Origin: Gloeobacterales cyanobacterium ES-bin-313
Lineage (GTDB): Bacteria > Cyanobacteriota > Cyanobacteriia > Gloeobacterales > Gloeobacteraceae
Length of the DNA: 64,000 bases
Direction: 5' to 3'
Assembly (NCBI GenBank): GCA_014379585.1
Contig: JACMLN010000109.1
Location: forward strand, 1 to 64,000
The position numbers were made by a program, and so were the translations under genes. This document shows, piece by piece, positions 1 through 64,000 of the stretch. Position 1 is the first letter of the stretch, and each line of letters begins with the position of its first letter. A model generated the notes under the pieces. It made no database searches. It was not told where the DNA came from and saw only the letters and a program-made list of their open reading frames with translations.

Positions 1-479
1 AAAATTACGATCTGATCGCCCGTTGGTACCAGGTAGAGCAGCTTGGTTGGCCCATGATTGCTGCTCGCCTCAATCAGTGCTTGCCCGGTGGTGGTATCAG
101 TCCAACGTTGCTTCAGACAACCCTTTCTCATCTGCGTCGCCCGCCTCAACTCGCGCCTGTGAGCTTGGAAGCCCAGCCTGAACTGTTGCCAGAACCACCT
201 GCACCCGAAGTTCTAAACTGGCAACATGTCCCGGAAGTTCAAGCGCTCGAAGACCATATTCGCCACCAGACAGAAATCATTCATCTGCATCAGACCCGCA
301 CTCTAGAAGCAACCAATCGTTGGGCACGGCTCGAAGAATTGGTTTCTCAACTTGTTCCGATGATTCGCGATGTCCAGCAGTGTGCAGAACGTCTGCCGCG
401 AAACAGTGCAGCCGCCAATCATGTTCGTGATCGCCTCAACGAATTAGAAGCGGTTCTGAGTAGTCTGCAAGAGAGCTAG
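1..479 (+). CDS. C-terminal part of an unrecognised protein (5' truncated by window edge)
   Basis: The frame is open from base 3, with coding-like residues (NYDLIARWYQ...) before the first ATG at 54, so this is the tail of a gene that starts before the window. It ends with TAG at 477-479. The visible part has a short globular start, a proline-rich linker (around residues 45-70 of the visible part), and a helical, probably coiled-coil C-terminus rich in Glu, Gln and Arg. I do not recognise the family. The next gene is convergent, 22 bp away. Confidence 0.6.
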   Translation, partial: NYDLIARWYQVEQLGWPMIAARLNQCLPGGGISPTLLQTTLSHLRRPPQLAPVSLEAQPELLPEPPAPEVLNWQHVPEVQALEDHIRHQTEIIHLHQTRTLEATNRWARLEELVSQLVPMIRDVQQCAERLPRNSAAANHVRDRLNELEAVLSSLQES

Positions 480-501
480 AGTTTGCTAATCAATAGGAAT
501 A

Positions 502-1572
502 TTAGCCACCCAACTTGAGGGGAATCACCTTTCTTGATGGGGAGATTTTTAAAAGGCGGAAATGGCCTGTATCCGCGATATATAAATTGCCATCACGATC
601 AACGCTGAGATTGAAAGGCCCACTCAGTTGGATCTGGGTAGCATTTTCGGTGTTTTCAAGACTCCCGCCCCCAGCAACCGTCGAAATGTTTCCCAGTGCA
701 TCGACTTTGCGGATGCGGTCGTTGTTGGTGTCGGCAATATAAAGATTGCCCTGTGGATCGGTGAGAGCCATCTGGGGGCGATCTAGTTTTGCTTTTAAGG
801 CCGCTCCACCGTCTCCAGCGAAACCTTCTTGCCCATTACCCGCCAGGGTAGAAATATTTCCCTTCGCATCTAGTCGGCGAATGCGGTTGTTGGCCGTATC
901 GGCGATCAAGATCTGTCCTTGGGAGCCGACTGCGACTGCCCAGGGAAAATCAAGTTTTGCCTTGGTTCCTGGCTCCCCGTCGCCGCTGAATCCAGCTTCT
1001 CCTGTGCCTGCCGCTGTTGAAATCTTTCCACTAGGATCGATCCTGCGAATCCGATTGTTGTAGGTATCGGCGATCCAGACATTGCCAAGGTCATCCACCG
1101 CCACTCCAGCGGGATCGTTCACTTGGGCTTGGCTGGCCCGCCCGCCGTCCCCACTGAACCCCGCTTGCCCGGTGCCAGCAATGGTCGAAATATTGCCATT
1201 GCCATCGATCTTGCGAATGCGGTGGTGGTTGTGGTCGGCAATATAAAGATTGCCCGTCTTGTCCTTGGCGATGCCCATCAAAAATAAGCCTGCCTTTGTG
1301 GCTGGGCCACCATCCCCCGAAAAGTCGCTGCTGCCATTACCTGCCAGCACCGCTGCTTTTTGGCTTGTGTGATCGATGCGAATGATTTCGTTCTGGCTAT
1401 GTTCGACGACGAGGAGATCGCCGGAATCTTCGCTGAGGACAAACACCGGATAGGGAGGTACATCCCTTGGCTTGTAGCCCGTTTGCACTAAGGCATTGCG
1501 CAGGAGGGTGACGAGTAACGCAACAGCGACGAGGGTGATCAGTAGGGGAAGTTGGCGAGCAGATTTGGACAT
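502..1572 (-). CDS. Membrane-anchored NHL-repeat beta-propeller protein
   Basis: The 356-residue protein has an N-terminal hydrophobic segment (about residues 8-27) that should anchor or export it. After it come about five NHL-type repeats. Each has a blade motif like AGTGQAGFSGDGG followed by IADTxNxRIRRID, with roughly 55-residue spacing from residue 60 to the end. NHL propellers usually bind proteins, RNA or carbohydrate; no catalytic residues are visible. It is divergent from lpdA with a 96-bp gap. The repeat assignment is secure. The ligand is unknown. Confidence 0.85.
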   Translation of the reverse strand: MSKSARQLPLLITLVAVALLVTLLRNALVQTGYKPRDVPPYPVFVLSEDSGDLLVVEHSQNEIIRIDHTSQKAAVLAGNGSSDFSGDGGPATKAGLFLMGIAKDKTGNLYIADHNHHRIRKIDGNGNISTIAGTGQAGFSGDGGRASQAQVNDPAGVAVDDLGNVWIADTYNNRIRRIDPSGKISTAAGTGEAGFSGDGEPGTKAKLDFPWAVAVGSQGQILIADTANNRIRRLDAKGNISTLAGNGQEGFAGDGGAALKAKLDRPQMALTDPQGNLYIADTNNDRIRKVDALGNISTVAGGGSLENTENATQIQLSGPFNLSVDRDGNLYIADTGHFRLLKISPSRKVIPLKLGG

Positions 1573-1619
1573 GACAGGCTGTCAAGGAATGTTCAATTTT
1601 GGCACGGTGGCCGAATCCC

Positions 1620-1647
1620 TTGAGGAGCACGATAGACTGAGTAAAAT
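1620..1647 (+). promoter_or_regulatory. Candidate sigma-70 promoter for lpdA-hfq
   Basis: TTGAGG at 1620-1625 and TAAAAT at 1642-1647 are separated by 16 bp. They lie 22 bp upstream of the GTG start of lpdA, between divergent genes. This is a sequence match only. Confidence 0.35.
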
Positions 1648-1668
1648 TTCTGGCTCAGGAGTACGAGT

Positions 1669-3039
1669 GTGGCGTTCGACTATGACCTGTTGATTATCGG
1701 TTGCGGGGTTGGGGGACATGGGGCGGCACTGCACGCAGTCGGCGCTGGTCTCAAAGTCGCAGTCGTCGAATTTCGAGAAATGGGGGGCACCTGCATCAAC
1801 CGGGGTTGCATTCCCTCCAAGGCATTGCTCGCCGCCGCTGGCCGCTTGCGCTTGCTCCACGAATCTGAGCACTTAGGAATCACCGTCGGTGAAATCAGCT
1901 TCGACCGCCAGAAAATTGCCGATCATGCCTATAAGGTCGTCGATAAGATTCGTACAGATTTAACTAAGAGCCTCCAGAAGCTTGGAGTCACGATCCTGAC
2001 GGGCTACGCGCGCCTCGCGGGTTCTCAAACCGTCACCATTGAAGACAACGGCGAAGTCCAGACTTTGACGGCCAAAGATATCTTGATCGCCAGTGGTTCG
2101 AAGCCTTTTGTACCTCCAGGTATTACTGTCGATGGCAAAACGGTGTTTACCTCCGACGAAGGGGTGCGCCTCGAAAGCATCCCTAAAAGACTCTGTATTA
2201 TTGGTTCGGGTTACATCGGTCTGGAATTCTCCGATGTCTTTACTGCCCTCGGTAGCCATGTGACGATGATCGAAGCCCTCGATCGTCTTCTCCCCGGCTT
2301 CGACCCAGATATTGCCCGTCTCGCCCAACGGATTTTAATTAAGCCCCGCAATATCGAAACCCATATCGGTGTATTGGCCAAAAAGATTACCCCCGGAACC
2401 CCAGTCACCGTCGAACTTTCCACGGGTACTGTCCTCGAATTTGATGCCGTACTCGTCGCCACAGGTCGTTCCCCTTTAACGGCTGACCTAGGGCTAGAAA
2501 CCGTTGGCCTCGAAACCCAACGTGGCTTTATCCCTGTGGATGAGGGCATGGCAACGACAGTGTCCCACCTCTGGGCGATCGGCGATGCGACTGGGAAGAT
2601 GATGCTCGCCCACACCGCTGCGGCCCAAGGTGCTGTCGTTGTCGATAATATTCTGGGCAAAAAGCGCACCGTCGATTACCGCGCCATTCCTGCCGCTGTG
2701 TTCACTCACCCCGAAATTGGCTTCGTCGGCCTCACCGAACCCCAAGCAAAAGAAGCGGGTTACAAAGTGGCCGTTGTGCGCACCTACTTTGGGGGGAATT
2801 CTAAAGCTATCGCCCAAGGAGATACCGACGGCATGGCCAAGTTGGTCTACGACGCTGACACCAAAGAACTGCTTGGCTGCCACATCATTGGCCCTGAAGC
2901 TTCTTTGTTGATCGCCGAAGCCGCCCAGGCGATTGCCAACCGCGAAACCATCGATCACCTTGCCCACCTCGTTCACACCCATCCCACCCTTTCGGAAGTT
3001 TTGGATGAAGGCTACAAGCGGGCAGCAGGGGTCTTTTAG
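1669..3039 (+). CDS. lpdA: Dihydrolipoamide dehydrogenase (E3)
   Basis: This FAD-dependent disulfide oxidoreductase reoxidises dihydrolipoamide, passing electrons to NAD+, in 2-oxoacid dehydrogenase complexes and the glycine cleavage system. The 456 residues show the N-terminal FAD motif (IIGCGVGGHGAAL), the redox disulfide CINRGC at about residues 42-47, and the NAD-binding motif GSGYIGLEF. They also show the second FAD motif GDATGKMMLAH and the C-terminal active-site HTHPTLSE. Translation starts at GTG 1669 behind an AGGAG. An Hfq gene follows 12 bp downstream, suggesting one transcript. Confidence 0.95.
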   Translation: MAFDYDLLIIGCGVGGHGAALHAVGAGLKVAVVEFREMGGTCINRGCIPSKALLAAAGRLRLLHESEHLGITVGEISFDRQKIADHAYKVVDKIRTDLTKSLQKLGVTILTGYARLAGSQTVTIEDNGEVQTLTAKDILIASGSKPFVPPGITVDGKTVFTSDEGVRLESIPKRLCIIGSGYIGLEFSDVFTALGSHVTMIEALDRLLPGFDPDIARLAQRILIKPRNIETHIGVLAKKITPGTPVTVELSTGTVLEFDAVLVATGRSPLTADLGLETVGLETQRGFIPVDEGMATTVSHLWAIGDATGKMMLAHTAAAQGAVVVDNILGKKRTVDYRAIPAAVFTHPEIGFVGLTEPQAKEAGYKVAVVRTYFGGNSKAIAQGDTDGMAKLVYDADTKELLGCHIIGPEASLLIAEAAQAIANRETIDHLAHLVHTHPTLSEVLDEGYKRAAGVF

Positions 3040-3051
3040 GAGCCTAATTCT

Positions 3052-3258
3052 GTGAGTGAACTTGATCTTAATAGCCCCAGTACCCGCCTCTTCCAAAGAC
3101 TGATCCGCGATCAGATCACCGTTCATCTCAAAACCCAAGCCGGTGAATCCTTCAGCGGAAAGCTGCGTTGGCAAGATAGCGACTGTCTATGCCTCGTTAG
3201 CGACAAAGGCGAATTGATCTTTTGGCGCAGTAGTCTTGCTTACTTGAAAACAGAGTAG
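3052..3258 (+). CDS. hfq: Cyanobacterial-type Hfq, Sm-like RNA-binding protein
   Basis: This 68-residue protein has the Sm fold pattern of cyanobacterial Hfq: a helix with RLIRDQITVHLKT, a beta segment with GKLRWQDSDCLCL, and the closing strands IFWRSSLAYLK. Known cyanobacterial Hfq proteins lack the classical KH motif of enteric Hfq. In Synechocystis the protein is linked to motility through the pilus ATPase PilB1; that role is not shown here. The start is GTG, with an AGGAG that overlaps the lpdA stop, so the two genes are probably co-translated. Confidence 0.85.
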   Translation: MSELDLNSPSTRLFQRLIRDQITVHLKTQAGESFSGKLRWQDSDCLCLVSDKGELIFWRSSLAYLKTE

Positions 3259-3363
3259 TTCCTCTTTCTTAGGTCTGGGGCTCTCCAGTGGCACAATCTA
3301 ATGCCCTGATGCAGGGATTCCCTATGTGTTGCTAATGAGCGTGTGAAGCAAATAGGCATGTAG

Positions 3364-3383
3364 GGGCGCAGCATGCTGCGCCC
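3364..3383. repeat. 20-bp perfect palindrome, copy P1
   Basis: The sequence GGGCGCAGCATGCTGCGCCC is its own reverse complement. It is flanked by TGTAGG on the left and AACCCC on the right. Copies recur at 19710-19729 and 58718-58737. This copy lies 18 bp beyond the stop of the M28 peptidase gene, in the gap between convergent genes, where a hairpin could stop or protect transcripts. Confidence 0.8.
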
Positions 3384-3401
3384 AACCCCAGATGTTATTG
3401 A

Positions 3402-5642
3402 TCAGGGAATACCCAAAAGAGCCGTCGCCTTGTCGATTTGAGTGCTGACTTGATCGAGGGTACTGGCCACGATCGGAATCTGTGTTTGCACTTCCGTCCA
3501 TTGGCGTTGTTCGATGGCTTCGCGCACCGCTGGCAGGGTCTTGACTCCGTAGCCCGTGTAGAAACCAGGGGCATAGATCTGATGCTTGAACCAGGGGCGG
3601 CGGGGCAGCCCAGCTTCTTGGGTCATTTTTCGTTCGATCTGACTGAGCAACCCATCCAAAGCCAATTGCTGTTGGGGTGAAAGGGCTGTCGCTTTCGTGG
3701 CATCGTAGCGTTTTGCGCTGGTTTTGAGACGGGCAAGGGCTTGTTCGAGAGGCGCAAAGTCGAATGCTGGGACAGGGGTTTCCGTTTGGGGCGTGACGAA
3801 TGTTTGGGTCGGATCAGCCACGGCGACCAACAACTTTTCGCTGATCTGCCGATTCTTTTCGGCTGTCTCTTCGCGCAGAGTCTTGGCGAGCTTGGTGACT
3901 TCATCGACGTACTTCTGAAGGGTATCGGCGAAATCAGTAAATTCAAAGGGCAAGACATCGGCATTGGCAGCGCGAAGCGTTAAGCGGCCTGCAGTCTGGG
4001 CGAGGGTGATCCCGTATTCAAATTTGGGGTCGAGGAAACGGACATAGTTATCAAAAGAATCGTAGGTGGAGTGATAGGAACCACCCACCCCTTCGCCCCC
4101 GAAGCCGAGGTTGAGGGAAGCGATTCCCAAATGTTGCAAGAAAGGCGTGAAGTCGGAGCCAGAACCGAGGGCATCGATGCGCAGATCTGGGCGTTCCCGT
4201 GCTTCGCGGCGCTCCTCAGAACTCCCTTTGACGATCTCGCGGGCGCGGGTACGGGCTAAAACATTCAAACCTGTTTCCGGATCGGTGACATCCGTGGCTG
4301 CTTGATTAGCAAACTTTTCGAGACTATGAGAACCACCGATATCGAGAAACCCCCGCGTATTCGAGTCGGAATTAATGTAGAGGGCGGCTTTTTGTTGCAG
4401 AAGTTGGGCATGGGTCTCAACCCATTCAGTCGAACCGAGCAGTCCTGGTTCTTCGCCACTCCAGAGGGCATAGACGATCGTGCGCTTTGGTTTCCAACCT
4501 GTTTTGGTGAGGGTACTCACAGCTCGCGCCTCTTCCATCAAGGCCACTGCCCCACTAAGGGGATCGCTGGCACCGAATACCCATGCATCGTGGTGGTTGC
4601 CGCGAATCACCCATTCATCGGGTCGTTCTTTGCCAGGAAGTTTGGCGATCACGTCGTAGACCGGGGTTTGTTGCCAGTTAAAAGCCAGTTTGAGGTGCAC
4701 AGAAGCCGCACTAGCACCGAGGCGATAGGTCAGGGGCAGAGCACCACGCCATTCCGGTGGAGCAATCGGCCCTTCTAGCGCTTGCAAAAGAGGCAGCGCA
4801 TCGGCGTAGGAGATCGGTAGGACAGGAATTTTGGTAAGTGTCGTTGCATCTTTCATGTCTAGGCGCTTGGCTCCCGGCACAGAACCGATGCCTGGTGTGA
4901 GGGGATCGCCTGCATGTACGGGCATATCCGCCACCGAACCACGCTGAGCACCGTAGGGATTGCGCCACGGACCTTTGGGGTAGATCTCCCCTTGGCCGAA
5001 GCCGTCATCTTTGGGATCCGAATAGATGATGCAGCCGATGGCACCGTGTTCGTAGGCGACTTTCGGCTTGATCCCGCGCCAGGAACCGCCGTAACGGGCG
5101 ATCACGATCTTGCCTTTGACATCGATGCCATGTGCAGCGAGGACTTCGTAGTCTTTGGGAATGCCGTAGTTGACGTAGACGAGGGGTGCAGTGACATCGC
5201 CATCAATGGAGTAGGCGTTGTAGATCGGCAATTGTCCTGGTACCGCCGAAGTGCTGTCCTCTTTAAGGGGTGGCTCCGCCAGTCGTGCCCGATATTTCCG
5301 TGATCCGTTCAGTTGCAAAACCCGCGTCTTTGGCGTCGGAAACAGAACATCGAAGCGTTCAATTTCAGTCTCGTAGCCCCAGGAGCGAAATTGGGCAGCG
5401 ATGTATTCTGCATTTTCTTTGTCGCCGGGAGAACCGATGTGGTGAGGCTTTGCTGAAAGGCGCTGCATCCAGTCCCGCAGATGACTACGATCCAGTTGCG
5501 CATCGTACTGCCCCTCCAGGGTTCTTTCTTGCGCCGCACTTGTCGGGCTAAAACCAAGAAGCGGCAGGGGTTCAGCCAGGACAGGCAAACCAGAGAGGGA
5601 GAAACTCGCAAGACAAAGGGTACTCAACACTCGGCGCAACAT
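3402..5642 (-). CDS. Secreted M28 metallopeptidase, glutamate carboxypeptidase II-like
   Basis: The 746-residue protein has a signal peptide (MLRRVLSTLCLASFSLSGL), a PA-domain-like insert around residues 130-280, and the M28 catalytic core. Likely zinc ligands and catalytic residues are in NHHDAW, SDPLSG, WSGEEPGLLG and the late GSYHSTYDS. A helical transferrin-receptor-like dimerisation domain closes the protein. Members of this family remove C-terminal glutamate or other residues from peptides. The ATG at 5642 is preferred over an upstream TTG because it has a GAGG at the right distance and starts the signal peptide. Confidence 0.88.
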   Translation of the reverse strand: MLRRVLSTLCLASFSLSGLPVLAEPLPLLGFSPTSAAQERTLEGQYDAQLDRSHLRDWMQRLSAKPHHIGSPGDKENAEYIAAQFRSWGYETEIERFDVLFPTPKTRVLQLNGSRKYRARLAEPPLKEDSTSAVPGQLPIYNAYSIDGDVTAPLVYVNYGIPKDYEVLAAHGIDVKGKIVIARYGGSWRGIKPKVAYEHGAIGCIIYSDPKDDGFGQGEIYPKGPWRNPYGAQRGSVADMPVHAGDPLTPGIGSVPGAKRLDMKDATTLTKIPVLPISYADALPLLQALEGPIAPPEWRGALPLTYRLGASAASVHLKLAFNWQQTPVYDVIAKLPGKERPDEWVIRGNHHDAWVFGASDPLSGAVALMEEARAVSTLTKTGWKPKRTIVYALWSGEEPGLLGSTEWVETHAQLLQQKAALYINSDSNTRGFLDIGGSHSLEKFANQAATDVTDPETGLNVLARTRAREIVKGSSEERREARERPDLRIDALGSGSDFTPFLQHLGIASLNLGFGGEGVGGSYHSTYDSFDNYVRFLDPKFEYGITLAQTAGRLTLRAANADVLPFEFTDFADTLQKYVDEVTKLAKTLREETAEKNRQISEKLLVAVADPTQTFVTPQTETPVPAFDFAPLEQALARLKTSAKRYDATKATALSPQQQLALDGLLSQIERKMTQEAGLPRRPWFKHQIYAPGFYTGYGVKTLPAVREAIEQRQWTEVQTQIPIVASTLDQVSTQIDKATALLGIP

Positions 5643-5847
5643 GCAATCCTCAGGCAACGTACATCCTATGGAGAGTAGCCTAGGAAGCCTATCTTTGATT
5701 GTCAGCTTTGAACGATCTGAGAGGCTGTCCGTGGAAAAAGCCTTAATTGACAGCAGAAAGAAGGCTTAAAACTGCGATCACATGGGCAGGTAGAGTGTCA
5801 AGATATGGGGGCATACCACCTCTGCAACAGTAAACAGGAGACATAAA

Positions 5848-6810
5848 ATGGCACGCTATCGAAATCATTTGCCTCAATTGTCGAGTGATCTGTTCCTTAC
5901 CGATGGTGGACTCGAAACAACACTGATCTTTCGAGAAGGTCTTGAACTGCCTGACTTTGCTGCTTTTGATTTAATCAAGCATCCTGAAGGCTATGAAGCA
6001 CTTCGGGCGTACTTCTGTACCTATATCACAATTGCTCAGGAAGCTGAAGTTGGATTCATTTTAGAGAGTCCTACTTGGCGAGCAAATCCAGATTGGGGGG
6101 TGAAACTTGGCTATAGTGATGAATCGCTGGCAGAGATTAACCGCAGGGCGACAGAACTTCTCCACGAGATTCGGAATGAATATGAGACTGATAAAACACG
6201 AATCGTGATTAGTGGGTGCATTGGGCCACGGGGAGATGGATACGTTCCTACGGATGCGATGAACGCAGAGGAAGCGCAATCCTACCATTACAAACAAATA
6301 GAGGTGTTTCGTGATGCTGGTGCCGATCTAGTGACAGCTATCACCATGAATTACGTCGAAGAAGCGATTGGTATTGCCCAGGCAGCAAAACTAGTGGAGA
6401 TGCCTGTAGTTGTCTCTTTCACGGTAGAAACCGATGGGAAGCTGCCGACAGGTCAACTCTTGAAGGATGCTGTAGAGCAGGTCGATTTAGCGACCAACTT
6501 CGCACCAGCCTATTACATGATCAACTGCGCTCATCCGACGCATTTTGCCAACCAATTGACAGTTAGCGAACCCTGGGTCACAAGAATTCGCGGTATCCGT
6601 GCAAATGCTTCTACCAAGAGCCATGCAGAACTGAATGAATCCACAGAGCTAGATGACGGCAACCCAGAAGAACTTGGTAGTCAGTACCGTGAGTTACGCA
6701 ACAAATTGCGGCACGTCAACGTGCTGGGAGGATGTTGCGGAACTGATCACCGTCATGTCGAAGCCATTTGCAAAGCCTGTTCACCATTGTCTGACTCTTC
6801 GCATGGCTAG
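5848..6810 (+). CDS. Homocysteine S-methyltransferase family protein (MmuM-like)
   Basis: The 320-residue protein has the family opening LTDGGLETTL and the zinc-binding cysteines in INCAHPTHF and GGCCGTDHRH. Related enzymes move a methyl group from S-methylmethionine, S-adenosylmethionine or betaine to homocysteine, giving methionine. There is no cobalamin or folate domain, so it is not full MetH. AGGAG lies upstream of the ATG. It stands alone between a divergent peptidase gene and a convergent TPR gene. The methyl donor cannot be read from the sequence. Confidence 0.85.
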   Translation: MARYRNHLPQLSSDLFLTDGGLETTLIFREGLELPDFAAFDLIKHPEGYEALRAYFCTYITIAQEAEVGFILESPTWRANPDWGVKLGYSDESLAEINRRATELLHEIRNEYETDKTRIVISGCIGPRGDGYVPTDAMNAEEAQSYHYKQIEVFRDAGADLVTAITMNYVEEAIGIAQAAKLVEMPVVVSFTVETDGKLPTGQLLKDAVEQVDLATNFAPAYYMINCAHPTHFANQLTVSEPWVTRIRGIRANASTKSHAELNESTELDDGNPEELGSQYRELRNKLRHVNVLGGCCGTDHRHVEAICKACSPLSDSSHG

Positions 6811-6834
6811 CTAAACAGCCACTTCCAAAGAAAT

Positions 6835-8556
6835 TTAAGACTCTTTATAGCGTTTCAGTAAGGCTTGAACTTGCTCGGTTCCAGCACGGCCTAATATCGA
6901 TTGTTCAAGACTTGTGGCGAAGCGTTCGCCGAGTTTGCCTTGCAAAATGCTCAGAAGGCCAGCGGGTTGTCGCCAATCGGTGGAGCCGAGGCGTTCGAGG
7001 AGTATCATCGCTGTTGCCGCTTGGATCAGGGCTTCTTCGGGTTGATCGAGGCTGTAGAGGGCTTCGGCCAAGTAGGCGTGGCTGGTGCCTTGCCACCAGA
7101 GATCGCCCTCAGCACGGGCAAGGGTGAGGCTCTGTTCGAGATAGTTGACGGCTTCGGTGTAGTTACCCAAGAACAGTTCGAGGGCACCTAGTCCAGTCAG
7201 GGAAGCCACTTCAGCGGCACGAGCGCGAACTTGACGACTACGTTCTAATCCTTGGAGCAGGTACATTTCAGCGCTGCTGTATTCGTCTGGGTCCATAATT
7301 TCCTGGGATTGAAGCACCAGGGAACGTCCGTTGCCCAAATTGGCGAGGGCATGGGCTTCTCCAGAGGCATCACCGATTTGGCGGGCGTAGACAAGGGCGC
7401 GTTCGAACAGTTCGACAGCAGTTTCAAATTCTTTGAGGCGCAGATACGTACTTCCTAAGTTGATCCAGTTGGCAATCTGAACTTGGCGATTGTCCGGCAT
7501 GTCGGCTTCGAGGGCTTCGCGGTGGAGGGCAATGGAGCGCTGGTAGTCGCCCAAATACCGACAGGTGTAGCCGAGCAAGTTCAGCATTTTCGCTTTTTCG
7601 GAAGAACCGGCACTGGCTCGCAGCGGTTCGTCCAGATACGCCAGGGCTGCCCGCAGATAAGGGCCATCGAAAAGAGCTAGCAATCCACCGTAGAGCGGAA
7701 AGTAGGGTTGAGCAGCGAAGGAGCGCAAAATCTGGAGGGCACTTTGGAAACTTGCCTGCGATAGGGCAGGATTGCGGACGAGGGCTTGGGCAAAGTCCGC
7801 CCAAAAAATTGCAAAGGTCAGAAAAGTCGAGGTAAGAATCGTCGTTCGAGTCTGGTCGCTGAGATTGGGGTAACGAGTTTCAAAGGAACGCACCAAGTAG
7901 CGCTCGATGCGGCGCAACAAGATCGTGATTTCTGCCCAGGTTTCCAGGTCTAAACTTTCGGCGCGCAAGAACTCAGAAGCAGGTTCCCCCCGGTCGAGAG
8001 CTTCGAATAAAGAACGCAGAGTGCCCTGGGGAAGCTGTATCGCCCAAGATCCCCAAGGACCACTTTTGACAAAACCGAGATTGCTCTCCCCTCCATACAT
8101 CCAGTCCAGTAACTTCGCTTCCATGCGCAAATAGTTATTCAGACCGCGCTGAAGACCCGTTGCTAACTCCTGGGGGCCATCCTCGCGCTTTTCGAGGAGT
8201 TGAATCAGTTGTTGGAGTTCGTCGTCTGCCAACACTAATTCGCCATTCGGATCTAATCCAGCTAATAACTTTAAGGGTCGTTCTGTTGCTTCGCTGCTGG
8301 CCAAGGTTCGGGCAAAATTTCGCAGTTGGACTTCGCGGCGATTGTGCGCTTCTAGATCTCGCCAAATTTTGGCGATCAGTTTGAGGGTGCGTGCCGCACT
8401 GGATTCTGCACTGGTGGTCGCCAATAAGTTTTCTAGGTACTGATTAAATTCGTCGCTCAACTCGATCAGCACAGGTTTGAGCAAGGTAGCAATCGCCTCC
8501 GGAGAGCGGGCATTGCGGGCCTTGGCGATCAGACTGGCAAAATAAGCTTCGGACAT
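6835..8556 (-). CDS. TPR-repeat protein
   Basis: The 573-residue protein is mostly helical. Its second half carries TPR units, for example NLLGYTCRYLGDYQRSIALH and NLGSTYLRLKEFETAVELFE, at about residues 320-520. The first half has no motif I recognise. The start is set at MSEAYFASL (8556), because the longer frame would run into the divergent P450 gene that starts at 8632. TPR proteins are scaffolds; the partner is unknown. No signal peptide is seen. Confidence 0.8.
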   Translation of the reverse strand: MSEAYFASLIAKARNARSPEAIATLLKPVLIELSDEFNQYLENLLATTSAESSAARTLKLIAKIWRDLEAHNRREVQLRNFARTLASSEATERPLKLLAGLDPNGELVLADDELQQLIQLLEKREDGPQELATGLQRGLNNYLRMEAKLLDWMYGGESNLGFVKSGPWGSWAIQLPQGTLRSLFEALDRGEPASEFLRAESLDLETWAEITILLRRIERYLVRSFETRYPNLSDQTRTTILTSTFLTFAIFWADFAQALVRNPALSQASFQSALQILRSFAAQPYFPLYGGLLALFDGPYLRAALAYLDEPLRASAGSSEKAKMLNLLGYTCRYLGDYQRSIALHREALEADMPDNRQVQIANWINLGSTYLRLKEFETAVELFERALVYARQIGDASGEAHALANLGNGRSLVLQSQEIMDPDEYSSAEMYLLQGLERSRQVRARAAEVASLTGLGALELFLGNYTEAVNYLEQSLTLARAEGDLWWQGTSHAYLAEALYSLDQPEEALIQAATAMILLERLGSTDWRQPAGLLSILQGKLGERFATSLEQSILGRAGTEQVQALLKRYKES

Positions 8557-8631
8557 AACGAACTCGGCAGTATTCAGCCATCCTAACTCCGAGTCGCGCC
8601 TATCCTGGTGGAGTAGGGTTTGTAGGCGAAT

Positions 8632-9984
8632 ATGGCACTTCCTGATGGTCCGCGCTCCGATAGTTCCTTTCAAATGATTCAGTGGCTTACACAGCCGTTT
8701 GAGTTTTTGGAGCGTTGGTCAAAGCAATACGGCGACATGTTCACCATGCATCTTGGGGTCATTCCACCTTCGGTTGTGATTGCCGATCCCGAAGGCATTC
8801 AACAACTCTTTACTGGGGATCAATTCGACTCTGGGTTTGGAAATGCCGCCCTCAAATTTACCCTCGGCGAAAATTCTCTCCTCGTCCTCGACGGTGAGCG
8901 CCATCAGCGCCAACGCAAACTGTTGATGCCCCCTTTTCATGGGGAGCGGATGCGTGCCTACGGCAGTTTGATCGCGGAAATCACCCGCAAGGCCATGGCA
9001 AAGTGGCGCATGGGTGGCAGTTTTGCCGTGCGTCCTTATTTGCAAGGGATCACCATGCAGGTGATCTTGGAAGCTGTATTCGGTTTGCACGAAGGCCCCC
9101 GCCTCCAACGTTTGCGCGGCGCGCTCAACCGATTGCTGGAATCCACAAGTTCGCCGCTCAGTATGGGAGTATCGTTACTTTTTCAAGAAGACTTTGCGCC
9201 ATGGAGTCCACGGGGCAAGCTCAAAGCGCAACTGAGTGAAATTGACGAACTGCTCTACGCCGAAATCCGCGAACGCCGCACCGAGGGCAAATTTGAGGGC
9301 AAAGATATTCTTACTCTGTTGATGCTTGCCCGCGACGAAGCCGATCAACCGATGAGCGCTCAAGAACTGCGCGATGAGTTAATTACTTTGTTGATCGCTG
9401 GCCACGAGACGACTGCTTCAACACTTTCCTGGGCGCTCTACTGGATTCACGCTCTGCCGGAAGTTTTCGAAAAACTCGAAACAGAACTAGCGACATTACC
9501 TCAAGATTTTGACCCAAATGCTGTCGCCCAACTTCCCTATTTGAATGCAGTTTGTCAAGAAACATTGCGCCTCTATCCGATTGCGATTCTTGCCTCACCG
9601 CGCGTACCAAGGACAAGCGCAGAAATCTTAGGACATCACTTCGAGGCGGGCACAAGACTTTTTCCTTGTATCTACTTAGCGCATCACCGCGAAGAAACTT
9701 TTCCAGAGCCAAAACGGTTCAGGCCGGAACGGTTTTTGGAACGCAGTTATTCGCCCTACGAGTTTCTGCCTTTTGGCGGGGGAAATCGACGCTGTATTGG
9801 CGTTGCCTTTGCCCTCTACGAAATGAAATTGATTTTGACCACGATGCTGCTTCACAGTCGGCTTGCTCTGGCGAGCGATACACCCATACAGCCTGTCCGT
9901 CGCGGTGTCACCGTTGCCCCACCGAGCGATCTGCGCCTGCGTGTTCTCAGCACCCAAGCTTCTCGTCCCCTGGTAATGCTTTAA
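8632..9984 (+). CDS. Cytochrome P450, CYP110-like
   Basis: This 450-residue haem monooxygenase has the oxygen-activating I-helix motif AGHETT, the K-helix ETLRLYP, and the haem-ligand loop FGGGNRRCIG with Cys388. The opening LPDGPR, then FLERWSKQYGDMFTMHLG, resembles the CYP110 group common in cyanobacteria, whose members act on fatty acids or terpenoids; substrate here is unknown. No membrane anchor or fused reductase is present, so electrons probably come from ferredoxin. A peroxiredoxin gene follows after 25 bp. Confidence 0.92.
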   Translation: MALPDGPRSDSSFQMIQWLTQPFEFLERWSKQYGDMFTMHLGVIPPSVVIADPEGIQQLFTGDQFDSGFGNAALKFTLGENSLLVLDGERHQRQRKLLMPPFHGERMRAYGSLIAEITRKAMAKWRMGGSFAVRPYLQGITMQVILEAVFGLHEGPRLQRLRGALNRLLESTSSPLSMGVSLLFQEDFAPWSPRGKLKAQLSEIDELLYAEIRERRTEGKFEGKDILTLLMLARDEADQPMSAQELRDELITLLIAGHETTASTLSWALYWIHALPEVFEKLETELATLPQDFDPNAVAQLPYLNAVCQETLRLYPIAILASPRVPRTSAEILGHHFEAGTRLFPCIYLAHHREETFPEPKRFRPERFLERSYSPYEFLPFGGGNRRCIGVAFALYEMKLILTTMLLHSRLALASDTPIQPVRRGVTVAPPSDLRLRVLSTQASRPLVML

Positions 9985-10009
9985 GCTAGAAGGACGCATC
10001 GGAGATTTT

Positions 10010-10459
10010 ATGGGTATCGAAGTTGGCCAACAGGCTCCCGACTTTAGCTTGGATGGCTCCCAGGGGAAAATTACGCTTTCTCAATATCGGGGTCAGAAAA
10101 ATGTACTCCTCGCTTTTTATCCCGGTGACTTCACGCCTGTCTGCACCAAAGAACTTGCCTGTTTCGTCGAAGATTGGTCTCAATTTCAAAGCAAAGATAC
10201 GGTGATCTTAGGGATCAGCAGCGGCAGTGCCGATTCAAAAAGTAAATTTGCCCAATCCCTCAAAGCGCAGTTTCCGCTCCTCAGTGATTCCGATAAGGCC
10301 GTGGCTACAGCCTACGGTTCGAGCGGGTTTCTGGGGGTGAGTCGGGCTTATTTTATTGTCGATAAACAGGGCATTGTCCAGTACAAACACATCGAATCGC
10401 TGCCGTTCTTCAAGCGAGAAGATGCAGAGTTGCTGGGCGCACTGGCAAAACTGACCTAG
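10010..10459 (+). CDS. Peroxiredoxin, AhpC/TSA family (Bcp/PrxQ-like)
   Basis: The 149-residue thiol peroxidase reduces hydroperoxides. The peroxidatic cysteine is Cys45 in GDFTPVCT, with a second cysteine, Cys51, in the same helix. Bcp/PrxQ proteins commonly have the resolving cysteine five residues on. Here it is six, so either the pair works with altered geometry or the enzyme is 1-Cys. It lies just downstream of the P450 gene, possibly on the same transcript. The stop codon TAG is shared in a CTAG with an opposing gene remnant. Confidence 0.88.
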   Translation: MGIEVGQQAPDFSLDGSQGKITLSQYRGQKNVLLAFYPGDFTPVCTKELACFVEDWSQFQSKDTVILGISSGSADSKSKFAQSLKAQFPLLSDSDKAVATAYGSSGFLGVSRAYFIVDKQGIVQYKHIESLPFFKREDAELLGALAKLT

Positions 10460-10518
10460 AAAAAGAAGGTGAAGGGCTTGCCAGTCAAAGAGAAGCGCCG
10501 GAAACGCCAACCGCACTC
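10456..10518 (-). pseudogene. Duplicated 3' tail of the HpsJ-like gene
   Basis: Read on the minus strand, this stretch encodes CGWRFRRFSLTGKPFTFFF plus a stop, the same C-terminus as the 12543-13349 gene. About 60 bases align with only four differences I can count. Nothing upstream continues the gene: the similarity stops where dispersed repeat copy A begins. It is a gene-tail fragment, not an expressed gene. Confidence 0.75.
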
Positions 10519-10677
10519 GCATCACCACGGGGAGCGCCCGATGCAATTCCAAGTATCAAGCCACTAAAGTTGCCAAAGGGGTGTGGGAAGCAGTCTGTCC
10601 CCCACGGGGCGGGAGTCCAGAGGGCGGGGCTTACCTCTGCCCTTTGGTGCCGTTCGCCATATTTTTCGCAGCGCACC
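10519..10677 (+). repeat. Dispersed structured repeat, copy A (left end missing)
   Basis: This is one of four related intergenic elements. It shares the stretch beginning CAATTCCAAGTATCAAGCC, then AAGTTGCCAAAGGGGTGTGGG, CTGTCCCCCACGGG and GAGGGCGGGGC, and ends near GTTCGCCATATTTTTC. The left third seen in copies B-D is replaced by the gene-tail fragment. The first hairpin is decayed in this copy. Confidence 0.75.
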
Positions 10678-10940
10678 AAAATAATGCGTGGTTTGATCCA
10701 TATCTAGAGGATCTGAGGGAAGGATGTAGCATAGTTGACCCCTACAGAACCTGATGATTAAATCGCTCAATTAAAAAGTGAAACGATATGAGCCAGCCAA
10801 GCCCCTTTTCTAAGAAGAAGTGTTTGAAATAGCCCTTGCATTGAAGTTGTCAATAATCGAAGTCATTCATCTGCAGATTTTAGGAGGTCACTTTCTCAAT
10901 TCTGTCGAAACGAAATCCAGGCTTTTGTAAGCAAAGCCGA
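10678..10940. other. Non-coding stretch with no recognised feature
   Basis: About 260 bases between repeat copy A and the terminator of the PEP-CTERM gene. The sequence is AT-richer than its neighbours. I see no open frame with coding character, no tRNA and no clear promoter. Confidence 0.4.
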
Positions 10941-10970
10941 AAACCCCCAGAGATAGTGCTCTGAGGGTTT
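10941..10970 (-). terminator. Hairpin terminator of the PEP-CTERM gene
   Basis: On the minus strand AAACCCTCAGAG pairs with CTCTGGGGGTTT (12 bp with one G-T pair) around a six-base loop, 24 bp after the stop codon at 10995. The trailing T-run is short. Confidence 0.55.
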
Positions 10971-10994
10971 ACTTTGCATTTAATAGAAAGCGCT

Positions 10995-11801
10995 CTACGC
11001 CTCGGTTGCGAAGCGGCGTTTGAAGAACACCACACCACCCAGAATTAGGCCCAATACCATAGCTGCAAGAGCCGGGGTAGGTTCGGGTACTGCTGTTGGA
11101 TCTGGGTTAGTAGCTACACCACCAAAGCTTGGCTCACTCAAGGATGTGCCGTACTGAAATTTGACGTTCCTGATGTCGCTGAGGTTAAATCCAGATTGAA
11201 CTGTAAAACTAAATACTGCTGTGTTTCTGATGACTGGACTGCCACCGTCGTTCTCCAAGCCCCCATTCCCATTTAGGATTCCTGAGCCGATTAGGCCATA
11301 GTTCGTGCCTCGGGTAAAGTCGCCATCAAAGATTCCAAGGCCGACAGTGCCTAGCCCTGATTCTGTTGGGCCTGGTACGCTTCCTACATATCGCCAACTC
11401 CCATTTATGTTTGTGATGTCGAGGTTAGACGTTAGGGTAGTGATCACTGGGTCATTTTTCTTCTCAAAGGCGACGAGTTGTTGACCTTGCTGAACGATGG
11501 CGGAATTGTAGGTCAAGATCGTTGAGGGACTGTAATCGAAGAACAGTGCTGTCAAAACATCGGCGCGGGAATTGATTGCATTTGTCCCTGTGTTTTGGAG
11601 CGTGAGGGTCAAAGCGGTGCCATTCAGTTCAAAAAGAACATTGGCACCGAGGGTACCACTGGTTCCAGCAAAGGTAATGCCTGCAGCGTTGGCAGGGAAA
11701 GCACCCAAGGTGAGGGTGAGGGCAGCGGCACCGAAAATTTGAGGCAAAGACAGACGACTCAAGCGTTCAGCGAGGCTCGAAACATAGCAAGAGATTTCCA
11801 T
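10995..11801 (-). CDS. PEP-CTERM surface protein
   Basis: The 268-residue protein has an export signal (about residues 20-40, ending FPANAAG), a beta-rich Ser/Thr/Asn/Gly body, and a PEP-CTERM tail. The tail has VPEPTPALAA, a hydrophobic helix, and the basic end FFKRRFATEA. Such tails direct sorting and removal by an exosortase at the cell envelope. The body has no domain I recognise. Two more PEP-CTERM genes lie at 26.2 and 32.8 kb. An inverted repeat sits 51 bp upstream of the start. Confidence 0.85.
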   Translation of the reverse strand: MEISCYVSSLAERLSRLSLPQIFGAAALTLTLGAFPANAAGITFAGTSGTLGANVLFELNGTALTLTLQNTGTNAINSRADVLTALFFDYSPSTILTYNSAIVQQGQQLVAFEKKNDPVITTLTSNLDITNINGSWRYVGSVPGPTESGLGTVGLGIFDGDFTRGTNYGLIGSGILNGNGGLENDGGSPVIRNTAVFSFTVQSGFNLSDIRNVKFQYGTSLSEPSFGGVATNPDPTAVPEPTPALAAMVLGLILGGVVFFKRRFATEA

Positions 11802-11851
11802 GGGTTAAGATCCTGGGGAATTAGGTTAAATCGCATTCTCTTATCACAGCA

Positions 11852-11869
11852 TTTGTACGGCAGTACAAA
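11852..11869. promoter_or_regulatory. Inverted repeat upstream of the PEP-CTERM gene, LexA-box-like
   Basis: The arms TTTGTAC and GTACAAA are separated by GGCA. The core GTAC-N4-GTAC approaches the cyanobacterial LexA consensus RGTACNNNDGTWCB but fails at both outer positions. Its centre is about 60 bp from the start codon, a plausible operator position. Confidence 0.35.
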
Positions 11870-12169
11870 CACGCAATCGACTCATACGCACTGCAATCGT
11901 ACCACGAATCCCCGTGAAATTACGGTGATATTAGATGCTGAATCTTGGGTATGAATTTTTTAACATATATTTATTAAGGTACATTGTTCAGAATCTTGCC
12001 TTCGTTGGCGTGCCTTCCAGTGAGACAGTCTTCCTGGCCGCCTGAAGTGCCTTTACTTCTCGAACCCCCTGAAGCTTAAATGCAAGGGTTCAAAAAGCAG
12101 CACACTGTAGCATGTGTTACTTTTCCGGGGTTTGACTTACTTGATCAATAAGCCGTCACTCAAGGGTTT

Positions 12170-12389
12170 ATGAAGGGGAGCGGGAACCCTCAAGGGCTAC
12201 CCCCCCGAGGGGGCTTGCTTCACGGCGCTGCGTGTCGCACTCCCGGCCTCGTGCCGGGGGATGATATCGACCCCCCAAGAGGGTTTCCACCTCAAGGGTG
12301 CTTCTTGCAGGGCGCTTCGGGGCACTTCGCGTCGGGGTGCTTCTTGCAGGGCGCTGCGGGGCACCTCATTGAACACCAGAGTTATTCCC
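12170..12389. repeat. GC-rich block with direct repeats
   Basis: A 30-bp unit starting GGGTGCTTCTTGCAGGGCGC occurs at 12296-12325 and again at 12335-12364 with one difference. A looser relative lies near 12208-12241. The block also has short inverted repeats such as CCCGGC/GCCGGG. The open frame across it (82 codons) has no protein-like composition. It is not a CRISPR array: there are too few units and the spacer is only 9 bp. Confidence 0.6.
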
Positions 12390-12417
12390 TAACTTGTCAC
12401 CCATGGGTGACAAGTTA
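12390..12417. promoter_or_regulatory. 28-bp perfect palindrome
   Basis: The arm TAACTTGTCACCCA is followed directly by its exact reverse complement. There is no loop, so a dimeric protein site is more likely than an RNA hairpin. It is 125 bp beyond the stop of the HpsJ-like gene, at the edge of the GC-rich repeat block. No recognised gene starts next to it. Confidence 0.55.
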
Positions 12418-12542
12418 AGGTAATTCTGGGTGAAACTATGGTCAAGTTACCTGTCGCACTGACCCATACTTCTGTCTAGCTCTAGATGATGTGATAACGC
12501 TGGCATTCGTACCTGGGTTGCCGATTTAAAAGCACAACTCGC

Positions 12543-13349
12543 TTAGAAAAAGAAAGTGAAGGGCTTTCCAGTCAAGGAGAAGCGCCGGAAGCGCCAACCG
12601 CACTCGTGGCAGAGAAACATGTGAAGCCGCGTCGTGAAGGCGAGGCTAGCTTCGGAGGGATCCATGGGCGAGAGGCAGATCTCCTCGCTCATGCAATTCG
12701 GGCAACAAAAGCCAACCCCAACTTTGTCCCGCGTTTGTTTCACGCCAAAACTGCCGAGCAGGATTAAAGCAGTTCCGGCCAGAATCGCATCGGCGTTCAT
12801 CCGAAAGACATTTTTGAACATCGTCTGGTTGAGTTCTTCAACCGCCGCATCGAACTGGGCAGCATCCTCGCTCCCAGGTGCTGGTTTCACTTCTTTGCGT
12901 TGCTGCTCAATCTGAGCCAACTTGAACTGTTGAACGATCCGCACATCCATGGAGTAGAGGGGCACACCCAGGACAAACAGAAAGCCCAAAACGATGCCAA
13001 TGCAGCCGAATGCAAGATTCAAGGCTTTGTTTTTGGCTCCAGCCAGAAAGTCACCCAGCCAGATTCCACCGAGAATAATCGTGATCCCGATTAGGGGGAT
13101 ACTCGCTTCATTAAAAACTTTTTCTAAGAAGGCAATGCGCCAAGTGACATCGTAGAAGCGTGGTGGAAAAGCGACCACTTGATCGCAGATAAATCCGAGC
13201 AGGAGCGCCAACCCCATGATCATCAAGCTCGCCGGTAAGGGTCGCAGAAATTTGGCAGCGGGTTCCTTCTGCGAAAATGTGGCTTCCGGCGGCAAAACTA
13301 TGGGCGCTTCCTGACAAGGCTTATAAGGATCGAAAGATTCTTGGGTCAT
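12543..13349 (-). CDS. Four-helix membrane protein with C-terminal zinc ribbon, HpsJ-like
   Basis: The 268-residue protein has hydrophobic segments near residues 41-61, 85-105, 108-130 and 185-203. A charged loop lies between the third and fourth, and a C-terminal CPNC...CHEC pair looks like a zinc ribbon. The N-terminal run LRPLPASLMIMGLALLLGF resembles cyanobacterial HpsJ-family proteins, linked to polysaccharide secretion and to exosortase loci. I recall that resemblance but cannot test it. The extreme 3' end is duplicated at 10456-10518. Confidence 0.55.
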   Translation of the reverse strand: MTQESFDPYKPCQEAPIVLPPEATFSQKEPAAKFLRPLPASLMIMGLALLLGFICDQVVAFPPRFYDVTWRIAFLEKVFNEASIPLIGITIILGGIWLGDFLAGAKNKALNLAFGCIGIVLGFLFVLGVPLYSMDVRIVQQFKLAQIEQQRKEVKPAPGSEDAAQFDAAVEELNQTMFKNVFRMNADAILAGTALILLGSFGVKQTRDKVGVGFCCPNCMSEEICLSPMDPSEASLAFTTRLHMFLCHECGWRFRRFSLTGKPFTFFF

Positions 13350-13474
13350 AGGGCGTATCCGAACTTAGTCCAAAAGTCAGTGTTCCCCCTTAATCTCATC
13401 TTTCCTCAGCAAGATCTGGGAGCTTTGCCGTAGAAAGCCTCAGATAAATAGAGTTGTAAGTTGCGAAAAACGAA

Positions 13475-13786
13475 CTAGCGGGAGAAGCCCGGAACAAGTT
13501 GCAGCGCTTCGCGGAGGTTGATGGCACCGAGGGAGCGAATATCTTGTTTGGTGACCACATAGGTGTTCACAGTCGTGTCGCGAACGCGGGTTGGGCGACG
13601 GGTGGCAGTGACAACGACTTCATCCAAGAATTGACCGGGTGGAAGAGGTGCCCCAGTGATCGAGGGTAGGTAGAGATCTGTTGTCGTTGAAACAGCGGGT
13701 GGTGTGGTGATCACAGTTTGCGCGCAGACGGGAAAGGCAAGCGCACTGCTGAGTAAGCCAAGTACAAAGGCACGTTGGAAAAACAT
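13475..13786 (-). pseudogene. TonB-dependent receptor, N-terminal fragment only
   Basis: The 103 residues comprise a signal peptide (FVLGLLSSALAFPVCAQ), a linker, the TonB-box-like DEVVVTATRRP at residues 54-64, and the start of the plug domain (INLREALQLVPGF). Then a TAG stop occurs. Full receptors need about 600 more residues for the plug and 22-strand barrel. None follows: 13350-13474 has no barrel-like frame. It is either a decayed receptor or an unusual short plug-only protein. Confidence 0.7.
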
Positions 13787-13926
13787 ACTTTAAGTCTCCA
13801 AACTGCTTCTAGGATAGCGTCTTGCGCCAAAAGCGACGACTTTCAGGAAAGATCTTTGGAGAGAAGGCTGTCCGTGATGTATAGTTGGAGTTTGTGTGCG
13901 CAGAAGCAGCGCAGGAGCAAAAGACC

Positions 13927-14385
13927 GTGATAGCGAAGACTTTTCTACCCCCAGTCGCCGAAATTGAGCGCCACTGGCATGTGGTAGATGCCGCAGGACT
14001 ACATCTTGGACGATTGGCAACCATCGTCGCTACTTATCTTCGGGGCAAGCACCGTCCCGATTTCACCCCCCACTTGGACACAGGCGACTTTGTGATCGTG
14101 GTTAATGCCGAGAAGGTTGAAGTCACTGGTCGCAAGCCCGCTCAAAAGCTCTACCGCCGCAACTCCGGTCGTCCGGGTGGTATGAAAGTGGAAACTTTCT
14201 CCCACTTGCAGGTTCGTTTGCCAGAACGGATTGTCGAGAAGGCGATCTGGGGCATGTTGCCTCACACCCGCTTGGGTCGTCAGCAGTACACCAAATTGAA
14301 AGTGTACAAAGGGCCGACCCATCCCCACGCCGCCCAAAAGCCGGCAGTTTTGGATATCGCCGCCGTCTCGAAAGGAAAGTCATGA
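13927..14385 (+). CDS. rplM: 50S ribosomal protein L13
   Basis: The 152-residue protein matches L13 throughout: [44 protein letters not shown] and [16 protein letters not shown]13 binds 23S rRNA early in large-subunit assembly. The GTG at 13927 is chosen because AGGAG precedes it and it gives the usual length; an upstream in-frame ATG would add 14 unrelated residues. It overlaps rpsI by 4 bp, so the two are translationally coupled. Confidence 0.96.
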
Positions 14386-14783
14386 GCAGCAACGCAGCAG
14401 TGTACTGGGGTACAGGCCGCCGCAAGACGGCAATTGCCCGTGTACGTCTCGTCCCTGGCGACGGGGCTTTAATCATCAACGAGCGTCCTGGCGATGAGTA
14501 TCTGCACTTCCGTCAGCCTCTGATCAGCCTTGCCAAGGCTCCTCTAGAGACACTTGGCCTCGAAGGTCAGTACAATATATTAGTGAACGCCTCCGGTGGT
14601 GGTATTGCAGGTCAAGCGGGTGCTATTCGCCTCGGCGTAGCCCGTGCCCTCTGTGATCTCTCCCCCGAAAATCGCAGCCCTCTCAAGGTTGAAGGTTTTC
14701 TCCGCCGTGACCCACGCGCCAAAGAGCGTCGTAAGTACGGTTTGAAGAAGGCACGCAAAGCTCCTCAGTTCTCCAAGCGCTAA
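14382..14783 (+). CDS. rpsI: 30S ribosomal protein S9
   Basis: The 133-residue S9 has [19 protein letters not shown] at the start, the [19 protein letters not shown] middle, and the basic C-terminal tail ending QFSKR. In known ribosomes that tail reaches the P-site tRNA. It begins within the last codons of rplM (4-bp overlap) and lies 15 bp before rpmE. Confidence 0.97.
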
Positions 14784-14798
14784 ACGGGGGTATGTTCC

Positions 14799-15023
14799 AT
14801 GGCGAAAGATAAGATTCATCCAGACTACGTGGAAACGGTGATCACCTGCGGTTGCGGTACCAAATACCCCACCCGTTCGACCCGCAAAGGCGCAATTTCT
14901 ACCGAAATCTGTGCTGCTTGCCACCCGTTCTTCACAGGTCAACAAAAGATCATCGACGCGGAAGGTCGTGTGGATCGCTTCCTCAAGAAGTACGGCAACG
15001 TCAAGTCCAAGGGCAAAAGCTAA
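14799..15023 (+). CDS. rpmE: 50S ribosomal protein L31, zinc-type
   Basis: The 74-residue protein starts KDKIHPDYVETVITCGCG and has a CGC pair and a CAAC pair, the zinc-binding form of L31. The end (RVDRFLKKYG) is typical. Zinc-type L31 serves when zinc is plentiful; no zinc-free paralogue is seen here. It is third in the rplM-rpsI-rpmE-prfA series. Confidence 0.95.
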   Translation: MAKDKIHPDYVETVITCGCGTKYPTRSTRKGAISTEICAACHPFFTGQQKIIDAEGRVDRFLKKYGNVKSKGKS

Positions 15024-15063
15024 CTGACCATGTCGGCTTGTTTTTCCTTGCCATTCCGCTAGC

Positions 15064-15090
15064 AGTCCTGCCGTACAAAACGGTGGGACT
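15064..15090 (+). terminator. Hairpin between rpmE and prfA
   Basis: AGTCCTGCCGT pairs with ACGGTGGGACT (11 bp with two G-T pairs) around ACAAA, and is followed by the T-rich GTTTGTTTG. It could be a partial terminator that lowers prfA expression relative to the ribosomal genes. The T-run is interrupted. Confidence 0.45.
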
Positions 15091-15119
15091 GTTTGTTTGA
15101 ATGTACCTAGGAGGTTTTT

Positions 15120-16214
15120 ATGGCAAGCCCAATCTTGATGGTCGAGAAATTAAAAGATATTGAACGCACCTACGGCGAGTTGACCGACCGCCTCGCGGAT
15201 CCAGCCCTGGTCAACAATGCCCAGGAAATGCTGCGCATTGTACGGATGCGGGCGGATTTGGAGCGCACGGTTGAGGTGTATCACCGCTGGCAGGCCTTGG
15301 TTGCCGAACAAAAAAATGTTCGCCAGATGATCCGCGAGGAAGAAGATGCAGAACTGCGGGAACTGGCGGAACTCGAACTGGTTGACCTTGATCAACAGAT
15401 CGCCCAGCGCGAAGAAGAAATTACCCTGATGCTTCTGCCCCGCGACCCGAATGACGAAAAGAACGTCATGGTCGAAATTCGTGCAGGCACCGGGGGCGAC
15501 GAGGCTGCACTGTTTGCTGGGGACTTGATGCGCATGTACACCCGCTACTCCCAGTTGCAGGGATGGAAAGTGTCCTTGGCCAGTGAATCCCTCAACGAGT
15601 CCGGTGGTGTCAAAGAAGTCATGCTCGAAATTACTGGGGATAGTGTCTTCTCGAAGCTGAAATTTGAGGCGGGAGTGCACCGCGTTCAGCGGGTTCCGGC
15701 CACAGAGACCCAGGGACGGGTGCATACTTCGACGGCGACAGTGGCGATTATGCCCGAAGTCGAAGAAGTGGACATTCAGATCAACCCCAACGACATCGAA
15801 ATTACGACGACGCGTTCGGGCGGTGCCGGCGGTCAAAACGTCAACAAAGTGGAAACAGCAGTTCACCTCGTCCACAAGCCCAGCGGCATCCAGATCCGTT
15901 GCCAAGAAGAGCGCTCCCAACTGCAAAATAAAGCGCGTGCCATGCAGATTTTGCGGGCGAAGCTCTACGACATCAAACAGCAGGAGCGTCACGACGCGAT
16001 TTCGGGAATGCGCAAAATCCAGGTGGGCAGTGGGGATCGCTCCGAAAAGATCCGTACCTACAACTACAAGGACAATCGGGTCACCGATCATCGCATTGGC
16101 CAAAACTTCACCCTGACCAGTGCCATCGACGGGGAACTCGAACCCCTGATTCAATCTGCCATCGCTGCCGCCCAGCGCGAACAGTTGGCAGAACTTGCCC
16201 GCAGTTCCAGTTAA
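15120..16214 (+). CDS. prfA: Peptide chain release factor 1
   Basis: This 364-residue factor reads UAA and UAG stops and triggers peptide release. The codon-recognition motif PAT (in [13 protein letters not shown]) marks it as RF1 rather than RF2. The catalytic GGQ is in [11 protein letters not shown]. The start has AGGAGG 5 bp before the ATG. It ends the ribosomal-protein series, as in many cyanobacteria. Confidence 0.96.
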
Positions 16215-16256
16215 TATTCTCGCCGCCGTTTCGACGGGGGTATCTCGAAGGTTTTG

Positions 16257-17171
16257 ATGATCGTTCCAGAGGCACCACCAGGCTTTCGCTCCGGTTTTGT
16301 TGCAGTGGTAGGCCGTCCCAATGTCGGCAAATCCACCCTCGTCAATCAGGCGATCGGCGAGAAAGTCGCCATTACTTCCCCCACAGCCCAGACGACCCGC
16401 AATCGCCTGCGGGGCATCCTGAGCTTGCCCACTGCACAGATGATTCTGGTTGATACCCCAGGTATTCATAAACCCCACCACAAATTGGGGGAAGTCCTCG
16501 TTCACAATGCCCGTACAGCCATTGGTTCCGTAGACTGTATCCTCTTTATCGTCGATGGCTCCGTCCTCGCTGGTACTGGGGATCAGTTCATCGCCGATGG
16601 TCTTCGCAATATCAGCAATCCCCTCTGGCTCGTCCTCAACAAGATCGATCTCCAGCCCCCCAAGCGCGCAGAGGAGATTCGCAACAGCTACAAAGGTCTG
16701 TTTAGCGATTCAGCGCAACTCGTCGAAATTTCCGCAGAACATGGTACCGGAGTCCAACCCCTAGTGGAGTCCATCGTTCCCCACTTGCCTGAAGGCCCTT
16801 ACTACTACCCGCCGGATCTATTTACCGATCAGCCCGAACGGTTTATTTTCGGCGAACTGATCCGCGAACAAGTGTTGCTTTTGACCCGCGAAGAAGTCCC
16901 CCATTCTGTAGCTGTCGTGATCGACAAAGTGGAGGAAGGAGAAACACTCACCCGGATTTTGGCCACGATCATGGTCGAGCGCACCACCCAAAAACAGATC
17001 ATCGTCGGTGCCAAGGGTCAAATGATCAAAGAAATCGGCACCCAGGCACGCCTTCAGATGCAAAAGCTGCTCGATGGCAAAGTCTATTTAGAACTGTTTG
17101 TCAAAGTCAAACCCCGCTGGCGGCAGTCTGAGAGCACCTTGCGGGATTTGGGATATCGTCGAGAGAAGTAG
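16257..17171 (+). CDS. era: GTPase Era
   Basis: The 304-residue protein has the GTPase motifs GRPNVGKST, DTPG and NKID, and a C-terminal KH domain with GAKGQMIKEIG. Era binds the 3' end of 16S rRNA and helps small-subunit maturation. ATG 16257 is chosen over the TTG immediately before it. It lies 42 bp after prfA on the same strand. Confidence 0.95.
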   Translation: MIVPEAPPGFRSGFVAVVGRPNVGKSTLVNQAIGEKVAITSPTAQTTRNRLRGILSLPTAQMILVDTPGIHKPHHKLGEVLVHNARTAIGSVDCILFIVDGSVLAGTGDQFIADGLRNISNPLWLVLNKIDLQPPKRAEEIRNSYKGLFSDSAQLVEISAEHGTGVQPLVESIVPHLPEGPYYYPPDLFTDQPERFIFGELIREQVLLLTREEVPHSVAVVIDKVEEGETLTRILATIMVERTTQKQIIVGAKGQMIKEIGTQARLQMQKLLDGKVYLELFVKVKPRWRQSESTLRDLGYRREK

Positions 17172-17281
17172 GCAATTTTCTTGAAACTTTCAGATCTACT
17201 CCACCCAACCACAGTTCTGACCAAAATGTTAGATGTGCTTACCCCGCTTCTCGCATGAAAGCTAAAGCAATTTGAGTGGTT

Positions 17282-17551
17282 TCAAAAGGCTTGAATCCAC
17301 TCGTGAACCTGATAACTCGTCCAGATTTGATTCTGCCAGTAGGGATCTGCTTCGATGAGGGCGCGTGCTTCTGCCTCGTCTGCGGTTTCATAGATTCCGA
17401 AGACTTGGGTGAGGTCTTTGGTCGGGCCAATGGTGAGCACTTTGCCTTCGGCTTTGAGTTGGGCGAGGCGGTCGAGGTGGGCTTGACGATAGGGGGCACG
17501 CTTTTCGAGGACATCAGCGCAGTAAGTGCCAGTGAGAACGTACTTAGGCAT
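17282..17551 (-). CDS. YciI family protein
   Basis: The 89-residue protein has the small alpha/beta fold of the YciI group: MPKYVLTGTYCADV, then RQAHLDRLAQLKAEGKVLTIGP, and the closing VHEWIQAF. Related proteins are putative hydrolases with a His-Asp pair; their substrate is mostly unknown. The start at 17551 is set by homology to the family opening; the longer frame would run into trpE, which is divergent 30 bp away. Confidence 0.82.
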   Translation of the reverse strand: MPKYVLTGTYCADVLEKRAPYRQAHLDRLAQLKAEGKVLTIGPTKDLTQVFGIYETADEAEARALIEADPYWQNQIWTSYQVHEWIQAF

Positions 17552-17581
17552 GGTTAAGATTGTGTAGACGGAGACAGAACT

Positions 17582-19078
17582 ATGATTGCACCCGAGTACC
17601 CGCGTTTTTTGCAACTGGCCGAACAAGGCAACTTTATCCCGTTGTACCGCGAAGTCTTGGCGGACTTAGAAACCCCTGTTTCGGCCTGGTACAAAGTTTG
17701 CGCCGGTGCAAAGCAGAACTTTTTGCTCGAATCCGTCGAAGGGGGCGAGCGCATCGGGCGCTATAGCTTTTTGGGCTGTGAACCGCTCTGGACGCTTTCG
17801 GCACGGGGGGATCAGTGCGAACAGATTTTTCGCGATGGCCAACAACTGACCCATACAGGTGATCCGTTCGCCATTTTGGACGCGTGCTTGAAGCCTTTTC
17901 GTCCGGTTCATTTGCCGGAGTTGCCCCCAGGGATCGGTGGACTATTTGGCTACTGGGGCTACGAGTTGATCCGCTGGATTGAGCCGAAGGTACCGATTCA
18001 CAGCGACCCAGAAGCTCTACCGGATGGTTATTGGATGCAGGTCGATGCCCTGTTAATCTTCGATCAAGTGAAGCGCAAGATCTGGGTGGTCGCCTACGCA
18101 GATCTTAGAGAACAATCTCCCGAATTGGCCTACGCCCAAGCCCAGGCGCGGGTAGAAATCCTCGTGCATCGCCTGCAGACCAACGCAATTTCCGGAGCAA
18201 GTCTCAGCCTCGATCCCCATAGTCGTCCATTGCCGACTCCCGCCAGTACGTTTAGCCGCGACCAGTACTGCGAAGCCGTAGAAGCAGCCCGCCGCCATAT
18301 TCGAGCGGGAGATATTTTTCAAGTCGTCGTCGCCCAACGCTTCAGCACCCCCTTTACTGGCGATCCTTTTCACCTGTATCGTGCTCTGCGGGTGATCAAT
18401 CCATCTCCCTACATGGCTTTTTTCAATTTCGGTGCTTTTCAACTGATTGGCTCTAGCCCGGAAGTGATGGTGCGCCTCGATCACAAAGAAAGCAAAGCAA
18501 TCGCCACCGTGCGCCCGATTGCAGGCACCCGCAAGCGTGGCCACAGCGAAGAAGAAGACCTCTGGCTCGAAAAAGACCTGCTCGCGGATCCCAAAGAGGT
18601 CGCCGAACACGTCATGCTCGTGGACTTAGGCCGCAACGACTTAGGACGGGTCTGCATTCCAGGCACGGTGCGGGTCGATGAACTGTTACTCGTCGAGCGT
18701 TACTCCCACGTCATGCACATCGTCTCCAATGTCAAAGGCGAACTCGCTCCCAACAAATCGGCTTGGGATCTGCTGCGAGCGACTTTCCCTGCTGGAACGG
18801 TCAGTGGTGCCCCTAAGATTCGCGCCATGGAGATCATCTATGACCTCGAACCATTCCATCGCGGCCCCTACTCCGGTGCCTACGGCTACTACAGCTTCGA
18901 TGGCCAACTCAATACAGCAATTACGATCCGCACGGTAATCGCCGAAAAAGGCAAAGTGAGCGTTCAAGCGGGGGCTGGCCTCGTCGCTGATTCTGTTCCT
19001 ACTTCAGAGTACGAAGAGTGTCTCAACAAAGCGCGGGGAATGTTTGAAGCGATTGCGCGGGTACAAAAAGATCCTTAA
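17582..19078 (+). CDS. trpE: Anthranilate synthase component I
   Basis: The 498-residue enzyme makes anthranilate from chorismate with ammonia supplied by TrpG, the first committed step to tryptophan. The allosteric tryptophan-site motif LLESVEGGERIGRYSFLG is at about residues 52-70, so feedback inhibition is likely. The catalytic half has RPIAGTRKRG, HVMLVDLGRNDLGRV, TFPAGTVSGAPKIRAMEI and QAGAGLVADS. No trpG lies beside it in the window. Confidence 0.95.
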   Translation: MIAPEYPRFLQLAEQGNFIPLYREVLADLETPVSAWYKVCAGAKQNFLLESVEGGERIGRYSFLGCEPLWTLSARGDQCEQIFRDGQQLTHTGDPFAILDACLKPFRPVHLPELPPGIGGLFGYWGYELIRWIEPKVPIHSDPEALPDGYWMQVDALLIFDQVKRKIWVVAYADLREQSPELAYAQAQARVEILVHRLQTNAISGASLSLDPHSRPLPTPASTFSRDQYCEAVEAARRHIRAGDIFQVVVAQRFSTPFTGDPFHLYRALRVINPSPYMAFFNFGAFQLIGSSPEVMVRLDHKESKAIATVRPIAGTRKRGHSEEEDLWLEKDLLADPKEVAEHVMLVDLGRNDLGRVCIPGTVRVDELLLVERYSHVMHIVSNVKGELAPNKSAWDLLRATFPAGTVSGAPKIRAMEIIYDLEPFHRGPYSGAYGYYSFDGQLNTAITIRTVIAEKGKVSVQAGAGLVADSVPTSEYEECLNKARGMFEAIARVQKDP

Positions 19079-19150
19079 TGTAAGTGTTCTCACTTCGTAT
19101 CCAAGCACAGCGACCTGTTAGGGTGGAATAGAAAATCTTGCCCGTAAGCC

Positions 19151-19690
19151 ATGGAATCCACTTCTGACACCAAGATCGGCATTCAGTTGCGCAACGGTAT
19201 CGTCGCCATCGCCACCGTTGCCATTGCCATGCTCGTCTTTTTTGCCAGCCGCGCTCAAGGCCCCTCCATTGGTCAACTGGCTGCAGAATCCGTGCCACTA
19301 GAACAAGCTCTCGCCAACGGCAAACCGACCTTTCTGGAGTTCTACGCGGATTGGTGTAGCAGTTGTCAAGCCATGGCTCCAGCCATCGCCAAACTCAAAG
19401 CACGCTACGGTTCCCAGACAAACTTTGTGATGCTCAATGTCGATAACCCCCGCTGGCTCATCGAACTCACCCAGTACAAAGTTGATGGCATTCCCCATTA
19501 CGCATTTTTAAGTCCCAAAGGCTTGCCCTTAGCAGAAGCAATTGGCCTTCAACCAGAAGCGATTCTCGAAGAAAACCTCACCGCCTTAGCCAAAGGCGAT
19601 GTCCTACCCAAGGCGCAAGTTAAAGTTGGCCAGACCTCAAAAGTCAAAACGCCCCCCAAACAACAAACCCAACCAAAAGATCATTCCTGA
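19151..19690 (+). CDS. txlA: Membrane-anchored thioredoxin TxlA/HCF164-like
   Basis: The 179-residue protein has one N-terminal membrane helix (about residues 14-34) and a thioredoxin domain with active site WCSSC, preceded by FLEFYADWC. HCF164/TxlA proteins pass reducing power from CcdA across the thylakoid or plasma membrane for cytochrome maturation. The tail is Lys/Pro-rich and disordered. A 20-bp palindrome lies 19 bp past the stop. Confidence 0.87.
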   Translation: MESTSDTKIGIQLRNGIVAIATVAIAMLVFFASRAQGPSIGQLAAESVPLEQALANGKPTFLEFYADWCSSCQAMAPAIAKLKARYGSQTNFVMLNVDNPRWLIELTQYKVDGIPHYAFLSPKGLPLAEAIGLQPEAILEENLTALAKGDVLPKAQVKVGQTSKVKTPPKQQTQPKDHS

Positions 19691-19709
19691 ACCCATGGGC
19701 AATCGGGGT

Positions 19710-19729
19710 GGGCGCAGCATGCTGCGCCC
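19710..19729. repeat. 20-bp perfect palindrome, copy P2
   Basis: Identical to P1 over all 20 bases. The flanks CGGGGTG and CTACAC show that the larger element is in the opposite orientation to P1. It lies 19 bp beyond the txlA stop codon. Confidence 0.8.
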
Positions 19730-19768
19730 CTACACGAAAAAATCACAACATGGGAACCCAACAGTATT

Positions 19769-20005
19769 AAAACCCATTGGCACTCCCATAGAAATACTCT
19801 ATTGGCACCCAAACCTCCCCCAATCCGCCTCCAATTCCGCACCACCACGCGTAGCGCCCAATGCAGTTCTAAGTACCAAGCCGTAAAAGTTCGCCGAGGG
19901 GGTCTGGGGGACGGGCGCGTCCGTCCCCCAGGGGGTAGGGGTTTTAGGGGTAGGGGCTTGCCCCTGACCCCTAATGCAGTTCGCCATATTTATCCCACTC
20001 ACCCA
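19769..20005 (+). repeat. Dispersed structured repeat, copy B
   Basis: It starts near AAACCCATTGGCACTCCCAT and shares CCGCCTCCAATTCCGCACC, the CCAATGCAGTTCTAAG block, a GGGGGACGG/CCGTCCCCC hairpin, an AGGGGTAGGGGC hairpin, and the end GTTCGCCATATTTATCCCAC with the other copies. The two hairpins keep pairing despite changed bases relative to copy C. It fills most of the gap between txlA and the S9 peptidase gene. Confidence 0.8.
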
Positions 20006-20110
20006 AGAGACGAGTGGGCAAGAGCAGAAGAAGGCATTTGGTACCATGTTTGGCTGAAATACTCACGCTTTGGTGGCATGTTGGCCTGAGTATTTTGCAA
20101 TGGAGTGACG

Positions 20111-22159
20111 ATGAAACGTTGGTGGATCTGTGCGCTTTTAAGTCTGCCCCTATTCAATGCTTCTGGCAGTTTTGCCGAAAGCCCTCGCCCAATTCTTCCC
20201 TCCGATGTCTACAAACTGCGCACCGTAGCGGATCCCCAGGTTTCTCCCGATGGTCAATGGGTCGCCTACACCGTCAGTACCGCCGACCCCAAAGCAGATC
20301 GCAACAACAAAGATCTCTGGATGACCAGTTGGGACAGCAAAAGCACCATTCAACTCACCACGTCCAAAAAGAACGAAAGTACGCCCCGTTGGAGTCCCGA
20401 CAATCGGTACTTAGCTTTTTTATCCAGCCGGGATGACGACAACGAGGTAGATCAAGTTTGGCTCCTCGATCGCCAGGGTGGTGAAGCCAAGAAACTCACC
20501 AATTTCAAGGGTGGTGTCGAAGATCTCGTCTGGTCTCCCGATGGAAAGCGCCTCGCCTTGATCGTCGATGATCCAGAACCAGAACCGGAGAAGAAGCCCA
20601 AAGACAACGAAACGGAGGATAAAGACAGTAGCGACGAGAAAAAAGCGAAAAAGCCGATTGTGATCGACCGTTTTCAGTTCAAGCAAGACGTCGAAGGCTA
20701 CCTGGGTAAGCAGCGCAAACATCTCACCCTTTTCGATCTTGTCAGCCGTAAAGCCACCCCATTGCTCACAGGCGATACCGACGAATTTCTCCCCGCATGG
20801 TCACCAGATAGCAGCACCATTGCTTTTGTCAGCAAACGCCGCCCCGAAGCCGACCGCAGCGACAACTGGGATCTCTACACCATCGCAGCCACTTCCGGTG
20901 CCACCCCAAAGCAACTTACCAGCTTTGCAGGCCAAGACAACAATCCCGACTGGGACAGCTATCCGGCTTGGAGTCCCGATGGCAGCCAAATCGCCTATCT
21001 TCAAGGTGGTCTCCTGAAACTGATCGGCTACGCCGTCCACAAACTGGCGATTATTCCTTCTGCAGGAGGCCCAGAGCAGGTTTTGACCGCCAAACTGGAT
21101 CGCAATGTTCAGTCTCCACTGTGGTCCAGCGACGGCAAGGCAATCACTTTTTTATTAGAAGATGATCGCACTGTTCAACTCGCCAGCCTCAACCTCAGTA
21201 GCAATGAAATTCGCCGCCTTATCCCCGCTCGCCAAAGTATCGATGCTTTCGATATCAACCCTCAAGGTCGCACCGCTCTATTGTTGAGTACCCCACAAGC
21301 CCCACCAGAAATCTTTGCCTTAGAGAGCAATGGCACAGAGCGTCAACTCTCCAAGCAAAATGCCGACTGGTTGGCAGACATCAAAATCGCTGCCACCGAA
21401 GAAATCAGTTTCAAGAGTAAAGACGGCACCCAAATTAGTGGTTTCATCGTCACACCCCCCAACTACCAAGCAGGCAAACGCTACCCCACCCTCCTGCGCA
21501 TCCACGGTGGACCCGTCGGCCAGTTTGCCAACGAGTTCGCCATGGAATGGCAGGTACTCGCCGCCCACGGCTACGTCGTCGTCGCTGCGAACCCAAGAGG
21601 CAGTTCCGGGCGAGGCGAAGATTTTTCTAAGGCGATCTACGCCGACTGGGGCAACAAAGATGCCCAGGATGTTTTGGCTGCCGTCGATACCGTCGTTTCC
21701 CGTGGCATGGCTGATCCTGAACGCTTAGGCATCGGTGGCTGGAGCTACGGCGGAATGCTCACCAACTACACTATTGCCCAAGATACGCGTTTCAAAGTCG
21801 CCATCAGTGGGGCAAGTATTGCCAATATTTTGGCAGGCTACGGCACGGATCAATACATTCGGGACTACGAAGAAGAACTGGGCAAACCCTGGGAACACCC
21901 AGAAGTCTGGATGCGGATTTCTTTTCCGTTCTTTCACGCCGATCGGATCGTCACTCCGACCCTGTTTATGTGCGGTGAAAAAGATTTCAATGTTCCCCTG
22001 CTCAACTCCGAACAGATGTACCAAGCCCTGCGTAGTCTTGGACGCGATACCAAACTGATTATTTATCCCGATCAGTTCCACGGCCTTACCCGCCCCAGCT
22101 ACAAACAAGATCGCTTCGAGCGCTATCTCGCCTGGTACGACAAGTATCTCAAACCTTAG
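20111..22159 (+). CDS. Secreted S9 prolyl-oligopeptidase-family peptidase
   Basis: The 682-residue protein has a signal peptide (WWICALLSLPLFNASGSFA), a WD40-like beta-propeller (about residues 30-420) with repeated SPDG turns, and a C-terminal alpha/beta hydrolase. The nucleophile motif is GWSYGGM, with Asp and His in CGEKDFNVPL and DQFHGLTRP. A long acidic-basic insert near residues 155-180 is unusual. ATG 20111 has GGAG five bases upstream. It ends overlapping the convergent tilS gene by 4 bp. Confidence 0.88.
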   Translation: MKRWWICALLSLPLFNASGSFAESPRPILPSDVYKLRTVADPQVSPDGQWVAYTVSTADPKADRNNKDLWMTSWDSKSTIQLTTSKKNESTPRWSPDNRYLAFLSSRDDDNEVDQVWLLDRQGGEAKKLTNFKGGVEDLVWSPDGKRLALIVDDPEPEPEKKPKDNETEDKDSSDEKKAKKPIVIDRFQFKQDVEGYLGKQRKHLTLFDLVSRKATPLLTGDTDEFLPAWSPDSSTIAFVSKRRPEADRSDNWDLYTIAATSGATPKQLTSFAGQDNNPDWDSYPAWSPDGSQIAYLQGGLLKLIGYAVHKLAIIPSAGGPEQVLTAKLDRNVQSPLWSSDGKAITFLLEDDRTVQLASLNLSSNEIRRLIPARQSIDAFDINPQGRTALLLSTPQAPPEIFALESNGTERQLSKQNADWLADIKIAATEEISFKSKDGTQISGFIVTPPNYQAGKRYPTLLRIHGGPVGQFANEFAMEWQVLAAHGYVVVAANPRGSSGRGEDFSKAIYADWGNKDAQDVLAAVDTVVSRGMADPERLGIGGWSYGGMLTNYTIAQDTRFKVAISGASIANILAGYGTDQYIRDYEEELGKPWEHPEVWMRISFPFFHADRIVTPTLFMCGEKDFNVPLLNSEQMYQALRSLGRDTKLIIYPDQFHGLTRPSYKQDRFERYLAWYDKYLKP

Positions 22160-23109
22160 TTCACTAAGGCGAGCCAATCCCCCTGCACCTCGACGAGCCA
22201 ACCCGCGAACAAGGGCGAAGTGCGGTTGCGGTTGGGAGCCTCCAAACAGGCAAGAACAACGGCAATCTGGTCAAAGTTTGGAGAATGACCTAGTTCCTTG
22301 ATCAACCAATGGCGTACAACGCGGCGTTGCAAAGCCAGATGCGCACTATTCAGCTTATGGCGATGTAAGCGTCCCTCTAAAACACAGGTTTCAACGAGAG
22401 CAAGAGCAGCTTGATCTAAAAAATCGGCTTCAGCTTCAAGCAGGGAGGCTGTGCGTGCGAGGCTGGCCTCAACTTGGGGATTGAAATGCTGTTGCAAGTA
22501 GGGCATAAGTTCGAGGCGGATGCGGTTGCGGCGGTAGACGAGGTCAAAATTGGTCGGATCGACGCAGACGGGCAGTTGGTGCGTCTGACAGTACTGCCCA
22601 GTTTGTTCGCGGGAAAAATTCAACAAGGGACGTACCAGTTTCACGGTGCTGTAGAGTATTCTTTCAGCAACCAGACTCGTCAAACCGTCGCTGCCACTGC
22701 CACGCAGAAGATTAAAGAGAAAAGTCTCGACGACATCGGTGCGGGTATGAGCAGTTAATACGTGATCGCAGCCAAGAGAAAGAGCGAGCTCTCCCAGCCA
22801 CGTATACCGCCAAGTCCGGGCTGCGGCTTCGCTCTTAGGAGGACTTTCGGCAATCGCCAGATGAAAAGGCAATTGCCAAGCTTTGGAAAGAATCATGACT
22901 TTTTGGGCTACTTTCCCAGAGTCAGCACGCCAGCGATGATCGAGGTGGGCAACTTCAATTTGCCACTGCTGTTTCCGCGCAAACGTCCTGAGCAATCCCA
23001 GCAAACACACCGAATCCTGACCACCGGAGACTGCCACCAAAGAACGCGATCCTTTGGGGATCAAAGGCAGAGCATGACGAAACTGGCGATGGAAAGGATC
23101 TTCAGCCAT
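22156..23109 (-). CDS. tilS: tRNA(Ile)-lysidine synthetase
   Basis: The 317-residue enzyme converts C34 of the tRNA-Ile CAU anticodon to lysidine, so it decodes AUA. The PP-loop ATPase motif SGGQDSVCLLGLL is at about residues 26-38, followed by HLDHRWR and the RRNRIRLELMPYL motif. It starts inside the last codons of glmU with an ATGGCTGA overlap of 8 bp, which suggests translational coupling. The C-terminal domain is short, as is common in cyanobacteria. Confidence 0.93.
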   Translation of the reverse strand: MAEDPFHRQFRHALPLIPKGSRSLVAVSGGQDSVCLLGLLRTFARKQQWQIEVAHLDHRWRADSGKVAQKVMILSKAWQLPFHLAIAESPPKSEAAARTWRYTWLGELALSLGCDHVLTAHTRTDVVETFLFNLLRGSGSDGLTSLVAERILYSTVKLVRPLLNFSREQTGQYCQTHQLPVCVDPTNFDLVYRRNRIRLELMPYLQQHFNPQVEASLARTASLLEAEADFLDQAALALVETCVLEGRLHRHKLNSAHLALQRRVVRHWLIKELGHSPNFDQIAVVLACLEAPNRNRTSPLFAGWLVEVQGDWLALVN

Positions 23110-24457
23110 CCAGGTTGCGGTCAGGTTTGACGACTTGACGAGCACGGGCGATGACCAAGGCATTGTCGGGAACATCCTCGGTGATCGTCGAGCCAGCGCC
23201 AATCACCACGTTTTCGCCAATCTTGATCGGAGGAACGAGCACGGAATTCGCTCCCGTTTTGCTTCGGGCGCCAATTTCGGTGAAGTTCTTCTTTTTTCCA
23301 TCGAAATTGGCCAGGATCGTTCCAGCACCAACGTTGACATTTTCGCCGAGTCTGGCATCGCCCAAATAGCTCAGGTGTCCCGCTTTGGTGCCATCTCCAA
23401 GTTGGGCGTTTTTGACTTCCACAAAGTTCCCGACTCGACAATCGCTACCCACAGAAGCGCCATTGCGCAGATGGGCGTAGGGGCCAACGACCGTCCGATC
23501 ACCAATGTTCGTATCCCGCACAACGGAATACAGAACTTCGACATCGGCACCAATATCCGAATTTTCGATCAACGACCCAGGGCCGATGTGGCAGCCTGAA
23601 GCGATTCGTGTTTTGCCCCGCAGGTGGGTCTGGGGTTCAATGACTACATCCTGAGCAATTTCAACCGTGTCGTCGATGCTGACAGTGGTCGGATCGACGA
23701 TGGTCACACCGGAGAGCATGATCCGTTGCAAAGTGCGCGCCTTCAGAATCTGCGCCGCTTGGGCGAGTTGGACGCGGTCGTTAATCCCAAACACCTCTGC
23801 GACATCTGCTACAGGAACATGACCTACAGGTTTCAACTTCGCCAATGTATCTGGCAAGTACAACTCGCCCTGGGCATTGTCCGCACGGAGCGTAGGCAAC
23901 ACCTTGGCCAATTGCGACCAGTCAAAACAGTAAACGCCAACGTTCACACGGGCATTGAGGCGCTGGGCATCGTTGCAATCTTTGTGTTCGATCACGCGCT
24001 CGACAAAACCTTGATCGTCACAAAAAACCCGCCCGTAGCCAAAAGGATCGCTCAATATTGCACTCAAAATCGTGGCAGCGGCTCCTGAAGTTCTGTGGCC
24101 TTCGACCAAACGCGTCAGAGTTTCTGGTAGCAGAAGTGGTGCATCCCCGTTGATAATCAACACGTCGCCTTCAAAGTCTGCCAGAACAGGCAAAATTTGT
24201 TGCACTGCGTGACCCGTGCCTTTTTGCTCTGACTGTTCGACAAATTCGAGGTTGGGCCATTGGATCGTGGCACGGACTTGATCCGCACTGTAGCCAACGA
24301 TCACAATTTCGCGGCGCAACGTCAGGGCATTGAGACAGCCAAGGACATGTTCAAGAATGGTTCGGCCTGCCAATTGGTGAAGAACTTTCGGCAGATTTGA
24401 GCGCATCCTGGTGCCCTTTCCCGCTGCCATCACTACTGCCGCCAATGCTCTTTCCAT
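23102..24457 (-). CDS. glmU: Bifunctional UDP-GlcNAc pyrophosphorylase / GlcN-1-P acetyltransferase
   Basis: The 451-residue enzyme makes UDP-GlcNAc for peptidoglycan and lipopolysaccharide. The N-terminal uridyltransferase half has VMAAGKGTRMRSNLPKVLH and NGDAPLL. The C-terminal left-handed beta-helix has hexapeptide repeats and the acetyltransferase motif region around FVEVKNAQLGDG, HLSYLGD and NVGAGTI. It is upstream of, and overlaps, tilS. Confidence 0.96.
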   Translation of the reverse strand: MERALAAVVMAAGKGTRMRSNLPKVLHQLAGRTILEHVLGCLNALTLRREIVIVGYSADQVRATIQWPNLEFVEQSEQKGTGHAVQQILPVLADFEGDVLIINGDAPLLLPETLTRLVEGHRTSGAAATILSAILSDPFGYGRVFCDDQGFVERVIEHKDCNDAQRLNARVNVGVYCFDWSQLAKVLPTLRADNAQGELYLPDTLAKLKPVGHVPVADVAEVFGINDRVQLAQAAQILKARTLQRIMLSGVTIVDPTTVSIDDTVEIAQDVVIEPQTHLRGKTRIASGCHIGPGSLIENSDIGADVEVLYSVVRDTNIGDRTVVGPYAHLRNGASVGSDCRVGNFVEVKNAQLGDGTKAGHLSYLGDARLGENVNVGAGTILANFDGKKKNFTEIGARSKTGANSVLVPPIKIGENVVIGAGSTITEDVPDNALVIARARQVVKPDRNLDG

Positions 24458-24525
24458 CTCGATCTCCCAGTACTCTCTTTAAGTATCGGGTAAGATCGCC
24501 TCATTGTTGTTCCGAGACCACTACT

Positions 24526-24786
24526 GTGCATTACCATGCCACGATCCATGTCACCCTGCGTCCCTCTGTCTTAGACCCAGCCGGTGTCGCTGTGCGCTCT
24601 GGCCTTGAGCAGTTGGGATACACAGGTGTGACCAATGTACGCATCGGCAAGTCCATCGAACTCGAACTCGATGCCCCAGATGAAGCAACGGCTCACGAAC
24701 AAGTGGACAGGCTCTGCGACCAGATGCTCGCCAATCCTGTGATCGAGATCTACCACTTCCAACTCGCGGTGCTAGAAGCCGTCTAG
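24526..24786 (+). CDS. purS: FGAM synthetase subunit PurS
   Basis: The 86-residue protein matches PurS: ATIHVTLRPSVLDPAGVAV, then LEQLGYTGVTNVRIGKSIELEL and the end PVIEIYHF. PurS bridges PurL and PurQ in making formylglycinamidine ribonucleotide. GTG 24526 is chosen because it gives the family length; the longer frame would overlap glmU and adds unrelated residues. purL and purQ are not adjacent. It is convergent with recR, separated by 3 bp. Confidence 0.92.
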   Translation: MHYHATIHVTLRPSVLDPAGVAVRSGLEQLGYTGVTNVRIGKSIELELDAPDEATAHEQVDRLCDQMLANPVIEIYHFQLAVLEAV

Positions 24787-24789
24787 CGC

Positions 24790-25383
24790 TTAGATTTCTC
24801 GGCGGCCTTCAAGGGCACGAGCCAGGGTCATTTCGTCCGCATACTCAAGATCCCCGCCTACAGGTAAACCGAAGGCAATGCGTGTGACGCGGGGAACCAA
24901 CAACTTGATCTGCTTCTTGAGGTACTGGGTCGTCGTCTCCCCTTCGATGCTCGGATTGATCGCCAAGATCACTTCTTGAATATCTTCGTTGCCAACGCGG
25001 GCGATCAGTTCTTTGATGCGCAGATTCTCGGCCATGATTCCTTCCATGGGCGAAATCAGGCCACCGAGCACGTGGTAGCGGCCTTTATACTCGCGGGTAC
25101 GTTCGATGGCGACGAGATCCCGTGGTTCAGCAACGACACAGATGATCTCGCTTTGGCGATTGGTCTGGCGACACAGATCGCAGGGATCTTCAGCAGACAG
25201 ATTAAAGCAAACGCTACAAGTACCAATCTGCTCTGTTGCCTCCACGAGGGCTTGAGCCAGCTGCTGCGCCTCCGATTTGGGGCGCTTAAGAATGTGAAAA
25301 GCAAGGCGTTGGGCTGTTTTAGGACCGATACCCGGCAGAAGCTGCAGTTGATCGATGAGACGAGCTAGGGGACGGGTATACAT
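24790..25383 (-). CDS. recR: Recombination mediator RecR
   Basis: The 197-residue protein has the helix-hairpin-helix start ([20 protein letters not shown]), a four-cysteine zinc finger ([16 protein letters not shown]) and the Toprim region ([16 protein letters not shown]). RecR works with RecO and RecF to load RecA on single-stranded gaps. It lies 20 bp downstream of the YbaB/EbfC gene, the usual bacterial pairing. Confidence 0.95.
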
Positions 25384-25403
25384 GGTCTAAAACAGCCGTT
25401 GCA

Positions 25404-25736
25404 TTAGATATTCATCCCAGGAATGCTCATTCCACCAGTCAGATCTTTGACTTTGTCGCGCATCTGCTCAGTGGATTTTTCGTAGGCATCTTTATAAGCG
25501 GCGAGTACGAGATCCTCGACCATCTCCTTGCCTTCTGCGATGGCTTTGTCGTCGATGGCGATCTTGATCGGTTTTTGGTTGCCAGTCAGGGTTACAGTGA
25601 CTAAGCCACCTCCTGCGGATCCTTCGCACACCATTGCCTCTAGCTCATCTTGCAGCTTGGCACCACCTTCTTGGATCTTCTTGACGCGCTTGAGCGCTTC
25701 TTGAAACTGCCCCATGGGGCCGAAGCCTTTCGTCAT
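25404..25736 (-). CDS. YbaB/EbfC family nucleoid-associated protein
   Basis: The 110-residue protein has the family features: a coiled-coil N-terminus (MGQFQEALKRVKKIQEGGAKLQDELEAM), a core with GGGLVTVTLTGNQKPIKIAID, and a Met/Gly-rich tail. Family members bind DNA as tweezer-like dimers and compact it. The start at 25736 (MTKGFGPMGQF) is set by family length; the frame extends 85 codons further upstream without similarity. It probably shares a transcript with recR. Confidence 0.9.
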   Translation of the reverse strand: MTKGFGPMGQFQEALKRVKKIQEGGAKLQDELEAMVCEGSAGGGLVTVTLTGNQKPIKIAIDDKAIAEGKEMVEDLVLAAYKDAYEKSTEQMRDKVKDLTGGMSIPGMNI

Positions 25737-26078
25737 TGCTCTTTTCTCCGCATAATGCTGTTCTCTTCTCAAGATGCCCCAGTTCAGCAGCGTAATTGCG
25801 CAACGCACTTGAGGAACTGTTGCACACAATACTAGCTTACAGAAATGAGGATCATGTTTTGCGATCGGCAGTCTACTCAGGAGCATACAAGCGTACAAAA
25901 CTCCCCAGCGCAAGACACTAAAGCGGTACAAATTTAGCTTCGTCTTGCGGGAAAAATGACAAGCCCGCTTCTGTGAGCATCCGTATTTCACGCTGATCTG
26001 CGACCAAAAAATCTACATGCTGGATTGTTTATTGCCCATTTCTCAGTATCTTCAGCATCCGTACCTACGCATCGGATG
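25737..26078. other. Non-coding gap between the YbaB/EbfC gene and a PEP-CTERM gene
   Basis: The gap between divergent genes must hold both promoters. I see no tRNA, hairpin or open frame of protein-like character. The only convincing promoter match is at 26079-26106, on the plus strand. Confidence 0.4.
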
Positions 26079-26106
26079 TTGACAGACTCCGTACTTCTAC
26101 TGTAAT
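26079..26106 (+). promoter_or_regulatory. Sigma-70-type promoter for the PEP-CTERM gene
   Basis: A perfect TTGACA at 26079-26084 is followed after 16 bp by TGTAAT at 26101-26106, a five-of-six match to TATAAT. It would give a leader of about 75 bases before the ATG at 26188. Confidence 0.55.
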
Positions 26107-26187
26107 TTGATGAGAGCGTCTTGCTTTTCTTGCCAACAAACAGTTTTGCAATGCTCTTCCAAAAACAAACAGCCCCCGGAGCCGCTA

Positions 26188-26868
26188 ATGGTATATGCAT
26201 TCTCTAAATTAGGCGCCTTTGTGTCTGCTGCTGTGATCTCGACAGCAACTCTCACAGCAGTTGCACCTGCCTACTCTGCTGCAATCACTGGACAACTGGA
26301 TTTCACAGGAGCCGTAACGGCTACTGCGACGACGTTTGACTTCCTGCCAGCTACTCTTGGCACTGGCAACTTCATTATTGTCCCATTTTCGCCTCCCAAC
26401 TCAGGCTTTTTCGCACCTCTAGCAGGTACAAGCGGCGCAATTAAGGACATCAGTAGCGTGCCTGCTCCTGGCTTTACGACTGCACCTGCCGACGTGCCGA
26501 TCCTTGTGCAAGATTTCTTGACCTTTGCGTCTGCTCCTACGGCTAGCTTCACCCTCACCTCTATTCAGTCCACAATTTTTGCTCAAACTGGATCTTCTGT
26601 CTCAGCAACGATCTTGGTATCAGGCTTTTTTGTAGATAGTTCGGACCCAGCCACAACATACAGTGGCTCAGGCATCTTCACAACTCAGATCCAAAACCAA
26701 ACTATTGCGGGCCTAACTAACCTTTTGGCCAGTGGCGGCTCCGTTACTGCTTCCTACTCGGCCTCTTTCCAAGCTGTTCCTGAACCCACTCCACTGCCTG
26801 CTATTTTGGCTCTGGGCATTATTGGTACTGGTGTTCTCGTTCTGCGCCGCCGTCTGGCCACTCACTAG
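26188..26868 (+). CDS. PEP-CTERM surface protein
   Basis: The 226-residue protein has a signal peptide (about residues 8-30, ending APAYSAA), a Thr/Ser/Ala-rich beta body, and the tail AVPEPTPLPAILALGIIG with a final RRRLATH. Exosortase-dependent sorting is expected. The ATG at 26188 is used because it has GGAG upstream and begins the signal sequence. A strong terminator follows 15 bp after the stop. No body domain is recognised. Confidence 0.85.
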   Translation: MVYAFSKLGAFVSAAVISTATLTAVAPAYSAAITGQLDFTGAVTATATTFDFLPATLGTGNFIIVPFSPPNSGFFAPLAGTSGAIKDISSVPAPGFTTAPADVPILVQDFLTFASAPTASFTLTSIQSTIFAQTGSSVSATILVSGFFVDSSDPATTYSGSGIFTTQIQNQTIAGLTNLLASGGSVTASYSASFQAVPEPTPLPAILALGIIGTGVLVLRRRLATH

Positions 26869-26882
26869 TTCCTTAATCGATG

Positions 26883-26918
26883 AAAAAGGACAAGCAATTG
26901 TTGCTTGTCCTTTTTTTT
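26883..26918. terminator. Strong bidirectional Rho-independent terminator
   Basis: A 15-bp perfect stem (AAAAAGGACAAGCAA / TTGCTTGTCCTTTTT) with a TTG loop is followed by more Ts. The A-run on the other side lets it serve the convergent methyltransferase gene that ends at 26938 too. Confidence 0.9.
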
Positions 26919-26937
26919 GGCCAACATTCCCCTTGAA

Positions 26938-27720
26938 TCAGGGCTTGCGCCCAGCAACGATCACTTGATTGACGCTGCTATAGAAAGCACCTATTGAGTC
27001 GGATTGTTCGAGACTTGTGCGCCAACATTGCAACTCCTCTGCTGTAACCGTGCCTGTAGCAAGGGCGATGCGCTCTGTTTCATCGGGCAAAGCGCTTTGC
27101 CGCGCGAAAGTATAGTCTGTTACTAGAAGGGGATGCACTTCCACTGTGACATCTGTCAGTCCTTGCTGCTTGAAGAGTCGGTAGAGTTGTCGCCCAGAAT
27201 AACCGTTCTGTATTCCTCTTTCAGCATGAACACGGGCAAGGCGTCGTTCAATGTCCCCTTCAGTCGTGTCTACAGACAACGAACCCCAATCGGTATCCAG
27301 CACAACGATCCAGCCACCAGTTTTAGTTACGCGCATCATTTGCGATAATGCTCGCTCAGGCTCGGATAAATGTTGGAATACCCGCTCGCTCCGACAAGCA
27401 TCAAAGGTGTTGTCGTCAAAAGGGAGTGATGTCGAGTCGGCACATTGATGTTTGACCCAATCGGCAACCTGCGCCTTGCTGGCGCGCTGTTCTGCTTCGT
27501 CAACCATGGCTTGGTCGTAGTCCACCCCAAAGACTTGCCCCGTCTGGCCAATGAGTGTAGCAAGTGGGATAGTATCAGTTCCTGGACCGCATCCAACATC
27601 TAGGACTTTTTGTCCCGGTTGTATTTGCATGAGTGCGTAACTGCGTTGCTTAAGATGCTTGACGAACGCTCCTACGACTTGGAGGTATTCGCTGTTGACG
27701 TATCCTTTGGGTTGAGTCAT
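26938..27720 (-). CDS. Class I SAM-dependent methyltransferase
   Basis: The 260-residue protein has the SAM-binding motif I VLDVGCGPGTDTIPLA, the acidic residue of motif II in GVDYDQAMVDEAEQRA, and DACRSERVFQHLSEPERAL, typical of the UbiE/arsenite-type methyltransferase_11 group. The substrate cannot be told. It lies between the PEP-CTERM gene and the exosortase-associated acyltransferase, 50 bp downstream of the latter, and probably shares its transcript. Confidence 0.85.
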   Translation of the reverse strand: MTQPKGYVNSEYLQVVGAFVKHLKQRSYALMQIQPGQKVLDVGCGPGTDTIPLATLIGQTGQVFGVDYDQAMVDEAEQRASKAQVADWVKHQCADSTSLPFDDNTFDACRSERVFQHLSEPERALSQMMRVTKTGGWIVVLDTDWGSLSVDTTEGDIERRLARVHAERGIQNGYSGRQLYRLFKQQGLTDVTVEVHPLLVTDYTFARQSALPDETERIALATGTVTAEELQCWRTSLEQSDSIGAFYSSVNQVIVAGRKP

Positions 27721-27770
27721 TGGTTTTCCAACATGATTCGCTATCGGTGTAGGGTAATCTTGAATTCAAG

Positions 27771-28559
27771 TTACCCTACAGTGTAGAGCAGACTAGCACT
27801 TTGATATCTCAGGGCCAAAGAGCGCAGAGGCACGCGTAGATCACTAGAGAGACGTTGAAATAGTTGACAGTGTTCTTCCCGCAAGTTCACGTTCGAGGGA
27901 AGAATCCGAAAAGGCGCCCGCATGCCGTGATAGTCCGTCAAAGGAGCCACTTGTTGAAAATAAAGCCCGAAGCGTTGGAGGTGTCGGGCAAGACGTCCTT
28001 CCATCATCGCAAAAGCGTTATCAATTCCCAGTTCCAAGGCGACGGATGTGGCAGCTAGGTATAAGCCTAGGGGCAAAGAGGGGAGCAAAAACCGTTCTAC
28101 TTCCGTTAATTGCACATCAGAAGTGCGACCAACAGCACCCTTTTGACGGCGAAACTCACTGATAATCGCTAGTCGAGAGACTTCGCAGATGGCCTGACGT
28201 GACAATGCATGTAGATCAAAGTTTAGGGAAGAACCATCTAGAAATTGTTCGAAAGGAAACTTCGCTTCTAGCTGCTTAGGATCGCTCAAGAGCACGCGAA
28301 CACAGCCAACAAAGCTATTTGAAGCTCGGTGTTTTAGCAAGCAATAAACGGCACGCCGATCGTAGGCATCTCTCTCCATGCCATCAGGAAAAGCTTCACA
28401 ATTTTCGTAGTTTAGCTCTTCACAATAGACGCGGTAACGAAGCCGAAAAACCTCTTCTACAAGTTGATTAGTATCAGCCAATACTATCTGAAATGACTGC
28501 TGAAAGTAGTCCTGAAAAGGACTATGGACGACTAAAGATTCCATAATGTATTCCGCCAC
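27771..28559 (-). CDS. PEP-CTERM/exosortase system-associated acyltransferase
   Basis: The 262-residue protein belongs to the N-acyl amino acid synthase / LuxI-like GNAT fold: VEEVFRLRYRVYCEELNY, DAYDRRAVYCLL, FVGCVRVLLSDP and EVSRLAIISEFRRQ. These match the family found with exosortase loci (TIGR03694 as I recall it). Its product is unknown; LuxI relatives move acyl chains from acyl-ACP. The frame begins with GTG 28559. An ATG at 28544 is a reasonable alternative. Adjacent inverted repeats lie 65-96 bp upstream. Confidence 0.78.
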   Translation of the reverse strand: MAEYIMESLVVHSPFQDYFQQSFQIVLADTNQLVEEVFRLRYRVYCEELNYENCEAFPDGMERDAYDRRAVYCLLKHRASNSFVGCVRVLLSDPKQLEAKFPFEQFLDGSSLNFDLHALSRQAICEVSRLAIISEFRRQKGAVGRTSDVQLTEVERFLLPSLPLGLYLAATSVALELGIDNAFAMMEGRLARHLQRFGLYFQQVAPLTDYHGMRAPFRILPSNVNLREEHCQLFQRLSSDLRVPLRSLALRYQSASLLYTVG

Positions 28560-28623
28560 ATTCCTTATGTTTTAATTATTCCCGGATGGAAGGAGAGCGC
28601 TATGGTAATTACACGGAAGCGGA

Positions 28624-28655
28624 ATACTTAACTTAATTAAGTATGGGTACCATAC
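28624..28655. promoter_or_regulatory. Two abutting inverted repeats upstream of the acyltransferase
   Basis: ACTTAATTAAGT at 28631-28642 is a perfect 12-bp palindrome. It abuts GTATGG-GTA-CCATAC at 28641-28655. The wider arms ATACTTA/TAAGTAT (28624-28644) enclose the first. This is a plausible operator. Confidence 0.35.
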
Positions 28656-28875
28656 CATCTTCATGGCTGAAAAGATTATCTTCCTAAGGGCATAGTTCTT
28701 GGATAAGCAAAGTCAACTGTTCTATATAGCTATACAAAAAGAATTCGACTCACCAAGTTACTTTGCCAGAGACCGCAATTTTGCGGAGACAGAGCATTTT
28801 TAGTGAGTGCGTTATTGAGGAAAGCACTGCGCTTAACTAGAGAGGCTCATAGCAAGCGCAGTACTGGGCAGATAC
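28656..28875. other. Non-coding gap between cysC and the acyltransferase
   Basis: The only structure seen is an inverted repeat CCGCAA/TTGCGG at 28773-28786, without a T-run, about 90 bp beyond the cysC stop. No open frame or tRNA is visible. Confidence 0.35.
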
Positions 28876-29409
28876 TCAAGCGTTGATGTGGCCGCGTTCG
28901 ATCAATAGATAGGTAATCTTTTCAACGGACGCTTCGACGGTTTCTTTGTCAGTTGAAATAATTAAGTCCGGATTGAGAGGTGCCTCGTAAGGATCAGAAA
29001 CCCCTGTGAAAGCAGGAATCTCACCTCGTAGCGCGCGAGCATAAAGCCCCTTCACGTCCCGCTCGATACAGGTTTTAAGGGGGCAGTCGATATAGACCTC
29101 CAAAAAATTCGGGATCTGTTGTTTGAGTTCTTCGCGTACAGCCCGGTACGGACTGATAGCGGCACTGATAGCGATCACGCCATTGCGAGACAGCAAACGG
29201 CAGACGTAACCGATCCGCCGAACGTTGGTATCGCGATCCGCCTTACTAAACCCTAAACCCGCACTCAAATTGCGGCGGACTTCATCGCCGTCTAGAACCT
29301 CGACCTGTTGACCTATGGCCGATAAGCGTTCGCCGAGCAACCCAGAAATCGTGCTTTTTCCGGCTCCAGAAAGACCGGTTAGCCAAATAGTCGCACCTGT
29401 TCCACTCAT
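28876..29409 (-). CDS. cysC: Adenylylsulfate kinase
   Basis: The 177-residue kinase phosphorylates APS to PAPS for sulfate reduction or sulfation. The P-loop is GLSGAGKST. It also has [22 protein letters not shown], the family APS-binding region, and [17 protein letters not shown]. The ATG at 29409 has AGGAG upstream, and the longer frame adds nothing family-like. It stands alone; no sat or cysH lies near. Confidence 0.94.
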
Positions 29410-29556
29410 ACAAAACTCCTTTAAATGGATTGCCCTGAAGAGAATAGTAGTTGGTCGCCAGACATTACTGTTCAAATTTTGCTTTTTTTAGGCAATTTCT
29501 CTGAGAGTCAGAAAAGAGGCAGTACAATACGTTGAGGACAATCGTCTCTCGAAATT

Positions 29557-30900
29557 ATGGTACGCCTGCTTCATCTGTCCGATATTCATCTTGGTAGTGG
29601 TCTCTCTCACGGTCGGGTCAACCCAGCTACTGGTTTCAACACGCGCTTTGAAGACTTTGTTGGCTGCCTTGCCGAAGCCATCGACCGAGGACTCCATGAA
29701 CAAGTCGATTTGGCAATCTTCGGCGGCGATGCTTTCCCAACTGCCACTCCAGAACCTGCCCACCAAGAAGAATTTGCCCGCCAGTTCAAGCGCCTTGCCG
29801 ACGCTGGCATTCCGACCGTCCTGCTCGTCGGCAATCACGACCTGTTTGGCCGAGGCGTCGGTGGGGCGAGCCTGAATATTTACTCCGCCTTACAAGTGCC
29901 AAATATTGTCGTCGGTGCTCGCCTCAAGACCCACAGTTTGCAAACGCGCTCTGGCCCTGTCCAGGTGTTGACGATGCCCTGGATCAACCGTTCGGCTCTA
30001 TTAACCCGCGAAGAGACCCGCAATCTGAGCCTTGAGCAAGTCGATCTCATGCTCGTTGACCGGATGAAGTTAGCCCTTGAAGCAGAGATCCGCCGGCTTG
30101 ATCCCCATATTCCGACCATCTTGTTGGGACACTTAATGGCCGAAAATGCCGTTTTTGGGGCCGAGCGCCACCTTGCCGTTGGTCGCGGCTTTAGCATTCC
30201 GCTCTATATGCTGGCGCGGACAGAATTTGATTATGTCGCCCTCGGCCACGTTCATCGCCACCAAGTGCTCTGCGAAGATCCGCCGATTATCTATCCTGGC
30301 TCCATTGAGCGGGTCGATTTTGGCGAAGAAAAAGAACAAAAGGGTTTTATTTTGGCGGAGGTCGAGCGGGGAAGGTGCCGTTACGAGTTTGTGAGTGTTG
30401 CAGCCCGCGCCTTTCGAACCATCCAAGCCAACTTGTCAGACAGCGAACAGCCTCACCGCGATCTCGTGCAGGCCATCGAAAAAGCGAAGATCCAAGGCGC
30501 GATTGTGCGGGTCTTGTACCGGATTCATCCGCACCAAAGCCCGCTCATCGATACACCGAGCTTGCGCCATCTTCTCGAACCCGCTTTTGCTTTTCAGTTA
30601 CAGCCAGAGATGGTCAGCCAACTCAGCCAACCCCGTGTTCCTGGTCTGGGGGAATCCTGCGCCCTCGATCCAATCGATGCCCTTGGACAGTACCTCGATA
30701 GCCGTCCTGAGCTTAAAAATCTGCGTACCGAATTGCTTCAGGCGGCAGAACTCCTGCTCCACAGCGATGCAGACCCCCTGTTTGATCCAAATGGCTTTGA
30801 AGAAGACACAGATGTGCTTGTGGAGACAACCCAAGCAGCCCTACACCTCTTGGAGCGCGAAGAGGCCGTACGCACTGACCAGTTAGGTTTGTTTTCGTAA
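29557..30900 (+). CDS. sbcD: DNA repair exonuclease SbcD/Mre11-like
   Basis: The 447-residue metallophosphoesterase has all five metal-site motifs: SDIHLG, FGGDAF, GNHD, LLGHLMAE and GHVHRHQ. SbcD pairs with the SbcC ATPase to process hairpins and protein-blocked ends. No sbcC gene lies in the window. The C-terminal 150 residues are helical and presumably form the capping and partner-binding region. Confidence 0.88.
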   Translation: MVRLLHLSDIHLGSGLSHGRVNPATGFNTRFEDFVGCLAEAIDRGLHEQVDLAIFGGDAFPTATPEPAHQEEFARQFKRLADAGIPTVLLVGNHDLFGRGVGGASLNIYSALQVPNIVVGARLKTHSLQTRSGPVQVLTMPWINRSALLTREETRNLSLEQVDLMLVDRMKLALEAEIRRLDPHIPTILLGHLMAENAVFGAERHLAVGRGFSIPLYMLARTEFDYVALGHVHRHQVLCEDPPIIYPGSIERVDFGEEKEQKGFILAEVERGRCRYEFVSVAARAFRTIQANLSDSEQPHRDLVQAIEKAKIQGAIVRVLYRIHPHQSPLIDTPSLRHLLEPAFAFQLQPEMVSQLSQPRVPGLGESCALDPIDALGQYLDSRPELKNLRTELLQAAELLLHSDADPLFDPNGFEEDTDVLVETTQAALHLLEREEAVRTDQLGLFS

Positions 30901-31143
30901 TTAACTGCCCAAAATCGTATTCACGCGCTGTACAGCGCGGGGAAGTTTGGGTGCCTCTGGTTGGGCAGGGATCGGTACGCCGTTGATGGCAGTTAAAAAT
31001 TTCAAAGAAAGTTCTACTTTTGGATCGTTAGGCGCAATTTTGCTACCCCCTAGAGCAGAACCAACAATAATCAGAGCAGCTAACCGCGCTTCTAAAAAGC
31101 GTTTGGCATTTTCTTCCGCCATCTGTTCAAGACTCATAGCCAT
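30901..31143 (-). CDS. Small unknown protein
   Basis: The 80-residue protein has a helical first half (AEENAKRFLEARLAALIIVGSALGG) with one weakly hydrophobic stretch, and a Pro-rich end. I do not recognise it. Its stop abuts that of sbcD on the other strand. Codon use looks real. The start could be Met1 or Met3. Confidence 0.55.
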   Translation of the reverse strand: MAMSLEQMAEENAKRFLEARLAALIIVGSALGGSKIAPNDPKVELSLKFLTAINGVPIPAQPEAPKLPRAVQRVNTILGS

Positions 31144-31235
31144 CGCAAAAGATCCTTAACCAGCGTTCCTATCATCTCCTGAACTTTTTGCCTTGGATAT
31201 CCCAGGAACAATTTTTATCCTGACCATCCGGGAAA

Positions 31236-31592
31236 TTAGTTCGCACCGACGCATTCGGCAGCGACTTGGCCTCTTAGGGCCTTGAGCTTTGCCAGGGACT
31301 TCTCGCTGGCAGCATCGACGGGTTTATTCTTTGTTTTGACGATCGAGGCTGTGGATGCTTTGACAAATTCATCGGCAGTCATAGTTTGTTCAAATTTATT
31401 GAGGGTGCAGCGACAGTAACTGGTAATTTTCGCCATGTTGGGAGCCAGCTTATTGGTCTTGAAACTCTGAGCGCCCCCTTTTTGGCAACCGTCCATGTAG
31501 ATGCTTTCGACTTTGGTGGAATAGGGGACAGCCAATGCAGCCATGGGTACAAAGCTGAGCAACAGAGCAAGAAGCAGGATGGGTGCTTTCAT
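31236..31592 (-). CDS. Small secreted four-cysteine protein
   Basis: The 118-residue protein has a clear signal peptide (ILLLALLLSFVPMAALA), then a mature domain with four cysteines (DGCQKG, SYCRCTL and a final AECVGAN) that could form two disulfides. It is helical and Lys-rich. Function is unknown. The ATG 31592 begins the signal; the frame upstream is less likely. Confidence 0.7.
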   Translation of the reverse strand: MKAPILLLALLLSFVPMAALAVPYSTKVESIYMDGCQKGGAQSFKTNKLAPNMAKITSYCRCTLNKFEQTMTADEFVKASTASIVKTKNKPVDAASEKSLAKLKALRGQVAAECVGAN

Positions 31593-31681
31593 CACCAGGA
31601 ATCCGTGAGAACAAACCAAGAGCACCGTAACATATTGAGGATTCAGCGCTTTTAGCGTCTTATTGTTTGGAAGGATACCCT

Positions 31682-32755
31682 ATGGTGCCCCGCATCGGTG
31701 GACAACTCGCCTCGTCAGCCATGAAGATCGCTTGGTCGGAAGGTTTTGGGGAGTGGCTCGCCACGCAGGACTGTAGCCTTGCTTTTACCACCTACCAGGC
31801 TGGCAAACTGTTTCTTGTTGGCCAGCAGCCGACCGGCCAGTTGTCTGTCTTTGAGCGCAGTTTTGATCGCTGTATGGGGCTATACGCAGATGGCAGTCGT
31901 CTTTATATGAGTACGCTCTTCCAGATCTGGCGTTTTGAAGAAGTTCTGAAAGGACAGGTGCTGCGGGGCTACGATGCTCAGTTTGTGCCACGCCAATCCT
32001 ATGTCACTGGCGATCTCGATACCCACGACTTGGTTAAAGAACAGAACGGTCGCTTGCTGTTTGCTAGTACCGCCTATAGCTGCGTGGCGACGGTGAGTGA
32101 CACCGATAGTTTCACCCCCGTCTGGAAACCAAGCTTCATCAGCAAACTTGCTCCGGAAGATCGCTGCCACCTGAATGGTTTGGCGCTTCGGGATGGCAAA
32201 GCCCGCTATGCTACTTTTTTGGCCCAGACCGATGTGGAAAATGGTTGGCGGCCTTTTCGAGATGCTGGTGGATGCATTGTCGATCTCCACAGCAACCAGA
32301 TTGTTGCTACGAGCCTCTCGATGCCCCATTCACCGCGTTGGTACCAAGAAAAGCTCTGGGTGCTGAATTCAGGAATTGGCGAATTCGGTTACATCAACCA
32401 CAACGATGGTCAGTTCGAATCGGTTATGTTTTGTCCTGGATATTTGCGAGGGTGCACTTTCGTTAATCACTTTGCCATTGTTGGTTTGTCCGGCCCACGC
32501 CACAATCGCTCCTTCCATGGTCTTAAACTAAACGAATCACTCAGTAAATATCAGTTACAGTCACAGTGCGGCCTATTTATCATTGATTTGCTGAGAGGAA
32601 GCATCGTACACTGGCTGCGCATCGAAGGTGTTGTTGAAGAACTCTACGATGTCGCACTTTTGCAAGGTGTAAAAAAGCCCATGGCGATAGGATTCAAAAC
32701 GGACGAAATCCACAAGGCAGTACAATTTGACCCTTTTACTTCAGAAACTTTCTGA
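31682..32755 (+). CDS. TIGR03032 family protein
   Basis: The 357-residue protein matches the family in FGEWLATQDCSLAFTTYQAG, VFERSFDRCMGLYADG and LYMSTLFQIWRFE. The fold is likely a beta-propeller. Function is not established. AAGGA lies 7 bp before the ATG at 31682. The following PEP-CTERM gene starts 40 bp after its stop and a giant glycosyltransferase follows, so the three probably form an operon. Confidence 0.82.
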   Translation: MVPRIGGQLASSAMKIAWSEGFGEWLATQDCSLAFTTYQAGKLFLVGQQPTGQLSVFERSFDRCMGLYADGSRLYMSTLFQIWRFEEVLKGQVLRGYDAQFVPRQSYVTGDLDTHDLVKEQNGRLLFASTAYSCVATVSDTDSFTPVWKPSFISKLAPEDRCHLNGLALRDGKARYATFLAQTDVENGWRPFRDAGGCIVDLHSNQIVATSLSMPHSPRWYQEKLWVLNSGIGEFGYINHNDGQFESVMFCPGYLRGCTFVNHFAIVGLSGPRHNRSFHGLKLNESLSKYQLQSQCGLFIIDLLRGSIVHWLRIEGVVEELYDVALLQGVKKPMAIGFKTDEIHKAVQFDPFTSETF

Positions 32756-32795
32756 AGATAAACAACTTACAACCACTCCAAAGGAGTTGCGCAGA

Positions 32796-33701
32796 ATGTT
32801 TCATGGTTCTAAAGACTATTTGCAAAGCCTACTCGATACGCTGCCGGGTCTTCCCGGTGATACCGAATGTTTCGAAGGAGATGGTTTCGGCGAATTGATC
32901 GCTTCGGCTGACTTTATAGACGCAAACGGACGCTCAGGCAAACTGCACTTTGGCTCTGAGGTACAACTCACTTCAGAACATAGTGACATCGGTGGAGACG
33001 GTTTCGGAGCAGATCTTGCCACTGAACTCACCTTCGACTGTGGTGGTGAGCAGAAAACCGTCGTTGTCCAGTACACAGCTGAGATGAAGCACCGTCAAGC
33101 AGGCCGGATCAAGCAAGCGATTGCTGCTTCAGTGGTGGCTGCGGGTTTACTGGTTGGCACAGGCCACACTGCCGAGGCGGCGAGTTTCACACAAGATGTT
33201 TCCGTCGTTAGCCCCGATGCTTTCACCGGTCCCTATGTCTCTGCAAACTGGACGCTCGCTCAAACCAATGCCAACGGCCTTGTGACGAATAATGGCGCTA
33301 CAGTGGTGCTGACAGGGGGTAATAATAACACTAACGTAGCTGGTACGACGCTCTACACTATTGCTGCCGCCGCCTCTGGTACAGTGAGTTTTAGCTGGTC
33401 CTACTCAAGCAACGACTCTGCGGGCTACGACTTTTCTGGTTATGTTGTCAATAACGTATTCACCTCCCTTTCTTCAGGGTTGACACCGACTAGTGGTACG
33501 GTGAGTTTCAATGTCACTGCTGGCCAAGTTTTCGGTTTTCGAGTGACAACCTTGGATAACACCTTCGGTGCTGGTGTTTTGACAGTGACCAACTTTACAG
33601 CTCCAACTGCAGTACCTGAACCGACGACGACGGCTGGATTGTTAATGTTCGGAGCCTTTGGAGCCTGGAAACTGAACAATAAGCGTAAGTTGCGAACTTG
33701 A
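32796..33701 (+). CDS. PEP-CTERM protein with long N-terminal extension
   Basis: The 301-residue protein ends AVPEPTTTAGLLMFGAFGAW plus a basic NNKRKLRT, a PEP-CTERM-like tail. Unusually, about 100 residues (acidic, Gly-rich, with repeated GDGFG motifs at about residues 28-32 and 67-71) come before the hydrophobic export segment (about 106-120) and a likely AEA cleavage site. AAGGAG supports the start at 32796. A start at ATG 33084 would give an ordinary signal peptide but has a poor ribosome site. It lies 10 bp before the glycosyltransferase gene. Confidence 0.75.
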   Translation: MFHGSKDYLQSLLDTLPGLPGDTECFEGDGFGELIASADFIDANGRSGKLHFGSEVQLTSEHSDIGGDGFGADLATELTFDCGGEQKTVVVQYTAEMKHRQAGRIKQAIAASVVAAGLLVGTGHTAEAASFTQDVSVVSPDAFTGPYVSANWTLAQTNANGLVTNNGATVVLTGGNNNTNVAGTTLYTIAAAASGTVSFSWSYSSNDSAGYDFSGYVVNNVFTSLSSGLTPTSGTVSFNVTAGQVFGFRVTTLDNTFGAGVLTVTNFTAPTAVPEPTTTAGLLMFGAFGAWKLNNKRKLRT

Positions 33702-33711
33702 TGTTGATCAC

Positions 33712-36700
33712 ATGAAGCAAGGTTTCGGTAAACCGAAAGCGATTTCGATCCAGGCGGTCCTCAAGGCCGCCTTTCTTCACTTTCAAGCAGGACGCTATCC
33801 CCAAGCAGAGGCGATGTACCAACAGGTACTGGCTATGCAGCCGAATCAGCCTGATGCATGGTACTTCTTGGGAGGGATCGCCTGCCAAAATCAGAACATG
33901 AGCGAGGGGATCACATATCTACGCAGAGCATTATCCCTACGACCCAACCACGCCGAAGCTCACTTCAACCTCGCCAATGCCCTGAACACCCAAGGGAATT
34001 TTAAGGACGCCAGTCATCACTTTCAAGAAGCGATTCGCTACAATCCTCGTAACGCGGATGCTCACAACAACTTAGGCAATCTTCTTTCTGGGCAACAAAA
34101 ATTTGAAGAAGCGATCACCCTTTTTCAAAAAGCCCTCAAACTCAAACCGAGTCTAGTAGAAGCCCACGCAAACTTGGGCAATATTTTCACCAATTTAAAT
34201 CGAAAAGAAGAGGCAATTCAACACTTTCTCAAAGCAATTTCTTTGAAGCCAAATTACGCTGAGTGCCACTACAACTTGGGCAATTTGTTGATGGGAATAT
34301 GGTCGTTAGAGCAAGCAGCTATCCACTATCAAAAAGCAATTAAAATTCGCTCTAATTATGCCGAAGCCTACAGCAATCTTGGCAATGTTCTCTTTGCTAA
34401 AGGCGACATGCGGGGTGCGATTGGCAACTATCGTCAAGCATTACTGGCCAATCCCAACCAGCGGGGCACCCATACCAGTGTGCTTTTCACGTTTCAATAC
34501 TTGCAGAATTTTCCAGAGGCGATCTTAAAAGCAGCATTGGCAGGTTTCGCTGCATCTCAAAGCTATCCAGTCCGAGTGATCAACCATCCAAACACACCAG
34601 ATCCTGAACGCCGTCTTCGGATTGGCTACGCCAGTCCTGATTTTATGGCTCACTCCTGTGCTTGGTTTTTAGAACCACTTTTCGAACATCATTGCAGTGA
34701 ACAGGCTGAAATTTTCTGCTATGCAGAAGTGCCAAGACCGGATAAAGTTACCGAAAAGTTTCGCGCTTTGGCCGATCACTGGTTCGACAGTGTAGGAGTA
34801 AGTGACGAAGTGCTGGTCAATCAAATTGCTGGGGATCAGATCGATATTCTTATCGATCTCGCTGGCCATACCTCTCGAAATCGTTTATCCATCTTTGCTT
34901 ACAAAGCTGCTCCGGTTCAAGTTTCCTGGCTCGGTTTTCCAGGTAGTACCGGATTGGAGGACATCGATTACCATCTCTCAGACGCAGATCTCACCCCTGA
35001 AGCAAGCAGTGAATATTTTGTCGAACAGGTTTGGAATGTGCCGGGGCTTGCCCACTGCTATCGACCATGGCCGGACGCACCAGATGTTGGTTCGTTGCCT
35101 GCCCTCAGCCATGATGCGATTACCTTCGGTTCGTTTAATCAGTGGGCGAAACTCACTGCTGAAACGATCCATTTATGGAGCCAGGTCTTAAAAGCGATTC
35201 CCCGAAGCCGTCTTCTGCTTAAATCAACCCAAGCCAGGGATCCCGCCAATTGCCAGCGGATTTGGGAGCATTTTTTGCGTCACGGCATCGCCGCTGAGCG
35301 GGTTGAATTATTGAATGTAACTGAGAGTCTCTATACCCATCTCGACACCTATAATCGCATCGATATTGCCCTAGACACTACTCCCTACAACGGTGCAACA
35401 ACTACCTGTGAGAGCCTCTGGATGGGTGTACCTGTTATTTCCCTCGTCGGCAATCGCACAGCGAGTCGCTACGGCTATGCCTTTTTGAAAGCAGTTGGAC
35501 TGCCAGAACTTGCTACACGCACATCCGAAGATTTTGTGGCCAAAGCTGTAAAATTCGCTGGAGATCTTCGAGGATTATCTAACTTGCGGGGAGCATTGCG
35601 CCAACGGATGCAAGATTCGCTGCTTCGAGACGAGAAAGGTTTCACGAACCAGATCGAATCGGCTTATCGTCAGATGTGGAAACAGTGGTGCAATAGGCAA
35701 TCTCCTATCGTTGTATCACCTGCGCGAAAAGCAACGATTATCGTGGATGGTGTTTTCTTTCAACGCTTTAAGACGGGGATCGCACGGGTCTGGCAATCTT
35801 TGTTGGCGATCTGGGCAAATACTGATTTCGCTGAAAATCTGCTGATCTTGGACCGTGGCGGAACCCTGCCGAGGCTGCCTAAGTTGCACTACCGCACGGT
35901 TCCGCGTCATCGCTACGAAGACTTAGCAGCGGATCAACAGATGTTGCAAACGCTCTGCGACGAAGTCGGTGCGACTGTGTTTATCTCCACCTACTACAGC
36001 TATCCGACAACAACCCCTTCGGTTTGTTTGCTCTACGACTGCATCCCCGAAGCAACTGCCCAAAACCTTGACCACTTAATGTGGGTTGAAAAAAAAATAG
36101 CCATTCAGCGTGCCTCTGCCATCTTGGCTATCTCACACAGCACAGCGCGAGACTTAGAAAAATACTATGGAATTTCTGGAGCAGTGGTCGCCCATTGTGG
36201 TGTTTCGACCAGCTTTCAGCCTGCCCAAACCCAGAATGTCATTGACTTTCAAGATCGCTATCAGATCTGCAAGCCTTATTTTCTGTTGGTTGGGGTGCGC
36301 GAACATTACAAAAACAGTCGCCTCTTTTTTGAAGCCCTCGCTGCGCTCCCAAATCAACAAACCTACGAGGTGGTTTGTACAGGTACAGCGACTTTCGAGA
36401 CCCAACTGCAAGCCTTAATCCCCGATGTTATTGTCCATACCCTGCAATTGGATGATGCGGAACTCGCAAGTGCCTACTCTGGTGCCATTGCCCTTATCTA
36501 TCCTTCTACGTACGAAGGCTTTGGGATGCCGGTGCTTGAAGCGATGGCTTGTGGCTGTCCAGTGATCACGACAGCTAAGGCTTCACTTCCAGAAGTCGGT
36601 GGAGATGCAGTGCTCTATGTAGGCGAACAGGACGTTGCTGGGTTGACCCAAGCCCTCCAACAGATCCAGCGACCAGAACTGCGTACGTCCTTCTGCCGAT

Positions 36701-36789
36701 CAGGAAGACTGCGCTCACAAGAGTTTCGTTGGGAAACCATGGCCGAGACGGTCAAAAACCAGCTTCTAACGCAACAGGATCGTTGCTAG
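33712..36789 (+). CDS. TPR - O-GlcNAc-transferase-like - GT4 glycosyltransferase fusion
   Basis: The 1025-residue protein has three parts. Residues 8-255 hold about seven TPRs. Residues 300-660 are an OGT/SPINDLY-type GT41 domain: [13 protein letters not shown] with the His, [10 protein letters not shown] with the Lys, and [20 protein letters not shown]. Residues 670-1025 are a GT4 domain with HYKNSRLF and [15 protein letters not shown] (E-x7-E). GT41 enzymes add sugar to Ser/Thr of proteins and GT4 enzymes extend glycans. It lies 10 bp after a Ser/Thr-rich PEP-CTERM gene. Its 3' end overlaps the next gene by 24 bp. Confidence 0.85.
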
Positions 36790-37365
36790 CCAGAAGATTG
36801 CAAATAGTACTGCACCGATGGGGCCTGTGTAGGCATGGGTGACATCAAGATTTTGCAAGGAAGAGGCCGCTACCTCGGCAATCACTAAGGCACCTAAGGT
36901 GTAAAGAATCGCCTTCCAGAAAACTTGCGTTTTGCGATACAAAAAGTAAAGTGTCGTTAACAGGCCGATTACGACTGCGTAACTCGTATCTGTCTGTGGT
37001 GTAGAAGCGAGAGCAAGATACAAAAGCCAAATAGCAGCAAAGATCAATCCAGAAATTCCAGCTTCGGACAGATTGATCGGCAACCTCCGCCACCATTGCT
37101 GTGCAGGGCGGGATGTTTGTTGCTGAGTCGGGCGAAGAAGAACAGCGCGTTCGGGATAGCGAATCCGCTCAGGCACTTTGATCTTGCCGTCTTGGCGCAT
37201 CTTGAGGCGCTGCATCAAAATATTGTCGTAAGCAATCTCGACCATTTGCTGTCGCTTATCGTCGGCAGCAAACTCTGTGAGCAGACGGGCACGCGCTTCC
37301 TGTACCTCTTCGAAAGGCGCATCTTCGGTAAGTCCGAGTAGACGGTAGGGATTAGAGTCGCTCAT
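36766..37365 (-). CDS. CPP1-like protein (J-like domain, membrane)
   Basis: The 199-residue protein begins NPYRLLGLTEDAPFEEVQEA, the J-like domain of CPP1-like proteins. It has KIKVPERIRYPER, then three or four hydrophobic helices in the second half. In plants, CPP1 is a chaperone for protochlorophyllide oxidoreductase. Cyanobacterial members are common but little studied. A por gene is in this window at 45.6 kb, not adjacent. Confidence 0.85.
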   Translation of the reverse strand: MSDSNPYRLLGLTEDAPFEEVQEARARLLTEFAADDKRQQMVEIAYDNILMQRLKMRQDGKIKVPERIRYPERAVLLRPTQQQTSRPAQQWWRRLPINLSEAGISGLIFAAIWLLYLALASTPQTDTSYAVVIGLLTTLYFLYRKTQVFWKAILYTLGALVIAEVAASSLQNLDVTHAYTGPIGAVLFAIFWLATILLR

Positions 37366-37481
37366 CGCACAGTCAAGGCTTTAAAGATATATCCCATTAG
37401 GCTATCCTACCCCCTCCTACTTATACAAGTACAAAGGGACAGCTTAACGCTACAATCTCGAAGGATTTGAATCGCGCCACC

Positions 37482-38786
37482 ATGTCCAACACTTTTGCTT
37501 CAAAAACAGCCCAAAAACTGGTCGGAACGATCCAGGTTCCCGGAGACAAATCGATCTCCCATCGTGCTTTGATGCTCGGTGCCCTTGCCCAAGGGGAAAC
37601 GTTGATCGAAGGCTTGTTGCCAGGGGAAGATCCTTGTAGCACTGCGGCCTGTTTACGGCAATTGGGAGCCGAAATTTCTCCCATCGATTCTACTTTGGTG
37701 CGCGTCCGTGGTGTCGGTCTGGGCAATTTCCAAGAGTCCGACGATATTCTCAATGCGGGTAACTCCGGGACGACAATGCGCTTGATGCTCGGCTTGTTGA
37801 GTGCGCAACCGGGGCTTTTTAGTTGTATGACCGGGGATGCTTCATTGCGGTCGCGACCCATGGATCGCGTCTTGAAGCCGCTTGCCGCCATGGGAGCAGA
37901 AATTTGGGGACGGGAGGGAGGACGGCGCGCGCCCCTGGCCATTCGCGGCAAGGCTTTGCGAGCTTTTCATTACCATTCACCGATTGCCAGTGCCCAGGTG
38001 AAGTCTGCGATTCTTCTAGCGGGCTTGTTGATCGACGGGGAAACCAGCGTCACGGAGCCGACACGCTCGCGGGATCATAGCGAACGGATGCTTACGGCGT
38101 TTGGGGCGAAAGTCATTCAGGACGGCTATACAGCTACCATTCAGGGGCCAACACAGCTTCTCGGCCAGCGGGTGATTGTGCCTGGTGATATTTCTTCCGC
38201 AGCTTTTTGGTTGGTGGCGGCTTCGATCGTGCCGGACTCGGAGCTTTATTTACGCAATGTCGGTTTGAATCCGACCCGGACTGGGGTTTTGGATGTGTTG
38301 CTGGAGATGGGTGCAAATATCGCCATTGAAAATCAGCGAGAAACCTGCGGCGAAATCGTTGGGGATCTGCGGGTGCGCAGTGCCGCGCTGAAAGGTTGCA
38401 CGATCGGTGGGGATTTGATTCCGCGCTTGGTCGATGAGATTCCGATCTTGGCGGTGGCGGCCTGTGCAGCCCAAGGCAAAACGGTGATTCGCGACGCGGC
38501 TGAATTGCGGGTGAAAGAGTCGGATCGCCTTGCTGTCGTCGCCCGCGAGCTGGGCAAGTTGGGCGCAGCCATCGAAGAATTTCCGGATGGCCTTAGGATC
38601 CTTGGAGAACAGCCTTTGGCGGGTGCAGAGGTGCAAAGCTACGCGGATCATCGTATCGCCATGAGCTTGACCATTGCTGGTCTGATCGCCCGTGGAACGA
38701 CGACTATCCATGAGCCTGCCTGTGCGACTGTTTCTTACCCCAACTTCTTCGCAGATCTAGAGCGGATTCGTACTGTAAATCTCTGA
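37482..38786 (+). CDS. aroA: 3-phosphoshikimate 1-carboxyvinyltransferase (EPSP synthase)
   Basis: The 434-residue enzyme joins shikimate 3-phosphate and PEP on the way to chorismate. Motifs: [56 protein letters not shown] and KESDRLA. ATG 37482 (MSNTF) is preferred to a start five codons upstream. Chorismate feeds the TrpE found at 17.6 kb. The neighbours are unrelated. Confidence 0.95.
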
Positions 38787-38859
38787 GGGGTTTCCATTTC
38801 TTGATCCTATGCGCTTTTATAATGAGGTACCCCAGAAAACTCCGGCACAAGGAAGAATC

Positions 38860-40908
38860 ATGATTCGGTTTTTTAGCAACCACCCGTTCGCTGCTTGGAC
38901 AACGCGGTTCTTAGCGATTTTGACAGTTTTTGTGCTTGCCCAGCCTGTTGTAGCCCAGCCGGAGTGGTGGTTTCAGCCACCTGTACGCATTGCCCAAGTC
39001 ACTCCCACGATCGTCAGTTTCACCCCACTGAGCGGCCCTGTGGGTCTCTCGGTCACGATTAATGGTACGAGTCTTGGAGCGGTGAATTCAGTCACGTTCA
39101 ACGGGACGAATGCGACGATTACCTCTATCTCTAGCACTCAAATCAGAGCCACAGTTCCAGCAGGCGCGACGACTGGGTTTATTCGAGTCACCACAAGTGG
39201 CGGGAACTTCGACGAAAGTTCTCTGCCTTTTGTTGTAACAGCTGGCGCTCCACAAATTGTCAGCTTTTCGCCGACCAGTGGCCCTGTGGGAACATCAGTC
39301 ACCATTACTGGCGCTAACTTTAACGGCGCAACATCTGTGACTTTTAATGGGACAACTTCTAGCTTCGTCGTCGATAACACAGCCCAAATCCGGGCAACGG
39401 TGCCAAGCGGAGCAACCAGTGGTCAGATCACGGTGACCACGCCTACAGGTTCAGCAACGAGTACCGATACCTATACCGTGACGGCGGCTGGATCTCCAAC
39501 AATCAGCAGTTTCTCGCCTCTAAGTGGCCCCGTTGGTACCCCAGTCGTGATCACGGGTTCTAATTTTACGAGTGCCAGCGCTGTGAACTTCAACGGGACA
39601 ACCGCAGCCTTTACGGTGAACTCCTCCACTCAAATTACGGCAACGGTGCCGAGTGGGGCGACGACAGGAACAATTTCGGTGACGACCAGTGGTGGTACAG
39701 CTACTAGTGCCATCAACTTTACTGTCACTTCTTCAACGCCAACGATCACGAGTTTTTCGCCAACCAGTGGCCCAATCGGTACCCAGGTATTAATTAGCGG
39801 CAACAATTTCACGGGAGCAACTGCGGTCAAATTCAACGGTACGAATGCACCCGCATTCACTGTGAACTCCGACATTCAAATTTCTGTCACGGTACCGAGC
39901 GGAGCAACCACTGGGAAAATTAGCATCGATACTCCCACTGGAACAGCAACAAGCCAAACTGACTTCACAGTGAGCGCGACCGGAGCACCAATTATCACTA
40001 GTTTTTCGCCCCAATCTGGTTCGCCTGCATCGACAGTGACGCTCACAGGCAGTAACTTCACAGGCACGACCCTTGTGCAGTTCAACGGTGTTAGCGCTGG
40101 CTTCACGGTCAACTCTGCAACCCAAATTACCACCACCGTTCCTAATGGATCGACGACAGGGTTAATCTCTGTGACCAATGCCAGCGGAACGGGGACAAGC
40201 CCCGGTAGCTTTGTGGTGACGAACCCGACACCTGGCGTGACAAGCTTCACCCCGACGAGTGGGCCGACAGGTACCTTAGTCACAATTACAGGAAGTAACT
40301 TCACGAACGCTACTGATGTTCTTTTCAATGGTGCGAGTGCAACGAGTTACTCCGTCGTGAATATTACTCAGATTACGGCGACGGTGCCGACGACGGCGAC
40401 GACTGGGCCGATTGGAGTGGTGAACGCAAATGGGACGGGGACGAGTGCAACAAACTTTACTGTGACGGCCAGTAGCACGACAGGACTCAGGTTCTATCCC
40501 GTTTCGCCTTGCCGGATTATTGATACTCGAAACACGGCTACGCCCATTCTGGCACCTGGTGTTCAGAGGAGTTTTGTGGTCAATTCTGGCGGCCCAACCT
40601 TCAACTACAGTTCCCAAGGTGGTAATTCAGCAGGGTGCGGTATCCCAGCCGATGCCAAGGCTGTCTTCTTTAACTTTGTGGCTGTCGGACCAACGAGTCC
40701 TGGAGATCTTCAGGCATGGCAGTTTGGTAGTCCAATTCCCACGGCGAGCGTACTGAACTATGCTGTAGTCACAGGACTGAATATCGCTAACGGGATCATC
40801 TTGCCGGTCTGTAACCCATCGACAGCGAGCTGTACGAGCGACTTGAATGTTCAGGCAAATCAAGGGAGCACTCAGTTGGTTGTGGATGTGGTGGGTTATA
40901 TGAAATAG
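38860..40908 (+). CDS. Secreted protein with six IPT/TIG domains
   Basis: The 682-residue protein has a signal peptide (FLAILTVFVLAQPVVAQ), then six tandem IPT/TIG domains. Each opens like SFSPTSGPVGTSVTITG and has a VTFNGT and an ITATVPSGATTG turn; they span about residues 48-545. A C-terminal domain of about 130 residues has FYPVSPCRIIDTR and QLVVDVVGYMK and is seen at the end of other surface proteins. The likely role is adhesion or binding. The start 38860 has GGAAG upstream. Confidence 0.85.
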   Translation: MIRFFSNHPFAAWTTRFLAILTVFVLAQPVVAQPEWWFQPPVRIAQVTPTIVSFTPLSGPVGLSVTINGTSLGAVNSVTFNGTNATITSISSTQIRATVPAGATTGFIRVTTSGGNFDESSLPFVVTAGAPQIVSFSPTSGPVGTSVTITGANFNGATSVTFNGTTSSFVVDNTAQIRATVPSGATSGQITVTTPTGSATSTDTYTVTAAGSPTISSFSPLSGPVGTPVVITGSNFTSASAVNFNGTTAAFTVNSSTQITATVPSGATTGTISVTTSGGTATSAINFTVTSSTPTITSFSPTSGPIGTQVLISGNNFTGATAVKFNGTNAPAFTVNSDIQISVTVPSGATTGKISIDTPTGTATSQTDFTVSATGAPIITSFSPQSGSPASTVTLTGSNFTGTTLVQFNGVSAGFTVNSATQITTTVPNGSTTGLISVTNASGTGTSPGSFVVTNPTPGVTSFTPTSGPTGTLVTITGSNFTNATDVLFNGASATSYSVVNITQITATVPTTATTGPIGVVNANGTGTSATNFTVTASSTTGLRFYPVSPCRIIDTRNTATPILAPGVQRSFVVNSGGPTFNYSSQGGNSAGCGIPADAKAVFFNFVAVGPTSPGDLQAWQFGSPIPTASVLNYAVVTGLNIANGIILPVCNPSTASCTSDLNVQANQGSTQLVVDVVGYMK

Positions 40909-41229
40909 TTGGTGGGTGGGAAAAAGATGGCGAACGGCACCAAAGGGCAGGGGCAGGCCCCGCCCTCTGGACTCCCGCCCCCGTGGGGGACAGAAGCCTG
41001 TCCCCCACACCCCCTTGGCAACTTTAGTGGCTTGATACTGAGTGATACTCGGTTGCGCAGCCCTCTTCCCACGTTGCGGGCGGGTGCGCAACCACCACAG
41101 TCTGCGGACTGGTGGCACGGTAGGTATGACGCTGCGCGTCCCAGGCTCATGGCGCGACCCGTGGTGGTGCGGAATTGGAGGGGGATCGGGAGAGGTTTGG
41201 GCTTCCGATGGGAGGCGCATTGGGTTTTG
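40909..41229 (-). repeat. Dispersed structured repeat, copy C (reverse, with insertion)
   Basis: On the minus strand it runs from AAAACCCAATGCGCCTCCC to GTTCGCCATCTTTTTCCCACC. The hairpin GTGGGGGACAG/CTGTCCCCCAC (40983-41008) is perfect over 11 bp. About 100 bases absent from copies A, B and D lie in the middle. It fills most of the gap after the IPT/TIG gene. Open frames across it are not protein-like. Confidence 0.8.
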
Positions 41230-41273
41230 CCTTAGCTACTCATTGCGATGAGGAATTGGTATGAGTGGCTTGT

Positions 41274-42872
41274 CTAGAGAGTTTCTGCTTCAGCCGGTAG
41301 TTCCTTGAGAATCTTGAAGCGCACATGGTTGATGGACAGATCGGAGAGGGAATAGCCCCGAACATTGGTCTCTTCAAAGTTGATGCCTTTGCCGACCTCG
41401 ACGTGTCCCCAGGGCAATCCTAGGAAGAAGCGTTGGGAGTAGGGGCGTTGACCGGGATCGTCGGCGCTCGACTCGCAGGGTACCCAGCCGTAGCCCGCCA
41501 GATAGAATTCGATCCAAACGTGGTTGTAGCGCGGTTCGAGGGGTGTGCCAAAGCCACCAAGATGTTCGGGACACTTGTAGCGACCGACAGTGCGGCAAGG
41601 AATACCTGTAAGACGCGCTAAGGCGAGCATCACTCCGACGTACTCCCCACAAGAACCCTTGCCGCGTAGGAGCACTGTGTCGGGGGAGGAGATCGAATTG
41701 ACGACTTGGTAGTCGAGCTTGTCGTAGACAAATTCTCGAATCGCCAGCATTTGCTCCAAGGGATTGGTCAAGTCACCAACAGCGTCGTAGGTGGCTTCGC
41801 GCACACGGCGCGTATCCATGGCCAAATCGTCGTCGTCGATCAAGTATTGCGCTTTGATCGCTTCCGGAATTTCTAAATTGAGATCGAGATCATCTGGAGC
41901 AATCTGGTACTTGATGCCGTGTACTTCGATCACAGCGCGCCAACCAAACACCTGGATTTCTCCTTCGGCAAGAGCATCGAAGGAAAAGACTGCGACGCGC
42001 TGACCCTCAATGAGTACTTCGCGGAAAGGGGCACCGATCGCTTCTACTTCCACCAGTTTTTGGCGTGGTGTATCAGCAGGCAGGGCGATGCGCCATTCGA
42101 CATTTTCTAAGGCAACACTCTCTCGCCCAGCTGTCTCCTCGCAGTAGGTCATCTCGATCAAGTAACCGTTCGAGAGGGTGTAGGGAACATCGGGCTTGGT
42201 GATGAACTTCAAGCGATGAATAAAAGTCTTGCCCCGTGTTTCGATCGACTGTCGGTTGTAGCGATTGGGATCTTCTTCGATAAAGTCTTCTTCCTGGGAG
42301 TAGGACACATAAAGGCACGTTCCAGCGAAGACCAGTCCCTTAGGTTTTGCGTAGGGAGTCAAAATGTTAAAACGTACTCTGCCAGTTTCAGGATCGAGGC
42401 AGTAGACCGTCTGCTCAACGCTGTCGCAGACCCAAAGCGAGCCAGAATCGAAAGTCAAATTCTCCTCGCCAATTCCCGGTGCATCGAGGATGCGTTTGCG
42501 TTCGCCTGTGGTTCGGTCGTAGACAAATATGAATTGGGAGCGCTGACAGGAAACAAAAATCTCTGTGTCGCTCAGAGCCAAACCCTCAGCCAAATAGTCG
42601 AGTTCGATGGCAGTTTCGAGGACATAACTTTGCGGCGCGGCGCGGAGAATCCTGTCCTCGCGCAATGCCCACACTTCGCCGCTTTGCAAACTTAAGCCTG
42701 TGACATCGAGCCACTGATCGACGGCAGGGCCATTGCTGATCGCTGTTTGCTCATTGTTGACATCGATCTTAAGTAAGTAGCCTGTGCGTGGATCGACAGC
42801 GAGCAAATGATCACCTGTCCAAGCAAGGCCGTGGAGACTAGAGACGATCAGTGGATAGAGCAGTTCGCGCAT
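41274..42872 (-). CDS. Transglutaminase-like protein with N-terminal propeller-like region
   Basis: The 532-residue protein has repeated propeller-type segments in its first 200 residues (LAWTGDHLLAVDPRTGYL, EIFVSCQRSQFIFVYDRTTGE). A beta domain follows, and then a transglutaminase core at about residues 375-500: GKGSCGEYVGVMLALARLTG with the nucleophilic Cys, NHVWIEFYL with the His, and GWVPCESSADD with the Asp. Such bacterial domains are proteases or cross-linking enzymes. No signal peptide is seen. Confidence 0.82.
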   Translation of the reverse strand: MRELLYPLIVSSLHGLAWTGDHLLAVDPRTGYLLKIDVNNEQTAISNGPAVDQWLDVTGLSLQSGEVWALREDRILRAAPQSYVLETAIELDYLAEGLALSDTEIFVSCQRSQFIFVYDRTTGERKRILDAPGIGEENLTFDSGSLWVCDSVEQTVYCLDPETGRVRFNILTPYAKPKGLVFAGTCLYVSYSQEEDFIEEDPNRYNRQSIETRGKTFIHRLKFITKPDVPYTLSNGYLIEMTYCEETAGRESVALENVEWRIALPADTPRQKLVEVEAIGAPFREVLIEGQRVAVFSFDALAEGEIQVFGWRAVIEVHGIKYQIAPDDLDLNLEIPEAIKAQYLIDDDDLAMDTRRVREATYDAVGDLTNPLEQMLAIREFVYDKLDYQVVNSISSPDTVLLRGKGSCGEYVGVMLALARLTGIPCRTVGRYKCPEHLGGFGTPLEPRYNHVWIEFYLAGYGWVPCESSADDPGQRPYSQRFFLGLPWGHVEVGKGINFEETNVRGYSLSDLSINHVRFKILKELPAEAETL

Positions 42873-42893
42873 GGTGAATGATCAGTGGGTTTA

Positions 42894-42911
42894 GGGGCAG
42901 TGTACTGCCCC
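42894..42911. repeat. Palindrome related to the 20-bp family
   Basis: GGGGCAGT and ACTGCCCC flank GT, preceded by TTTA. The outer GGGGC/GCCCC matches the P1-P3 palindromes but the centre differs. Like P1 it sits 18 bp beyond a stop codon, here of the CHRD gene. Confidence 0.5.
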
Positions 42912-42929
42912 CACTGGCGATAGGGAAGA

Positions 42930-43370
42930 TTACTTCATTACTTTCGCCAATTGGCCGCGCAGTGCACCATCTTTATATGTCGCACTGTGGGCGTTGAAGT
43001 AGTAATTTTCGGGGTTAGCAATCATCTTGCTGATCAACGCTTTATCCGCATCGACACAGGTCTTTCCCATGGCAGAGGTGGGCAAGGTCAGAGGTAGAAC
43101 GACTTTGCCAGCAACCCCCACGGCTCCGGCATGAATATGTGCTGCGGTGAGGGTTTCTGAGGTATCAAGGGAGACGTTGTAACAGACCTTTCCAAGGTCT
43201 GCATCCGCTTTCAAGATCATTACACCGACAGCTTTCACATCACCAGGCCCAGGAACTTCTTGAGCACCGGTGGCAGTGGTCATTAGGGCTATTTCTTCCG
43301 CTTGGGCAGGTAGGCATAGGGCTGATAGAGCGATCAGACCAAAACACAGGGACTTTGCATTGTTGCGCAT
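42930..43370 (-). CDS. Secreted CHRD-domain protein
   Basis: The 146-residue protein has a signal peptide (ALSALCLPAQA) and one CHRD domain: TGAQEVPGPGDVKAVGVMIL, AAHIHAGAVGVAG, and the end YYFNAHSATYKDGALRGQL. CHRD domains occur in chordin and many bacterial secreted proteins; the ligand is unknown. Two cysteines may pair. It is 85 bp downstream of an S9 peptidase gene on the same strand. Confidence 0.88.
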   Translation of the reverse strand: MRNNAKSLCFGLIALSALCLPAQAEEIALMTTATGAQEVPGPGDVKAVGVMILKADADLGKVCYNVSLDTSETLTAAHIHAGAVGVAGKVVLPLTLPTSAMGKTCVDADKALISKMIANPENYYFNAHSATYKDGALRGQLAKVMK

Positions 43371-43455
43371 AATATTCTCTGATTACGTCCAAATAATACT
43401 ATGAGGGAAGATATGTATAGCTCACATCTTCCCGAAGGCGCATTGACACTCTGTC

Positions 43456-45576
43456 TTACTTGGTATTTTCGATGTCGTAGTCTTTGATCGGTTTGCCGAG
43501 CAGGTACTTGTCGAACCAACCGAGAATATGTTGCAGACGCTCGATGCGGTGCTGAGGCTGACCAGAGCGGGAAAGATCATGGGTTTCACCAGGAAAGCGA
43601 ACCATCACGGTTGGTCGCTTGAGGTATTTCAGAGCGCGAAACATCTGTTCTCCTCCGGTGGCTGCTGGTGTGCGCAGGTCTTCGTCGCCTTCGACGAGCA
43701 TCAGGGGTGTCTTGACGCGCTCGATAAAGGTTATTGGGGAACGCGCCTTGAAGTCTGCTTCCTCTTTCCAGGGCGCACCACGAAACCAGAAAGGTGTGAA
43801 CAGATTAAAGTCGGCTGAGTACCAAAAGCCTTCCCAATCGGCAATCGAACGTTGAGAAACGGCAGCTTTGAACCGCTCTGTCTGGGTAACAGTCCAGTTG
43901 GTCAACAACCCGCCGCCACTACCACCCGTTACCCCAAGTTTTTCGGCATCGACATAGCCCTGGTTGATGACGTAATCCACACCTGCCATCAGATCTTTGT
44001 AGTCGTCCCCTGGAAATTTGTACTGAATGATATTGGCAAAATCTTGGCCATAGCTTGTACTTCCGCGTGGGTTGGGATAGAGCACCACATAGCCCCGTGC
44101 AGCCATCCACTGCATCTCATGAAAAAAGTTGTAGCCGTAAGCGGCGTGGGGGCCACCGTGAATATTCAAGATCAGGGGATATTTCTGTTTGGGATCGAAA
44201 TTGGGCGGTTTTTGCACCCACGCCTGAATCAGCTTGCCATCGAAACTTGGATATTCGATTACTTCTGGTTCGCTCAATTGCAGCTTTTCAAAAAGTGCAT
44301 CGTTGGCACGGGTAAGGCGTATTGGCTCACTTTGCCCAGAGATCAAGAACAGATCCCCAAGCAGTGTCGGTTTCGAGATCAAAGCAGCAATCTTCGTCGT
44401 GCCTGGTGTTCCTGTATAGGCAATAATTTCTTGCTGCCCCTCTGTAAAAGCTGTCACTGCGCCAGTTTCTGCGTCGAATCGTCGCAGGTTGGCCTTCCCA
44501 CGTTCAGCAGTGTTGACAATCAAAAAACGACTATCAGCACTCCAGAGTGAGACAGTGGAACCACCACCACCACGGGGAGGATGCTGGTCACTAATAATCC
44601 CGCCGCCGATGTCGTAGTCATATTTCGTTGTCAGGTTGCGAGGAATTGAGCCAGGAGTCAATTCAGTGACGAAAAGATCCGGTTGGTTGTAAGAGCGGGT
44701 TGATTCGGTATTTGGAAAACCGACAAATGCGATGCGGCGGCCATCAGGACTGAGGGAGAGATCCGCAATCCCGCCATTGATACTGGCAATAGGCTTGATA
44801 GAACCGCCAGTACTTGGCACTGCATAGATATCGTCGTCGCCAGATAAGTAAGATGGCTGAGGACGGCGATCAGAAACAAAGAAAATCTGGCTACTATCTG
44901 CAGACCAAACTGGCTCGCCTTCATCGTAAATACCGCTCGTCAACTGCTTCGGTGTCTGGCCGACGCTGACACTCCAGAGATGATCATGGTGTTTTTGATC
45001 AAGATACCCACTGCCATTTTGACGATAGATACTGTCAGTAATCACCTGCACATCGCTCTTTTCTTCTTCATCTTTTTTCTCTTTCTTCTCCATCTCTTCG
45101 GGCAGGGTGGAGGAGATAAAAACCAATTTTTTGCTATCGGGGGACCAACGGGGGGAACTTGCCCCTTCGGAAAGATCCGTCAAGGCTTGAGGCTCACCAC
45201 CGTTGAGGGGCAGCACATAGATCTGTGGTTTCCCTGGCTTGTTATTTTTTTCGACTGAACGGACAAAGGCAATCTGTCGCCCATCGGGAGACCAAAGGGG
45301 CCTACTATCCCGTGTTCCTTGGGTAAGGGGACGCGCCTCTCCTCCACTAGTTGGCACCATCCACAGAGAAGTCAGATACTTTTTCTTGTTTTTCGGATCG
45401 ACAACGACTTTCGTGTAGGCAACTTGGGAGCCATCTGGGGAGAGCTGCGGGTCGCTCACCCAGGTAAAAGCCAGTAAATCTTGTTCGCTAATCAGCCGCT
45501 TCGGTTGAGCCTGAAGCGGAAACTGGGGTAGAAGCAGCAATAGCGCCACGAAGCCAACCCTAAGCCCTCTATGCAT
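43456..45576 (-). CDS. Secreted S9 prolyl-oligopeptidase-family peptidase (second copy)
   Basis: The 706-residue protein has a signal peptide (FVALLLLLPQFPLQA), a WD40-like propeller with SPDG turns, a charged insert near residues 170-185, and a catalytic domain with VTGGSGGGLLTNW as the nucleophile elbow. DEDLRTPA and GETHDLSRSG supply Asp and His. It shares the domain layout of the 20.1-kb peptidase but is clearly diverged. ATG 45576 starts the signal peptide. Confidence 0.88.
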   Translation of the reverse strand: MHRGLRVGFVALLLLLPQFPLQAQPKRLISEQDLLAFTWVSDPQLSPDGSQVAYTKVVVDPKNKKKYLTSLWMVPTSGGEARPLTQGTRDSRPLWSPDGRQIAFVRSVEKNNKPGKPQIYVLPLNGGEPQALTDLSEGASSPRWSPDSKKLVFISSTLPEEMEKKEKKDEEEKSDVQVITDSIYRQNGSGYLDQKHHDHLWSVSVGQTPKQLTSGIYDEGEPVWSADSSQIFFVSDRRPQPSYLSGDDDIYAVPSTGGSIKPIASINGGIADLSLSPDGRRIAFVGFPNTESTRSYNQPDLFVTELTPGSIPRNLTTKYDYDIGGGIISDQHPPRGGGGSTVSLWSADSRFLIVNTAERGKANLRRFDAETGAVTAFTEGQQEIIAYTGTPGTTKIAALISKPTLLGDLFLISGQSEPIRLTRANDALFEKLQLSEPEVIEYPSFDGKLIQAWVQKPPNFDPKQKYPLILNIHGGPHAAYGYNFFHEMQWMAARGYVVLYPNPRGSTSYGQDFANIIQYKFPGDDYKDLMAGVDYVINQGYVDAEKLGVTGGSGGGLLTNWTVTQTERFKAAVSQRSIADWEGFWYSADFNLFTPFWFRGAPWKEEADFKARSPITFIERVKTPLMLVEGDEDLRTPAATGGEQMFRALKYLKRPTVMVRFPGETHDLSRSGQPQHRIERLQHILGWFDKYLLGKPIKDYDIENTK

Positions 45577-45624
45577 TCCCAAACCCTCAACAACTCTGAC
45601 CAAGCCTACCGCAGTTGCAACCTC

Positions 45625-46587
45625 TTAGAGCCCAACAAGTTTCATACTGAGATCCCAAAGGCGTTGGGCTTTGTCGTCATCCTCGGCCTCCGTTGAAACG
45701 TCTTCGGCGTAGGGTTGGCCATTTTTCTTTTGGCGATTGCCCCAACTCCAATAGACACCAGACTGCGCGAGGGCGGGATCGACGACGACTTGAGCCACTC
45801 TTTCGCCTGAGAGTTCTTCGGAAACGAATCCACCTGTGACGTACTTTTGGAAAAAGGGAAAGACAACTTGAAAAAGGCGCGGCGATTCGCGAAATAAACC
45901 CGATGTGGCAACACAGCCGGGATATAGGGAACTAAAAACAATCCTAGAAGTTTTGTGGTAGCGCCTGTGCAATTCCCGCATGGTGAGGAGATTGCAGACT
46001 TTGCTGTCTTTGTAGGCTTTGACGGGATTGAAAGCTTTGCCGTCGATCATGGTCCAAGAGTCTTTGAAGCCCTCTGCCAATCCTTTGAGATCCCCAAGGT
46101 CGGGGCGCGGCGGAATCGCTCCCCCAATTGCTTTCGGGTTGTGGGTGATCGTGCCCAAGATGACCAATCGGGGATCCGACGACTTCGACTGCGCCAAATC
46201 TTCAAGCAAAAGATTGCACAGCAAGAAATGTCCGAGATGATTAGTCCCTACACTCAACTCAAAACCGTCGAGTGTACGCCTCGGCTCAGGTGACGTGGGT
46301 GTATAGACAGCCGCATTGCAGACAAGAGCATCTAGAGGGCGGCCAGTCGATCTAAAGCTTTTCACAAACTGGCGAACACTTTCGAGACTTGCCAAGTCAA
46401 TATGCAAGATGGTGTAGCTGTCCTCCGCCATATTCACAGATTGAGCCGCATTTCTGGCCTTTGCCAAATCTCGGCAGGCCATCACTACATGCCATCTTCC
46501 TGTATCGCTCAGTGCTTTCGCCGCTTGCAGGCCGACTCCTGAGGAAGCCCCTGTGATCACAGCCGTTAATTGATTTATCTCGTTCAT
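45625..46587 (-). CDS. por: Light-dependent protochlorophyllide reductase
   Basis: The 320-residue short-chain dehydrogenase reduces protochlorophyllide to chlorophyllide with NADPH and light. It has the nucleotide motif [34 protein letters not shown] and the catalytic Tyr/Lys in AYKDSKVCN. Also present are the POR-specific [15 protein letters not shown] and [23 protein letters not shown]. The start is ATG 46587. Its presence is a strong sign of a cyanobacterium. Confidence 0.93.
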
Positions 46588-46754
46588 CGCGCTTTTTAAT
46601 CCTTGCAAGCATTCGTACCACTCACCATAAACCTGAGTTCAACGCATATCATCTTTATTTATAAAAAGTGATCGTTTCCAGGCTCAAGACAACAAGCAAG
46701 CCTGTGATTTACTGACTATTGAACCCCGGCTTTTGGGTTCGACTGCCTTTCAAA

Positions 46755-47393
46755 TCACTGGATCCAGCCTTCTCGTAGAGCACGCACTGCTGCCTGCACA
46801 CGATCATTTACGCCCAGTTTGGCAATGATATTACTTACATGAATGCGCACGGTTCCTGGCGAAATATACAGTTCCCCGCCGATCTGCTGGTTACTCAGAC
46901 CCTCAGCGACGAGGCGCAGAACATCCATTTCTCGATCTGATAGGGGATTGTCGCTTCCTGCATTGCTAATCCGACCGAGGTCGCGCAGGACGCGATCTGC
47001 CACTTCTGGATCGAGCCAAGCCGCCCCATCCCCAACGGCTCGAATCGCCGATAGCAGGCGTTCGGGATTGTTGGCAGTTCCCTTCAAACAGTAGCCATCG
47101 GCTCCTGCTTCAAGAGCACCAAAGACGCTTTCGTCCTCTTCGTGGGATGTGAGGGCTAAAATTCGCATCTGCGGAAATTCTTGTTTGAGGGTGCGGGTGA
47201 CTTCAATGCCACTTACCACAGGCAAACCGAGATCCATCAAAATTAAATCGGGTTGCAGGCGGCGAGCGATGGTCAGGGCTTCTTCGCCGTCGCGGGCTTC
47301 GCCGATGACTTCGAGATCTTCGGCGCCCCTAAGCACTTGGCGTAGGCCAATGCGCATCAATTTATGGTCTTCAACGATCATGACAGTGGTCAC
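46755..47393 (-). CDS. NarL/FixJ-type response regulator
   Basis: The 212-residue regulator has a receiver domain with phospho-acceptor Asp54 (LILMDLGLP) and a LuxR-type helix-turn-helix at about residues 147-205 (LSDREMDVLRLVAEGLSNQQI). It starts within the last codons of the histidine kinase gene (4-bp overlap), so the two surely act together. Target genes are unknown. Confidence 0.93.
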   Translation of the reverse strand: MTTVMIVEDHKLMRIGLRQVLRGAEDLEVIGEARDGEEALTIARRLQPDLILMDLGLPVVSGIEVTRTLKQEFPQMRILALTSHEEDESVFGALEAGADGYCLKGTANNPERLLSAIRAVGDGAAWLDPEVADRVLRDLGRISNAGSDNPLSDREMDVLRLVAEGLSNQQIGGELYISPGTVRIHVSNIIAKLGVNDRVQAAVRALREGWIQ

Positions 47394-49216
47394 GTTTTGC
47401 CTCCCAAGGGCAAGGTGAAATGGAAGGCACTGCCCTGCTGTGGTTTGCTTTCCGCCCAGATCTTGCCCCCATGGGCTTCAACCACTTGGCGGCAGAGGTA
47501 GAGCCCTAGACCGGAACCCCCACCGTAACTGCTGCCCTGGGCGAAGCGCGAAAAGATCTGTACAAGTCGATCAGCAGGAATGCCCCGTCCAGTATCCCGT
47601 ACCGAAAAGCGAATGCCCCTAAAATTCGGGACAATATTTACTTCGACCTTGCCCCCCGCCGGGGTGAATTTGAGGGCGTTATCCACTAAGTTGATCACGA
47701 CACGGCGCAACTGTTGACGGTCAAAGGCAACTTTTGGCAATTCACTTCCATCGGTATGCAGGGAAAGATGCAAGTTGCGCGCCTCTGCAAGGGGTTGGAG
47801 TTCAAGAAGACACTGTTCGGCGAAACTGGCAATCTCGGTGAACTCCCGCCGCAGCCGCATCTGCCCCGCTTCGTAGCGATAGATGGTCAACAAACTATCC
47901 ACAAGACCGAGCAGTTCTGTGTGGCTCTCCACTACAGCCGCCAAGATCTGCTGTTGCTGCTCGTTGATCGGGCCATAGTGCTCACCCAAAGCAAAGTTCA
48001 GGGTTTGCACAGCGGCAAGTAGCGGAGTGCGCAGGTCATGGGTGAGGGTCGCAACGAAGTCCTCCCGCAGGCGTTCATTTTCTTTTTGGGCGGTGACATC
48101 CCGGAGTACGGCTACGCCGCCGAGGGCTTCCCCTTTGCGTAGGGGGGCTGCCGTAAATTGCAGCACCCGCACCTGACCGTTCTCGTCCTTAAGGCGATGC
48201 AGGCCAGTGAGTGGCCCTCCCGCAATTGCTTTGGCCAGAACCGTCGCTTCAGGGGCAATCACTTCTCCCAAAATGTCCCGCAGGGGAAGGGTATGCCAGT
48301 CGTCTAGCTCGTCCGGTTCGCGGTCAATCAGTTTCCAAAAGGCGGGATTGGCAGTCGTGATCTGACCTGCCCGTCGGTAGACCAGAACCCCATCGGCAAT
48401 CGCATTGAAGATCAGTTCGAGCTTGTCATTTTCAGCGGTGAGATTGCTCAGAAGTTCGCGATTTTCGGCGGTCTCAGCACTGATCCGCTCCGCCATGATC
48501 CGAAAAGAATCGATTAAGACTTGGACTTCGAGGGGAAAGATCCCCACGGGCATCTCCGGCAGATTCGGCCCCTCGTTGAAGGCCAAATTTTGCATTTGCA
48601 CGCTGAGATTTTGGAGGGGTTGGCTGATCCGCTCGCTGATCCAGTAGGCAAAGCCAATGGCGGCCAAAGCAGTTAGCAACAGACTTAAACCGAAGCCCTG
48701 AATATTCGAAAAAGGACCCGGCAATAGCTCACTGCGCAGACTAACGACCACCACACCCCAGCCCTCAACGGGCGTAAAAGCGGCCAATTGCAAAGTATCT
48801 TCGCCGCCTAATGTCTCGATAAAATCAATCGTGCCGCGCTGCCCTTGCGCCACCGCCCGGACAGGAGAAAGCTTTTTAAGGTCTTGGTGGCGCTGCACAA
48901 GTGCCAAGATGGGATGGGCAAGAGTACGGCCTTCACCATCGACCACGAAGACTTGGCGGCGCGCACTCGACTGAGTGGTGACCAGGGTTTGGATAGCAGG
49001 CAGTGCTTGGAGGGGATCCGTCACTTTCACCAGTGTGAAGCGCAGGTTATTGGCAAAGAGATCCGCGTACTGTTGCTGTTCTTGCAAAACTTCCTGTTCC
49101 CGCTGGGGCAGAGTCCGCTCGTACATCTGCACTTCCACCAAGCCAAGCACCAACACAGGCAGGATGGCTGCCAGCGCAAAAAAGAGCAGGTATTGCGTGC
49201 GAAGACGGGTAAACAT
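47390..49216 (-). CDS. Membrane sensor histidine kinase
   Basis: The 608-residue kinase has helix 1 at residues 8-28, an outside sensor of about 140 residues resembling a Cache domain, helix 2 at 173-191, and a HAMP linker. A PAS domain (about 263-378), the phospho-acceptor His393 in LTHDLRTPL and the ATPase domain (NLVDNALKFTP, DTGRGIP, GSGLGLYL) follow. The signal is unknown. A HisKA kinase with a NarL-type partner is common in cyanobacteria. It is divergent from ilvE with a 55-bp gap. Confidence 0.92.
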   Translation of the reverse strand: MFTRLRTQYLLFFALAAILPVLVLGLVEVQMYERTLPQREQEVLQEQQQYADLFANNLRFTLVKVTDPLQALPAIQTLVTTQSSARRQVFVVDGEGRTLAHPILALVQRHQDLKKLSPVRAVAQGQRGTIDFIETLGGEDTLQLAAFTPVEGWGVVVVSLRSELLPGPFSNIQGFGLSLLLTALAAIGFAYWISERISQPLQNLSVQMQNLAFNEGPNLPEMPVGIFPLEVQVLIDSFRIMAERISAETAENRELLSNLTAENDKLELIFNAIADGVLVYRRAGQITTANPAFWKLIDREPDELDDWHTLPLRDILGEVIAPEATVLAKAIAGGPLTGLHRLKDENGQVRVLQFTAAPLRKGEALGGVAVLRDVTAQKENERLREDFVATLTHDLRTPLLAAVQTLNFALGEHYGPINEQQQQILAAVVESHTELLGLVDSLLTIYRYEAGQMRLRREFTEIASFAEQCLLELQPLAEARNLHLSLHTDGSELPKVAFDRQQLRRVVINLVDNALKFTPAGGKVEVNIVPNFRGIRFSVRDTGRGIPADRLVQIFSRFAQGSSYGGGSGLGLYLCRQVVEAHGGKIWAESKPQQGSAFHFTLPLGGKT

Positions 49217-49271
49217 ACCTGTTAGCGTAACGTTCCCCGTACACTATCTAAAGAGGATTTTGTTTCTACCC

Positions 49272-50228
49272 ATGACTACCCAACCATCTGAAGCTTTTGT
49301 CTACCTGCGCGGCGAGTTCGTCCCCAACAGCGCAGCAACGTTGAATGTTCGTACCCACGGATTTCTCTACGGCACAGCGGTCTTTGAAGGTGTGAAAGCC
49401 TACTGGACTCCAGAGCGCGAGACGATGTTTATCTTCCGTGCCCTCGACCACTACCGCCGCCTGCACCAAAGTTGCCGGATTTTGCGCCTGAAGCCGACCC
49501 TCAGCGTCAATCAGATGGTTGCCCTCACTTCCGAGATTATCGAGCGCAACGGTTGCACCGAAGACACCTACTTGCGCCCGATTGTCTATAAAGCCGATGA
49601 GCGGGTGGGTCCACTTCTCGATGTGCCGGGAACAGTCGATGATTTTTGTCTGTTCACGACCCCGATGAGTGCCTACATGGACACCCAAAAGGGTCTGCAC
49701 CTCTGCGTCTCGTCCTGGCGGCGTATCGATGACAACATGATTCCAGCGCGGGCAAAAGTGAACGGTGCCTACGTCAATACGGCCCTGGCAAAAACCGATG
49801 CTGCCCTCTCCGGCTACGACGATGCGATTGTCTTGACCGAAGACGGCCATGTCGCGGAAGGTAGCGCCATGAACCTCTTCTTGGTACGGGACGGCAAACT
49901 GATTACTCCTTCTGTGAGCAGCAATATCCTCGAAGGCATCACCCGCGCCACTGTCATCGAACTTGCCCAAAAAGAATTGGGTCTCACCATCGAATCTCGC
50001 CAAGTGGATCGTACCGAGTTGTACATTGCGGACGAAATCTTCGTGTGTGGCACAGCCGTTGAAGTCTCCCCTGTCACCCGCGTCGATCATCGCAATATTG
50101 GCGATGGCACCGTTGGCCCGATTACCAAGCAACTCTACGATCTCTACGACCAAGTGATCCACGGTCGCCATCCCGATTACACCCACTGGCTCACCCCAGT
50201 AAAAGCAGCGGTACTCAGCGGTTCTTAG
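49272..50228 (+). CDS. ilvE: Branched-chain amino acid aminotransferase
   Basis: The 318-residue PLP enzyme interconverts Leu, Ile, Val and their 2-oxoacids. It has GTAVFEGVKAYW, RPIVYKADE, the PLP-lysine region RAKVNGAYVNTALAK, EGSAMNLFLV, and SSNILEGITRATVIELA. The start at 49272 matches the family; the open frame upstream runs antisense through the kinase gene and is not coding. Confidence 0.93.
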   Translation: MTTQPSEAFVYLRGEFVPNSAATLNVRTHGFLYGTAVFEGVKAYWTPERETMFIFRALDHYRRLHQSCRILRLKPTLSVNQMVALTSEIIERNGCTEDTYLRPIVYKADERVGPLLDVPGTVDDFCLFTTPMSAYMDTQKGLHLCVSSWRRIDDNMIPARAKVNGAYVNTALAKTDAALSGYDDAIVLTEDGHVAEGSAMNLFLVRDGKLITPSVSSNILEGITRATVIELAQKELGLTIESRQVDRTELYIADEIFVCGTAVEVSPVTRVDHRNIGDGTVGPITKQLYDLYDQVIHGRHPDYTHWLTPVKAAVLSGS

Positions 50229-50347
50229 TACTGAGTTGTGAAAACCTTGGGCCAGCGCTCTAGGTCTGAGGATCCATCAGATTTCCCTAAGTGATAATCC
50301 ATGGAAAATTGCTATCATTGTGAACAACCATTCCACTTGAGGCGGCT

Positions 50348-51184
50348 ATGGTTCAATTTGATGCCAAGTTGCGTTTACCCACAGCCCTTGAACTGCCTGA
50401 ATCCGATGACACTCCTGTGGACAATGAACTTCAAGATACCGTTCCAGGATTGCTCAAGGACACACTTCGTCTAATCTGGCAGAACCGCAACGATTGGTTT
50501 TTTGGAGTAGACATGGGGATCTACGCCGATACAGAGCAGCCTTATCGAGCAATCGTCCCCGATGGATTTTTGAGCATTGGTGTGCCTCGCTTCAAGCCTC
50601 AGTACGGTGATCGCGGACGGCCAAGCTATGTGCTTTGGGAAGAAGAGGGCAAAGTCCCAATGTTGGTTCTCGAAGTCGTGTCAGAAACATACCGAAATGA
50701 GTACAGCGAAAAGCTCAAAGAGTATCAAGACCTGGAAGTTCTGTACTATGTGGTCTACAACCCAGATCAACTGAAAAAAGACCACGCGCCATTAGAAGTG
50801 TATCGCTTGAGCGAAGGCCAGTATGTTCTGATGACTGGCGAACCTTGCTGGATGCCAGAAATCGGCTTGGGCATTGGTCGTGCCATGAACAATCATCTTG
50901 ATTGGCGGCGGGAGTGGCTGTACTGGTTCAGTGAAGACGGTACACGCTATCCCATCCCCGAAGAATTTCAACGCTACCGAGCAGATTTGGCGGAACAGGA
51001 AGTAGAGCAAGCAGCGCAACGAGAAGAGCAAGAGCGCCAACGGGCAAACCAAGCAGAACAACAAGCGCAGGTTGAGCGCGAGGCACGACTGCAAGCAGAA
51101 GCGCGCGTTCAGCAAGAACGTCAACGTGCCGCACTCCTAGCAGAACGCCTAAGGGCGCTAGGATTAGACCCAGAAAATCTTTGA
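50348..51184 (+). CDS. Uma2-family (DUF820) putative nuclease with coiled-coil tail
   Basis: The 278-residue protein has the Uma2 PD-(D/E)XK-like core: VDMGIYAD, IVPDGFLSIGVPR, MLVLEVVSETYRNEYSEKLKEYQDLEVLYYVVYNP. The acidic and Glu-x-Val residues and the Lys are in place. A long Glu/Gln/Arg coiled coil fills residues 215-270. The family is greatly expanded in cyanobacteria and its function is uncertain. It opens an accessory stretch. Confidence 0.85.
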   Translation: MVQFDAKLRLPTALELPESDDTPVDNELQDTVPGLLKDTLRLIWQNRNDWFFGVDMGIYADTEQPYRAIVPDGFLSIGVPRFKPQYGDRGRPSYVLWEEEGKVPMLVLEVVSETYRNEYSEKLKEYQDLEVLYYVVYNPDQLKKDHAPLEVYRLSEGQYVLMTGEPCWMPEIGLGIGRAMNNHLDWRREWLYWFSEDGTRYPIPEEFQRYRADLAEQEVEQAAQREEQERQRANQAEQQAQVEREARLQAEARVQQERQRAALLAERLRALGLDPENL

Positions 51185-51346
51185 GCACACTGGGAGAATC
51201 ATAGTTTTTCGGTGCATTTAAATCATTGACATAGTTTCTATGCAGCTTCATTTGAAGTACTCAAGCCTTGTCTAAGTACGTCAACCATACGAGGAGACTG
51301 AGGCAAATTCAGAACTGTGCTGGGGGATATTTGGCTCATGTCTTAG

Positions 51347-51655
51347 ATCTCTTTATACAGATTATTCTCGATTTCGGCGAAAGTTGATCACCAAAAATTT
51401 GGTGGTTATCGCGCTAATATCGTCACTTACACACTGTCCTATCTCAGCTTTATTGCCAAGGAGCGCATTGATTTGAACTGGATTTGGAAGCATCAGAGCC
51501 TTCCACCAGATTTGCAGCAAATGATTTTAATCACCTCTCAGGGTGTTCATCAAGTCATTACTAACCCTCCTGATGGCTGCAATGTGACCGAATGGTGCTA
51601 AAAAGAAGCTTGCTGGCAGGCTGTTCAAAGAATCCAAGCTGGGGTTGAACCGTAG
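51347..51655 (+). pseudogene. AIPR-family remnant with in-frame stop
   Basis: The frame from 51347 reads KFGGYRANIVTYTLSYLSF, then IDLNWIWKHQSLP and HQVITNPPDGCNVTEWC, then a TAA at 51599, then KEACWQAVQRIQAGVEP in the same frame to 51655. This matches the C-terminus of AIPR (abortive infection phage resistance) proteins as I know them. There is no start and no upstream 400 residues. The rest of 51185-51346 holds nothing I recognise. Confidence 0.7.
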
Positions 51656-51728
51656 TAATCTCTGCAAGTCCAAAAAAGTGCTTGCATGTGATTTTATTTT
51701 AACTGGGATCTAGATTTTCTCCACTAAG

Positions 51729-52196
51729 ATGAAAAGGCATCCCGATGGCATGGGTGAGGAACGTTGGTCTAGGTTCGCTGCCTATACCAGGGAGGAATGT
51801 ACCGTGAGCAGAACCCACCACGACCAATTTGCCGACGATCCGCTGCGCAACTTGGCTCTAGAACTCGTCGCTTCATGGACAATCAGAACAGAGCAACAGT
51901 CAGACCTTTCACAAGAAGAACGGGAGCAACTCATGAACGTCTCATCTGCATACCTTGAGTGGAAAGAGCAGACCCTCCAAGAAGGACGGCAAGAAGGACA
52001 ACGAGAAGGCGAACTTAGAGGGCGGCAAGCGGCAGCACGTGAAATTCTTCTGCAACTTCTCACCCACAAGTTTGGCCCGTTGAGTGCCCAGGTTGTTTCT
52101 CAAATTCAAGCCATCACTGATACTGAAAAACTCGAACAGTTGCCTAAGGCTCTCTTCGATGCCACTGACCTTCAGAGTTTTCTCCAAAATCTTTAA
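51729..52196 (+). CDS. DUF4351 protein, C-terminal part of an Rpn/transposase-like nuclease
   Basis: The 155-residue frame ends with LQEGRQEGQREGELRGRQ and then a DUF4351 domain (LLTHKFGPLSAQVVSQIQ ... LFDATDLQSFLQNL). Cyanobacterial proteins of this kind usually carry an N-terminal PD-(D/E)XK nuclease domain; here it is absent and the first 60 residues are unrelated. It is probably truncated. The true start is uncertain. Confidence 0.6.
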   Translation: MKRHPDGMGEERWSRFAAYTREECTVSRTHHDQFADDPLRNLALELVASWTIRTEQQSDLSQEEREQLMNVSSAYLEWKEQTLQEGRQEGQREGELRGRQAAAREILLQLLTHKFGPLSAQVVSQIQAITDTEKLEQLPKALFDATDLQSFLQNL

Positions 52197-52212
52197 GAGC
52201 ACACACCATCCT

Positions 52213-52665
52213 ATGTCTGGCACCGTACCAAAGATTATCGCCATCGATCATGACGACTACGCTGCTAAGCATATTGGACGCACTAACGATGGGCGGCAGT
52301 TCTTTCTTACTTCGCCATTTGATCCCGCTACCAGGGATCGCAAGGAGGATTGTGAGTTTATCGCACTGTATTTATTCGACGCCCAAGGAAATCTGCTAGA
52401 AGCGCAAATCGACAGCCTTGGCCCAAGAGCTTCAATGGATGAAGAGGTGGCTCGAAGCATATACGAGAAGCGCCTAAAAGATCTAGGAAACGTTTCTTTT
52501 GAGCGCATTGAAATTGCACCCTTCTACATTGAGCGCTTCGGTTCCATCTTTGGCCTTGTACTTCGAGAACTTGAAGAAGAAGACGATCCACTGGTCGTCG
52601 AAGTCCAACCTGGAAACTACATGGCTTTCTCCGAACCATGGGACAGCGGTGAATACGACACATGA
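52213..52665 (+). CDS. Conserved cyanobacterial protein of unknown function
   Basis: The 150-residue protein opens SGTVPKIIAIDHDDYAAKHIG and ends with the acidic stretch LREPEEEDD-like LRELEEEDDPLVVEVQPG, then MAFSEPWDSGEYDT. I recall close relatives in other cyanobacteria, none with a known role. There is no signal or membrane segment. It lies 16 bp after the DUF4351 gene and 17 bp before the DUF4291 gene. Confidence 0.75.
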   Translation: MSGTVPKIIAIDHDDYAAKHIGRTNDGRQFFLTSPFDPATRDRKEDCEFIALYLFDAQGNLLEAQIDSLGPRASMDEEVARSIYEKRLKDLGNVSFERIEIAPFYIERFGSIFGLVLRELEEEDDPLVVEVQPGNYMAFSEPWDSGEYDT

Positions 52666-52682
52666 ATTCAGATCATTAAACG

Positions 52683-53339
52683 ATGAAATTGCAAACTGAG
52701 CCATATCTAGATCAAAAAGACCGTTGGCCACCGAAAGGTCAGGTGATTCTTGCTCAATATGACGCAGATTCAATCGTTGTCTACCAAGCCTATCGTCCTT
52801 CGATTGGGCACTTTGCTGCACAGCATGGCTATTTGGGCGGAGACTTTAGCTTGACGCGGATGACTTGGATCAAACCCAATTTTCTTTGGATGATGTATCG
52901 ATCTGGTTGGGGGACAAAAGAGGGGCAAGAAGTGACCTTGGCAATTCGTCTTCAACGTTCTGCCTTTGAGGCCATCCTTGCTCAAGCTGTTCACTCAACA
53001 TATATTCCTGAAATTTATGAAAATCAAGAGGCGTGGAGTTGCGCTGTGAAAACCTCTGATGTGCGGTTGCAGTGGGATCCAGATCACAATCCATCAGGAG
53101 GAAAACTAGAACGTCGCGCCATTCAACTCGGTCTGCAAGGTGAAGCAGCACAGAAGTATTCGCGGGAATGGATTGTGAGCATCGAAGACATTTCAGAGTT
53201 TGTCAGTGAACAGCGAAATCATGTTATTAGAAAAAACTACGACGCACTGCTGACCCCAAGCGAAAGTGCTTATCAAGTGAGCGATCTTGAGATAATCAGA
53301 AAATTGCAACTTTCGGAAATCGATGAGATTGGAAGCTAA
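52683..53339 (+). CDS. DUF4291 protein
   Basis: The 218-residue protein has the family sequence LAQYDADSIVVYQAYRPSIG, MTWIKPNFLWMMYRSGWGTK and VRLQWDPDHNPSGGKLERRA. The function is unknown. The family is scattered among bacteria and eukaryotes, often by transfer. It is part of a run of small same-strand genes (52.2-53.9 kb). Confidence 0.82.
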   Translation: MKLQTEPYLDQKDRWPPKGQVILAQYDADSIVVYQAYRPSIGHFAAQHGYLGGDFSLTRMTWIKPNFLWMMYRSGWGTKEGQEVTLAIRLQRSAFEAILAQAVHSTYIPEIYENQEAWSCAVKTSDVRLQWDPDHNPSGGKLERRAIQLGLQGEAAQKYSREWIVSIEDISEFVSEQRNHVIRKNYDALLTPSESAYQVSDLEIIRKLQLSEIDEIGS

Positions 53340-53367
53340 TACTTTATTGAGGTAACATAGAAGTCTT

Positions 53368-53952
53368 ATGTGGAAAACGAACATTCAATCCGAGTCGAAT
53401 GGCAGAATCATCAAAATTACTTTTAGCCAGTCTGATTTACAGCTTAGTTTTTTTGACGTATTGACGCTATTATCTGGCTCCACTGACTTTCGAAGTTATT
53501 TCAGCGCTCAATTATCCTCTGTGCCATTCAGTGCCTTTCGCTGGGAGACTCCTTCGGTAACAACGACATCGGTTGACCATTACTTCGAGTGTGTTCTTGT
53601 CGATGATCCTGGCTTAGAAAGGACACCGGATATAGCTGCGTTCTCTGATTATTTTACATCTGATGCAGTTAAAAACGTAGCTGTGTTTCCAAATCTTGGA
53701 AACGATGCAATTCTGGTGGTTCCCTGTCCTGTTACCAACGATTCTTCCTACGGACACATTGCTGCGTTTCTAAGAAATGCCCCAGGATACCAACGCGATG
53801 CACTTTGGAAATCTGTGGGGTTAGCAATGTTAATGCGTCTATCGTCGAAACCTGTGTGGCTCAGCACAGCGGGTGGAGGGGTTGCATGGCTACATGTGCG
53901 GCTAGATTCGCGCCCGAAATACTACAGTTACGCGCTCTACAAGAGAGATTGA
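53368..53952 (+). CDS. DUF6940-like protein of unknown function
   Basis: The 194-residue protein begins WKTNIQSESNGRIIKITF and contains PFSAFRWETPSV, LGNDAILVVPCPV and WLHVRLDSRPKYYSY. These recall the DUF6940 family, by memory only. It is soluble with no signal. It is the last of the run of same-strand accessory genes before repeat copy D. Confidence 0.65.
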   Translation: MWKTNIQSESNGRIIKITFSQSDLQLSFFDVLTLLSGSTDFRSYFSAQLSSVPFSAFRWETPSVTTTSVDHYFECVLVDDPGLERTPDIAAFSDYFTSDAVKNVAVFPNLGNDAILVVPCPVTNDSSYGHIAAFLRNAPGYQRDALWKSVGLAMLMRLSSKPVWLSTAGGGVAWLHVRLDSRPKYYSYALYKRD

Positions 53953-54037
53953 TTAGTTTGTAAAAGGTTGAGGCGAGCGCATTCTCGTTGAGGGTGCTAG
54001 CTTTACCACCTGCTACCGATTCATCATCGAAATGCGT

Positions 54038-54203
54038 TTAAACCCAAAGTGCCTCCCATTGGTAATCCAAACCTCTCCCGATCCGCCTCCAATTCCACAT
54101 CACCATGCGTAGCGTCCAATGCAATTCTTAGTCCCAAGCCATAAAAGTTGCCAAGGGGGTGGGGAGAACAGGCAGCCGATTCTTGGGTAATCATCCCCCC
54201 ACC
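54038..54203 (+). repeat. Dispersed structured repeat, copy D (right end missing)
   Basis: It shares TTAAACCCAAAGTGCCTCCC, CCAAACCTCTCCCGATCCGC, CCAATGCAATTCTTAG and AAAAGTTGCCAAGGGGGTGG with copies B and C, then diverges before the second hairpin. It abuts the valS stop codon at 54209. Confidence 0.75.
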
Positions 54204-54208
54204 GAGAC

Positions 54209-56902
54209 TCAACCCAAACGCGTCAGTTGTTCTTTCAAGAGAGTGGTCTGGGTATCGATCTCGCCCAACTTGTCGCGGGTCTCTTTGACCAGTTCCGGAG
54301 GTGCATTTTGGACGTAACTCTCGTTAGAAAGGCGGCCATTCAGCCCAGCTGATTCTTTATCCAACTTTTCAAGAGCCTTTTCGAGCTTGACTTTGAGGGC
54401 TTCAATATCGACGAGGCCACTGAGGGGCAAGAAGACCTGGACAGTTCCAGTCACACCAAAAGCCACCTGGGTAAGGGGAGCGGATTCACTACTGCGCAAT
54501 TCTAATTCCTCCACTTTCGCGAGATAGGAAATATAACTGCGAGTGCGCTCAAGAGCCGCCTGTTCATGAGGATTGGCGGTTTCAAGAATCGCGAGGGCGA
54601 TCTTTTGAAGGGGTGGAATCTGCACAAATTGGCGCAGGTTTCTAATCGTGCGCACCACTTCTTGAATGAGCGAAAAATCGGGTTCTTCAGCAATCGGATT
54701 TTCTGCACCAACTGGGTAGGGTTGGAGAAGAATCGAGGTTTCACTAGTTGGTTGATTGAGTAGTTGCCAAATCTCTTCGGTGATGTGGGGCATCCAGGGA
54801 TGGAGAAGTCGAAGGATACGATCCAATACAAAAGCAAGTACCTGTTGCGCACTGCGGCGGATTTCAGGATTGTCGAGGCGAGGCTTGGCAAGCTCCACGT
54901 ACCAGTCGCAGAAGTCGTCCCAGATAAATTCGTAGATCGCCTTTGCCCCTTCACCGAGGGCGTAGCGATCCAGCAGGCTATTCAAGTTTTTCGAGGTGGA
55001 ATCCAACCGTGAAAGAATCCAACGATCTGCCAGTTCCAATTTTTCGGGTTCTGGTGTCCCCAACTGTTCGGGCGTGAGGTCGTCGAGGTTCATCAATACG
55101 AAGCGACTGGCATTCCAGATCTTGTTGGCAAAGCGCTTACTCGCATCGACAGCGCGGGATTCTTTTTTCTTTTTGTCCCAGTCGAGGCGCACATCTTGGC
55201 CTGCTCCCGTCACTTCGCGCACCAGGGTATAGCGCAACGCATCGGTGCCGTAAATATCCATCAGTTCGATGGGGTCGATGCCATTGCCCTTGCTCTTGGA
55301 CATCTTCTGACCCTTATCGTCCCGCACGATGCCATTGATGTAGACCGTTTTGAACGGAATTTCACCCGTGAACGCTTTGGCCATCATCGACATCCGAGCA
55401 ACCCAGAAGAAGATAATGTCGAAGCCCGTGGACATCAACGCATTCGGGAAAAAGGTCTGGAAATCAGCAGTTTCTTCCGGCCAACCCAGAGTCGAAAACG
55501 GCCAGAGAGCAGAACTGAACCAAGTATCTAAAACATCGTCTTCGCGGCGCAATTTCACCCCTTCCCCATAGAGCACAATGGCTTGGGCGTAGGCTTCTGC
55601 TTCGTTATGGGCAACGATGGGGGCGGCTTCTTGATCGATCACATACCAAGCTGGAATCTGATGACCCCACCAAAGTTGGCGGGAAATGCACCAAGGACGA
55701 ATCCGCACAAGCCAATCGCGATAGACATTTCCCCACCGCTCCGGGACAAACACAGGGCTATGATCTTCATCGAAATCCTTGAGACAACGTTCAGCCATCG
55801 GTCGCACATCGAGAAACCACTGATCTGAGAGGTAGGGTTCCACGGGCACCCCACCGCGTTCGGAGTAGGGCACGTTGTGTTTGTAGTCTTCTTTTTTAAG
55901 CAACCAGCCTTCCGCTTCTGCCTGCTTTTCGATAGCGGGGCGTACTCCTTTGAGGCGATCGAGTCCAGCGTAAGGCCCAGCATTTTCGTTGTAGGTGCCA
56001 TCCGGGTTGAGCAAATTGATCATTGGCAAGTTGTGACGTTGACCCATGTCAAAGTCATTTTGGTCGTGGGCAGGCGTAACTTTCACAGCGCCACTGCCGA
56101 AGTCCATTTCCACCGCTTCGTCGCCAATAATCGGAATCTCGCGATCCACAATCGGCAGACGCACCTTTTTGCCGATCAAATGTTGATATCGAGGATCTTT
56201 GGGGTGAACTGCCACCGCCGTATCGCCAAGCATCGTCTCTGGTCGGGTCGTTGCCACGACCAAGGTTTCCTCCGAACCGACCACAGGATAGGCGAAGTGC
56301 CACAGGAATCCTTTAACTTCTTTCTCATCGACTTCGAGATCTGAAACCGCTGTCTGAGAAGCTGTACACCAGTTGACCAAATACTTTCCGCGATAAATCA
56401 AACCCTTGCTGTGGAGATCGACGAAAACTTTCACTACGGCTTGATTGCGTTGGGCATCGAGGGTAAAGGCTTCTCGGCTCCAGTCCAAAGAAAGTCCAAG
56501 GCGGCGGAGTTGCCCTGTGATTTGCCCCCGCGACTTTTCTTTCCAGGCCCAAGCCCGTTCCATAAAAGCGGGGCGACCCAACTTGAAGCGATCCGTGCCC
56601 TCTTCTTTAAATTGCTTGTCCAGTACGGTATGCACGGCGATGCTGGCGTGATCCGTTCCTGGCAACCAAAGCGTCTTGAAACCTTTCATTTTGCGGTAGC
56701 GCATCACCACATCGGGCAGCGTAAAACAGAGGCCATGACCCATGTGCAACGAGCCTGTGACGTTGGGAGGCGGGAGCACCATGCTGAATGGTTCCCCCGG
56801 ATCGTTGGTCTTGGGAGTATAAAATCCTTTGTCTTCCCAGTACCGTTGCCAGCGCGGTTCGGCTTCAAAGGGACTGTATTCTTTCGGTAAGGTGCGGGTC
56901 AT
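54209..56902 (-). CDS. valS: Valyl-tRNA synthetase
   Basis: The 897-residue class I enzyme has the HIGH-type motif PPPNVTGSLHMGHG, a CP1 editing domain (TTRPETMLGDTAVAVHP), the KMSKS motif in DKGQKMSKSKGNGIDP, and the C-terminal coiled coil with KALEKLDKESAGLNGRL. It charges tRNA-Val and clears mischarged threonine. ATG 56902 (MTRTLPKEYSPFEAE) is the family start, seven codons inside the longest frame. Confidence 0.96.
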   Translation of the reverse strand: MTRTLPKEYSPFEAEPRWQRYWEDKGFYTPKTNDPGEPFSMVLPPPNVTGSLHMGHGLCFTLPDVVMRYRKMKGFKTLWLPGTDHASIAVHTVLDKQFKEEGTDRFKLGRPAFMERAWAWKEKSRGQITGQLRRLGLSLDWSREAFTLDAQRNQAVVKVFVDLHSKGLIYRGKYLVNWCTASQTAVSDLEVDEKEVKGFLWHFAYPVVGSEETLVVATTRPETMLGDTAVAVHPKDPRYQHLIGKKVRLPIVDREIPIIGDEAVEMDFGSGAVKVTPAHDQNDFDMGQRHNLPMINLLNPDGTYNENAGPYAGLDRLKGVRPAIEKQAEAEGWLLKKEDYKHNVPYSERGGVPVEPYLSDQWFLDVRPMAERCLKDFDEDHSPVFVPERWGNVYRDWLVRIRPWCISRQLWWGHQIPAWYVIDQEAAPIVAHNEAEAYAQAIVLYGEGVKLRREDDVLDTWFSSALWPFSTLGWPEETADFQTFFPNALMSTGFDIIFFWVARMSMMAKAFTGEIPFKTVYINGIVRDDKGQKMSKSKGNGIDPIELMDIYGTDALRYTLVREVTGAGQDVRLDWDKKKKESRAVDASKRFANKIWNASRFVLMNLDDLTPEQLGTPEPEKLELADRWILSRLDSTSKNLNSLLDRYALGEGAKAIYEFIWDDFCDWYVELAKPRLDNPEIRRSAQQVLAFVLDRILRLLHPWMPHITEEIWQLLNQPTSETSILLQPYPVGAENPIAEEPDFSLIQEVVRTIRNLRQFVQIPPLQKIALAILETANPHEQAALERTRSYISYLAKVEELELRSSESAPLTQVAFGVTGTVQVFLPLSGLVDIEALKVKLEKALEKLDKESAGLNGRLSNESYVQNAPPELVKETRDKLGEIDTQTTLLKEQLTRLG

Positions 56903-57036
56903 AGGCTTGCACACGGACAGCAAATTCTAGGATATCCCTTTGCCTGACCTAGCTGTGGAAGTGTTCTTGTCGTTCCGAAGTCGCACATGATTCCCGTTAT
57001 GGGGTACGGACTGCAATAAGGGCAGGGCGTTTCTAC

Positions 57037-57052
57037 TGTCCGGCGCCGGACA
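57037..57052. promoter_or_regulatory. 16-bp perfect palindrome upstream of the VirB-like operon
   Basis: TGTCCGGCGCCGGACA is a perfect palindrome 86 bp before the operon's first start codon. It stands alone in a 180-bp intergenic region and could be an operator for the operon. Confidence 0.45.
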
Positions 57053-57125
57053 TCTAAGCTCAGATCATGATTGCCACTTGTGGGATTAAACCATGTTCCG
57101 CTATATTGAACTCACTTCACCCAGC

Positions 57126-57133
57126 AGGAGGAG
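57126..57133 (+). promoter_or_regulatory. Ribosome binding site fixing the start of the operon's first gene
   Basis: AGGAGGAG lies 4 bp before ATG 57138, inside the longest open frame, which begins at 57093. It favours the 381-residue product. Confidence 0.7.
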
Positions 57134-57137
57134 TGAG

Positions 57138-58283
57138 ATGGAACGCGATCGATTTCAAGAAGCGGATCCTGCGGAGCGTTTGGCGCTTGGCCAATCTCTC
57201 TTAGAGATCCGCGATCAGCGACGCTATATCGAGCTAGGCTTTACGCGCTTTGAAGCATTTTTGGATTCGAAGGCTTGCCCTGTCGGTCATACCGTCGCTC
57301 GCTACGCAATCAAGTTAGCAGAACGCAAGGATCTGCACCCCCACTTGGATTTGGGGATTGCCCGTATCACTGAACTGATGCGATTGCCCCAAAAAGCAAC
57401 GCAACAATTACTGCAAGAGGGCACGCCAAAAGGTCCAATTTCCGCTTTATCCGTGCGGGTTCTGCGCCGTTATGTCTTGGGCTTAATGGGTGAGCAGCCC
57501 GTTTGCGCTCCAGTCCGTCCAGAACAGATCGATCAGCTCATTGAAAGTTGGGCTTCCCCTCTGCGCGAACAACTTCTTAACCGCCTGCTTAAAAAGCAAT
57601 TCGGTCAAGATCTAGCCAAATTGAGGAGTTTGCTCAGAAAAGATCAATCCCATGAATTGGTCTCCTTCTTTCCTGAGACGCGCCGCAGTCTGCCCCAACG
57701 TTGGGTCGCCCTCACAGCCCATCTTGAACGCCTAGAACAACTGCTAGGCGGCAATCCCAAAGCCGTATCCCCCTTTATTCGCCAATTGCGTTTGCCCCTC
57801 GAAAACTGGGAGCGCGCCGTTTTCTATCTCGATCTGTGTCGCCGCGATCCGATCCGTCAGAGTGATTTTCATCGCCATCGCTCTGCCTGTACAGCCGTCG
57901 AGCTGATCATGCGGGGCAAAGATGGGCAGTTCAACACCGATCAGGCATTTTTACAGGCGCAGCTTGCCCAAGGGCAGCCATCGAAGCAGCCACCCCGGCT
58001 CAAACCCTTCTGGCGCAGGCTTTTTGAGGAGGTCAATCCACCTCCTGAGTACCGGAGCTTTCTGGGTCAACTCGATACTGAAGTGATCGGTGAGCAGTGG
58101 CAGATCCGCTGTGTCGATAACTATCAAGCTGACTACTTGCGCCAATGCCTGCGCAACCGCAAGACAGCACTTTTTTGGCAGATTGCGGCTGACGAACTCG
58201 GAAGTACCCACATCCGCATGCACTGGTCAGAAAGTGGCAAACCGCAAACCCTCGTATTCTCCCTCCAACGCCAAGTGGCTTAA
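57138..58283 (+). CDS. Unrecognised protein, putative DNA-binding, heading the VirB-like operon
   Basis: The 381-residue soluble protein begins with a helical region (LALGQSLLEIRDQRRYIELGFTRFEAFLDSK) that resembles the N-termini of phage and plasmid proteins, such as DUF3102-like or ParB-associated ones. The last 75 residues (WRRLFEEVNPPPEYRSFL ... QADYLRQCLRNRKTALFW) recall the N-terminal domain of DnaA. Both links are weak inferences. It lies 21 bp before the pilin-like gene, so it may regulate or replicate the unit. Confidence 0.55.
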   Translation: MERDRFQEADPAERLALGQSLLEIRDQRRYIELGFTRFEAFLDSKACPVGHTVARYAIKLAERKDLHPHLDLGIARITELMRLPQKATQQLLQEGTPKGPISALSVRVLRRYVLGLMGEQPVCAPVRPEQIDQLIESWASPLREQLLNRLLKKQFGQDLAKLRSLLRKDQSHELVSFFPETRRSLPQRWVALTAHLERLEQLLGGNPKAVSPFIRQLRLPLENWERAVFYLDLCRRDPIRQSDFHRHRSACTAVELIMRGKDGQFNTDQAFLQAQLAQGQPSKQPPRLKPFWRRLFEEVNPPPEYRSFLGQLDTEVIGEQWQIRCVDNYQADYLRQCLRNRKTALFWQIAADELGSTHIRMHWSESGKPQTLVFSLQRQVA

Positions 58284-58304
58284 ACCCCTATTGAGGAAAG
58301 TTTC

Positions 58305-58661
58305 ATGAAAAAATTCTCCCGTTCGTTGCTGCGAACCAGTGCCCTTGCACTCCTACCCATCGTCGATAACTTCGCCCATCCCCACGCAGCTCATGCAGTC
58401 TTCTTCGAAAATGCCCGTGTTTGGCTCGATGCGACTTTTACGGCCACAGGAAATGCAGGTGCTGCCCTCGGTGTCGATATGACCATTAATGTTCTACGAG
58501 CAGTGCTCTTGATCTGGGTTGCCCTCGGTATTGTGCGCACGATTCAAGCTGCTAGAAACGATGAAGATTGGCAGACTACCGCCCGCGTCCCGATCCTGGC
58601 AACGATTTCGATTGTCGTCGGCGATATTATTACGGGTCTCATTATTCCTCCACCGGCCTAA
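58305..58661 (+). CDS. VirB2/TrbC-like pilin candidate
   Basis: The 118-residue protein has a signal-like start (RSLLRTSALALLPIVDN ... AHA), then two hydrophobic helices (about residues 62-82 and 93-113) joined by a short charged loop (RNDEDWQT). This size and layout fit VirB2-type major pilins. There is no diagnostic motif; the call rests on layout and on the VirB3- and VirB4-like genes that follow. Confidence 0.55.
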   Translation: MKKFSRSLLRTSALALLPIVDNFAHPHAAHAVFFENARVWLDATFTATGNAGAALGVDMTINVLRAVLLIWVALGIVRTIQAARNDEDWQTTARVPILATISIVVGDIITGLIIPPPA

Positions 58662-58717
58662 TACCAGATCGTTGCAAAAATGCATGATTTCATCGGTGTT
58701 TGCATTGCCTGAGGGAT

Positions 58718-58737
58718 GGGTGCAGAATGCTGCGCCC
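58718..58737. repeat. 20-bp palindrome, copy P3 (two changes)
   Basis: It matches P1 in reverse orientation except for two positions, which break the perfect symmetry. The flank CTACAT matches the P2 flank. It lies 56 bp after the pilin-like gene and 49 bp before the VirB3-like gene, so it sits inside the operon. Confidence 0.65.
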
Positions 58738-58786
58738 CTACATATCCCCTGGCCCGATTATTGTTCAGGCGAAATGGTGTAAATTC

Positions 58787-59056
58787 ATGCGCAAACTCAA
58801 CCGCAGACTGGGCCAGAAGGCCGACTTTCTCAATTTGATTCCTGGTGACTTGGTGCTGCCTTGGCTGGTGCTCGCTCTGGGAAGTTACGGCATTCTCAAT
58901 GGCATCTTTGGGGTCAACTGGATCTGGACGGCCATGATCGTGCTCTGGGAATGTCTTGTCTGGTTACTGCTTGCCGGCAAAACCCCCCACCGATTTTTTG
59001 GTCAAATGGTCACTCCCCCCAAACTTGCCCGTTCGCGCCTGAGGCAATCAGGATGA
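58787..59056 (+). CDS. VirB3/TrbD-like small membrane protein
   Basis: The 89-residue protein has hydrophobic stretches around residues 22-66 (two close helices) and a basic tail. VirB3 proteins are about 100 residues with one or two helices and sit next to VirB4. Here the TGA stop and the ATG of the VirB4-like gene share ATGA. This is a fit by size, topology and position. Confidence 0.6.
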   Translation: MRKLNRRLGQKADFLNLIPGDLVLPWLVLALGSYGILNGIFGVNWIWTAMIVLWECLVWLLLAGKTPHRFFGQMVTPPKLARSRLRQSG

Positions 59057-61737
59057 AACGCGAGGGATTTACTCCTGTCGAAAAACTGGTGGATCTGGTC
59101 GCCCTCGGCCAGATTGAGCATTCCGAATTGACCTGTGGGTTTTATATTCTCCAGCGCAAACGTACCTACCGTTGTGTCTTCGGTTTTAAAACCCCAGGTA
59201 TTCACGCCCACCAATCTCCCCAAAGCTTTGCCCAGGCATGGGAGGGGTTGGTCACGCTTGGTCGCGAACTGCCAGCGGGGGGACGATTGCAAGTACGATT
59301 ATCGAGCTTTCGAGAAGATCAAAGCCGCATTGCTGAACTCCAAAAATTGAGAGCGAACACCTTGAGTCAACCCCTGGACTGGTTGATGGCAGGGGAACAG
59401 GAGCGTACAGCGGAACTAGCTGCCGATGGGCGGCGGCGGCAGATTGCCGTAAATCTGTTTGCTTCTTGGTCAGAATGGTCGGCTCAGACCGAGGCTCGCG
59501 ACTGGATCGACCGAGTTGCTTTGAGCGCTCATGACCTGTGGTTGAACTATCTGGGCGAAGTCGAAGCCGATCAAAAAGCCCAGATCCTGCGCCTGACCCA
59601 GCAGGCTTTTATCCACTGCCGCCAATGGCTCAATATGCTCAATCTCGGTGCAAGGCTTGATGTCCAAGCGATGCACAGCGAAGAGCTGATGGCCTGGACC
59701 TGGAAGCAGTTCAACGATACGCCTTCACCACCGATTCCCAAGCAGTTTCGCTGGGATGGTCATGCTCTCCTCGTCAAATCCCATGGAGAGCTGGCCTTTG
59801 GCAGTGCCCTATTTGAAACTCCGCCTCAACTGAGTGCCGAGCAGATTGCGCTACGGGCAAGTGACGGCAGTATCCGCCATGGTGCAGTCATGGTGTGGGA
59901 CGAAAAACCAGCCGGGTTCATCGATGCCAGCCAACAACTGCGTTACCTCTGGCAACTGATTGCCCGCCCAGAAGTCCAAGACACGGAGATCGTCGTTGAA
60001 CTTTCGACCTTGAATGAACAGACCAGTCGCGACAATGCCATGCGTCTTCAGCGTCAGGCGACTTCTGGCCTCAAACTCAGCCAGAACCAAGGCAAACTGA
60101 TCGACGTTGCCCAGCAGATGAAACTCGAAGAAGCAGCAGAACTCGAAAAAGCGTTTATCCAGGGATCTCGTCCTCTCTATATCGCTGTCGCTGTCCTGAT
60201 TTGGCGCTCAGAGGCCCAACTGCTTCCCGATAGTTGCCGATTCATCAGTAGTTTCTTTCATCGGCCAGCCCGATTGGTGCGCGAAGTCTCCTACGCCTGG
60301 AAAATTTATCTGCAAAGTCTACCTTTTACCTGGGATGCCCTTTTGGTCAGTCCCTTCGACCGCCGCATGGAATTACTCGATGAGGAAGCACCAGGATTTT
60401 TGCCGTTGGTCTGTGTCCATGGCAGTGATCGCAGTGGGATCGAACTGATCAGCGAAGAAGGACTCAATCCGATTTGGCTCGATCTGTACGAACGCCACCG
60501 CAACTTGGCTTTGTTTGGCACAACCCGCTCAGGAAAGTCAGTGATCTTAGAAGTCTTGATCCGCCATGCTTTGGCGCGGGGGATTCCTGTCGTGGCGATG
60601 GATTTTCCGAAGCCCGATGGCAGTTCCACTTTCTCTGATTACACCGCTTTTCTCGGTGGTGCGTACTTCGATGTCGGACGACATTGCCTCAACCTCTTTG
60701 AATTGCCTGACCTGCGTCTCCTCAAAGCCGACTTGCGCAAAGAACGCCTCGAAGAATTCCAAGAATTTTTGGTCTCCGCCTTAATGGTGATGGTGCTTGG
60801 CCGTACCCTCAGTGAGCCGCTCCTCTCCCAAACCGTCCGCTCCATGCTGCAACTGGCCATCAATGCCTTTTTTGCCGATCCCTCGATTCGTGAACGCTAC
60901 GACCAAGCCATTCGCGGCGAAGTTGGCTCAGAAGCCTGGAAACACTATCCTTCTTTGCCAGATCTCATGCCTTTTATCGACCTCGAACGCTTGGGATTTG
61001 ACAGTGGGCACATGGGAGCAGCCTTCGAACAGATTCGCCTGCGTCTCAACTATTGGCTCGGTTCCCGTGTTGGCCAGAAACTCAGTCAACCCTCAACGAT
61101 CCGCGCCGACTCTCCCCTGCTTGTCTTTGCCCTGCGCAACGTCAGTAACGAGGAAGACATGGCAGTTTTAGCCCTTGCCAACTACGCCGCTGCTCTGCGC
61201 CGCGCCTTGGCAACGCCTGCTTCTCTGTTTATCCTCGACGAAGCACCGATCCTCTTCGAATGTGCGGAGATCGCAAACTTAGTGGCGCGGCTCTGTGCGA
61301 ACGGAGCAAAAGCAGGGGTGCGGGTGATCCTCTCCGCCCAAGATCCGGACACCATCGAAAAAGCCCCCAACAGTTCCAAAATCTTCCAAAATTTAGGGAC
61401 GCGATTGATTGGGCGCATCGAAGCGAATGCCATTCCATCTTTTGTCCGCATCTTCGGCTACAGCGAAGCCAGCCTTGCTCGTAACGCCAGTGCCCAATTC
61501 TTTCCAAATAGCCGCGAAATCTTTTCGAGGTGGCTGATCGACGATGGCGGAAGACTGATTCCCGCCCGCTACTACCCGTGCTATCGCGCCCTCGCCGTCG
61601 TCGCCAACAACCCCGACGAACAAAAATCCCGCTCCGCTTTTCTCGCTGCCATTGGCACCCGCTACCCAGATACCCTGACTGCCCTTGCTGATTTCAGTCG
61701 TCACTATGTGCAGATGCTCAGAAGCAAGGGAATATAA
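59053..61737 (+). CDS. VirB4/TraC-family type IV secretion ATPase
   Basis: The 894-residue protein has a Walker A motif FGTTRSGKS (about residues 488-496, Lys495), a Walker B motif SLFILDEAPILFE (Asp729-Glu730), and ILSAQDPDTIEKAPNSSKIFQNLGTRLIGR, as in VirB4/TraC ATPases. VirB4 powers pilus assembly and substrate transfer at the inner membrane. It begins inside the VirB3-like stop codon. No VirB6, B8-B11 or D4 gene lies in the window. Confidence 0.82.
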   Translation: MKREGFTPVEKLVDLVALGQIEHSELTCGFYILQRKRTYRCVFGFKTPGIHAHQSPQSFAQAWEGLVTLGRELPAGGRLQVRLSSFREDQSRIAELQKLRANTLSQPLDWLMAGEQERTAELAADGRRRQIAVNLFASWSEWSAQTEARDWIDRVALSAHDLWLNYLGEVEADQKAQILRLTQQAFIHCRQWLNMLNLGARLDVQAMHSEELMAWTWKQFNDTPSPPIPKQFRWDGHALLVKSHGELAFGSALFETPPQLSAEQIALRASDGSIRHGAVMVWDEKPAGFIDASQQLRYLWQLIARPEVQDTEIVVELSTLNEQTSRDNAMRLQRQATSGLKLSQNQGKLIDVAQQMKLEEAAELEKAFIQGSRPLYIAVAVLIWRSEAQLLPDSCRFISSFFHRPARLVREVSYAWKIYLQSLPFTWDALLVSPFDRRMELLDEEAPGFLPLVCVHGSDRSGIELISEEGLNPIWLDLYERHRNLALFGTTRSGKSVILEVLIRHALARGIPVVAMDFPKPDGSSTFSDYTAFLGGAYFDVGRHCLNLFELPDLRLLKADLRKERLEEFQEFLVSALMVMVLGRTLSEPLLSQTVRSMLQLAINAFFADPSIRERYDQAIRGEVGSEAWKHYPSLPDLMPFIDLERLGFDSGHMGAAFEQIRLRLNYWLGSRVGQKLSQPSTIRADSPLLVFALRNVSNEEDMAVLALANYAAALRRALATPASLFILDEAPILFECAEIANLVARLCANGAKAGVRVILSAQDPDTIEKAPNSSKIFQNLGTRLIGRIEANAIPSFVRIFGYSEASLARNASAQFFPNSREIFSRWLIDDGGRLIPARYYPCYRALAVVANNPDEQKSRSAFLAAIGTRYPDTLTALADFSRHYVQMLRSKGI

Positions 61738-61765
61738 TTTTGCAGCTTATTCTTGTCCAAGCGCA

Positions 61766-62275
61766 ATGAAAAAATACATTTCTCTTGTCTTTCTACTCAC
61801 TGTCTTTTCAGAACCAGCCCATGCTCTGCCTGCAAAAAATTTATGCTCCACCCAAGAACAGGTGATCTTGAGTTGCACACTCAAGAAAAATGAGCGGATT
61901 CTTTCCTTGTGTGCGTCCAAGAATCTCGGTGCGAACAAGGGCTACCTCCAGTATCGTTTTGGGAAACGGAGCCGCATCGAGTTAGTGTTTCCCGTCAATC
62001 GCCAAGGTTCACAAAAAGCGTTTACCTACGCACGCTACACCCGACCACTGGTGACTTACTTGCAGGTACGTTTTGTCAATCTCGACTACACCTATGAAAT
62101 CTTTTCTCAAAGCGATGCCACTCCAGGAGCCAGTTTTGCTTCCACAGGAATAGCCGTTACCCCTGACAGCAAAAAAGCCACACGCACCTTCGAATGTACG
62201 CAACCCATTTCGGGCAGCCTCTCAAAATTAGAAGGGACCGTGCCCCAAGTTGATTTTTTGGACAATGCGCCTTAA
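61766..62275 (+). CDS. Secreted protein of unknown function
   Basis: The 169-residue protein has a signal peptide (ISLVFLLTVFSEPAHA) and a beta-rich mature domain with four cysteines in two pairs (NLCSTQ/LSCTLK and SLCASK/TFECTQP). It follows the VirB4-like gene by 28 bp, so it may be part of the same machinery, or merely co-located. I know no family. Confidence 0.7.
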   Translation: MKKYISLVFLLTVFSEPAHALPAKNLCSTQEQVILSCTLKKNERILSLCASKNLGANKGYLQYRFGKRSRIELVFPVNRQGSQKAFTYARYTRPLVTYLQVRFVNLDYTYEIFSQSDATPGASFASTGIAVTPDSKKATRTFECTQPISGSLSKLEGTVPQVDFLDNAP

Positions 62276-62283
62276 GAGTCTGC

Positions 62284-62541
62284 TTGTACGAACCCCAACC
62301 AGTCCAGATTCGCTTCCTCAAAAAAGTCGCTCCATTTATCCGCGAACAACGTTGGCACCCAACTCAGAGCATCGAAGAACATCCCGATGGCGCTTTAACG
62401 CTGCATATGCGCATTCCAGGATTGGCCGAAGTGATGCGTTGGGTGATGGGCTATGGAGGCGATGCCATTGTTGAGGGCTGCCCAGAGCTAGTCGAGATGA
62501 TTCGTCTTGAAAGTGCGAAGATGGCAAAGAATTACCAGTGA
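62284..62541 (+). pseudogene. WYL-regulator C-terminal (WCX) domain fragment
   Basis: The 85 residues VQIRFLKKVAPFIREQRW ... LAEVMRWVMGYGGDAIVEG ... AKMAKNYQ match the C-terminal extension of WYL transcriptional regulators. The HTH and WYL domains (about 230 residues) are missing. The only start is TTG 62284. WYL regulators often sit in defence loci. This is probably a relic, although it could be expressed. Confidence 0.65.
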
Positions 62542-63143
62542 GCGCCGCCATGGATTTGCTCCTTAAAAAACCGACGATCCAACTGCGGCTTCCCACCGAT
62601 TTACATCTGAGTGACGAACAACTTTTTGAGCTTTGCCAACTCAATCAAGAACTGCGGATTGAGCGCACGGTATTAGGAGAATTATTAATTATGTCCCCAG
62701 CTAGTAGCGACTCTGGTGCTCGTAATGCCAGTTTGACTGGGCAACTCTGGCTCTGGAATCGCACTACAAGCTTAGGCCAAGTCTTCGATTCTTCAGCCGG
62801 TTTTGTCTTCGCAAATGGAGCAATGCGCGCACCAGATGCAGCCTGGATTCGTCGAGAGCGATGGGAAGCCTTGCCTCTTTCTCAACGTCAAAAATTTGCG
62901 CCCATCAGCCCTGATTTCGTCGTTGAACTAAAATCCCCCTCGGACAAACTCGAAGATTTACAGAGCAAAATGCAGGAGTATATCGAAAATGGTGTTCTCC
63001 TAGGCTGGCTTATCGATCCGATGCAGCGACGAGTCTGGATCTACAAACCTGGAATCGAGTCACTTACACTCGAAAATTCCCTCAGCCTCTCAGATCCTCT
63101 ACTCCCAGGATTCGAACTGGAGCTAGAAGAGATCTTTGCTTAG
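62538..63143 (+). CDS. Uma2-family (DUF820) putative nuclease
   Basis: The 201-residue protein has the Uma2 core: ELCQLNQELRIERTVLGELLIMSPAS, RAPDAAWIRRERWEAL, APISPDFVVELKSPSDKLEDLQSKMQEYIENGVLLGWLIDP. It has no coiled-coil tail, unlike the 50.3-kb gene, and is only distantly related to it. It starts with GTG overlapping the preceding stop (GTGA). ATG 62550 is an alternative. Confidence 0.88.
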   Translation: MSAAMDLLLKKPTIQLRLPTDLHLSDEQLFELCQLNQELRIERTVLGELLIMSPASSDSGARNASLTGQLWLWNRTTSLGQVFDSSAGFVFANGAMRAPDAAWIRRERWEALPLSQRQKFAPISPDFVVELKSPSDKLEDLQSKMQEYIENGVLLGWLIDPMQRRVWIYKPGIESLTLENSLSLSDPLLPGFELELEEIFA

Positions 63144-63288
63144 GCAATTTTTATCTAAACAGGGTAGAGGCAGCAGAACAGAGAGCACAATCGTCTATTT
63201 TGAGCGCAATAAAACTTAATGTCTTAAGAGGAAGCAGGATCTTCTGTTCTAGGATGTGAGCTGACTATTCTATTCGGAGCGCCATACA

Positions 63289-64000
63289 GTGAAACGCCGA
63301 GACTTTCTTGCTGCCACGATTGCGATTACAGCCGTGAACCTTAAGCCAGCTTTTGCGGTACCTTCAGAAAATTCTCTGCTCGCCACTTGGCGCGACATTC
63401 ACGGTGGGCTGCCTCCTTTTGATCAGGCGAAAGTCGAACAATTTAAGCCAGCGCTTCTCGAAGGCATGGATGGAACGCGCAAGGAAATCGCTGCGATTGC
63501 CGCAAATCCCGCACCACCAACCTTTGAAAATACGCTGGCTGCCCTTGAGGATGCTGGGCGACCTTTTGATCGGGTGAATGCAGTCTTTGGGGTTTTCACC
63601 TCAACGATGAATGACAAGCCGATGCAGTCTGTCCAAAAAGAAATGGTCGGCCCAATTGCCGCATTTGGTGACGAGATCACGCAAAATGAAGCCCTGTTTA
63701 CCCGGATTAAATCTGTCTATGAAAACCGTACAACGGCAAAACTGACTCCGGAACAAAAACGTCTCACAGAAGTGACCTATGAGCGTTTTGCCCGTCAGGG
63801 TGCTGCACTAAACAAAACCCAAAAAGCAAGGCTGACTGAGATCAATCAAGGGTTGGCCAAGTTATATACCCGTTTTAGTCAAAATGGACTCGCTGATGAA
63901 GAAAACTACACGATTATTTTGAATAGTGTCGAGGATTTAGCTGGTCTTTCCGAGACACTTAAGGATAGTGCTGCGGCTGCGGCTGAAGAGAAAGGGATGA
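63289..64000 (+). CDS. Tat-exported M3-family oligopeptidase, partial at window end
   Basis: The start GTG 63289 has GGAG eight bases upstream. The protein opens KRRDFLAATIAITAVN, a Tat signal with twin Arg. It then has WRDIHGGLPPFDQAKVEQFKPAL, AANPAPPTFENTLAALEDAG and TPEQKRLTEVTYERFARQGAAL, typical of the oligopeptidase A / Dcp group. The zinc-binding HEXXH lies beyond the window. It joins the M28 and S9 peptidases as a fourth exported peptidase here. Confidence 0.88.
   Translation, partial: MKRRDFLAATIAITAVNLKPAFAVPSENSLLATWRDIHGGLPPFDQAKVEQFKPALLEGMDGTRKEIAAIAANPAPPTFENTLAALEDAGRPFDRVNAVFGVFTSTMNDKPMQSVQKEMVGPIAAFGDEITQNEALFTRIKSVYENRTTAKLTPEQKRLTEVTYERFARQGAALNKTQKARLTEINQGLAKLYTRFSQNGLADEENYTIILNSVEDLAGLSETLKDSAAAAAEEKGM

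What the first reader, a model, noticed from the sequence alone, without database searches (positions are those of the whole stretch)
57093..62275. Compact VirB2-VirB3-VirB4-like operon in a cyanobacterium
A pilin-like protein, a VirB3-like protein and a VirB4 ATPase occur in the order seen in type IV secretion operons, with an ATGA overlap between B3 and B4. They are led by an unknown putative DNA-binding protein and followed by a secreted four-cysteine protein. The rest of the apparatus (B6, B8-B11, D4, relaxase) is not in the window. It may be a minimal or lineage-specific machine, an integrated element, or a relic whose other genes lie elsewhere.
Basis: partly seen in the sequence, partly recalled or inferred. 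Interest (0 to 1): 0.75.

Follow-up and report, generated by a model that had tools for sequence, protein, structure and literature searches.

The report
Scattered chromosomal secretion machine in Gloeobacter
The window carries one piece (pilin, VirB3, VirB4 and a leading probable regulator) of a type IV secretion machine related to the one on cyanobacterial conjugative plasmids; in the earliest-branching cyanobacteria its genes sit at three chromosomal places, have no partner relaxase, are kept intact by selection, and two of the three places share the same promoter-operator sequence.

Summary
Confirmed: 58305-61737 encodes VirB2-, VirB3- and VirB4-like proteins with the ATGA overlap. They are orthologues of the start of the operon on cyanobacterial conjugative plasmids (MPF_C type). 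The same block with its leading HTH-like gene lies in four relatives' genomes (B4 about 70% identical). The rest of the machine is not missing. In the window's own genome a VirB5-position/VirB6-like pair lies on contig 14, and a VirB8-position/VirB10/VirD4 cluster on contig 129. Both occur in four relatives, 0.2-3 Mb apart on three chromosomes. All genes are under purifying selection. Four relaxase families are absent from the window's genome.

New here: a composite promoter-operator (TGTCCGGCGCCGGACA, then TCCCAnTTGTGGGAA, then a TANNNT -10 box) precedes both the window locus and the VirB10/VirD4 locus in all six Gloeobacteraceae genomes. A matrix trained on one locus finds the other in 2.4 Mb of scanned DNA. 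It also finds one extra site in G004, upstream of a secreted M23 wall hydrolase.

Best reading: a domesticated, co-regulated, dispersed MPF_C type IV secretion system, probably for protein (or DNA) export rather than self-transfer. Substrate is unknown. The four-cysteine protein is probably not part of it.

The parts
57037..57052 (+). 16-bp perfect palindrome TGTCCGGCGCCGGACA, first half of the composite operator shared with the VirB10/VirD4 locus
   Evidence: only 16/16 match in the window, next best 12/16; same element before the HTH and VirB8-position genes in all six Gloeobacteraceae genomes
57072..57089 (+). second element TGCCACTTGTGGGATTAA (consensus TCCCAnTTGTGGGAATTA), at about the -35 region
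   Evidence: 32-40 bp from palindrome start to element start at all 13 sites
57102..57107 (+). -10-like box TATATT
   Evidence: a TANNNT box begins 11-15 bp after the second element at 12 of 12 T4SS-locus sites; control 3% of random positions
57138..58283 (+). Gloeobacteraceae-specific HTH-like protein, probable regulator of the system (ORF can be read from 57093)
   Evidence: found in 6 of 145 genomes, all Gloeobacteraceae; no Pfam, NCBIfam, PHROG or PDB sequence match; DNA binding inferred, structure model too poor to use
58305..58661 (+). VirB2-like pilin: signal peptide, two hydrophobic segments
   Evidence: orthologous to the gene before virB3-virB4 on MPF_C plasmids; no pilin profile match
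58787..59056 (+). VirB3-like membrane protein
   Evidence: orthologous to the MPF_C plasmid gene in this position; no VirB3 profile match
59053..61737 (+). VirB4-family ATPase; Walker A GTTRSGKS at residue 489, Walker B LFILDEAP at residue 725
61766..62275 (+). secreted 4-Cys protein just downstream; neighbour, probably not a part of the system
   Evidence: no homologue in the four related loci; lower GC

Best explanation
The window locus is the VirB2-B3-B4 module of a complete or nearly complete MPF_C-type type IV secretion system that the Gloeobacteraceae carry on their chromosomes in three separate loci: (1) HTH gene, VirB1-like wall hydrolase (not in this genome), VirB2, VirB3, VirB4; (2) a secreted VirB5-position protein and a VirB6-like protein; (3) VirB8-position protein, VirB10, two envelope proteins (one absent here), VirD4. 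Loci 1 and 3 are driven by the same composite promoter-operator, probably read by the HTH protein of locus 1. VirB4 would power pilus/channel assembly, VirB3, VirB6, VirB8 and VirB10 would form the envelope channel, a wall hydrolase would open the peptidoglycan, and VirD4 would select the substrate. With VirD4 kept and no dedicated relaxase found, the likeliest use is export of protein (possibly DNA) to neighbouring cells or the medium; it descends from, or shares an ancestor with, conjugation machines but is now inherited with the chromosome. Shown: homology, dispersal, conservation, purifying selection, shared promoter element. Inferred: regulator role, assembly of one machine, substrate class.
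For: Plasmid orthologues in the same order. Satellite loci in the window's own genome: B6-like on contig 14 (53190-54161), VirB8-position gene, VirB10 (PF03743, 2.3e-9) and VirD4 (PF10412 1.3e-28, PF12696 5.9e-26) on contig 129. Same three loci in G001, G003, G004, G005, with gene positions spread over the complete chromosomes. Gene trees of B4, D4, VirB8-position, B6 and the F12 protein each put the Gloeobacteraceae chromosomal copies in one clade (SH-aLRT 100), away from G. morelensis's own plasmid copy where it is included. dN/dS 0.00-0.38 between near relatives, B2/B3/B4/D4 about 0-0.10. Operator cross-prediction: a matrix trained only on HTH-locus sites ranks the VirB8-position-locus sites of G002, G004 and G001 next in 2.42 Mb on both strands, and the reverse training recovers the HTH sites of all genomes; -10 box at 12/12 sites. 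The only other strong site in about 2 Mb of the G004 chromosome precedes a secreted M23 peptidase, and G007's T4SS operon likewise contains an M23 plus peptidoglycan-binding protein. No match to PF01076, PF03432, PF08751 or PF03389 in G000.
Against: No experiment or known substrate. VirB2, VirB3, VirB6 and VirB8 are assigned by position and topology only. The VirB6-like locus has only a TGTCCGG half-site, not the full operator. This genome lacks the VirB1-like gene and the small gene between VirB10 and the next envelope gene. G002's locus 1 is broken inside virB2 and B3/B4 were not found there, so the system can be lost. Some relatives carry relaxases elsewhere. Relaxase families MOBH, MOBC and MOBT were not searched.
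Confidence: 0.72

Rival explanations
1. A conjugation machine in disguise: the dispersed genes still transfer DNA, mobilising plasmids or elements that bring their own relaxase.
For: VirD4 is of the conjugative type. G004 has a full MobA/MobL relaxase at 1.418 Mb, G005 has MOBV fragments, G003 has four PF03432 relaxases.
Against: No hit for four relaxase families in G000 and none above cut-off in G001. The relaxases present differ in family between genomes and do not travel with the T4SS loci. Genes of a self-transferring element are expected together; these lie hundreds of kb to Mb apart.
Confidence: 0.15
2. A DNA-uptake system like Helicobacter pylori ComB, which is also split into a comB2-B3-B4 operon and distant loci and has no relaxase.
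For: Same split architecture: the published ComB system has comB2-B3-B4 in one locus, comB6-B10 in another and comB11 elsewhere (PMC13395361).
Against: ComB lacks VirD4, as expected for uptake (PMC13395361); here VirD4 is kept in the same operon as VirB10 and has dN/dS about 0.1. Type IV pilus genes, which could serve uptake, are reported as conserved in Gloeobacter (PMC4390875).
Confidence: 0.07
3. A decaying relic of an old integrated element.
For: Locus 1 is broken in G002; this genome has lost the VirB1-like gene and one small gene.
Against: dN/dS well below 1 for every gene at all three loci, intact Walker motifs in both ATPases, promoters conserved in six genomes, normal base composition in the window.
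Confidence: 0.04
4. Three unrelated single-purpose loci that share only ancestry, not one machine.
For: The VirB6-like locus lacks the full shared operator.
Against: All three occur together in five of five genomes that have the VirB4; together they supply the components that plasmids carry as one operon; loci 1 and 3 share a promoter-operator.
Confidence: 0.02

Closest known systems
MPF_C type IV secretion systems of cyanobacterial conjugative plasmids (e.g. pMIC7113.01, Tolypothrix sp. PCC 7601 unnamed2; Nostoc PCC 7120 pCC7120alpha alr7206/alr7213)
   Same: VirB2-B3-B4 order, VirB4 homologous over the whole length (44% to pMIC7113.01, 43% to the Tolypothrix plasmid), VirB6-like, VirB8-position, VirB10, envelope proteins and VirD4 all homologous
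   Different: Chromosomal, split over three loci, no relaxase, a Gloeobacteraceae-specific leading regulator gene and promoter-operator, separate clade in the VirB4 tree
Rickettsia rvh T4SS
   Same: Vertically inherited T4SS dispersed over the chromosome (five islets; PMC2653234)
   Different: Different T4SS class (vir-like) with duplicated genes, obligate intracellular hosts; shared operator between loci shown here
Helicobacter pylori ComB
   Same: B2-B3-B4 in one locus, other components elsewhere, no conjugation (PMC13395361)
   Different: ComB lacks VirD4 and imports DNA; here VirD4 is retained
MOB-less T4SSs reported for cyanobacteria by Guglielmini et al. 2011 (PMC3158045)
   Same: T4SS without relaxase in a cyanobacterium, proposed there to be protein secretion
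   Different: Gloeobacter is not mentioned in that paper's main text; dispersal and shared regulation not described in the parts read

Membership tests
MPF_C type IV secretion system | VirB4 ATPase homologous to cyanobacterial plasmid VirB4 | tested here: met
   full-length homologues in 113 plasmid records, up to 44% identity
MPF_C type IV secretion system | VirB2- and VirB3-like genes directly before virB4 | tested here: met
   orthologous to the plasmid genes in the same positions; no match to general VirB2/VirB3 profiles
MPF_C type IV secretion system | VirB6-like, VirB8-position, VirB10 and VirD4 in the same genome | tested here: met
   (contigs 14 and 129 of the window's genome)
MPF_C type IV secretion system | components in one operon | tested here: not met
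   three loci far apart on complete chromosomes of relatives; three contigs here
Conjugative system (plasmid or ICE) | relaxase | tested here: not met
   PF01076, PF03432, PF08751, PF03389 absent from G000; MOBH, MOBC, MOBT not searched
Conjugative system (plasmid or ICE) | type IV coupling protein | tested here: met
Conjugative system (plasmid or ICE) | integrase and att sites bounding the element | not tested
   only about 18 flanking proteins were scanned; none was an integrase, one was transposase-associated; no att search
   TraC/VirB4 best; Pfam alone gave only sub-threshold hits, FtsK slightly ahead of TraC
VirB2 pilin family | assembles into a pilus | not testable with these tools
   signal peptide and two hydrophobic segments only

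The most novel reading that the evidence does not exclude
The earliest-branching cyanobacteria maintain a dedicated, transcriptionally coordinated, chromosomal MPF_C type IV secretion system, vertically inherited at least since the Gloeobacteraceae ancestor, that delivers still unknown substrates to other cells; its regulator and 50-bp composite operator define a regulon through which substrates and accessory wall hydrolases can be found.
Probability: 0.5. Interest if true: 0.75.

Novelty: new variant of a known kind. Interest (0 to 1): 0.6.

Why it matters
It would be a conserved non-conjugative type IV secretion system in thylakoid-less cyanobacteria, a lineage for which none was found in the papers searched. 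It gives a clear case of a conjugation machine becoming a host function in a third setting besides Rickettsia and Helicobacter. The shared operator gives a direct handle: scanning complete Gloeobacter genomes with it, and mutating the HTH gene, should reveal substrates. It already picked out a wall hydrolase of the kind such machines use.

Tried and rejected
PF03135 on the own genome: no match, uninformative because the general Pfam model does not reach MPF_C. Solved-structure sequence searches with the B2, B3, B4, B6, VirB8-position and HTH profiles: nothing useful. Profile comparison of single R388 or F proteins with the B2, B3, B6 and VirB8-position alignments: no signal, alignments too shallow. 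Structure model of the HTH protein: mean pLDDT 42, discarded. The B4 model is also weak overall (45.6; ATPase core 70-90), so its Foldseek ranking is supportive only; the viral library gave nothing below 0.001. First B4 tree used minus-strand loci unreversed and was discarded; one search replaces it. Viral-contig scan: no relatives. HTH gene on plasmids: none. Sigma-70 and terminator scan of the locus: no more sites than shuffles; its strict hexamer rule does not cover this promoter. The rest of the G004 chromosome could not be fetched, so the regulon scan covers about 2.0 of 4.7 Mb plus the T4SS loci.

Full report
What is in the window. The region 57093-62275 holds five ORFs on the + strand between valS (- strand, 54209-56923) and a WCX-domain and a Uma2 gene. 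The VirB3-like gene ends in ATGA, where the ATPase gene starts (59053). Base composition is that of the window (52-54% against 52%, s.d. 2.75%). The leading ORF can be read from 57093, but ATG 57138 has a Shine-Dalgarno, and the upstream 45 bases carry a -10-like box, so 57138 is the likelier start.

Is the ATPase VirB4? Pfam is silent or sub-threshold. NCBIfam gives TraC-F-type 5.8e-14 and VirB4_CagE 1.6e-6 (both far under their curated cut-offs). A profile of the family aligns over 347 columns with F TraC. A weak AlphaFold model finds R388 TrwK/VirB4 and Thermoanaerobacter VirB4 as top structural hits, followed by TrwB; no FtsK or HerA is among the listed matches. Among plasmids the protein has 113 records with homologues, all cyanobacterial as far as listed, up to 44% identity over 99% of its length, many on plasmids typed as conjugative. 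There the two genes upstream are homologous to the window's B2 and B3. So the block is the head of an MPF_C operon. VirB2 and VirB3 themselves match no general profile; they are named by orthology, position and membrane topology.

Conservation. In 145 related genomes VirB4 occurs in 36. In the family (Gloeobacteraceae) four of five relatives have it at about 70% identity, with HTH, B2, B3 and B4 in the same order, two of them on single-contig chromosomes. G003 is Gloeobacter morelensis MG652769 (its contig 2 has the length and match coordinates of plasmid pGMOR1), and G005 has a contig of the same length and locus as the MAG Aphanocapsa lilacina HA4352-LM1. The names G. violaceus (G001), G. 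kilaueensis (G004) and Anthocerotibacter panamensis (G007) are from memory of chromosome sizes and are leads only. In relatives a VirB1-like protein (PG_binding_1 2e-10, sub-threshold muramidase) lies between HTH and B2; the window's genome lacks it. The flanks differ between the window, G004 and the G001/G003/G005 group and include ordinary genes (valS, SMC, a helicase, peptidases).

The missing parts are elsewhere. Profiles from the plasmid operons find in the window's genome a VirB6-like gene on contig 14 with a secreted VirB5-position gene before it, and on contig 129 a cluster: VirB8-position gene, VirB10 (PF03743), an envelope protein, VirD4 (PF10412, PF12696, PF02534). The same two clusters are in G001, G003, G004 and G005. 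On the chromosome of G004 they lie at 4.03, 2.72 and 1.04 Mb; of G001 at 0.66, 0.13 and 2.19 Mb. In G007, of another family, all are nearly contiguous at 1.592-1.612 Mb. Trees of B4, D4, the VirB8-position protein, B6 and the F12 envelope protein each group the Gloeobacteraceae chromosomal copies with full SH-aLRT support; G. morelensis's plasmid carries a separate copy. dN/dS between G001, G003 and G005 is 0.00-0.38 across genes and 0-0.10 for B2, B3, B4 and D4. Both ATPases keep Walker A and B.

No dedicated relaxase. Four relaxase families were searched. None matches in the window's genome; G001 has only sub-cut-off matches; G004 has one MobA/MobL protein, G005 MOBV fragments, G003 four PF03432 proteins and G007 one TrwC-type beside a second VirD4 at 3.97 Mb. 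None recurs with the T4SS.

A shared promoter-operator. Comparing upstream regions of the three loci in three lineages showed shared 8-mers (6, against a mean of 0.1 and maximum of 2 in 20 Markov shuffles). They belong to a composite element: a 16-bp palindrome (perfect in the window, 57037-57052), 16-24 bp, then TCCCAnTTGTGGGAATTA (57072-57089). It precedes HTH and the VirB8-position gene in all six Gloeobacteraceae genomes. Trained only on HTH-locus sites, a matrix scanned over 2.42 Mb on both strands ranks the VirB8-position-locus sites of G002, G004 and G001 directly after its training sites, then one new site, L187:15428 = G004:C1:1269128; the sites of G003, G005 and G000 score lower, within the range of overlapping offset hits. 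Trained only on VirB8-position-locus sites, it recovers all six HTH sites above the new site. A TANNNT box starts 11-15 bp after the element at 12 of 12 sites (control 3%; the genomes are related, so these are about four independent lineages). The new site lies before a secreted M23 peptidase (PF01551 2.5e-27). G007's operon also holds an M23 plus peptidoglycan-binding protein, so this operator-only prediction landed on a plausible part. The VirB6-like locus has only a half-site. The HTH protein is found only in the six genomes that have the element; that it binds the element is inference.

How it probably works. HTH and operator set expression; VirB4 and the B3/B6-like/B8/B10 proteins build the channel, a wall hydrolase makes room, VirB2 forms a pilus or stalk, VirD4 feeds the substrate. 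Retention of VirD4 argues for export and against a ComB-like uptake device (PMC13395361); dispersal and missing relaxase argue against self-transfer. Rickettsia rvh is the precedent for a vertically inherited scattered T4SS (PMC2653234). Guglielmini et al. already noted MOB-less T4SSs in cyanobacteria and proposed protein secretion (PMC3158045). No paper found describes one in Gloeobacter, but subscription papers are not held.

Limits. Only Gloeobacteraceae genomes held here were compared; G002 shows that the locus can be broken. Substrate, assembly and regulation are untested. The regulon scan covered about 43% of one chromosome plus the T4SS loci.

Noticed in passing
L187:15544-16137 (G004:C1 about 1.2692 Mb): Secreted M23 peptidase preceded by the T4SS-type composite operator; candidate accessory wall hydrolase of the system.
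   Followed up: partly
L035:7927-19405 and L080:1604-11749 (G007:C1 1.592-1.612 Mb): Near-contiguous chromosomal MPF_C operon in another Gloeobacterales family, with WG-repeat and WD40 genes between the VirB6-like gene and a 933-aa M23 plus peptidoglycan-binding protein, then VirD4, VirB8-position gene and VirB10; the only relaxase found in that genome is at 3.97 Mb.
   Followed up: partly
L113:11461-12365 (G002:C276): virB2 is interrupted after about 88 codons; transposase-like coding sequence lies near the contig end. B3 and B4 were not found in that assembly.
   Followed up: partly
L042:9691-12432 and L043:9080-11821 (G. morelensis chromosome and plasmid contig): A second, distant VirB4 type (about 24% identical to the window's) present in two near-identical copies, one chromosomal and one on the plasmid.
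   Followed up: no
window:62284-62541: Stand-alone 85-aa WCX-domain protein (Pfam 1.8e-15), overlapping the start of a Uma2-family gene (62538-63143); a longer WCX protein lies at L040:18255-19766 on the same contig.
   Followed up: no
G004:C1:1418115-1418663: MobA/MobL relaxase (PF03389, 3.3e-52) on a Gloeobacter chromosome, away from the T4SS loci.
   Followed up: no
L031:14357-14737 and its relatives: A 126-131-aa conserved protein of unknown family between HTH and the VirB1-like gene in Gloeobacter, absent from the window locus.
   Followed up: no
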